Source: Pirellulaceae bacterium
Lineage (GTDB): Bacteria > Planctomycetota > Planctomycetia > Pirellulales > Pirellulaceae
Direction of reading: 5' to 3'
NCBI GenBank assembly: GCA_026004795.1
Contig: BPJV01000016.1
Location: 1 to 34,137 of the forward strand
DNA: 34,137 bases
The notes beneath the pieces are model-generated. The model had not been told where the DNA came from. It saw only the letters and a list, made by a program, of their open reading frames with translations, and ran no database searches. Positions 1-34,137 of the stretch are shown one piece after another (within the stretch, counting starts at the first letter, position 1; each line of letters opens with the position of its first letter). The position numbers and the translations under genes were made by a program.

Positions 1-22
1 CTATTTGTGCAACTATCTGCAA

Positions 23-54
23 AAGGCTGGAGCCATCTCCAGCCTTATTTTTAT
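23..54 (+). terminator. Rho-independent terminator
   Basis: A perfect 10-bp stem (AAGGCTGGAG / CTCCAGCCTT) closes a 4-base CCAT loop and is followed by ATTTTTATT. This is a classic intrinsic terminator for a plus-strand transcript that enters from the left of the window. The gene or RNA it serves is outside the window. Confidence 0.75.
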
Positions 55-200
55 TGGGTTTTCGACATTCGTGATGTTTGCTGATGGGGCCGAAATCGTC
101 CGTGATGGGGGGACATATGGGGGGACGAAAACTTGTTGCCCGCTGCCAGTGCTCATCAGTCACCTGCAAGTAGTGGCGATTGGCCACGGCCAATGTATGC

Positions 201-404
201 CTAGGCCAGCTTTCGATAGTCCAACTGCATGAATTCCTTGAAGACCAGACAGGCAAACAACTGTGGCTGGATAAATCTCTTTGGACCGAACTGGTGGTAA
301 TACGGCGCCAATACAATCTGCCCGATGACGTACGCGAAATTCAGGATCGTGCGTGGCGATTTTGTCATCCTCATGCAGGAGTCAATGCGGAAATTGCGTG
401 CCAA
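201..404 (-). pseudogene. Transposase N-terminal fragment (DDE family)
   Basis: The 67-aa reading frame contains the segment FIQPQLFACLVFKEFMQLDY followed by RKLA. It resembles the N-terminal region of IS4/IS5-like transposases, where a 'tQPQLfaclvLkeflrLDYRkLaaLL' motif is common. A TAG stop follows KLA directly, and the DDE catalytic core is not found downstream on the same strand. This is therefore a truncated remnant and not a working transposase. The family assignment rests on motif memory only. An alternative is a short unrelated hypothetical protein, which I consider less likely given the motif. Confidence 0.55.
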
Positions 405-1091
405 AACTCATGCCGAGGCTAGCTTTTCTACAGAGCAGGTTAGAAGGAGTATTGAGTCGCTTGGCAACGGGCTACGCAGCGAGAAGGTTTCCAGGCCATT
501 TGCGGCATCGAATCGCCGGAATGCGTGTCGTTTGGTTCCTTTCGTGCTGTTTTTTCGAGGTCGCCGCACGAAGGCAGCGAAGGCGGCCGGTGAGCCGTTG
601 TTTTGGTAACGGCAAATCGTGTTGTTACTACATCGGCCACCCGCCTGGCCGTTGGCGCCATCAAGAGTCCTTGCCACCCGGCTGGCAGCCCTGGCGCGAC
701 TGATCCCGCTACGGTGCACCGCGTTGTTTGAGACACGCCGTGCCGAATGAAATGTCGCTTGTGGATTGGGGCTTGGCAAGCACGTGGTGTGTGGGGTGCG
801 GCTTGGCGAGCGAGTGGCAGACGGGGGGATCGAGCAAAGGTGTGGTTGTGCGATCTACGGTGGTTGGGCTTCGCGGTATCAGGCGACCAAGGCGAATAGA
901 GCGTCGGTCTCGGCCCGGGAGAGGACGGCGTCGGATGTCAGCAACGCCCGCCGCGTCGGTCGGGGAAGCGATTTCAACAGCGCCGCTGGCAGCGACCCGC
1001 CCAGTGCCAGCGGAAACTGCTTTTGTAGAGAGGCTCTACGCAGTGCAAATCGGTCGTATTTGTTTTTGGGAATGAGCGACTGCCAGCGTAT
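405..1091. other. Gene-poor stretch, no supported gene
   Basis: Several overlapping open frames exist on both strands, but all are rich in Arg, Ser and Pro and read like shadow frames. I recognise no domain. The stretch lies between the transposase N-terminal fragment and the first copy of a dispersed repeat, so decayed mobile DNA is the likeliest content. Confidence 0.5.
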
Positions 1092-1882
<791 letters not shown>

Positions 1883-2040
1883 TGGCGCGGTGGTCCGCTC
1901 GCCCCCGATGCACGTCGAAGAATCCTTGACAACGCCCCAGATCCATGACAACACCCCAGCTTCGACGCGTCGGTGGCGGCGGCGGTGAATTCGGCTTACA
2001 GCCAACAACCTCGATGTGCACCTCCATCCTGGGGCAGAAT

Positions 2041-2175
2041 TGGATCGCCCTTTCAGGGCTTGGATGGTTGGTCGTTCGTGTTCCCAGGGCGGCGCTGGCG
2101 CTCTGCCCTGGGCTTTCATGGCGCTGCCCCTTTGGGGCGAATTGTGGCATTTGGGAATTCTGGCGAATTCCTCTA
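2041..2175. repeat. Palindrome-bearing intergenic repeat-like block
   Basis: Contains a perfect inverted repeat CCCAGGGC (2083-2090) / GCCCTGGG (2105-2112) with a 14-base loop, followed by CCCCTTTGGGGCGAA. From memory this resembles a repeat type that is common between planctomycete genes and yields spurious 'GRCPGL..APLGR'-like translations. Only one copy is visible here, so calling it a repeat is an inference. Confidence 0.4.
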
Positions 2176-2447
2176 CTGGTAGGTGTCCAACCGAGCTTAC
2201 CGAGGCGGGCGTGTATCCCGAAGCGTCTGAATCCAGCCAGCCGCCAGCCCCGGCAACCCGCTAGTTCCGGGCTATCACCCCCTCCCACAAGCACCAACAC
2301 CACAAGTACCAACACCATCACCATCTAGGTCGCTCAGGCCACCAATCACCCGCCCGATTCAATCCAAGATTCTTCCAGCCTGCACGCTTACCGCAAACTC
2401 ACGAATAATGAAACCACTTCCAGGCGGCGGAGAGGCCGCGGTACGGT

Positions 2448-2583
2448 AGGCGGCGACTTCGCAGAGTGCCGGTAGCCGAAACTGCAGTGCGGTCGCTCGT
2501 GAGTGTGCTCGTAAAGCCGACGATTATTTGCCCACAGCACGGGGGATCCACACAGACGGGTGTAGTCGCTCGTGGTTGTGCTC
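2448..2583 (-). pseudogene. IS3-like transposase tail remnants (two)
   Basis: Two short minus-frame segments, YEHTHERPHCSFGYRHSAKS (2448-2513) and EHNHERLHPSVWIP (2542-2583), both resemble the C-terminal 'YN.eRPHssLGY.tPaefa' signature of IS3-family OrfB transposases. They lie in different frames, and the DNA around the two (CGGTCGCTCGTGAGTGTGCTCG and GTAGTCGCTCGTGGTTGTGCTCG) is similar. This suggests a duplicated decayed tail. The rest of the transposase is absent. Confidence 0.4.
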
Positions 2584-2681
2584 GTGCTGCCGACGCTGAG
2601 CGTCCAGTGCGCCGCGGCCAGAGCTTGAATTCGAGGCCATCGTAACACGCCAGTCCGGTGTGGTAGGACGACTACCAAGGC

Positions 2682-3821
2682 TTACACCAACGACGGTTTG
2701 GGTTTGGCCCGCGGTGCAGTGATCAACACGGTTACCGCGCCTACGATTACGGTTGCCAGGCACAGCCAAAAGGGCCAAGCTACCAGACCCCACGCACCGC
2801 TGAGCGTCAAGGAAATCGACGTATTCACCACCGGGGCAAACCCAAAGATCAACGGCATCACGTAGTAGGGTTTGCCTCCTGCGTTGAATGCCAATACGAC
2901 CCCCAAGGCCCCAATCGCTCCAGCGGCACCAGCCATGAACGACCAAAACAATCCCGCCGTCGTCCAGTTCTGCGTGACGGCGCCGAAACCACCGTCCATG
3001 GCGATGATGACCAACGGCGCTGCGACCGCAATGATGAAATAGGCTACCCCGACACAAATAAACGGTCGCAAGCGGCTGCCGGCCATGCGCGCCTGACCGA
3101 TATGCAATAGGGGGCCGTAAGATCCCCAGCACAGGGCGGCCAAGGCGATTGAAATCACCACCCGAGCAAAATCGCCCGTCGCAGACTGCGTCGGCTCGGC
3201 CACCGGCTCGGCATCCGCGCTGGCTGACGCTTGGACACCAGCGGCCGAAGCGTTAGCGTCTTCTTCCACCTGACCGTCGTGGGATTCACCAGAGACATCC
3301 TCCTCATCTTGGTGCTCGGTGACCGACGAAGGCTGACTAGAGACCTTGGCCGATGCCGCGGCCGGAGCAGGTTTGAAATACAACACCCCCGCCGCTCCTA
3401 CCGCCGCCGCAAGGATACCGGCCACGAATATCGGCCGAATCTGATTGAATGTGCCGCTCAAGGTCGCCGTAACGAGCGTGTTCACCACAGGGGCAAACCC
3501 GAATACCAACGGCATGACATAGACGGGCTTGCCTCCATAAACCAGGGCTAGAATAACACCTAGCGCGCCGATTGCCCCGACAGCGCCGGCGAGGAAAGAA
3601 AAGACGCTTCCACGAATCGTCCACCGCCCACCTTCGCGCAGTTTCCGTAGCAGGGCCAGGGGCAACAGCACGGCGATCAGGAAGTAAGCCAATCCCACCC
3701 CGACGAAAGCGCGCAGTGTATCGTGGTGCAACGCCTCGGAGCCTCGATGCAATACCGGACCGTAGGCTCCCCACGAAAGAAACGTCAATGCCGTAAACGC
3801 CAGCACCAGGGGTAATCGCAT
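2682..3821 (-). CDS. Internally duplicated multipass membrane protein, unknown function
   Basis: 379 aa. The protein is two copies of the same roughly 140-residue membrane module. Copy 1 (about 1-150) carries FLSWGAYGPVLHRG, LRAFVGVGLAYFLIAVLLP, FLAGAVGAIGALGVILA and GGKPVYVMPLVFGFAPVVNT. Copy 2 (about 225-375) carries LCWGSYGPLLHIG, LRPFICVGVAYFIIAVAAP, FMAGAAGAIGALGVVLA and GGKPYYVMPLIFGFAPVVNT. A Glu/Asp/Ser/Ala-rich linker (about 155-225) joins them and is probably disordered. The strong identity between halves and the small-residue helices suggest a transporter of the drug/metabolite or EamA-like superfold, but I recognise no named family and assign no substrate. The start is an ATG preceded by GGACGAGG about 8 bases upstream. 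It is divergent from the Pcm-GGT gene. Confidence 0.85.
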   Translation of the reverse strand: MRLPLVLAFTALTFLSWGAYGPVLHRGSEALHHDTLRAFVGVGLAYFLIAVLLPLALLRKLREGGRWTIRGSVFSFLAGAVGAIGALGVILALVYGGKPVYVMPLVFGFAPVVNTLVTATLSGTFNQIRPIFVAGILAAAVGAAGVLYFKPAPAAASAKVSSQPSSVTEHQDEEDVSGESHDGQVEEDANASAAGVQASASADAEPVAEPTQSATGDFARVVISIALAALCWGSYGPLLHIGQARMAGSRLRPFICVGVAYFIIAVAAPLVIIAMDGGFGAVTQNWTTAGLFWSFMAGAAGAIGALGVVLAFNAGGKPYYVMPLIFGFAPVVNTSISLTLSGAWGLVAWPFWLCLATVIVGAVTVLITAPRAKPKPSLV

Positions 3822-4183
3822 GGATCAACCTCGTCCTATCGGGAAGGATGGAATGCGCGGTACGTCGCCGTGATTCAGGATGAATTTGTTCGCGGTGGCC
3901 TCGATTGCCACTTTCTCTGGGAGTGCCAGGCCACGGCGGACGAGCCTCCCGGCGAGCACCGCATCGGCAAGAAAACGCTAAGCCTACTATCCGACATGGA
4001 GATTGACTAGGCGGAATACCTCCTTTCCTGCTCCTCGCCCCATAGCATCGGCCATTCGTTCATAATGATTCGTCAGGCAGGGGTCTGCCAGCTTTGCACC
4101 TTTTCAATAGTGGGAGAAAGCTCGCAGCACGAAGAAGCTCGTGCACTTGCGACGATGCCTCGGTTTCACCAAGAGGACAGAGC
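3822..4183. other. Divergent intergenic region
   Basis: 362 bp between the divergently transcribed membrane protein and the Pcm-GGT gene. It should hold both promoters, but I cannot pick convincing -35/-10 boxes. The open frame of the right-hand gene extends to an upstream ATG at 4094. I prefer the start at 4184 because it is preceded by AAGAGGACAG and matches the usual Pcm N-terminus. Confidence 0.5.
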
Positions 4184-6586
4184 ATGACATCCGAACAAGA
4201 ACGTCCCGCAGCGTCTCAAGATTCGTGGCAGAAGGCCCGCGAGCAAATGGTAGAAGAACAAATCGTCGCACGAGGCATAACCAATCCACCGATTCTCGAT
4301 GCCATGCGCATCGTGCCGCGTGAATGCTTCGTAGCACCGCAAGATCGTCCTCACGCCTACGACGACCGCCCCCTTCCGATCGGCTATGGCCAGACGATTT
4401 CCCAGCCCTTCACCGTCGCTTTTATGGCCGACGCGCTGCAATTGAACGGGAATGAGCGCATCCTGGAAATCGGGACTGGTTGTGGTTATGCAGCGGCGGT
4501 ACTAAGCCGCCTGTGCCGAGAAGTGCATACGGTGGAACGCATTGCGGAGTTAGCCGAAGCGGCGCGTCGACGCCTGGCCGAGCTGGGATACACCAACGTC
4601 TTCGTCTACCCAGGCGACGGTAGTCGCGGCCTGCCCGAACATGCCCCCTACGATCGTATCATTGCCGCCGCGGCCGCCGAGCAGCTCCCCGTAGCACTTC
4701 AAGAACAGCTCGTCGACGGCGGCAAGATCGTGCTGCCGGTCGGCTCGACCCATGGAGTGCAGACCATGAAGCGGTATACTCGCCGAGGGGACGTATGGCA
4801 TGTCGAGGACCTGGGAAAATTCACCTTTGTGCCCCTGGTTGGTGGTGAAAAGAGTCGTCGCAACTTCTTGATCGGAAGCGCGGCCCTCTCGGCGGCAGCG
4901 ATTCTCGCTCGTGGTGCCGGACAGGTGTTTGCCCAAGCCCCCTCTGGCCCTACTACCGCAGGCACAGTAGCTCGAGGAAGCCGAGCTGCGGTGGCCACAG
5001 TGCATCCACTGGCGACCGCGGCGGGGATCGAAGCACTACAGCGCGGGGGCAATGCCATCGATGCGGCGGTGGCAGCCAGTCTGATGCTGGCAGTCGTTGA
5101 TGGATTCAATTCCGGACTCGGTGGTGGTGGACTGGCACTTGTTCGCGCTGGCAACGCCATCCATGCCATCGACGGCCGAGAAACCGCCCCGTCCGGCGCC
5201 AGACCGGAGCTGTACCTTCGCGACGGAAAACCGGCTCCAGAACTCAGCCAGACGGGCCCCCTGGCGGTCGCCGTCCCCGGTCTGCTTGCCTTGCTAGAAG
5301 AAATGCAGTCTCGGTGGGGCCGTTTGGACTGGAAATGGGCACTCGAGCACGCGGCTCAGGTAGCGGCAGAAGGCTTCGAGCTGGATGCCTATTACGCCAG
5401 TCGGCTTGGTAGCGCCGCCCGCTCGCTGCGCCGCTTCGCCGCTTCTTCATCCATCTTTCTCGACGCCCAGGGCCGACCATGGCCAGTAGGTCACCGCCTG
5501 ATCCAACACGACCTGGCCAGCAGTTTACGCCAAATTGCATCGGAAGGAGTCGACTGGTTTTATCGCGGTCCGTTCGCCCAGCGACTGGAAACGCTGATGA
5601 AAGAAACGGGTGGCGTGATGACTGCCGAGGATCTGGCCAACTATCGCGTCAAAGAGCGTTCGCCCATCGTCGGTTCCTATGGCCATGCCCTGGTCTATGG
5701 ATTCCCGCCACCAAGTTCCGGAGGAATCCACATCGCCCAGATGCTCGGCATGCTCTCTCACTTCGACGTGCGGGAGCTCTATCGGCGATCGGAAGCAACT
5801 TGGCTGCACGTATTGGCCGAATGCATGAAACGCGCCATGGCCGACCGGGCCCATTGGTTGGGCGATGCCGATTTTGTGCAAGTTCCGCTCGGTTTGCTTG
5901 ATCCGAGCTATTTACAGACTAGAGCCTCCGACATCGATCTGATGCGCGCCACGCCGGTAAAGAGGCACGGATCGCCTCCCGCCGCCGACCACCTCTTTTT
6001 CGACCGCTCGTCACATACCACGCACCTAACCACGGCGGACGACGCAGGAAACGTGGTGGCGCTGACACAGACGATCAATACGACGTTCGGATCCAAGATG
6101 ACGGTCCCTGGAACCGGAATCGTTCTGAACAACGAAATGGACGATTTCAGCTTGGCACCTGGCGTCCCCAATGCCTTCGGCCTGGTAGGCTCCCAGGCCA
6201 ATGCCATTGTGCCTGGAAAGCGTCCGTTGTCGAGCATGAGCCCCACGATCGTATGTCATGCCCAGGACCAGTTTCACCTGACTTGCGGCGCGGCAGGCGG
6301 CCCCCGAATCATCACCACTGTCCTGCAAATCCTCACTCGCATGCTGGACTTGGACCAGACGATCGGCGATGCCATTGCGGCCCCACGCATCCACCATCAG
6401 TGGTCACCCGACGAATTAGTTTGCGAATCCTCGCTGCCAGCGTCCCTCGTGAAGGAACTGGAAGCGATGGGGCACCGAGTGCGCACGGTCAAGACGGCTG
6501 CCGTCGCCCAAGGCATCGCCCGGCAGCATTCTCAGTTCGAGGCAGCCTCCGATCCTCGCGTCCCCAGTGCATCAACCTGTTTGTGA
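4184..6586 (+). CDS. Protein-L-isoaspartate methyltransferase / gamma-glutamyltranspeptidase fusion
   Basis: 800 aa, two enzymes in one frame. Residues about 15-222 are a complete Pcm: MVEEQIVARGI, the QTISQP signature, SAM motif I ILEIGTGCGYAAAVL (about 93-107), and the usual end at DLGKFTFVPLVGG. Pcm repairs isoaspartyl sites in damaged proteins using S-adenosylmethionine. Residues about 260-790 are a gamma-glutamyltranspeptidase of the E. coli type: GGNAIDAAVAASL, the predicted autocleavage/nucleophile Thr612 in HTTHL, NTTFGSKM, LNNEMDDFS, PLSSMSPT and GGPRIITT. GGT hydrolyses or transfers gamma-glutamyl groups, typically from glutathione, outside the cytoplasm. At the junction (about 222-255) sits SRRNFLIGSAALSAAA and a small-residue run ending AQA, a Tat-like signal peptide. 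An in-frame GTG at 4829 could start a separately exported GGT, but no good Shine-Dalgarno precedes it. The start was chosen for AAGAGGACAG upstream. Confidence 0.9.
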   Translation: MTSEQERPAASQDSWQKAREQMVEEQIVARGITNPPILDAMRIVPRECFVAPQDRPHAYDDRPLPIGYGQTISQPFTVAFMADALQLNGNERILEIGTGCGYAAAVLSRLCREVHTVERIAELAEAARRRLAELGYTNVFVYPGDGSRGLPEHAPYDRIIAAAAAEQLPVALQEQLVDGGKIVLPVGSTHGVQTMKRYTRRGDVWHVEDLGKFTFVPLVGGEKSRRNFLIGSAALSAAAILARGAGQVFAQAPSGPTTAGTVARGSRAAVATVHPLATAAGIEALQRGGNAIDAAVAASLMLAVVDGFNSGLGGGGLALVRAGNAIHAIDGRETAPSGARPELYLRDGKPAPELSQTGPLAVAVPGLLALLEEMQSRWGRLDWKWALEHAAQVAAEGFELDAYYASRLGSAARSLRRFAASSSIFLDAQGRPWPVGHRLIQHDLASSLRQIASEGVDWFYRGPFAQRLETLMKETGGVMTAEDLANYRVKERSPIVGSYGHALVYGFPPPSSGGIHIAQMLGMLSHFDVRELYRRSEATWLHVLAECMKRAMADRAHWLGDADFVQVPLGLLDPSYLQTRASDIDLMRATPVKRHGSPPAADHLFFDRSSHTTHLTTADDAGNVVALTQTINTTFGSKMTVPGTGIVLNNEMDDFSLAPGVPNAFGLVGSQANAIVPGKRPLSSMSPTIVCHAQDQFHLTCGAAGGPRIITTVLQILTRMLDLDQTIGDAIAAPRIHHQWSPDELVCESSLPASLVKELEAMGHRVRTVKTAAVAQGIARQHSQFEAASDPRVPSASTCL

Positions 6587-6850
6587 GGAATCAGCCGCAA
6601 CACGGCAACCGCCTCGCTTTCTCGCTGCCCCGTACGTTACGCCCCGCTGCCCATCACTTGTTCATCTGCCATCGGCGCGCTCAGCGAATTACCTGCCCAT
6701 GGCACCTCCCGGTTCGTGGCGTTAAACCCGGCAGCGATCTTCTGCGACGGGCTAGAGCCTCTAGCCTCCCCGGCTGACTGCGTGCAGACGGTCCCTCCCC
6801 AGCAGGGCGCCCTGCGTGGCATCTGGCTGCTTTCCCTAGGGGACAACCTG

Positions 6851-7684
6851 TCAGGAGGAGCCGGCCAGGTAGTAGAGGAGGGCGGTCCCCATGACAATGC
6901 GGTATACGGCAAACGGTGCGAAACCATGACGGCGGACCCAGTGCATGAACCAGGCGATGACTCCCCAGGCCACGATAAAGCTGACGACGAAGCCGACGGC
7001 GAGCACGGCGATGCCGTGCGCGTCCATCGAGGTGGGATTCCGCCAGGCGAACTGCAACAGCTTGAATCCCGTGGCCGCTACCATCACGGGGATCGATAGA
7101 AAGAAACTGAATTCCAGCGCCGCCGGCCGGCTCAAGCCCGCCAACTGTCCTCCGGCAATCGTCGCCATCGACCGGCTGACTCCAGGAAACGCAGCGGCCA
7201 AGATCTGAAACAGGCCAATCATCACTGCTTGGGCCACCGTCATCTCTTCGATACGTTCCGTGCGCGGATGGCGACAGGCCAGGTCGACGATCCACATGGC
7301 GATCCCACCAATGATCAATGCCCATCCCATGACAAAGAGGTTTTCAAGATTCTCTCCGATCAGTTCGTCCATCAAGAAACAGGGCACGGCGGTGACCACA
7401 AAACTGAGCAACACCAGCACCAGCGGGTGCCGCCACCGAGTCTGCGGAGTATCAGGGCGAGAAAAAGTGAAACAAAAGGCGGTCAATCGGCGGCGAAAAA
7501 AGACAACCACCGCCAAGATGGCTCCCAGTTGAATGACGATGGCGAACATCTTCCAATAGGCATCTTCGAGCGGTTGCCGCAACCACTCTTGAGTGAGCCG
7601 CAGGTGGGCGGTGGAGCTAACCGGCAGAAACTCGGTCAATCCTTCGACGATTCCCAGAATTACCGCCGACACGTAATCGTTCAC
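6851..7684 (-). CDS. uppP: Undecaprenyl-diphosphatase UppP (BacA)
   Basis: About 277 aa and multipass. The enzyme dephosphorylates undecaprenyl pyrophosphate at the membrane, regenerating the C55-P lipid carrier for peptidoglycan and other envelope polymers; its overexpression gives bacitracin resistance in other bacteria. The N-terminal signature GIVEGLTEFLPVSSTAHL carries the conserved E..xE and PVSS residues, and the second re-entrant signature FPGVSRSMATIAGGQLAG is also present. Length fits the family. The frame opens at a TTG (7711), but I chose the GTG at 7684, which gives MNDYVSAVILGIVEGLTEF, the usual start of the family. It is divergent from a DUF368 gene only 57 bp away, pointing to a shared regulatory region and shared lipid-carrier function. 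Confidence 0.9.
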   Translation of the reverse strand: MNDYVSAVILGIVEGLTEFLPVSSTAHLRLTQEWLRQPLEDAYWKMFAIVIQLGAILAVVVFFRRRLTAFCFTFSRPDTPQTRWRHPLVLVLLSFVVTAVPCFLMDELIGENLENLFVMGWALIIGGIAMWIVDLACRHPRTERIEEMTVAQAVMIGLFQILAAAFPGVSRSMATIAGGQLAGLSRPAALEFSFFLSIPVMVAATGFKLLQFAWRNPTSMDAHGIAVLAVGFVVSFIVAWGVIAWFMHWVRRHGFAPFAVYRIVMGTALLYYLAGSS

Positions 7685-7741
7685 CGTGGTATCTTTCAAC
7701 GATGGTCCCAATCAAGTATTTCAACACCAAAATCAGCAAGT

Positions 7742-8710
7742 ATGAACAGCCAACAAAACCCGCAACGGTCGCCGATTCGATACGACTTGCTCAACTGGTT
7801 CCGCGGCTTGTGCATGGGTGCGGCCGATATCGTCCCCGGCGTCTCTGGAGGAACCATAGCACTTCTTTTGGGGCACTACGAGCGGTTGGTGACGGCGATC
7901 AGCCATGTCGATGCGCGATTGTTGCGGTTATTACGGACGCGGAGATGGCGCGCGGCGGCCGAGTACCTCGATTTACGGTTCCTGATCGCCTTAGCCCTAG
8001 GCATCGGCACGGGAATCGTAGCGTTGGCGTCGCTGATGCATTACCTCTTGGAGCATCACTTGCCAGGCACCTATGCCGTCTTCTCCGGCCTGGTACTGGC
8101 GTCGGCTATGCTTGTCGCCCGCCGTATGCACGGATGGAACAGCCGTCGCATGCTGTTACTCGCCGTAGGGGCGCTGCTGGCATGGCGACTCTGTTCGCTC
8201 ACTCCCATGCACACTCCCTTGACCCCTTGGACCGCCTTCCTAGCGGCGATGGTAGCCATTTGCGCCATGATTCTACCGGGAATCAGCGGCGCGTTTGTGC
8301 TCCTACTGCTAGGCGTTTACCACCCGGTGACCGAGCTGATCAAGGGCTTGCCACACGGGGAGGTGACGTTGGAAGGCGGCGTTTTAATAGTCCTCTTCGC
8401 AACAGGATGTGCGACCGGATTGCTCCTTTTCAGCCGTCTGTTGCGATGGTTACTCGAACACCGTCATGATGCTACCCTGGCGGTCCTCATTGGCCTAATG
8501 CTTGGTTCGCTGTATCGCATATGGCCTTTTCAAATGGCCACACCTGAAACGGCGTCGTTACCCTTCAAACAGCGAGCGTTCGAGCATCACTGGCCCGCCG
8601 ACGGCGGTGAAGCGCTGCAGCTTGTCGGCCTAGCGGTGATCGCTGGCGTCGCTACTTACGCGTTGGAAAAAATCGCCGAACGCTTCGCTCCCGAACTCCA
8701 ATCCAATTGA
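7742..8710 (+). CDS. popT: DUF368 / PopT-type polyprenyl-phosphate translocase
   Basis: 322 aa, with about eight to ten hydrophobic segments. It shows the duplicated DUF368 signature: DIVPGVSGGTIALLLGHYE near residues 25-45 and MILPGISGAFVLLLLGVYHP near 180-200. DUF368 proteins were recently shown in other bacteria to return undecaprenyl phosphate from the outer to the inner leaflet of the cytoplasmic membrane (PopT). The function here is by family and context: the neighbouring divergent gene is UppP, which makes undecaprenyl phosphate on the outer face. The pair would dephosphorylate and then flip the carrier. The frame is open far upstream, but ATG 7742 is the only start that gives a normal N-terminus. 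No Shine-Dalgarno site is visible. Confidence 0.85.
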   Translation: MNSQQNPQRSPIRYDLLNWFRGLCMGAADIVPGVSGGTIALLLGHYERLVTAISHVDARLLRLLRTRRWRAAAEYLDLRFLIALALGIGTGIVALASLMHYLLEHHLPGTYAVFSGLVLASAMLVARRMHGWNSRRMLLLAVGALLAWRLCSLTPMHTPLTPWTAFLAAMVAICAMILPGISGAFVLLLLGVYHPVTELIKGLPHGEVTLEGGVLIVLFATGCATGLLLFSRLLRWLLEHRHDATLAVLIGLMLGSLYRIWPFQMATPETASLPFKQRAFEHHWPADGGEALQLVGLAVIAGVATYALEKIAERFAPELQSN

Positions 8711-8741
8711 TAGTCGACCGGTGATGCGTCCTGCTGGCAAC

Positions 8742-8766
8742 CACGGGACGCTCACGGCGTCCCGTG
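8742..8766 (+). terminator. Hairpin after the popT gene
   Basis: A perfect 10-bp stem, CACGGGACGC (8742-8751) / GCGTCCCGTG (8757-8766), with a 5-base TCACG loop, begins 32 bp after the popT stop. There is no U-tract, so it may be a 3'-end stabilising hairpin or a dispersed palindrome and not a true intrinsic terminator. Confidence 0.45.
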
Positions 8767-8825
8767 CGGTCCACTCCTCTGATCCCCACGCCCGTTTCAG
8801 TCTTCAGCGAACGTCACAACGAAAC

Positions 8826-8867
8826 AAAAAAAGCGGGCGTGGACCACAAGGTAAAATCCACGCCCGC
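8826..8867 (-). terminator. Strong minus-strand intrinsic terminator
   Basis: Read on the minus strand, an 11-bp perfect GC-rich stem (GCGGGCGTGGA / TCCACGCCCGC) is followed directly by seven T residues. It ends the transcript that carries the 65-aa ORF, the 13-aa ORF and the structured RNA at 8893-8992. Confidence 0.8.
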
Positions 8868-8892
8868 CTGAGTTGTCTCGTGCGATACAGTA

Positions 8893-8992
8893 AGGTGATC
8901 AACACGAGGGGGTGACTGCCTTCGGCAGCCCGCCGGCCACCTACGGGGAATCACCCCGATGGCTGGTACAGCAATACTCCACTTGATCACCT
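8893..8992 (-). ncRNA. Structured RNA segment sequestering an extended Shine-Dalgarno
   Basis: On the minus strand a 10-bp long-range helix joins AGGTGATCAA (8992-8983) to TTGATCACCT (8902-8893). Inside are a GGGGTGA/TCACCCC pairing and a hairpin CTGCC-GAA-GGCAG. The 5' strand of the outer helix is part of AAAGGAGGTGATC, a 13-nt perfect complement of the universal 16S rRNA 3' tail. Folding therefore hides a maximal ribosome-binding site. A U-tract terminator follows at 8826-8867. I recognise no known riboswitch or ncRNA class. It could be a translational regulator of the 13-aa ORF or a free-standing small RNA. Confidence 0.5.
8941..8982 (-). CDS. Possible 13-aa micropeptide with ideal ribosome-binding site
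   Basis: A GTG start lies 7 bases after the extended Shine-Dalgarno GGAAAGGAGG and opens a 13-codon frame, MEYCCTSHRGDSP, ending in TAG. The ribosome-binding site is by far the best in the window and has optimal spacing, yet the only product in that frame is this peptide. Two adjacent Cys codons are notable. The Shine-Dalgarno overlaps the stop codon (TGA in AGGAGGTGA) of the upstream 65-aa ORF, so the two would be translationally coupled. An alternative is that the site serves the longer frame that reads IKWSIAVPAIGVIP from the same region. Function is unknown. Confidence 0.35.
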   Translation of the reverse strand: MEYCCTSHRGDSP

Positions 8993-9184
8993 CCTTTCCA
9001 ATGAGTGCCCGCCCGAGCCGCATGCCACCAAGTCAGCCAAGAGGGCTGCGGCTTCGAGTCTGAATCGTCCCATCGCGATGCGTCCTCGCGATGCCAGGAA
9101 AGTAGCGATTGCTTTCAGCAACCACTTCTCAGTCTGCACAAACTCAGACTCCACTTCAAGATCGAAAGTTCGCTGCGACAGCAT
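8987..9184 (-). CDS. Small hypothetical protein, 65 aa
   Basis: Begins MLSQRTFDLEVESEFVQTEK and continues WLLKAIATFLASRGRIAMGR, then an Ala/Leu-rich helix ending CGSGGHSLERR. The composition is that of a genuine helical protein and not a shadow frame: balanced charges, amphipathic Leu/Ala spacing and low Arg/Pro noise. No known domain recognised. The start ATG follows an A-rich stretch (TTTTAAAAAA) and lacks a Shine-Dalgarno site. Its stop codon is embedded in the extended Shine-Dalgarno of the following micro-ORF, and the whole unit closes with a strong terminator, so it looks like a compact two-cistron or protein-plus-RNA unit. Confidence 0.55.
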   Translation of the reverse strand: MLSQRTFDLEVESEFVQTEKWLLKAIATFLASRGRIAMGRFRLEAAALLADLVACGSGGHSLERR

Positions 9185-9267
9185 TTTTTTAAAATCAGAC
9201 CGCTGGTAGAAGATGGTGCAGCGGGTCTGTTGTCGGCAGGTTCACCGCTACCGCTATCTGGCTTCGG

Positions 9268-9682
9268 CTAACGCTCTGCCCAATAATCGATCACCAACAC
9301 CCCATCTTCCGCCAGATGAGGGCGCAATACCTCAACGAACGCTTGATGGGCAGGATGCGGAAGATAAGCAGCGCGATCCGCTTCGCTGCGGAACGTCACT
9401 AAGAAACAATGGGTGAACCCGCGATCGAGGCCTTCCGGGCTGTTATTCGTCCCATATTCGAAGTCGAGCGATTTGAGGGATTTTCGCCGGCAATTGCCGA
9501 AACGCATCGACGACCTTTTGAATGTCTTCTGCCGACGAAGCTTCCTTGAATTTGAACAAGACCACATGCCGCAATACCTTATCCTTCTGCTGCTCTCCCT
9601 GCTGCATCGTAGCTCCCATTCCGATTGCCGCTAACAACAAAACGCCACTCACGATGGACAGAACCTTGCCATTCTTTGCCAT
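9268..9682 (-). pseudogene. Exported Dabb-domain (stress-responsive barrel) protein, frameshifted
   Basis: The N-terminal part (from 9682) has a signal peptide (KVLSIVSGVLLLAAIGMGAT) followed by VLRHVVLFKFKEASSAEDIQ, the standard opening of Dabb ferredoxin-like barrel proteins. The C-terminal part lies in another frame: SLDFEYGTNNSPEGLDRGFT, then HCFLVTFRSEADRAAYLPHP and a final VLVIDYWAER. The frames join at about 9470-9485, where removing one base from the GGG at 9477-9479 restores a continuous protein of about 137 aa. Biochemical function of secreted planctomycete Dabb proteins is unknown. The gene may be intact in reality, because neighbouring genes show the same type of single-base shift. 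Confidence 0.8.
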
Positions 9683-9866
9683 GGATACGATTCTCCAACA
9701 CGGAAAGACTACTGAAATTCAACGCCTAAAACTGAGCAGGCATCTTACCCGCGGATTGGTCGGGGGCAACTGGATGCGTCGATCGCTCCTCGTCGGCGAG
9801 CTCGTTCACGCTGCTATCGACGCATTGTAGCAACCGGTGCCCTCGAAACATCCCCGTACATCCTTT

Positions 9867-11600
9867 TCATTCGACCTCGACAGGCTGCACGAGCCGCAAC
9901 ACGTTTCCCGGCTGGACCATCTGCTGCGGCAGATCCGCACTGGACCAACTACTGTACCGACCATCCCCCCAATGCACCTCGATCCTATCCGGCATGGACG
10001 CGTCGCCCAACCCAATGGACAGCCGAGAACCGAAATGGCTCTGATATCCTCGTCCCGAACGCACCTCGGTCGAGTAAACCCACGGGCCATGACGCAGCGT
10101 TACGCGGGCGCCGACGGCCGAGCGGTTGACCCAGTGTCCCTATCAGATCGATGCCTATCGAACGACGGCCAGGGGCAGTGACGATTTTCCAAAACTCGCG
10201 CCCGAGCACCACACTGCAGGACGACCACGTCCACATCGCCATCCAAATCGAAATCCTCGCACGCAGCACCGCGAGAGCTCCCCACCATTGCACCTCCCTC
10301 CTCGAGAAAGGCGCCCCGGTGCAAATCGCAGGCCCCCCTGATCGATCATCACCACATCCTCAACGGCGAAATCCGTTCCCGGCTCAAGCTGCTTCGCCTG
10401 CCGCAAGAAATGACCATTGCAAATCAACGCATCTAGATCACCATCGTTGTCCACATCAAACAGAGCAGCCGTCCAATTCACATGAGGAGCGACCATGGCA
10501 CCGATTTGCGTTCGCCGTGCCGCATCCTCGTAAACCCCTCGGTCCAAACTGAGGAACAGCATGGGCCATTGCCGCGTGTAATCGGTAACGAGAAAGTCGT
10601 CGTATCCATCGCCGTTCAAGTCGGCAGCGTCGACGCCCATGCTTCCATTGGCCGCCCCGGTAGCATCCAATGCCACTCCCCACACGAAGGCCGATTCGAC
10701 GAACCGCCCCGATCCGTCGTTTTCAAAAAGATGATTCGGCATCCCATCGCAGCATACGAACAGGTCGACGTCACCATCGCGGTCGAAATCCCCAGCAATC
10801 GACCCCATACTGGGCCCCGCCACCAGCCCAATCCCCGACTCTCGACTGGCATTGCGAAACGTACCGTCTCCTTGATTCACATACAGCGAGTCGGCAAGAT
10901 GCGGAAAATCCTTCGGACCAGGGGGATAGGGGAACGCTCCGGGCGCCACTTCTCGATGGCGTTCCAAGGTGAAATCAACGTAGTTGGCGATAAACAGATC
11001 CAGATCGCCATCCCCATCGACATCGGCAAAATTGATGCCAGCACTGAACCTCTGCTCGTCGTCTATCCCCGCCGTGCCGGTCACCTCAGTGAACGTTCCA
11101 TCCCCGTTGTTGTGCAACAAGGTATTCTTACCGTAATTGCTGATGGCGAGATCCGGGAATCCATCGTTGTCGTAGTCCGCCGCGGTCACCCCCAGCGAAT
11201 AGGCGCGGACATCGGCTCGGGACATCGCCGAAACTCGAGAAAACGCCAGCCCCGAGCGACTGATGTTGCGGAACATCGCATTGCCCGGGATCGATTGGCC
11301 GGCAACTTCCCCGCTCTGCAGAGGATGGCCGTTGCAGAAATAGACATCCATGAGTCCGTCGAGGTCGTAATCGAGGCTGGCCACGCCAGCGCCCATGAAT
11401 TCGACTAGGAACTGCTGACCGGTCGCCCCATCCTCATGCACGAAGTCGATGCCCGACTGATCGGTGACATCACGGAACAGCCCTTCGCCCGCATGCCCCT
11501 GGCGCTCACTCCGCCCGGCTTGCCAACTGACCACCCCTGCCAGCAACCAGGGAATAGTTAACAACCGATGCCACCTCACGGTCCGCTTGCGATTCACCAT
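9867..11600 (-). pseudogene. FG-GAP/VCBS repeat protein with ASPIC/UnbV domain, three frameshifts
   Basis: The frame from 11600 encodes a signal peptide (LLTIPWLLAGVVSWQAG), the opening LFRDVTDQSGIDFVHEDGAT and a chain of FG-GAP beta-propeller repeats with calcium-binding DxDxDG loops (YDLDGLMDV, DYDNDGFPD, DVDGDGDLD, DFDRDGDVD, DLNGDGYDD, DVDNDGDLD). It then loses sense after GLRF. The protein continues in the next frame (GAFLEEGGAMVGSS, FDLDGDVDVVVL), then a third (SIGIDLIGT), then returns to the first (VNRSAVGARVTLRHGPWVY, GYQSHFGSRLSIGLGD), ending with the ASPIC/UnbV domain and PGNVLRLVQPVEVE. The shifts lie near 10314-10317, 10172-10175 and 10130-10132, each one extra base in a G/C run. 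Such exported propeller proteins are abundant in planctomycetes; a specific role is not known. Confidence 0.85.
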
Positions 11601-11656
11601 TCGGTTCCTTGCCCACCTGAGGACGACTGATCACCCGGATTCATGATAGCGAACCA

Positions 11657-12475
11657 TCATTCTGTAGCGGTGGTCGCGGGAATCCATCCGAAGTGGATGC
11701 AGCCCTGGCGGACGCCACTGGTCGCCGGCTGATCGGCAACAAACAGCCGGTCCTCCCATCCGGCCCGCCGGTGCGCCCGGCGCACGGCCTCGACCAACGT
11801 TGCTGGAGCGTTGGCAACAACAATAGAGCGATACCCAGCCGTAAGAGCCGCCAAATCATTTCCCGAATCGCCTGCGAATACCACTTTTTCCGGCGCCACC
11901 CCGCGAGCCTCCACCCACCACTGCACGGCAGCGGCTTTGGAGATCCCTTGAGGCAAGAAGTCGATCAACCCGCGGCCGTTGAACGGATCGACGCTATGTA
12001 CCATGGAAAACGGCGCGTCGACCGAGATGAGATGGTTGTGAAGGCGCTGCACGAGCTCGTGCAGTGCGGCCGACGGCGCATAGTAGCTGAGCTTGAACTC
12101 TCCTTGTTTTTCCGCCTCCTGCAGCTGCAACTCACCAAATCCCCCCAAGCTTTCCCGCAACGCCTCCACCGACATGGCGACGATGCGATTCTGTAAAAAA
12201 TGGCGGTAGGCCGAGTCCTTTTCGTACGTCCCCTGCGGCTGCCGACGGTAAATCGATGTTCCTACATCGCACACGATCCAATCGGGCTGTGGCAGACCAT
12301 ATTCCTCGATCGCTCGCAAGACGGATTCCAAGTGCCGTCCGGTAACGTACACCGGTTCGATGCCATGCACTGGCAACTCCTCGTGCAAGCGTTTCAAATC
12401 GGCGTGGTTTTGCGCGTTATGCGGAAGAGGAATCAACGTACCATCCAGGTCAGTTGCCAGAATCTTCACCGTCAA
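11657..12475 (-). CDS. spp: Sucrose-phosphate phosphatase-like HAD hydrolase
   Basis: 272 aa. HAD superfamily, Cof/SPP subgroup: the nucleophile motif ATDLDGTLIPL is at the N-terminus, YVTGRHLESVL is motif II, and GDSGNDLAALTAGYRSIVVA is motifs III/IV. Sucrose-6-phosphate phosphatases remove the phosphate from sucrose-6-phosphate made by sucrose-phosphate synthase. That assignment rests on the operon, because the gene lies 63 bp downstream of ams and in the same direction as sps. The frame opens with TTG (12475), and a GTG at 12469 is equally possible. It is a second phosphatase beside the HAD domain fused to Sps, so it could instead act on a related sugar phosphate such as glucosylglycerate or mannosylglycerate phosphate. 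Confidence 0.8.
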   Translation of the reverse strand: MTVKILATDLDGTLIPLPHNAQNHADLKRLHEELPVHGIEPVYVTGRHLESVLRAIEEYGLPQPDWIVCDVGTSIYRRQPQGTYEKDSAYRHFLQNRIVAMSVEALRESLGGFGELQLQEAEKQGEFKLSYYAPSAALHELVQRLHNHLISVDAPFSMVHSVDPFNGRGLIDFLPQGISKAAAVQWWVEARGVAPEKVVFAGDSGNDLAALTAGYRSIVVANAPATLVEAVRRAHRRAGWEDRLFVADQPATSGVRQGCIHFGWIPATTATE

Positions 12476-12538
12476 ACTTTTCGTATCCAGGGGAAAGTAA
12501 ACGACCGTCGTCGAATGGGCTGCGTTTCTATCCGCGCT

Positions 12539-14533
12539 CTATACACGGTTCAGCCACAGAATCTGGTAAGGTTCGAGCACCACGGGCTCGGCCGTGCCAT
12601 AGGTGCGTTTGCTGATCGCATCCTCGAAGAATCGGCCCAAGCCGGCGGTGCGCAAGATGTTGCCTTCGATGCCCTGCGGATCCGGCGAAAAATTCGCCAA
12701 CACGACCAAGCGGTGCCCATCGTGCAAGCGCACGTAGCCCAACAGGTGCTCGTTACCGGTGGAAATCAGTTCCATGTCCTGACCGGCCAACGCCGGTAGC
12801 TCTTTGCGCAACTGAATCAACCGCTGCGTCGATAAGAAAATCCGCTTGCGAATCGACCCTTCCCCCGAATCGATATGGTCATCCAGGGACTGCAAGTATT
12901 CCCAGCGCATTCTGGGACGGTGAATCCACCGCGTATCTCCCGCCTTAGCCGGATCGCGCACGAAATCGTAATCGTTGAGCATCCCCCATTCTTCTCCCAG
13001 GTAGAGTAGGGGAATACCGCCGATGCTCAACGAGATCCCATGCAATAGCAACATGCGGCGGATGGCAAGCTCTTTCTTCTGTTCGTCATTCTCTTCAATC
13101 GCTTGCTCCAAACCGGCCAGCGACGCCATTGTTCCGGAGATGCGCATGTCGCCGGTCTCCCGATTCTCCTGGAACGGCACGCCTCGGGCGAACGAACCGG
13201 GAAACTGCCCGGTGTAGAATTGGTTGAGAAAACGACGATGGTCGTAGGCATTGATGCCGATGGCCGCGGCATCATTATCGTCAAACGTCCAACCGATATC
13301 ATCGTGGCACCGCAAATAATTGACCCAGGCGGTATGCGGGGGCAAGCGATGCCGATGGCTGAGCGTCCGCGCCAGCAGCGATACCTTGCGCGTCGCCAGC
13401 GATTCCCACAACAGGGCCATCAACGTCGGATTGTAGGAAATCTGGCATTCCTGAGACGAGATATACCGCACCACATCATCCGGATGCACGATGGCTTCCG
13501 ATTTGAAAAGCAAGCCGGGGGCGGCGATGCGGGCGATGCGATTGAAGGCTTGGATCACCAAATGGGCCTCCGGAAGGTTCTCACAAGGCGTCCCCAGTTT
13601 CTTCCAGATGAACGCCACCGCATCCAACCGCAAGATGTCCACCCCCGTGTTGGCCAAGAACAGCATCTCTTCGGCCATCGCCCGAAACACCGCGGGATTG
13701 GTGTAGTTCAAGTCCCACTGGAAGCTGTTGAACGTGGTCCACACCCAACGTTGCATCCCATCATGCCAGGTGAAATTGCCGCGGCGCACGGTGGGAAAGA
13801 TCTCGCGCAACGTCCGTTCGTACTGATCCGGCATCGTGCGATCGGGAAAAATGTAATAGAACTCCTGATACTCGCGATCCCCGGCCTGCGCCAGCTTGGC
13901 CCACTGATGATCATCCGAGGTGTGGTTCAACACAAAATCGAGCACCAGAGAGATACCCGCTGCACGCAGGTCCGAAGCGAGCGTTTGCAGGTCCTCGAAG
14001 GTTCCCAACCGCGGGTCGACCGACCGATAATTGCTGATCGCATACCCACCGTCATTGTTCCCAGGCCGCACGGCGAACAGCGGCATCAGATGGAGGTAGG
14101 TCAGCCCTAGGCGTTTGAAGTAATCGACGTGCTCTCGCAATCGGTGCAGATTTTCGGCAAACAGGTCGACATATAGAGCCCCCCCGGCCATCTTCTCGGA
14201 CAAAAACCAATCGGGATCATGGATGCGGTGCTCGTCGACCTCGCGCAATGGCTCTGGGCGTGCCAGCCAACCGGCCGCAGCGGTGAGCAGCACTTGTTCG
14301 AGATGGTAAAAAAAGTCGTATCGTGAGCCGTACAACTGGAGCATAATGGCGAATAAGGCTGGCCAATGCTGCTCCAATCGCAACTCGAATACGTGTCGGG
14401 TGGCTGCGTCGGCCCCTTGCGCGTCCCAGAACTGCTCCAGTCGAGGGCGCAGCCGCTGCAAGCTCAGATGGGCTTGAAACTCTTGCTCGCCCATTTTCTG
14501 CAGTTGAAGTCGATTGTGCATCCACTCGATCAT
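12539..14533 (-). CDS. ams: Amylosucrase (GH13)
   Basis: 664 aa. GH13 enzyme that transfers glucose from sucrose onto an alpha-1,4-glucan, releasing fructose. The N-terminal helical domain (about 1-95) and (beta/alpha)8 barrel fit amylosucrases. Catalytic residues are Asp304 ([12 protein letters not shown]), Glu346 (LFKSEAIV) and Asp411 (CHDDIGW); all three are offset by exactly 18 from the Neisseria polysaccharea enzyme (286, 328, 393), which is strong support. Other barrel motifs are [14 protein letters not shown] and [16 protein letters not shown]. The start ATG overlaps the Sps stop codon (ATGA), implying translational coupling. The open frame extends upstream inside sps but that part is shadow. 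Sucrose phosphorylase is a less likely alternative given the N-domain. Confidence 0.92.
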
Positions 14534-16752
14534 TCGGAGTCGTTCGGTATGACGATCTGGTCTAAGAAGTTGTAATAGTCGATTCCCTCCAAGATACCGG
14601 CGGCATGCCCTGCCTGGGCGAAATAGATGCGCGGCCGCTTGCGCAACTTGTCCAATTCCGGACTGTAGTTCGCCACCACTACCCCGAGGGTACGCCCCAA
14701 TAGCATGCCAGCATCGTTGCCCGAGTCGCCCGCCACCAGCACGCGTTCGGCCGGGAACCCCCATTTCCACAACAGGTGCCGAATCGCCAAATCGCTGCCA
14801 CCGCGTACCGGAATCACGTCCAGGTACATGCCCAACGATGTAATAACCTTAGCACGCAATCCCGCTTCCCGAAGGATTTTCTTTACTTTCGCCAGACCAG
14901 GATAACACTCCGGATCGTAAGTGTAGCTGATTTTGAACTCCGATTGATGCGATTCATCCTGCGGATACACCCCCTCGACCCCCGACAGCACCTCTCGAAT
15001 TTGGTCGGGTTTCCAGGCATGGCCAATCGCTTTTCGCCAGCTCAAGTCCGGTGTCAACGACTCCCCGTAATGCAGCTGCGTGCCGGCATCGGTCGACAAC
15101 ACGTCCGGACGCGGCAGATCGAGCTGCTGGATCAGCTCCAGGGCGCTATCCAGGCAACGACCAGTGGCGATACCGAAACCGACATGCTTATTGGCGCGAA
15201 TCAAATCGACGAATCGATGCAACGATTCGTCGTCCCCCACCAACGTATTGTCCAGGTCCGTCATGATGAGACGATCGAAGTCGGGCAGACGGCGATTGGT
15301 CGTCTTGTTGGCCAGGACCGGGGCAGGGGAGTGGCGCAAGATGTCGCGCAGATCCCGCAGGTACCGCTTGGCATGGTTCGCCCACGAATAGTGCTCCCGC
15401 GTACCACGAATTCCATTCTCCGACCACTCAGCCCACTGTTCGGGCTCGGTGAGCACACGCAATAGCGCATGCTCGATTGCTTCCGCATCCAATGGATCGA
15501 CCAACAATCCGCTGCGACAGTTAGCCACGATGTCGCGCGGACCACCGTCATTGGTGGCTACGATCGGCAACCCTGTGGCACTGGCCTCCAGCAGCGTCAG
15601 GCCAAACGGCTCGGTGAGCGCAGGATTGATGAACACGCCTTTGGTAGAAGCGGCCAGACGATATAGATCGGCGATGTCCGACGGGGCGTGCGACTTGGGG
15701 TAGGCCACGCTGCCATAGAGATCGTAGCGATCGATCAGATACAGGATCTGGGTAATAACTTTCTGCTGCGACTTGGGCAACTCCTCGATCGATTCGCGGG
15801 TCCCGAGCACCAGCACGAGATTGGCGATTCGCCGCAATTGCTCGCTCTCACCGTAGACCCGCACCAGCATGTCCAGATTCTTACGCTCATCCGGCCGGGC
15901 AATGGCCAGGATCATCGGCTTGTGAGGATCTCGCAGGAAACGCGCAACTTCGTTGGCGATCGGCGGAGCTTGCCAATTGGAATCGGCTGGATAAAACTCG
16001 CTCAAGTCGACCCCCGGTGGAATGACCTCCATGCGGTCCGGTTGGTAGTGGCTATAGAGCTGGTACTGGTCCACAACCTCTTGATTGGTGCTGGTGACGA
16101 CCATCGACGCCGTCTCCAAGGCGATTTCCTCAGCTTCGATACGGGTGCGGAAACGGTACTTCCGCTCCAGCGCTTCGGGTTGTTGCCCGCTGGCCAACAG
16201 CCGCTGCCGCTTCACGCGCCCCAAAGAATGCCCGGTAAACACAAACGGCACGTGCAGCAGTCGAGCCAACTGGGCCCCGGCCAACCCCGCATCGGCGTAG
16301 TGCCCATGGATAATGTCCGGCAAGCCGTGGCGGCGAAAATGCGTCAAGGCTTGATCGATGAACATCTCGATGTACGGCCACAACGATTCCTTGCGCAAGT
16401 ATCGTTTGGGACCGAAGGGGATGCGGACGATGCGTGCGTTCTCCGAGATCGGCTCTTCGACCTGCGCGTAGTCGTCGGCGACCCGGGGATCGATAATCTG
16501 CCGCGTCAACAGCTCCACCTCCGCCACATTGGGCTGGGTTGCCAACTCCCGCGCCAGTTCAAGCACATACTTTACCTGACCACCGGTATCGGCGTCGTAA
16601 CCCAACTCAGGCTCTCGCGCTCGGATCAATCCATGGAGGCTGATCAGCGTAATCTTCAGGTTGCGTGACCGCGTGTAGGGAATCTGTTCATGCGCTTCGT
16701 TTGTCGACGCTTGAACTTCATCTTCCGTCGCCATGGAGAACCCTTGTACCAT
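14530..16752 (-). CDS. sps: Sucrose-phosphate synthase with C-terminal phosphatase domain
   Basis: 740 aa. Residues about 30-470 form a GT4 glucosyltransferase: [16 protein letters not shown], the DTGGQVKYV glycine loop, [14 protein letters not shown] (173-178), and the nucleotide-sugar-binding E-x7-E motif EPFGLTLLE (381-389). It makes sucrose-6-phosphate from UDP- or ADP-glucose and fructose-6-phosphate. Residues about 490-740 are a HAD phosphatase domain with intact nucleophile motif TDLDNT (Asp499, Asp501) and [10 protein letters not shown], so the protein may carry out both steps. The start ATG is preceded by AAGGAG at 7-base spacing. It is first in the sps-ams-spp operon, and the ams start overlaps its stop. 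Sucrose here probably serves as an osmolyte or carbon store, as known for other marine planctomycetes. Confidence 0.93.
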
Positions 16753-17427
16753 TATGCAACTCCTTAATCTGTACCATCAACGCCCCGCCGGAAGCCACTT
16801 GTCGGCTGCCCTGGCGTTGCGAACCCCAGGGACACCAGGATCATAAACGCCGTCCATGGGGCAACCGTTGAGGGATGAAAACACCGGCACTTCCTTCCAG
16901 GCAAAACAGCATGCCCCCGGGCCCGGTGATCGTCGGGCGACCACCGTGACGGCGAAAAACCACCACCAGCCATATCGTAGATCGAGGCGAGGAAGGAAGG
17001 GGACCGTTCAGCGTTCCATGCCGCCGCGGCTTGACGGGGGCACCTGGGGCAACCCCTGATCGGCAATTTGTGTTCCAATATCCGCATTACAACTGATCGC
17101 GTGGCCCAACTCGCATGCGGCCGTCGGAGCCGTCAATGAGTTCCAGTGGTGCGTACCGTTGTATTGTACAGATTAATCCAGGGGCGCGAATCGCCGCTGC
17201 CGTTGGCCCGACATTCGCCTCCGCGACGCCTTCCGCCGAGGCCCAAGTTGTGCAAAGATTGCAGGCCAGTGAAAGAGACGGACTACCATGTTCTTCCAGT
17301 ACCACCGGTACTGCTTCAGGCCGTGAGCCCGGCCGATCAACGACACCATCTCTCGATGGTTGAGCAGACGGCCCGTTGGAAACAATGCAGGCGTTCCCCC
17401 CCTCGGCAACTCTAGCTTGGTGCACCG
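16753..17427. other. Long divergent promoter region
   Basis: 675 bp between sps (minus) and the YhaM gene (plus). No convincing gene. An 11-base inverted pair, TTAATCTGTAC (16764-16774) and GTACAGATTAA (17166-17176), sits near the sps end and in the middle of the gap. It could mark regulator binding or promoter-like TACAGAT boxes, but the evidence is weak. Confidence 0.5.
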
Positions 17428-18414
17428 ATGAAACGACAAAACATTGCCGATTTGCAACCTCGTGAGCAAGTGGATGAGGTTTACCGAGTCGCGGACAAAC
17501 AAGTCCGAGCCAACCGCCAAGGCAACGACTACCTGCTGTTGCAATTGACCGATCGCACGGGGAACATCAGTGGACTGAAATGGAACGCTGGCCAATCGCT
17601 GTACGAAACTTTTCAAAAAGGAGACTTTCTGAGAATCGTCGGCAATGCGCAATTGCACAATGGGACGATGCAGATCCTTGTTCAAGACCTGGAGGTCGTA
17701 CCTCCCGACAGCGTCGACCCGGCCGATTTTTCCAAGACCCATCCAGAACAAATCGATGCCTGGATGAACGAACTACACTCCATTCTCGCCCACGTGCAGC
17801 AGGAGGACTTGCGGGCCATCCTCGACGATTACCTGCAGGATACCGATTTGCTCGAGCGGTTGCGCCGCGCACCGGCAGGTATCAAGACACACCATGCCTT
17901 CGAAGGGGGGCTGTTGCGCCACGTACTCGATTTGCTGCGTGTGGCCCAAGCCATCGCGCCGTTGTACCCGCAGTTGGACCAAGAAATGCTGCTGGTCGGA
18001 GTGTTCTTGCACGACTTGGGAAAGCTTGACGAGCTCAGCTACGACGGTGACATGACCTACACCGACAGCGGCCAACTTATCGGCCACCTGGTTCAAGGAG
18101 CGGCGGACTTGCAGGTCCGTGCGTTGCGCCTTGGCCAACAGCGAGGTCGGCCTCTCGACGCCCAGGTGCTGTGGCGTTTGCAACACATGATCCTCAGCCA
18201 CCATGGCCAATTGGAACACGGCAGCCCCAAAGTCCCCATGACAATAGAGGCGATCGCCTTGGCGTACATCGACGACCTCGACGCAAAATTGAATGCCGCC
18301 ACCGACATCATCGCCGCCGATCGCAATAGCGATAGCAACTGGACTGCCTTCGTCCCCATTCTCGGCAGGAAACTGTTCAAACCCTCCCTTTCCAAATCAC
18401 CGCCTCCCACCTGA
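17428..18414 (+). CDS. yhaM: 3'-5' exoribonuclease YhaM family (OB fold + HD domain)
   Basis: 328 aa. N-terminal OB-type nucleic-acid-binding fold (about 10-95: [35 protein letters not shown]), then an HD phosphohydrolase domain with [11 protein letters not shown] (155-165), [14 protein letters not shown] (HD at 195-196) and [11 protein letters not shown] (256-265). This arrangement and length match Bacillus YhaM, an Mn-dependent 3'-5' exonuclease acting on RNA and single-stranded DNA. Role in RNA turnover or DNA repair is inferred from the family. ATG 17428 is the first codon of the frame; no clear Shine-Dalgarno. It is probably monocistronic or co-transcribed with the msrB gene 110 bp downstream. 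Confidence 0.9.
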
Positions 18415-18524
18415 CGCGGCCAGACGGCAAGGCAGGAAGGCCGCCGGGTATCGCCTTGCCCATTTCGGCTATAATGGAAGTCGAGTTGCCAGACATGTCC
18501 TTCCGTTTTTTCAGGAAATATGCC

Positions 18525-19520
18525 ATGAATCGCATCGTCCTGGCTATCGTAGTCGCATTGATCGTTTACTCTGTCTGGATGCGGATCCCCGCCTTCAAGG
18601 ACGACACGCAGAATCCCGATTCCGCTGCTGCGGCGGGCTTCGAAAGCGGTGACCAACCGCCAATAGCCGACGAAGTAGTGACGTCAAGCAAAGCCGAGGA
18701 CGTTGCAACCGGTCCATCCGAAACGGATGACGACCAACGACTTTCCCCCCGCACCGATCCTCTCGTCATGGTGGCAGCCGACCTGGACGGCGATAACGGC
18801 CCCACTGAGGCTGAGACCGGCGAGAGCCAGAACTTCCCCATCGCAGAAGCGTCCCAACGTGCATCAACCTCGCACCGCAATTCCGCGGCGGGTGAAAGCA
18901 ATCTGGAAGTGGAAAACTCCGTTGCCAGCAAGGAAGCATCCCCATCACCTCCTTCCTCAAAAGACCTAAGCACAGCCATGTCCAACTCTACAGAACCCAG
19001 TGCGAAGTCTTCTTCAGCGGCAAACCCTACGGTTCGAATAGCCAAGCAGTACAACCCGCTGTCTCCCGAAGAGAAACGGATCATCTGGTACAAGGGCACC
19101 GAGTTTCCAGGAACGGGAGAGTATGAACATAACAAACGGAAGGGAACCTACATTTGCCGCCAATGCAATGCCGTGCTGTATCGGAGCGACGACAAGTTCG
19201 AGAGCGGTTGTGGCTGGCCCAGCTTCGACGATGAGGTCAAAGGGGCCGTCAAACGGGTCCCCGACCCGGACGGTGTGCGCACGGAAATCGTGTGTGCCAA
19301 CTGCGGTGGCCATCTAGGCCACGTGTTCATTGGAGAAGGTTTTACCCCGAAGAATACGCGACACTGCGTGAATTCGATTTCCTTGCGATTCATCCCCGAC
19401 GGCAAACCCATCCCGCCGATGATCGTGCTGGAGGAGAAAGCTCAGCAGGGCTCGCAGCCGCGATCGGGATCTCAGTCGTCCCAGACCACCGACCCGCCGC
19501 CGTCGACCAGCAATCAGTAG
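18525..19520 (+). CDS. msrB: Membrane-anchored peptide-methionine (R)-S-oxide reductase MsrB
   Basis: 331 aa. A single N-terminal membrane segment ([18 protein letters not shown]) is followed by about 145 residues of Ser/Thr/Glu/Asp-rich linker and then a full MsrB domain (about 168-300). The domain has zinc-binding CRQC and [12 protein letters not shown], the [10 protein letters not shown] block, and the catalytic [11 protein letters not shown] cysteine. The enzyme reduces methionine-R-sulfoxide in proteins. The anchor and linker place it outside the cytoplasmic membrane, where it would repair envelope proteins. The frame is open upstream (ATG 18456 and 18495), but ATG 18525 puts the membrane helix directly at the N-terminus and has AGGAA 8 bases upstream. 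The Pro/Ser/Gln-rich tail is probably disordered. Confidence 0.93.
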
Positions 19521-19721
19521 CCCTGTCATCGCCGGAACACAGCTCGGTACAAGTGGCGCTATCATTCACGTGGCGTGCTGGCGATCGGCGGGCCACGGTC
19601 GCTCGCCTCCACGCCCCGTTCCTCGCGGCGGTAAATGCGCATTTCCCCCCGGCGTCGGGAACGAGCCGACAACCCGGCCATCACTTCCATCAGGCGACGA
19701 CCGCCTCGGCTCCGACGCCTT

Positions 19722-20837
19722 TTAGCCCCGCGATCGCCGCCTGCGCGAAGCTCGCTTCAACAAAGGCAGCTCCTCTTTCACGGCAAAGACGGTCGGCTCA
19801 CGGGGAATCTCCGCCCAATTCAATTTGCCAACCAACTCCCACGGATGACAGGGAGCACGGGTAGGCACCATGCCCAACGTCCACGCCAGATAGCCCACTA
19901 GCGCCTCAGGCGCAACTCCCTGCTCCCGCAGGGTGCTCAAGCGAGTATCCCCATGTCTCTTCGCCAGGCGGCGACCATCCGAGCCAACGATCAAGGGTAC
20001 ATGAAAATACTTCGGTGCCCGCCACTCCAATGCCTCCAACAGCATCAATTGCCGAAACGTACTAGGTATCAAATCGGCCCCTCGCACGACCTCGGTAATA
20101 CCAAAATCGTGATCGTCAACGACCACCGCCAACTGATAGGCGGGAGTATGGTCACGTTTGGCTACCACAAAATCGCCAAGTTGCTGAGCCAACTGGGCCT
20201 CCTGCCGTCCGTACACCCCATCATGCCACACGCAGTGGCGATCGGGCATCGAAAATCGCCAGGCGCACTCAGCGGCGGTCGACTCCTTGCCGGACCGCTG
20301 GCGACAAGTTCCTGGGTAGATTACCCCCTCCAAGGGCACCATCCCTTGCTCATGAGGAGCGCTGGCGGCCGCGGCAATGTCCGACCGTGTGCAGGTGCAG
20401 GGGTAGAGCCATCGCTTAGAAGTCAATACCTGCAATACTTGCGCATAACGGTGCAAACGATTCGTTTGCACCACGACGCCAGTGGGCGTGCCCTTGCCGG
20501 CGACGACTCGTTCATCAATCGATCCCTTGTCTGTGTGGATAAGGCCACGAGGTTCCCCCGCCTCGCTCGCCTCCGCGGCGTCCGGGCCCGATTGTTCAGG
20601 GGTTAGGTCCCAGTCGAGCCCTAACCACTCGAAGTCTCGCAACGTCTCGGCCACGGCCCACGGCTTGACGCGGGGGGAATCGATGTCCTCGATCCGCAGC
20701 AAGACCTGACCACCCTGCTGGCGCGCCGACAACCAGGCCAGCAGAAATGATCGGGCGTTGCCGACGTGCAGGGCACCGGTCGGAGAAGGAGCCAAACGCC
20801 CGATTACTGCCGGGCGCTCTTCTGTTGCGGCTGCCAT
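19722..20837 (-). CDS. gluQ: Glutamyl-Q tRNA(Asp) synthetase GluQ with an insertion
   Basis: 371 aa against about 300 for typical GluQ (YadB). It is a truncated class I glutamyl-tRNA synthetase paralogue that attaches glutamate to queuosine in tRNA(Asp). Visible are RLAPSPTGALHVGNARSFLL (HIGH-like HVGN), LLRIEDIDSPR, the zinc site CTC...YPGTC, QLAVVVDDHDFGITEVVRGA and the KMSKS-like LAKRHGDTRLS. No anticodon-binding domain. Between WLGLDWDLTP and QTNRLHRYAQ there are about 43 extra residues that normal GluQ lacks. The start is ambiguous (20858 or 20837) and in either case overlaps the end of folA, so the genes are coupled. The family assignment is firm; the role of the insertion is unknown. 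Confidence 0.88.
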   Translation of the reverse strand: MAAATEERPAVIGRLAPSPTGALHVGNARSFLLAWLSARQQGGQVLLRIEDIDSPRVKPWAVAETLRDFEWLGLDWDLTPEQSGPDAAEASEAGEPRGLIHTDKGSIDERVVAGKGTPTGVVVQTNRLHRYAQVLQVLTSKRWLYPCTCTRSDIAAAASAPHEQGMVPLEGVIYPGTCRQRSGKESTAAECAWRFSMPDRHCVWHDGVYGRQEAQLAQQLGDFVVAKRDHTPAYQLAVVVDDHDFGITEVVRGADLIPSTFRQLMLLEALEWRAPKYFHVPLIVGSDGRRLAKRHGDTRLSTLREQGVAPEALVGYLAWTLGMVPTRAPCHPWELVGKLNWAEIPREPTVFAVKEELPLLKRASRRRRSRG

Positions 20838-21361
20838 ATCTGGAACTCGGTTGGCCATTGATCTTGCGGACCAGCGTCCGTTGTTTCTCGATGAACTAGC
20901 CGCCAATCGGCCCAATTCACATCCGGAAAATGCACGTCTCCTTCAACATCGGCAAGCACTCGCGTGATCCAGAACTCGTCGCACCGCCGCCACACCTGGT
21001 CGTAGAGCCGTGCACCACCCACCACCATGATGTCCCGCCCATCTTCCACGACCTGCTCCACCTGGCGTAGATCATGCACCACGTCGATTTCCTCCGGCCA
21101 ATGACCGGGAGGCGGGTGATGGGTCAGCACCACCGTCTGCCTACCAGGTAAGGGCTTGCCGATCGACTCGAACGTACGCCGTCCCATCAGCAGGCAGTGG
21201 CCCATCGTCATTCGCTTGAACCGTCGCAGATCACTACTCAATCGCCAAGGCAATTCATTGTTTCGCCCGATGACTCCGTTCTGGGCCACAGCAGCTACCA
21301 AAATCCACCGCCGATGCCTGGCCGCCGTAGACCGCGGAGCATCAGCACCTTCTCTCATCAT
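20804..21361 (-). CDS. folA: Dihydrofolate reductase
   Basis: 185 aa. Reduces dihydrofolate to tetrahydrofolate with NADPH, completing the cycle driven by thymidylate synthase, whose gene lies just upstream. Motifs: WILVAAVAQNGVIGRNNELP, WRLSSDLRRFKRMTMGH, LLMGRRTFESIGKPLPGR, IMVVGGARLYDQVW and DVHFP. Residues 1-15 form a short extension before the usual start. I chose the ATG at 21361 (AGGTGAGGATC upstream); GTG 21370 and ATG 21358 are alternatives. The end overlaps gluQ by about 34 bp. Confidence 0.92.
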   Translation of the reverse strand: MMREGADAPRSTAARHRRWILVAAVAQNGVIGRNNELPWRLSSDLRRFKRMTMGHCLLMGRRTFESIGKPLPGRQTVVLTHHPPPGHWPEEIDVVHDLRQVEQVVEDGRDIMVVGGARLYDQVWRRCDEFWITRVLADVEGDVHFPDVNWADWRLVHRETTDAGPQDQWPTEFQIWQPQQKSARQ

Positions 21362-21415
21362 GATCCTCACCTAGCCCGCGTCTCCCATCCACGCCCAACT
21401 TCTCCTCGCTTCCCC

Positions 21416-21547
21416 TCGCATCAAACACCCCTCGCATCAAACACCCTTCGCATCAAACTCCCTTCGCATCAAACTCCCGTTCACTTCATACTTCTGTTCG
21501 CTACAAAGTTCCGTTCGCTACAAACTCTCGTTGGCTTCAAATCATCG
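21416..21547. repeat. Degenerate 16-17-bp tandem repeat
   Basis: Four close copies of a 16-bp unit (TCGCATCAAACACCCC and variants) starting at 21416, then about four more diverged 17-bp units (such as TTCGCTACAAAGTTCCG and TTCGCTACAAACTCTCG). It lies in the folA-thyA spacer and has no open frame of interest. Confidence 0.85.
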
Positions 21548-21589
21548 TTCTCTCCGAGCTGACTTCTCGTCCTTGCACGCGGTGACCTA

Positions 21590-21680
21590 TTTCCCACCCT
21601 CCCGCACCGCTTTCCCACCCTCCCGCACCGCTTTCCCACCCTCCCACACCGCTTTCCCACCCTCCCGCACCGCGGGAGGG
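21590..21680. repeat. 21-bp tandem repeat ending in a hairpin
   Basis: Four head-to-tail copies of the 21-mer TTTCCCACCCTCCCGCACCG(C) at 21590-21673, with one substitution in the third copy. The last copy runs into GCGGGAGGG, forming a perfect 9-bp hairpin (CCCTCCCGC 21660-21668 / GCGGGAGGG 21672-21680). Further G-rich short repeats (GGGATCGAGC) follow. It sits between folA and thyA. Confidence 0.9.
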
Positions 21681-21790
21681 TCGCGAGTAATGCGAGCGGG
21701 GAGGGATCGAGCGGGAAGGGATCGAGCAGGGAGCAGGGAGCGGGCAACAGGGAACAAGCCGCAGGTGTCGCCCCACCCCCCGCACCAACC

Positions 21791-22585
21791 TCATACCGCC
21801 ACTGGGGCAGGAATTTTTGGATGCGGATGATAATCTTCCAACTGAAAATCCTCGTACTGAAAATCGACCACGCTATCGGGAACTCGTCGGATCACCAGCC
21901 GCGGCAGGGGCCGCGGTTCGCGCTGCAACTGCACCCTCGCTTGTTCCAGATGATTGTTGTACAAGTGCACATCGCCGAAGGTGTGCACGAACTGGCCTGG
22001 CTGGAGACCAGTCGTGGCCGCCATCATCATCGTTAGTGCGGCATAGGAGGCGATGTTGAAGGGGACTCCCAAAAAGACATCAGCACTACGTTGATAGAGT
22101 TGGCAACTGAGCTTTCCCTCGGCCACGTAGAACTGAAACAAAGCATGGCACGGCGGCAAAGCCATTTGATCCAACTGACCTACGTTCCAAGCACTGACGA
22201 TCAAACGTCGGGAATCGGGATTGGTGCGGATTTGGTTCTCCACCTCTACCATTTGGTCAATCACCCGACCATCGGCGGCTTCCCAGCTTCGCCATTGCTT
22301 GCCATACACCGGACCGAGATCCCCCTTCTCATCGGCCCACTCATCCCAGATGGTCACTGCGTGGTCATGGAGAAACTTCACGTTGGTATCGCCGCGCAAG
22401 AACCACAACAGCTCCACCAACACGCTCTTGAAGTGAACTCGTTTGGTCGTCACCAGCGGGAAACCTTGGGACAGGTCGAAGTGCAATTGACGACCGAACA
22501 GGCTCCGCGTCCCCACGCCCGTCCGATCCTCTTTTGGTACCCCGCGTTCAACGATTTCCCGCAACAGATCCAAGTACTGTTTCAT
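21791..22585 (-). CDS. thyA: Thymidylate synthase ThyA
   Basis: 264 aa, exactly the length of the E. coli enzyme. Converts dUMP to dTMP using methylenetetrahydrofolate. The catalytic cysteine is Cys146 in [12 protein letters not shown], the same number as in E. coli. Also visible: [76 protein letters not shown]. Oriented with folA downstream, which uses the dihydrofolate product. The pair is separated by 430 bp of tandem repeats, so co-transcription is uncertain. Confidence 0.97.
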
Positions 22586-23020
22586 GATCGCTCATCGGAT
22601 GGCTACAAAGATTCAAACGCCGTATCGCGGTGCTTATTCTACTCGACTTCCATGGCCTGACGAGGCGCAACCGCGGCGGCGAGGATCACACGGAAGGCAT
22701 CTTCCATTCAATGCTGTGCCCCCTGTCGGTAGCCGTCCCCACGCGCCGCGTGAAGGGGGCCTCCGTCGTAGCCAACGCGGAAAGCCTGATGAACAAGCGG
22801 ATGCACGCGAGACGGAGCAGGCCGGCTGGCTCGCTCACGTCAACTCCTGGCCGCGTTATCGTGAACGGTGGCCACACGGTGCTATCCCTGAAAAAAATCA
22901 ACGTGTCAACAGTTTCCGTAGCGGGCGGCGTATGCACCACCAATAGGCCCCTACACCCCCACCTCACTCCAGGGAAACAGGGGCAGGCAGCAATAGCGAG
23001 TCGGAAGAAAAAGACCACGG
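22586..23020. other. Intergenic region, no supported gene
   Basis: 435 bp between thyA (minus) and the end of a methyltransferase gene (minus). The longest minus frame (22686-23057) starts with a hydrophobic run but overlaps the methyltransferase end and becomes incoherent, so I do not call it. No terminator with a U-tract was seen. Confidence 0.45.
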
Positions 23021-23689
23021 TCACGAGGAGGGCGGCACCAGGGAACTCCATGTCCAATGCCGATCACTGGTCACACTCACCCCTGCCGGGGAAAAGCCAA
23101 AGCCGGTCACGATGTCCCGAATTTCGGCCACCGTCAGTGCCGCCAAAAGCGATTGTCGGAACAACTGCTGGGCCGCTGGCGGTTCGGCGCCGGTGTACCG
23201 TTGTACCAATTGTTCCACCGTATCTTGGTCAGCCGGACGAACCAGATCCCGGACGAAGATTCGACCACCAGGGCGTAGCACTCGCAGCATCTCCGCCACC
23301 GCTGCTTCCGGATCGGGTAAATGGTGCAGCAGACTGTTGGACATCACCACATCGAACATGGCATCGGCCATCGGCATCTGGCGACAGTTGCAGTGACAAA
23401 GTTCGATTCGGTGTTCGAAGCCAGCAGTGGCCACATTGATTCGCGCCACCTCGAGCATCGCTAGTGCGGCATCGGCGCCCATGACGCGGCAATCAGTATG
23501 CTGCTGGCACAACTCGACGGGAATCCGAGCGGTGCCGATACCCACGTCCAAGACATCGGGACCTGGCAGTCCTGCCGCCAATAAATCACGCACGAACTGG
23601 CGGTTCACCTCATCGTGATCCATCTCGTCATAGCATAGGGCTTCGTCGGGATCGTCCATCCATTCTGGTTCAAGCACTCGCTCCAGCAT
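23021..23689 (-). CDS. Class I SAM-dependent methyltransferase, unknown substrate
   Basis: 222 aa. Rossmann methyltransferase of the Methyltransf_11/25 type: motif I VLDVGIGTARIPVEL, the acidic residue in VMGADAALAMLEVAR, motif IV DVVMSNSLLHHLPDPEAAV and RVLRPGGRIFVRDLVRP. The substrate cannot be told from the sequence; UbiE-like and small-molecule methyltransferases share these motifs. Start: the frame begins GTG-ATG, and I chose ATG 23689 with GGAG seven bases upstream. It lies 36 bp downstream of pstB, same strand, suggesting co-transcription. Confidence 0.8.
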   Translation of the reverse strand: MLERVLEPEWMDDPDEALCYDEMDHDEVNRQFVRDLLAAGLPGPDVLDVGIGTARIPVELCQQHTDCRVMGADAALAMLEVARINVATAGFEHRIELCHCNCRQMPMADAMFDVVMSNSLLHHLPDPEAAVAEMLRVLRPGGRIFVRDLVRPADQDTVEQLVQRYTGAEPPAAQQLFRQSLLAALTVAEIRDIVTGFGFSPAGVSVTSDRHWTWSSLVPPSS

Positions 23690-23725
23690 CACCCCACTCC
23701 GCTGATCTGAGCAGTGGATTCTACA

Positions 23726-24607
23726 TTACCCGAACCGCCCGGTGACGTAATCTTCCGTCTCTTTCAGATGGGGCTTGGTAAAGATTTGGCTAGTCTCCCC
23801 GTACTCGATCAGACGGCCCAGGTACATGAATGCCGTATAGTCGCTGATCCGAGCCGCCTGCTGCATGTTGTGCGTAACGATCAGTATCGTGTATTCGCCA
23901 CGAAGGTCTTGGATCAAGTCCTCGATTTTGTTCGTTGCCAGCGGATCCAGCGCCGAACAGGGCTCATCCAGCAGCAACACCTCCGGATCGCTAGCGATCG
24001 CCCGCGCGATGCACAACCGTTGCTGTTGCCCTCCCGACAGACTCAATCCGCTCTCGTGCAGCCGATCGCGTACTTCATCCCACAAGGCGGCTCCACGCAA
24101 CGAATGTTCACACACCTCGCGCAACGTCTGGCGATCGCGCACGCCATCGATGCGAAGAGGATAGACGACGTTCTCGAAGATGCTCATGGGAAACGGATTG
24201 GGTTTCTGAAACACCATCCCCATCCGCTTGCGCAGAGCGATGACGTCGACCCCCGGCGCTAGGATCGATTCTCCCCCCAAGAGAATATCCCCGGACACGG
24301 TGAGCCCGTCGATCAGGTCATTCATGCGGTTGACACTGCGCAGCAGCGTTGACTTACCACAGCCGCTCGGTCCCACCAGAGCCGTTACTTCGCCCTTGGG
24401 AATCGGCATGGTGACGCCATGCAGGGCCTGCTTCTTGCCGTACCACAAGCTAAAATCCTGGATCTCGACCGCCGGTTCTGCTTGGAGAACGCGTTCATGG
24501 ATAACGGCTTCGACAGGTTTCCCCGCAGCAATGGCCTCTAATCGCGACTCTCCTCGGCGATCACTCTTCATCTCTTGATTCATCGGGTTCACTCGTGCGA
24601 GATTCAT
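23726..24607 (-). CDS. pstB: Phosphate ABC transporter ATPase PstB
   Basis: About 293 aa from the chosen start. ATP-binding subunit of the high-affinity phosphate importer. Walker [22 protein letters not shown]-loop [23 protein letters not shown] signature [18 protein letters not shown], Walker [15 protein letters not shown] and the PstB-typical end [11 protein letters not shown]...[10 protein letters not shown]. The N-terminus has an unusually long extension before the ABC domain (about 45 residues from 24607). The open frame continues to 24685, and starts at 24583 or 24571 are also possible. No pstS, pstC or pstA is in the window, so it is an orphan here, upstream of a methyltransferase gene. 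Confidence 0.9.
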
Positions 24608-24741
24608 GTCCCTAGCATGTCTGGCCAAGATCGGATTGACAAGACTGCCGACACCCTCCTTCATAAAATCCACATACTTCTCCAACGCCCCCTAGCCAGG
24701 CAGCGTGTAGATCCCCCTTTTCGCCCGCGCGTTCCAGTTCC

Positions 24742-24891
24742 TTAGTTTCCCTTTTTGATGCCGTCGAGGTAGTGATCATAGCCGATCTGCGCGTTTCGTA
24801 ACGCCTGATTCACAGCGTTCAGGACTATTTTTCGTTCTCCGGTAACCTTGTTAGTTGGGCAACGCCGAGAGGAAACCTGGCAACGATGCCC
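24742..24891 (-). pseudogene. Short coding-like remnant upstream of pstB
   Basis: An open minus frame ends ALRNAQIGYDHYLDGIKKGN and TAA. It is bounded upstream by TAG at 24892-24894 and has no good start codon except a GTG giving about 25 residues. The composition looks protein-like, so it may be the C-terminal tail of a lost gene. I do not recognise it. Confidence 0.25.
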
Positions 24892-25042
24892 CTACCGGCA
24901 CCATAAACCGCCACAGCGCAGGCGCGATGCGTCATTTCTCCATCATTAGCACTGCTTTCGTCGCTGCACGGTTGAGCCAGCTGGGGGAAACCACTAGACT
25001 CGACAACTGGCCCCACTTCGCGTCTCGTAGCCAACCGTGATC

Positions 25043-26062
25043 ATGGATTCGAACGTACCACCGTTCTCTATCGGCAGGATCCCAACCGTCGATCTCTCCG
25101 GCACCGCACATTTCTTGGAGGATGTGCTTGATGGCTTGCGACAGAAACCGAAGCGGCTGGCGAGCAAGTATTTTTATGACCATCGCGGTTCGCAACTGTT
25201 CGATGCCATCTGCGGGCTCGACGAATACTATCTGACGCGAGCCGAATCGGAAATCATGGAGACGTACGCCGACGAAATGGCGATCCAGATCGGTCGGCGG
25301 GTGATGCTCGTCGAGTACGGCAGCGGCAGCAGCGTCAAGACGCGGCAACTGCTCGACGTCCTCATCGATCCGGCGTGCTATGTGCCTGTCGATATTTCGG
25401 AAGACCACCTGCTTCAAACTGCCGAGGAACTGGCCCGCGCGTATCCGGATATCGAAATCGCCCCAGTTTGCGCAGATTTTTCGCAGCCCTTTGACCTCCC
25501 ACCCGTGGCAGCGGCCTACTCGCACATCGCCGTCTACTTCCCTGGCTCGACGATCGGCAATTTCACCGCATCCGCTGCTCGGCGAATTCTCCGGCAGATC
25601 GCTGGGCAGGTCGGTCCCGGCGGCGGGCTGCTTATCGGGATCGACCTGCACAAGTCAAACGAAACCATCGAGCGGGCGTACAATGATGCGGCTGGAATCA
25701 CCGCGGCCTTCAACAAAAACTTGTTGGTGCGCATCAACCGGGAACTCGACGCGGACTTCGATATCGACCAATTCGACTACCGGGCCCGCTACAACATCGA
25801 ACAACAACGCGTGGAAAGTTTTTTGATCAGCAATAGTCGGCAATCGGTAACCGTTGCCGGAGAACAGTTTATCTTCGACGCGGGCGAACCGATACTCACC
25901 GAATACTCGCACAAGTACACCATCGATGGGTTCGCCAATCTAGCGTCACCTGCCGGTTGGGCCATCCACAAGGTGTGGACGGACCGGCAACGGTTGTTCG
26001 CCGTCGTGCACATGGTTGTCGAATCCGACCCCCCGTTGCAAGCATCCGAGCCGGATCGATGA
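25043..26062 (+). CDS. egtD: L-histidine N-alpha-methyltransferase EgtD
   Basis: 339 aa. Trimethylates histidine to hercynine, the first step of ergothioneine biosynthesis, using three S-adenosylmethionines. Motifs typical of EgtD (formerly DUF2260): KYFYDHRGSQLFDAICGLDE then YYLTRAESEI, SAM motif VEYGSGSSVKTRQLLD, YFPGSTIGNF, LIGIDLHKS, YNIEQQRVESFLIS and TEYSHKYTIDGF. The frame opens at GTG 25037; ATG 25043 is the more likely start. Its stop overlaps the next gene start (ATGA), so it heads a translationally coupled egtD-ATPase-transporter-egtB operon. It is divergent from pstB across a 435-bp gap. Confidence 0.93.
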   Translation: MDSNVPPFSIGRIPTVDLSGTAHFLEDVLDGLRQKPKRLASKYFYDHRGSQLFDAICGLDEYYLTRAESEIMETYADEMAIQIGRRVMLVEYGSGSSVKTRQLLDVLIDPACYVPVDISEDHLLQTAEELARAYPDIEIAPVCADFSQPFDLPPVAAAYSHIAVYFPGSTIGNFTASAARRILRQIAGQVGPGGGLLIGIDLHKSNETIERAYNDAAGITAAFNKNLLVRINRELDADFDIDQFDYRARYNIEQQRVESFLISNSRQSVTVAGEQFIFDAGEPILTEYSHKYTIDGFANLASPAGWAIHKVWTDRQRLFAVVHMVVESDPPLQASEPDR

Positions 26063-26793
26063 TCCTCAATGACGTGTGGAAATCATTTGGTCAGCGGCAA
26101 GTCGTGCAGGCGATCGACCTGCACCTGCAACGAGGAAAAACCTACGCTCTGATCGGCCCCAGCGGTTGTGGCAAAACAACTCTGCTCAAGCTAATGATCG
26201 GGCTCACATGGCCGGACCGCGGGACCATTTCGCTCGATGGCATGACTCTCAATCGCGAAAACGTGCGGCAGTGGCGGATGCGATTTGGATACGTCATCCA
26301 GCAGGGCGGGCTCTTCCCGCACCTGACCGCATGGAAAAACGTCACCTTGATGGCAGAGGTCCTCAAGCGACCGCCGGACAAGATTCGCCAACGCGTGGCC
26401 GAACTCGCCCAGTTGGCGGACATGAACGAGGAAACGTTGACGCGTTATCCAATCCAACTGTCCGGCGGCCAACGACAGCGGGTCAGTCTCATGCGCGCCC
26501 TGATGCTCGACCCCGAATTCCTCCTGTTCGACGAACCTCTTTCCGCCTTGGATCCCATGATTCGCGCTGAATTGCGTCAGCAGCTTAAACACATGTTTGC
26601 GACCCTCCACAAGACGGTCGTGTGGGTAACGCACGACCTGTACGAAGCGCGGTACTTCGCCGACGAGGTCATTTTGATCCATGGCGGGCGGGTGGAACAA
26701 CGAGGATCGCCGGAAGAGTTGATCCGCAACCCTGCCACTCCCTTCGCGCAGGAGTTTGTTTCGGCGCAGCTCTCTCTGGTGGAGAAAGCGTGA
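26059..26793 (+). CDS. ABC transporter ATPase, OpuCA/EgtV-like
   Basis: 244 aa. Walker A GPSGCGKTTLLKLMIG, Q-loop YVIQQGGLFPHLTAW, signature LSGGQRQRVSLMRALM and Walker B EFLLFDEPLSALDP. It belongs to the osmoprotectant/quaternary-amine importer ATPases (OpuCA type), but lacks the C-terminal CBS domains typical of OpuCA. The start overlaps the egtD stop and its own stop (TGATG) overlaps the start of the permease/binding-protein gene, so the three are translationally coupled. Substrate is inferred from the operon: ergothioneine, hercynine or a trimethylated precursor. Confidence 0.88.
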   Translation: MILNDVWKSFGQRQVVQAIDLHLQRGKTYALIGPSGCGKTTLLKLMIGLTWPDRGTISLDGMTLNRENVRQWRMRFGYVIQQGGLFPHLTAWKNVTLMAEVLKRPPDKIRQRVAELAQLADMNEETLTRYPIQLSGGQRQRVSLMRALMLDPEFLLFDEPLSALDPMIRAELRQQLKHMFATLHKTVVWVTHDLYEARYFADEVILIHGGRVEQRGSPEELIRNPATPFAQEFVSAQLSLVEKA

Positions 26794-28304
26794 TGGCCCG
26801 CTGGTGGATTCTCCTGGCGATCCTGTTGGCACTGGCCCTCATCCCCGTAGAAAGCCCGTTCCGCGGCGTGCAAATCGGCTCCAAGAAGTTCACGGAGAAC
26901 GTCATCCTGGGTGAGATGATGATGCAACTGGTTCGCAGCACCGGAGTCCCGGCCCGGCACCAAGCGCAGATGGGCGGTTCCAGCCTGCTGTTCCAGGCCC
27001 TACAGACCGGAACCATCGATGCCTACCCCGACTACACGGGTACCGTCCGCCTCGAACTCCTGTCGCGCCACAACCTGGCGGACGACCAGGCCGTGCGCGA
27101 CCATCTGGCGAACATGGGCATCGTGATGAGCCGCCCTCTCGGATTCCATAACGGGTACGCGCTGGGCATGCTCGAACAGCGAGCCCGGGAGCTGGGCATC
27201 GAAACGATTTCCGACCTCCTCGCTCACCCGGATTTACGGCTGGGACTTACAAACGAGTTCGTCAGCCGCAGTGACGGATGGCCGCGTCTCAAGCAACATT
27301 ACGGCCTGCCGCACGAGGTGATCGCCCTCGATCACGATATCGCCTACCGCCAGTTGGAAATGGGGCTGATCGATGTCATGGACGTTTACACGACCGATGC
27401 CAAAATCGCTGCGTTGGGCCTGAGGATACTGCAGGACGATCGCAACTACTTCCCGCGATATGAGGCGGTAATGCTCATCCGCAGCGATTTGCAACGACGC
27501 TATCCGGCGGCTTACCGCGGTTTGCTGCGGCTCGAAGGATGGATCGACCCGCAGCAGATGATCGCACTCAACGCCCAGGCCGAGGACAGCTCCTTGCCCG
27601 AGGCTGTCATCGCAGCGCAATTCCTTGAAAAGTCGTTGGGCATCCCGATGCAAGTCTCTCAACCGTCCAGATGGCAGCGTCTGGGCAAATACACGGTCGA
27701 GCATCTCCAGTTGGTCCGCCTGTCGTTGATCCCCGCCATCTTGGTCGGCATCCCCCTGGGCACCTTGGCGTTTTACCGCCGCAGAATCGGTGCGACCATT
27801 CTGGCCGCCGTCGGCATTATTCAGACCATTCCCGCGCTGGCCCTGCTGGTCCTGCTACTGCCCGTGATGGCCGCGGCAGGCGTTACATCGAACACCCTCA
27901 CCGCCGTAGTGGCCCTGTTCCTCTACAGCCTGCTGCCCATCGTACGCGGCACCTATACGGGGTTGGCCGATATCGACCCAGAGTATTCCGAGACGGCCGA
28001 AGCGCTGGGGATGCCTCCTCGCACCAGGCTACTGCGCATCGAACTGCCTCTGGCATCGCGCAGCATGATGGCGGGCATCAAGACGGCAGCCGTCATGAAC
28101 ATCGGCTTCGCCACGCTGGGCGCATTGATCGGTGCCGGCGGCTACGGCGTGCCAGTACTCACCGGCATCCGGAGATTCGATACCGCAGAGATTCTGCTCG
28201 GCGCGGTACCCGCGGCCCTGCTGGCACTGGCCTGCCAGTTAGCATTCGACGCTCTGGAGCGCGCGGTCGTTCCCCGCGGGTTGCGATTGAAACCATCCTC
28301 GTAA
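26793..28304 (+). CDS. Fused substrate-binding protein and permease, quaternary-amine/ergothioneine-type ABC importer
   Basis: 503 aa. A hydrophobic N-terminal segment (WWILLAILLALALIPVESPF) leads to an OpuAC/QAT-type binding domain (about 25-290: IGSKKFTENVILGEM, LLFQALQTGTIDAYPDYTGT, LGLTNEFVSRSDGW, VYTTDAKIAALGLRILQDDR), followed by a BPD-type permease domain (about 300-495: IPAILVGIPLGTLAF, IIQTIPALALLVLLLPVMAA, the EAA-like loop YSETAEALGMPPRTRLLRIE, TLGALIGAGGYGVPV). Known EgtU ergothioneine importers are also fused, but from memory with the permease first and the binding domain at the C-terminus; here the order is reversed. Lying between egtD and egtB, it probably moves ergothioneine or a betaine precursor. 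Glycine betaine/choline import is the alternative. Confidence 0.88.
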   Translation: MARWWILLAILLALALIPVESPFRGVQIGSKKFTENVILGEMMMQLVRSTGVPARHQAQMGGSSLLFQALQTGTIDAYPDYTGTVRLELLSRHNLADDQAVRDHLANMGIVMSRPLGFHNGYALGMLEQRARELGIETISDLLAHPDLRLGLTNEFVSRSDGWPRLKQHYGLPHEVIALDHDIAYRQLEMGLIDVMDVYTTDAKIAALGLRILQDDRNYFPRYEAVMLIRSDLQRRYPAAYRGLLRLEGWIDPQQMIALNAQAEDSSLPEAVIAAQFLEKSLGIPMQVSQPSRWQRLGKYTVEHLQLVRLSLIPAILVGIPLGTLAFYRRRIGATILAAVGIIQTIPALALLVLLLPVMAAAGVTSNTLTAVVALFLYSLLPIVRGTYTGLADIDPEYSETAEALGMPPRTRLLRIELPLASRSMMAGIKTAAVMNIGFATLGALIGAGGYGVPVLTGIRRFDTAEILLGAVPAALLALACQLAFDALERAVVPRGLRLKPSS

Positions 28305-28406
28305 CAATCAAGAATCTCCGACAAAGCGCCGAAAACGCCACTACGGCCAAGAATCCCGACTTCCCCGATGCAAACAGATACACCAGCGGAACCACGACAC
28401 CCTACC

Positions 28407-29711
28407 ATGACAACGATCGATCACCAAACGTCATTGGACGCGACCTCTGGACTGCTCAAGCGGTATCGTCAGGTGCGCGATTTCTCGGAACGGATCCGCC
28501 AACCCTTGTCGCCCGAGGACTGCATGGTCCAATCGATGCCCGATGTCAGCCCCACGCGCTGGCACCTGGCTCATACCACCTGGTTCTTCGAACAATTCGT
28601 CTTGAGCCGCGATCCCGAGTATCGGGTGTTCGACCAGGCGTACGGATTCTTGTTCAATTCCTATTACAACACCGTGGGCAAACAGTTTCCGCGTCCCCAG
28701 CGTGGCTTGATCTCGCGCCCCGGCCTGGCCGACATTCTGAACTACCGCCGGCACGTCGATTCGGCCATCGAGCAACGGTTGCAGAGCCAGGAAATTCCGG
28801 CGGAACTTTTGCCGATCATCGAAATCGGCTTGCAACACGAGCAGCAGCACCAGGAACTGATGCTCACCGATATCAAACACGTCCTGGCCTGCAATCCGAC
28901 CTGCCCCGCCTATCGCCGCGCGCCGCTCGCCGACGCGACTCCGCTCCCGCCGCTGAAGTTTGTCGACTTCGAAGAGGGCATCTACCACATCGGCTACGAC
29001 GGCGACGGGTTTGCTTTCGACCATGAACGCCCCAGGCACCGCGTTTTCTGCGATTCTTTCGCGATCGCCAACCGGCCGATCACGTGTGGCGAGTTCTTGC
29101 AATTCATTGAGGATGGAGGCTATCGCCGCCCAGAATTGTGGCTGTCGCTAGGTTGGCAGACCGTACAGCAAGAGGGTTGGAACGCTCCCCTGTACTGGAT
29201 CCACGAAGATGGCCAGTGGCAGACATTCACCCTCGCCGGCCGCATGCCGTTGGACTTGAATCAACCGGTGTGCCATGTGAGTTACTTTGAAGCCGACGCC
29301 TACGCCCGCTGGGCCGGATGCCGGTTGCCGACCGAAGCAGAATGGGAGGTCGCCGCCGCACCGCTTCCAGTCAGCGGATTGTTTGCCGATCGCTTGCTGG
29401 CCGATGACAAGGCCATCCATCCGGTGTATCAAGGCGAGGGCGACCAGGTGCTAAGCCAGCTCTTTGGCAGCGTTTGGGAATGGACGTCGAGCCCCTACAC
29501 GGCATACCCCGGCTATCGGCCTCCCGCCGGTGCCTTAGGGGAATACAACGGCAAGTTCCAGTGCAATCAGTTCGTGCTGCGCGGCGGTTCTTGCGCCAGC
29601 CCCAGCGAACATCTGCGAGCCACCTACCGCAACTTTTTTCCACCCCATGCACGTTGGCAGTTCAGCGGAATTCGCCTGGCTAGTTCTCCTTCCACTTCCA
29701 ACGACCGCTGA
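28407..29711 (+). CDS. egtB: Ergothioneine biosynthesis sulfoxide synthase EgtB
   Basis: 434 aa. Non-heme iron enzyme that joins hercynine to cysteine or gamma-glutamylcysteine as a sulfoxide. The N-terminal DinB-like domain has WHLAHTTWFFE (His53/His56) and HEQQHQELM (His144, His148), the predicted iron ligands. The C-terminal formylglycine-generating-enzyme/C-type-lectin fold has NRPITCGEFLQFIEDGGY, CRLPTEAEWEVAA, SVWEWTSSPY and LRGGSCASPSEHLRATYRNF. It ends the egt operon, 100 bp after the transporter. No egtA, egtC or egtE is in the window, so the sulfur donor cannot be told. The frame also contains an ATG at 28368; I chose 28407 because it gives the usual N-terminus. Confidence 0.93.
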   Translation: MTTIDHQTSLDATSGLLKRYRQVRDFSERIRQPLSPEDCMVQSMPDVSPTRWHLAHTTWFFEQFVLSRDPEYRVFDQAYGFLFNSYYNTVGKQFPRPQRGLISRPGLADILNYRRHVDSAIEQRLQSQEIPAELLPIIEIGLQHEQQHQELMLTDIKHVLACNPTCPAYRRAPLADATPLPPLKFVDFEEGIYHIGYDGDGFAFDHERPRHRVFCDSFAIANRPITCGEFLQFIEDGGYRRPELWLSLGWQTVQQEGWNAPLYWIHEDGQWQTFTLAGRMPLDLNQPVCHVSYFEADAYARWAGCRLPTEAEWEVAAAPLPVSGLFADRLLADDKAIHPVYQGEGDQVLSQLFGSVWEWTSSPYTAYPGYRPPAGALGEYNGKFQCNQFVLRGGSCASPSEHLRATYRNFFPPHARWQFSGIRLASSPSTSNDR

Positions 29712-29745
29712 TCACTCTGCCCCGCCTCACCACCAACTCCCTTCC

Positions 29746-29945
29746 CCCGTAGTGGAACTCGCCAGAGTTCTCTCAACACGTAGTGGCACTCCCCAAAATC
29801 CCGTGCCCCACGGCGGAACTCACCAGAACCCCGATGCCCTAGCTCACCCCCTATTGTAGGGGCTCGCCAAAATCCTCTCTCCCGGTAGTGGAACTCGCCA
29901 GAGTTCCCTCAACACGTAGTGGCACTCCCCAGAATTCCCATGTCA
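29746..29945. repeat. Degenerate ~30-bp repeat block
   Basis: About six units begin GTAGTGG or a variant. The best pair, GTAGTGGAACTCGCCAGAG.. followed by GTAGTGGCACTCCCC.., occurs at 29749-29803 and again at 29885-29936. Units contain the small palindrome GAACTC-GCCA-GAGTTC. There are no unique spacers, so it is not a CRISPR. It lies just downstream of egtB and next to the decayed integron integrase. Confidence 0.75.
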
Positions 29946-30013
29946 TAACCTCACCGCCACAATTCCCTTGCCATCCAGGGCTCCACAACAGCCGAGCCGA
30001 CAGGGCTTTTTTT

Positions 30014-30263
30014 CTGGTTACTGGCTGCCACCTTCCGATCGACGGCCGGGTAGTCCAGGTACTCCATCACATCGCGGCCTCAACTCATCCCCATGGCCTC
30101 ACTTCCCCGTCTAGTTCTTGGCGTACTTTCGGACACCGGAAATCCAGCCGGCGTAGGCTTCTTCGGTTCGTTTGGCGAGGTGGAGCAGCCGCATTTTGCC
30201 TCGAACCTGGTCCATCAGCCTCGGTGTTTTGACTTCAGCATTCTGTATAACATTCATCTGCAT
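30014..30263 (-). pseudogene. Decayed integron-type integrase (tyrosine recombinase), N-terminal part
   Basis: A 50-codon minus frame from ATG 30263 reads VKTPRLMDQVRGKMRLLHLA, then KRTEEAYAGWISGVRKYAKN and TAG. This is the SAM-like N-terminal domain of integron integrases ('prLldqVr..ir..hy..rTE.aYv.Wi..fi.fh'). Further on, in another frame, EYLDYPAVDRKVAASNQ matches the next family block ('FLs.LAv.r.VaasTQnqAL'). A stop and a frameshift separate the two, and no catalytic domain follows, so the gene is dead. Its minus orientation with attC sites to the right, upstream of its start, matches integron layout. A XerC/D-type recombinase is a less likely alternative. Confidence 0.75.
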
Positions 30264-30798
30264 AATTCTCAACCAGTCTGTATAACCCCTCGCGGCAAGA
30301 AGCCGGGAAGCCGGTGACCAAAAGATTGACCGCCTGCCCCAAGTCTGCTACCATTTTATACAGCACTAATAGACGGCCACCCACTGTGGCCGAATCTGTC
30401 TAATAATAGTTCGTCGCCCTGAATGACTGTTCGTTTGGCGGCCTGCTTTGGGATGGAATGTTTATCCGGCTGTCGCAATGGGTGCGCGGTCTTGCGTTGA
30501 AACATTGTTCGGCGGTTCACGCCAATTTGCTTCGGTTGCGTGTTAGCGTACTGCAATGATTCACGATCGCGGTTGGAACGTGAATGCGTGATTCAGGCCG
30601 AACCGTTTTCGCCAATCCCGGTTCGCGCTTCGGAACGACTTGCCGCAGCAATGGGCTGACCGGCTGAATCATCAATCCCTGCCGATGTGAACATTCGCCG
30701 ATGATGTCGGACTCTGCGCCGTTGCGTGTCTGCGTGAAATGTTCTTGCTCGAAATTCCCTGGACTGACGCCAGGCGGTAGAATAGGAGGATACCGTCG
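30264..30798. other. Putative attI region / decayed leader of the integron
   Basis: 535 bp between the integrase remnant and the first attC-linked ORF. An integron would carry attI and the cassette promoter here. I see no certain attI, promoter or complete attC, although GTGTTAGCG at about 30540-30548 is core-site-like. Open frames on the minus strand are Arg/Pro-rich and not convincing. Confidence 0.4.
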
Positions 30799-30972
30799 AT
30801 GGGGATGGCGACCATACCACCACCGCAATCGGTCGACGAACAAATCGGTGCACCCAAGCGGCGATTGGGCGCGTTTTTGAAATGGACAATCACTCATCGC
30901 CGCTGGGTGACCTTGGTCGTTAGGTGCTACATGATGCGGAAGGGACGTACCTTTCGCAACAAACCTTTTTGA
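30799..30972 (+). CDS. Short ORF reading through attC-1, 57 aa
   Basis: ATG 30799 is preceded by AATAGGAGGATACCGTCG (AGGAGG, 9-base spacing), one of the best Shine-Dalgarno sites here. The product starts MGMATIPPPQSVDEQIG and ends RKGRTFRNKPF; residues about 13-43 are encoded by the attC site itself. Its TGA stop overlaps the Shine-Dalgarno region of the following cassette gene (TTTTTGAGAGGAG), so it could couple translation into that gene. It may be the end of an earlier cassette gene or a leader ORF. No domain recognised. Confidence 0.4.
   Translation: MGMATIPPPQSVDEQIGAPKRRLGAFLKWTITHRRWVTLVVRCYMMRKGRTFRNKPF
30835..30925 (+). other. Integron attC recombination site 1
   Basis: The right core GTTAGGT (30919-30925) fits GTTRRRY; the left core is degenerate (AAC at 30839-30841). 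Between them lies an imperfect palindrome: GGT-G-CACCCA-A-GCGGCGA (30847-30864) pairs with TCGCCGC-TGGGTG-ACC (30897-30912), leaving two extrahelical bases, G30850 and A30857, on one strand only. Single-sided extrahelical bases are the hallmark of attC. The second site in this window shows the same bases at the same spacing. Confidence 0.85.
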
Positions 30973-30984
30973 GAGGAGTTACCG

Positions 30985-32079
30985 ATGTCCAAGTTATTGA
31001 GCTTTGCTGTCTGCGTGTCTTTCGCGCTCATCGGAACGCAGCCTGCGATCGGGCAGACGCAACCAACCGTCGCCGAAACAGTCATTGAAATCGAATCCTC
31101 TACTTGGGCCAGACACTTCTGGGTCTGGTACGAAACCGGGCAAATCACGAACGATGCGATCCGGTTTCGCTTGATGGACCCGGACGGTCCAACCCGGAAT
31201 CCAATCAAGGACGGATTGGATCTTTTCGACGATCTCACCGGCAACACCGCGGTGAATGAGTCCGACATCTGGAACCTGCTGTCACAGGACGTCCATTCCT
31301 ATGATGCGTTTCGCCACTACACTATGACGGGAAGATTGGTAACTCATTTGGACGCAACCGTTGCGGTCGATCATCTTCTGCTTGCTGCAGCTTTGCCGGA
31401 GGTCTTCACGACGGCTGTCACTGGCGACTACGTCGTATCGAAGATCGACAAAAAGAAGAAGGAGGAAAATGACGACGGCGACTCTGTCCCAGATGGCGAC
31501 GGCGATGGGGTCCCCGATGAATGGGAAGAGTTCTGGGAAGACTTAAACGACGCCGTCGATGACTCAGGATTAGCTGATATCGACATCTACATCCCCGACA
31601 CTATGCCCGATCCAGGAATCCCCTTTTGGCCTTTCGACAATACTGATGGTCGTCCGGGTTTTGATTGTGACGACTATGCCACAGCCATGATTAACTATTT
31701 GGAGAACGAATGGCTGGACGAGTATCCCGATGCCGAGATCTCATACCTGCACGTGTACTGGGGCGGGTTCGGGCATTCCATGGTGCTAATTGAGCAGGAT
31801 GGTGTGTACTTTGTTGTCGACCCTCAAACTGGCGAAGTTGTTGGTCCGTTTAATTCTATCGACGAAGCTGAGGACGGTGTTCGTGAGATTCTCGATGACC
31901 ACTATAATTACGATGAGGACGATGATGTCGTTCTCAATCCATCCGAAGACCTCGCTGGTGCCGATGCCGACATTGGGCCGTTTTATGAAGATCCAGACAT
32001 TCTTGAGCAATTTGAGGAAGCACTGGAGGATGCTGGAATCGATGATGTCGATCCGTACCTTCCGAATGACGATGAGTAG
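30985..32079 (+). CDS. Cassette-encoded exported transglutaminase/papain-like putative cysteine protease
   Basis: 364 aa. Signal peptide (KLLSFAVCVSFALIGTQPAI, cleavage near 23). The C-terminal half has PGFDCDDYATAMINYLE (Cys228), GGFGHSMVLIEQDG (His264) and VYFVVDPQTGEVVGPF (Asp279): the Cys-His-Asp order and spacing of transglutaminase-like peptidases such as LapG. Cys228 is the only cysteine in the mature protein. A DGDGDGVPDEWEEF segment (170-183) resembles calcium-binding thrombospondin-3/EF-hand loops. The protein is very acidic with an Asp/Glu-rich tail. The start has AGAGGAG six bases upstream. It is the first gene after attC-1 in an integron cassette. The enzymatic role is inferred, the substrate unknown. 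Confidence 0.75.
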   Translation: MSKLLSFAVCVSFALIGTQPAIGQTQPTVAETVIEIESSTWARHFWVWYETGQITNDAIRFRLMDPDGPTRNPIKDGLDLFDDLTGNTAVNESDIWNLLSQDVHSYDAFRHYTMTGRLVTHLDATVAVDHLLLAAALPEVFTTAVTGDYVVSKIDKKKKEENDDGDSVPDGDGDGVPDEWEEFWEDLNDAVDDSGLADIDIYIPDTMPDPGIPFWPFDNTDGRPGFDCDDYATAMINYLENEWLDEYPDAEISYLHVYWGGFGHSMVLIEQDGVYFVVDPQTGEVVGPFNSIDEAEDGVREILDDHYNYDEDDDVVLNPSEDLAGADADIGPFYEDPDILEQFEEALEDAGIDDVDPYLPNDDE

Positions 32080-32117
32080 GTCACTCACCGGCCAGCGTTG
32101 ATCATCCACTATTTGGG

Positions 32118-33355
32118 CTGAGCCATCCCCAGTTTTCCGGGCGAGGTGTGCGTGGGCGCATAAAAATTGGCGGTGTCACGCAGCGCGTTATTGGGTATGA
32201 AGTTGGGTATCAACAGTCCTGATTCCAACCCAAGAACACGGAGGGAACCGCCATGGATCGTATGGAAGCCTTTAGCTGGGTCCTTACTGTATGTGCCGGT
32301 TTGCGTCTGAGTCAAGCGAAAACGCTCGGCGATTTGGTGGCCGGTGCTCTGGACGTCGGCAGGGTCAGCCTTGCCGAACTGGGCCGCCGCTTGACAGGGA
32401 CTACCGCCAAGCATAGGATCAAGCGTGCGTGGCGGTTTACCAATAACCATCGTGTGCAGGTAAGTTCGGCCATGCAGGGAGTGATTCGGCAGTTGGTCCG
32501 CCCCAAGCGAAAGAAGCCATTGGTGGTAAGCATCGACTGGGTCCAGGTGCGACAGTTTCGTACGATCGCTCTGTGCGCGGCCATCGATGGGCGAGCCATT
32601 CCGCTGCTGTGGGCCAGTTATCCGGAGGAGGAATTTCACCAGCGTCAACACCAACTGGAGGAAGCCATCTTGCGGCAATTCCGGACCATGCTTCCTGATG
32701 GAGTGCGGGTAATCTTGCTGGCCGATCGAGGCTTCGGACGCACCGAGATGGCCCGTCTGTGCCAAGAACTTCGGTTTCAGTACGTCATCCGTATCGTGCC
32801 CGATGTGTGGGTGCAAGCGACTGATTACGAAGGCAATCTCCGGGACTTCCCAGTGAAAAAAGGGATCTGTCGATGCCTACGGAATGTGGCCTACCGCAAG
32901 CGAAATCCGGTTGATCACCACATTGTCATCCGCTGGAAAAAGGGACTGGCCAAGAAGCGTGACGAATGCTGGTTCTTGATGACCAATCTCCAAGGAAATG
33001 CGGTACGGATCTCAGAGTTGTTTGCCAAGCGGATGACGATCGAAGAGATGTTTCGTGACTACAAGAGCCGTCGGAATGGATTCGCTCTGCGAAACACCCA
33101 GATTCGCCGCGCCGATCGTTTTGATCGTTTGTTGCTGATTCTGGTATTGGCCTACATTCTCCTGTTGGGAATTGGCCTGCGTGCACGGCAGTTGTACTGT
33201 CCGCAAAACTGGTGCTCGAACACGCGTCAGTCTGAATGCAGTGTGTTTACGATCGGAAAGCGGATGCGCCACCATGTCGACCTGACCATCCAACAGATTA
33301 TCAACGCCCTCATCCGCGCCACTCAAAACGCCGCGCCAAACTGGGGATGATTCAG
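32118..33355 (+). mobile_element. Intact IS4-family insertion sequence, 1238 bp
   Basis: Terminal inverted repeats CTGAGCCATCCCCAGTTTT (left, 32118-32136) and, reading inward from the right end, CTGAATCATCCCCAGTTTG (33355-33337) match at 16 of 19 positions. The element is flanked by perfect 9-bp direct repeats CTATTTGGG at 32109-32117 and 33356-33364. CTGA termini and 9-bp duplications are usual for IS10/IS50-type IS4 elements. It carries one intact transposase gene. The insertion separates the two cassette genes without breaking either. Confidence 0.92.
32253..33350 (+). CDS. IS4-family DDE transposase
   Basis: 365 aa. Carries the DDE triad: Asp95 in VVSIDWVQ, Asp158 in LLADRGFGRTEM and Glu264 in the signature F257-x2-R260-x3-E264-x6-K271 (FAKRMTIEEMFRDYK), the IS4 YREK motif with Phe in place of Tyr. 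The frame is intact from end to end and ends 5 bp before the right end of the element. Typical of IS4 members of about 1.2 kb. The start ATG is preceded by GGAGGGAACCGCC. Likely active given intact ends and fresh target duplications. Confidence 0.93.
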   Translation: MDRMEAFSWVLTVCAGLRLSQAKTLGDLVAGALDVGRVSLAELGRRLTGTTAKHRIKRAWRFTNNHRVQVSSAMQGVIRQLVRPKRKKPLVVSIDWVQVRQFRTIALCAAIDGRAIPLLWASYPEEEFHQRQHQLEEAILRQFRTMLPDGVRVILLADRGFGRTEMARLCQELRFQYVIRIVPDVWVQATDYEGNLRDFPVKKGICRCLRNVAYRKRNPVDHHIVIRWKKGLAKKRDECWFLMTNLQGNAVRISELFAKRMTIEEMFRDYKSRRNGFALRNTQIRRADRFDRLLLILVLAYILLLGIGLRARQLYCPQNWCSNTRQSECSVFTIGKRMRHHVDLTIQQIINALIRATQNAAPNWG

Positions 33356-33372
33356 CTATTTGGGAGTATGCC

Positions 33373-33918
33373 ATGTTCAGACAAACAATCTGTGTGGTGC
33401 CACTTGTGTTGGCACTCTTGGCGACATTCAATTGTGAGACGTCGATGGGAGCACGACTCATAAAGATACGTGTTTACGTTGACGGTCAAGTGATTCTCGA
33501 AGGATCAATGAGCGACGATGGTAGCCGCGATGCAGATGAGGTGTGGAGATTACTCGAGCAAGGAAGCAAGGAAAAGAAGAAATGGGCTGCACTTCGCGAA
33601 ACAGAACATTTCGATGCAGCCGCGCTAAAGCCCGATGGGGGGAATGAGAGCCGCTTTCACTTGCATGTCCTAGGCGACCGCCAGATTACACTTTCGGTTG
33701 CTTTCGGTGGTAAAGCATACGTCAGCGATCTAATCCTCTACCGAGTTGCGACCGAGCATCAGGATCACGCAAGAAAACCGACGTTTGGTAGAACATCTCG
33801 CGACAAACCTCCAAAGAAATGGATGCTTGATGCCCAGCAAATCGGCGACCTTTTTTCCCGTCGGCTGATATCCCGTCGTGAAGCAGCTAGATTAAAGAAC
33901 CCTAAGCAGCTCGAATGA
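33373..33918 (+). CDS. Second cassette-encoded exported protein, unknown function
   Basis: 181 aa. N-terminal signal peptide (TICVVPLVLALLATFNC). The mature region starts RLIKIRVYVDGQVILEGSMS and contains DADEVWRLLEQ, RQITLSVAFGGKAYVSDLIL and a basic C-terminus with DAQQIGDLFSRRLISRREAA. No domain recognised. Shine-Dalgarno GGGAG lies seven bases upstream and is part of the duplicated IS target site. Without the IS element and one target copy, the ATG would lie about 47 bp after the protease-like gene, in the same cassette and direction, suggesting the two exported proteins were a transcriptional unit. Confidence 0.75.
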   Translation: MFRQTICVVPLVLALLATFNCETSMGARLIKIRVYVDGQVILEGSMSDDGSRDADEVWRLLEQGSKEKKKWAALRETEHFDAAALKPDGGNESRFHLHVLGDRQITLSVAFGGKAYVSDLILYRVATEHQDHARKPTFGRTSRDKPPKKWMLDAQQIGDLFSRRLISRREAARLKNPKQLE

Positions 33919-34016
33919 TACGTTTCTCTACCTGTTGCATCCGTCCGCCGCTAGCTGCACGTTTGCCATCGATTGCAGCTAGTGGCGCAGTGCAGTGGCC
34001 GTATAGGATACTACGC

Positions 34017-34137
34017 ACCTAACAAATCGGTGAACCGGAGTTGGCTCGCCTTTCGGTTTTTCAACGTCGCTTCCGTCGTTCGCGTTCTTTGGTGTTTCTA
34101 CGTGACTCGTGTTGGTCTGCCAACCCGGTTACCTTGA
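34017..34137 (+). other. Integron attC site 2 (cut by window end)
   Basis: The left core ACCTAAC (34017-34023) is a perfect RYYYAAC. GGT-G-AACCGG-A-GTTGGC (34029-34045) pairs with GCCAAC-CCGGTT-ACC (34119-34133), again with extrahelical G34032 and A34039 at the positions seen in attC-1. Both sites share AACAAATCGGTG on the left and ACCTTG on the right. The final GTTRRRY core must lie a few bases past the window end. It marks the 3' end of the cassette. Confidence 0.88.

Follow-up and report, generated by a model that had tools for sequence, protein, structure and literature searches.

Why would a bacterium equipped to make ergothioneine also carry, among the biosynthetic genes, an importer of a type that could take the compound up? 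To our knowledge, the known bacterial ergothioneine importers were all characterised in organisms that acquire ergothioneine from their host. The question is raised by a Pirellulaceae contig (BPJV01000016.1), analysed here as a window of 34,137 nucleotides. Four genes stand in order on its + strand. egtD (25043..26062), for the L-histidine N-alpha-methyltransferase that makes hercynine, ends in a TGA (26060-26062) that shares bases with the ATG (26059-26061) of an ABC-transporter ATPase gene (26059..26793), an ATGA overlap at 26059..26062. The ATPase stop (26791-26793) shares a base with the ATG (26793-26795) of a 503-aa fusion gene (26793..28304), giving TGATG at 26791..26795. Within the fusion, a substrate-binding domain (residues 26-280; 26868..27632) precedes a permease (transmembrane) domain (residues 293-492; 27669..28268). 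egtB (28407..29711), for the ergothioneine biosynthesis sulfoxide synthase, follows the fusion end after 102 bp, or after 63 bp if an alternative in-frame ATG at 28368 is used. A sequence-only reading of this DNA had described these genes and overlaps, and the reading frames are as it gave them. The four genes likely form one operon. The identical order is found in a second assembly (91-100% protein identity), on a 3,057-base contig whose ends cut egtD and egtB. As for non-coding features, there is no Rfam match over the gathering score and no tRNA was found, and promoter and terminator scans are at shuffle level (1 versus 1.8 and 5 versus 4.6 shuffled, respectively).

Both enzymes are assigned with curated equivalog models. 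EgtD scores 391 bits on TIGR03438 (cut-off, 290.9) and matches PF10017; among solved structures it is closest to histidine N-alpha-methyltransferases (7scf, 209 bits; EgtD 4uy5, 203 bits). EgtB scores 579.7 bits on TIGR03440 (cut-off, 360) and stays under the cut-off of the SenA model (354.5 bits against 420). Its best solved relative is the Cabther EgtB 6o6l, at 505 bits, with 4x8b at only 135. The genome has no match over the cut-off to the EgtC model, and the absence of EgtC would fit, since the Cabther enzyme is cysteine-using. For the C-S lyase, the EgtE model likewise stays under its cut-off in the genome: the top score is 100 of 400 bits, and 13 of 14 control genomes respond to the model as well.

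The ATPase (244 aa; PF00005 at residues 17-161) has no CBS domain among its three Pfam matches, and thus does not show the feature typical of OpuA/OpuC/ProU; CBS modules are typical of osmosensing OpuA/OpuC/ProV ATPases. ProV-like models are among the best 25 of its 187 NCBIfam matches, yet it falls under the cut-off of each of these. At E<=0.001, the genome yields no second match of the fusion's type. The fusion matches OpuAC (PF04069) at residues 26-280 with 174.5 bits and then BPD_transp_1 (PF00528) at residues 316-495, the limits of the permease domain given above being drawn from PF00528 and predicted helices. In an AlphaFold2 model (mean pLDDT 87, pTM 0.78), the binding domain has Foldseek TM-scores of 0.78-0.84, by target length, to EgtU, ProX and OpuBC domains. 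Sequence and fold both place it in the quaternary-amine type of cluster F-III, and by these measures the importer belongs to the EgtU/OpuC superfamily.

Whether it is an EgtU is a narrower question. The SpEgtU group (SpEgtU of Streptococcus pneumoniae, spd_1642-1643; LmBilEB; the EgtUs of E. faecalis and S. aureus) shares with the window the F-III fold, a binding domain fused to the permease, and an ATPase encoded separately. The order of domains is reversed, as SpEgtU has the permease first and the binding domain C-terminal (residues 232-503; PMC9732360), whereas the binding domain of the window protein is N-terminal. SpEgtU homologs were found nearly exclusively in Firmicutes (PMC9732360). 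The window gene adjoins the genes for EgtD and EgtB. Aligned to SpEgtUC, the window binding domain presents the aromatics Y81, Y122, Y199 and Y223, with N120, E155 and a carboxylate site of K31, T84 and R159. In SpEgtU numbering, the cage tyrosines Y341, Y419 and Y443, N339, the carboxylate site K242/T296/R379 and E375 are all identical between the two, and identity covers 9 of the 14 SpEgtUC contact positions (among them N339, E375, R379 and the three cage tyrosines). SpEgtU has G244 and F293, named by the EgtU authors as ergothioneine determinants (the latter as a Tyr-to-Phe switch), and G244F weakens ergothioneine binding of SpEgtUC ~100-fold (PMC9732360). The window has F33 and Y81 there, both as in AfProX, the glycine/proline betaine binder of Archaeoglobus fulgidus, and it is F and Y at 244 and 293 that separate AfProX from EgtU (PMC9732360). 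Over the 14 contacts, the window matches AfProX at 11, and SpEgtUC and HpEgtU at 9 each; AfProX departs from it with D for N at 339, P for K at 243 and T for S at 275. AfProX is a separate binding protein with no fusion, and we know of no egtD link for it.

A further comparison is with Helicobacter pylori EgtU (HpEgtU, or EgtUV; 8dp6/8dp7). It resembles the window protein in fold and in having a Gly at position 274, and it likewise lacks G244 and F293 in a crystal with bound ergothioneine (8dp7), the two standing apart in a tree with long branches. We know of no route by which H. pylori could make ergothioneine itself. Its EgtU aids uptake of the compound, with lower affinity (PMC9732360). Two further positions, 274 and 243, need not be conserved, because the SpEgtUC mutants T274G and I243P were crystallised with ergothioneine bound, according to the structure titles. 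By the published determinants, namely domain order, G244 and F293, the window importer is not an EgtU. The label "EgtUV-like" given to it earlier is therefore not supported in the strict sense. Nor does the binding domain group with SpEgtUC in a quick tree, where the 117 rows of its family stand apart from SpEgtUC, HpEgtU and AfProX with an SH-aLRT of 98, although the references form long branches there.

Sequence or fold scores alone were rejected as a test of ligand, as EgtU and ProX score alike. With phmmer, the SpEgtUC chains range from 121 (wild type, 7txl) to 125 bits (double mutant), with HpEgtU at 122 and AfProX at 121; the A1 profile gives 205-208, 200 and 201 bits, respectively; and the Foldseek ranking mixes EgtU, ProX and OpuBC. 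Among 49 linked, non-duplicate members of the family, K242, T296, E375, R379, Y419 and Y443 are kept in all, Y341 in 47 and N339 in 45, while position 244 is F in 47 and D in 2, and position 293 is Y in 48 and F in 1. The cage residues are unchanged in family members lacking egtD. Six pocket positions (32, 154, 222, 224, 182 and 79) were considered as specificity determinants between egtD-bearing and egtD-less members and set aside as inseparable from relatedness; an independent-pairs test on them gives a median p of 1, with just 5 pairs on starred branches.

An alignment of egt-linked family members was used to find related loci, which were then ranked by comparison with the window protein, so that fractions from this set hold for its nearer relatives. 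In 80 such loci, egtD lies in the flanks of 30. These egtD-linked relatives come from bins of nine named phyla. Synteny, for which a search had been proposed, is thus far from unique to this genome, and a chance association of egtD and transporter is untenable, given its conservation in other loci. Loci holding egtD plus a second-step gene show 14 gene orders, and the second-step genes are of three kinds, each occurring beside this transporter family: EgtB, SenA (selenoneine) and a metallopterin synthase architecture, that is, the gene sets EgtD-EgtB, EgtD-SenA-SenB and EgtD-MES. SenA is over the cut-off in seven loci, and a SenB-like protein adjoins it in six of them, the one tested matching solved SenB at 3.9e-56. 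A molybdopterin oxidoreductase occurs in four loci and, in both full-length examples scanned, is fused to a class-V aminotransferase, as in the metallopterin ergothioneine synthase of Caldithrix (PMC9516567); the passages of that paper considered here name no such co-encoded transporter. In the seven loci from genome contigs where egtD is the sole nearby pathway gene, the genome encodes elsewhere either an EgtB over the cut-off (four) or a protein scoring 336-347 bits on that model (three). The transporter link thus tracks a compound class rather than one second-step enzyme. A literature search, mostly at record level and with the H. pylori EgtU primary paper outside its scope, found no description of an egtD-transporter linkage. 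When the 863 mechanical ORFs of these 80 loci were clustered for other recurrent neighbours, further larger clusters appeared in 17, 12 and 10 loci, which on visual inspection were taken for opposite-strand or compositional shadows; with these set aside, no other cluster comes near egtD in number of loci.

Co-occurrence extends beyond immediate flanks. Among 79 genomes carrying the 80 loci, egtD is present in 66, in the flank in 30 and elsewhere in 36 of the other 49, and was not seen in 13 of this wider set. One relative (L113) belongs to a Myxococcus xanthus genome, in which egtD is likewise present. Of the Planctomycetota genomes sampled, egtD is found in 37 of the 42 that carry the transporter and in 51 of the 350 that do not (odds ratio, 43). 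In a same-order sample, egtD and/or egtB lie no more than about 5 kb from the transporter in 23 of 42 transporter genomes; 16 of the 42 have neither EgtD nor EgtB over the cut-off, and 43 of 67 egtD genomes lack the transporter.

The importer likely has a role in ergothioneine-type metabolism, given the egtD/EgtB link conserved in many arrangements. Within that role, we hold it somewhat better than an even call that the transporter is a dedicated importer recapturing ergothioneine or selenoneine, the product class of the operon. This is the best reading because trimethylhistidine betaines are shared by the EgtB, SenA and metallopterin pathways. In the model, the operon genes would be co-expressed, and EgtD, then EgtB and a C-S lyase, would make ergothioneine. 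The membrane-tethered binding domain would capture a trimethylhistidine betaine outside the inner membrane, most likely ergothioneine, with selenoneine the probable ligand in SenA-linked relatives. The ATPase would then drive it back to the cytoplasm, import being the direction that a binding domain implies, and the cell would thereby keep its product or salvage what leaked or was released by neighbours. The earlier proposal that this organism both makes and moves ergothioneine or hercynine is supported as regards EgtD and EgtB beside an EgtU/OpuC-superfamily importer, with a link that is conserved; its three options for the purpose, recapture, precursor import and exchange, are indistinguishable by this type of analysis.

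The alternative that survives best, although we think it unlikely, is an importer of glycine/proline betaine or betaines in general, serving osmoprotection or supplying methyl groups for EgtD's three SAM-dependent methylations. The site residues are compatible with glycine betaine, choline or carnitine as transported substrates. The contacts are closest to AfProX, F and Y stand exactly where AfProX and EgtU part (PMC9732360), and egtD-less relatives have the same site. The sequence-only reading had named two observations that would speak against its own proposal, and they come apart: synteny is not unique, but the site is indeed closest to a betaine binder, AfProX (11/14). Such an importer would leave unexplained why egtD linkage spans nine named phyla and three kinds of second step, and in the 80 loci no other cluster, by-eye shadows excluded, approaches the egtD count; its ATPase also lacks the CBS module typical of osmosensing relatives. 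Uptake of hercynine (trimethylhistidine) to feed EgtB, SenA or metallopterin synthase alongside EgtD is less probable still. Hercynine is the intermediate common to all three nearby second steps, but the transporter accompanies egtD, hercynine's own maker (37/42 in the phylum sample), whereas an importer of the precursor should sit near second-step genes where the genome has no egtD; in SpEgtUC, hercynine binding is weak (PMC9732360), though the site in the window differs. Least probable, and by our estimate a slim prospect, is shared regulation only, in which a stress regulon sets an unrelated compatible-solute importer beside ergothioneine genes with no common metabolite: the incomplete co-occurrence (16/42) would suit it, but the tight overlaps in the window and the same partners in 14 gene orders better fit a metabolic link, and seven loci have a selenoneine gene as partner.

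Recapture of ergothioneine or selenoneine, if true, would mean that producers' gene clusters pair synthesis with import, pointing to leakage, recycling or intercellular exchange. The data suggest that makers of ergothioneine-like compounds also re-import them. A broader proposition, which we consider evenly balanced, is that a so far undescribed, widespread importer family, with its binding domain ahead of the permease, forms the dedicated uptake arm of trimethylhistidine chalcogen metabolism. It would have been recruited repeatedly to egtD clusters irrespective of their second step (O2-dependent EgtB, selenium-inserting SenA or anaerobic metallopterin synthase), with producers recapturing or exchanging ergothioneine and selenoneine as shared goods. 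The family would then yield a candidate selenoneine importer, none having been found in our literature search, mostly at record level. An importer of this kind could help or hinder fermentative production of ergothioneine, where secretion and re-uptake are under study (PMC12689799).

Counts over the 117-row set follow removal of two copies of the window locus (L001 and L044, the latter being the second assembly) and of five near-duplicates at >=97% identity (L045, L061, L063, L070 and L071). The metallopterin hit in L139 probably represents an unrelated molybdopterin protein; this locus is counted with the L142 gene order. The binding domain of L016, from genome G080 (8% contamination), is nearly identical to that of L121 from a gammaproteobacterial bin; one of the two is probably misbinned, and both are kept in the counts.

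The window carries four genes in one row on the forward strand: egtD (25043-26062; 391 bits against its NCBIfam model, cut-off 290.9), an ABC ATPase gene (26059-26793), a gene (26793-28304) whose 503-aa product fuses a substrate-binding domain (OpuAC, residues 26-280) in front of a permease domain (BPD_transp_1, residues 316-495), and egtB (28407-29711; 579.7 bits, cut-off 360). egtD overlaps the ATPase gene in ATGA and the ATPase gene overlaps the fusion gene in TGATG; the gap from the fusion to egtB is 102 bp, or 63 bp if an in-frame upstream ATG at 28368 serves as start. Coordinates, cut-offs and domains confirm the sequence-only reading of these genes as a single overlapping row with egtB about 100 bp on. 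In the source genome (G000; 5.59 Mb, 97% complete), the fusion has a single match at E ≤ 0.001, and a second assembly (locus L044) has the identical four-gene order on a short contig. On the 3' side of egtB, repeated 'gtagtggaactcgcca'-like words occupy 29711-29900, with no array reported by Tandem Repeats Finder, and a DDE transposase (PF01609; 32253-33350, forward strand) lies about 2.5 kb away.

The four-gene set is real and is part of a widespread association with many arrangements. In one scan of the GTDB species-genome collection, 559 of 594 stretches were confirmed as relatives, and the best 80 loci were analyzed; these represent 79 genomes, as loci L070 and L071 share one. Among these 80 loci, 30 have egtD in their flanks; the synteny is not unique to this genome. 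egtD is encoded elsewhere in 36 of the 49 genomes without a flanking copy (the genome-wide check covered 50 genomes, including the already linked L086, with 35 over the cut-off), for a total of 66/79; it was not found in the flanks or the rest of the genome in 13/79. By bin name, linked loci fall in Planctomycetota, Myxococcota, Binatota, Pseudomonadota, Bacteroidota, Thermodesulfobacteriota, Nitrospinota, Poribacteria, and Acidobacteriota, the Pseudomonadota linkage being one case, L121, possibly affected by the same misbinning as L016. Loci with both egtD and a second-step gene show 14 gene arrangements, inversions included, and the linked state requires at least 16 changes on the full-length tree. 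Near-identical or closely nested transporter domains occur in bins of different phyla (L016/L121, L105/L120, L060/L064/L065/L069, and L090), as with a Comamonas record nested in Myxococcus, which suggests misbinned or mislabeled genomes.

Co-occurrence was assessed in two samples. Among 392 Planctomycetota genomes, the fusion (E ≤ 1e-80) is present in 42 and EgtD (E ≤ 1e-40) in 88, 82 of which exceed the cut-off. EgtD is found in 37 of the 42 fusion genomes (36 over the cut-off) versus 51 of the 350 genomes that lack the fusion (odds ratio 43, p 3e-22, uncorrected for relatedness), and lies ≤2.3 kb from the fusion in 11 of the 37, the near copy being below the cut-off in two (G411 and G522). 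Among 296 genomes of the same order, the fusion (E ≤ 1e-60) is present in 42, EgtD (E ≤ 1e-40) in 67 (64 over the cut-off), and EgtB over its cut-off in 56; fusion and EgtD coincide in 24 (Fisher p 1.3e-7, uncorrected for relatedness). In 23 of these 42 fusion genomes, egtD and/or egtB lies within about 5 kb of the fusion, with egtB alone in two, both on short contigs (G202 and G065); three have the pathway elsewhere (G005, G009, and G024), and 16 have neither EgtD nor EgtB. The fusion is missing, at E ≤ 1e-60, from 43 of the 67 genomes with egtD. Four of the 16 genomes with neither enzyme (L032, L040, L041, and L043, in G167, G124, G278, and G163) encode frames of 764-835 aa with sub-cut-off EgtB-model matches, a length that fits OvoA (ovothiol) proteins; genomes of the same family without the transporter often have such frames too.

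Three different second steps adjoin the transporter. All seven EgtB-like neighbors with 27-31% identity to the window EgtB exceed the SenA cut-off (L049, L056, L062, L067, L089, L094, and L017), and the other three neighbors scanned (L078, L080, and L093) are EgtB. A SenB-like gene is found at six of the seven SenA loci using the L056 protein as query, which itself matches solved SenB at 3.9e-56. In the same-order genome G050 (L017, L138), the genes run ATPase-fusion-SenA-SenB-EgtD on the same strand and form a candidate operon for selenoneine synthesis that includes an importer. At L051, L079, L086, and L112, a molybdopterin oxidoreductase adjoins egtD; both full-length proteins scanned with Pfam (L051 and L086) are fused to a class-V aminotransferase, the L112 protein is truncated by the contig end, and L079 is identified through size and similarity only. 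The L051 and L086 proteins share this architecture with the metallopterin ergothioneine synthase of Caldithrix (PMC9516567). Seventeen genomes were checked for EgtB. All seven with egtD-only neighborhoods encode an EgtB-range protein, four over the cut-off and three at 336-347 bits, where SenA proteins score too; the six SenA-linked genomes reach 315-338 bits, and the four metallopterin genomes gave no EgtB-model match or weak partial matches only. Common to the three pathways is hercynine plus its 2-thio or 2-seleno derivative. On balance, we lean toward uptake of a trimethylhistidine betaine as the best explanation, the candidate ligand being most likely finished ergothioneine or selenoneine. 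In the literature searched, including passages of PMC9732360, PMC9516567, and PMC12689799, we saw no account of such an egtD-linked importer; the H. pylori EgtUV paper (PMC9691600) may hold an earlier mention.

The binding site was compared at 14 contact positions of the S. pneumoniae EgtU binding domain (SpEgtUC), taken from PMC9732360: K242, I243, G244, T274, T275, F293, T296, N339, Y341, E375, R379, D381, Y419, and Y443. The window has, in order, K K F G S Y T N Y E R D Y Y, with 11 identities to the A. fulgidus betaine binder AfProX and nine each to SpEgtUC and H. pylori EgtU (HpEgtU). Cage and carboxylate residues are near-invariant in egtD-linked and egtD-less members alike and therefore mark a betaine pocket without deciding the ligand. 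Phe in place of G244 and Tyr in place of F293 count against an EgtU label, and, in PMC9732360, G244F lowers SpEgtUC affinity ~100-fold, the protein also being less stable. The mismatch is mitigated by ergothioneine-bound crystals of SpEgtUC mutants I243P, I243A, T274G, and I243P/T274G (structure titles) and by HpEgtU, crystallized with ergothioneine, which likewise lacks G244 and F293. With these two residues and a domain order opposite to that of SpEgtU, the description "EgtUV-like" is not supported in the strict sense.

Matches at the best 80 of 559 loci are collinear with the query, most extending from about residue 26 or earlier to about 500; the binding-domain-first order is therefore a family trait. 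An AlphaFold2 model of the fusion (15-sequence alignment; mean pLDDT 87, pTM 0.78) shows a helix at the N terminus, a binding domain with two lobes, and a permease made of helices, the lobes and membrane topology being assigned from element order and family knowledge. The PDB entries closest to it in fold are engineered sensor domains for nicotinic ligands, HpEgtU, and SpEgtUC; AfProX and OpuBC come further down, and this ranking does not separate ligands. A quick-method tree with 117 non-duplicate members separates the family from the three reference proteins SpEgtUC, HpEgtU, and AfProX (SH-aLRT 98), which sit on long branches. The window protein groups with egtB-linked planctomycete members (22 of a set of 25; support 88), and 21 of the 29 egtD-less members fall in one other part of the tree, together with eight that have egtD elsewhere in the genome (support 81).

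Two further forward-strand genes of the window stand out. In a single 830-aa frame (4094-6586), a protein-L-isoaspartate methyltransferase (residues 49-252) is followed by a gamma-glutamyltranspeptidase (residues 313-822), a fusion of which we know no other example. At 18456-19520, a methionine sulfoxide reductase B domain (SelR, residues 202-314) follows a long Ser/Ala/Glu-rich N-terminal region.
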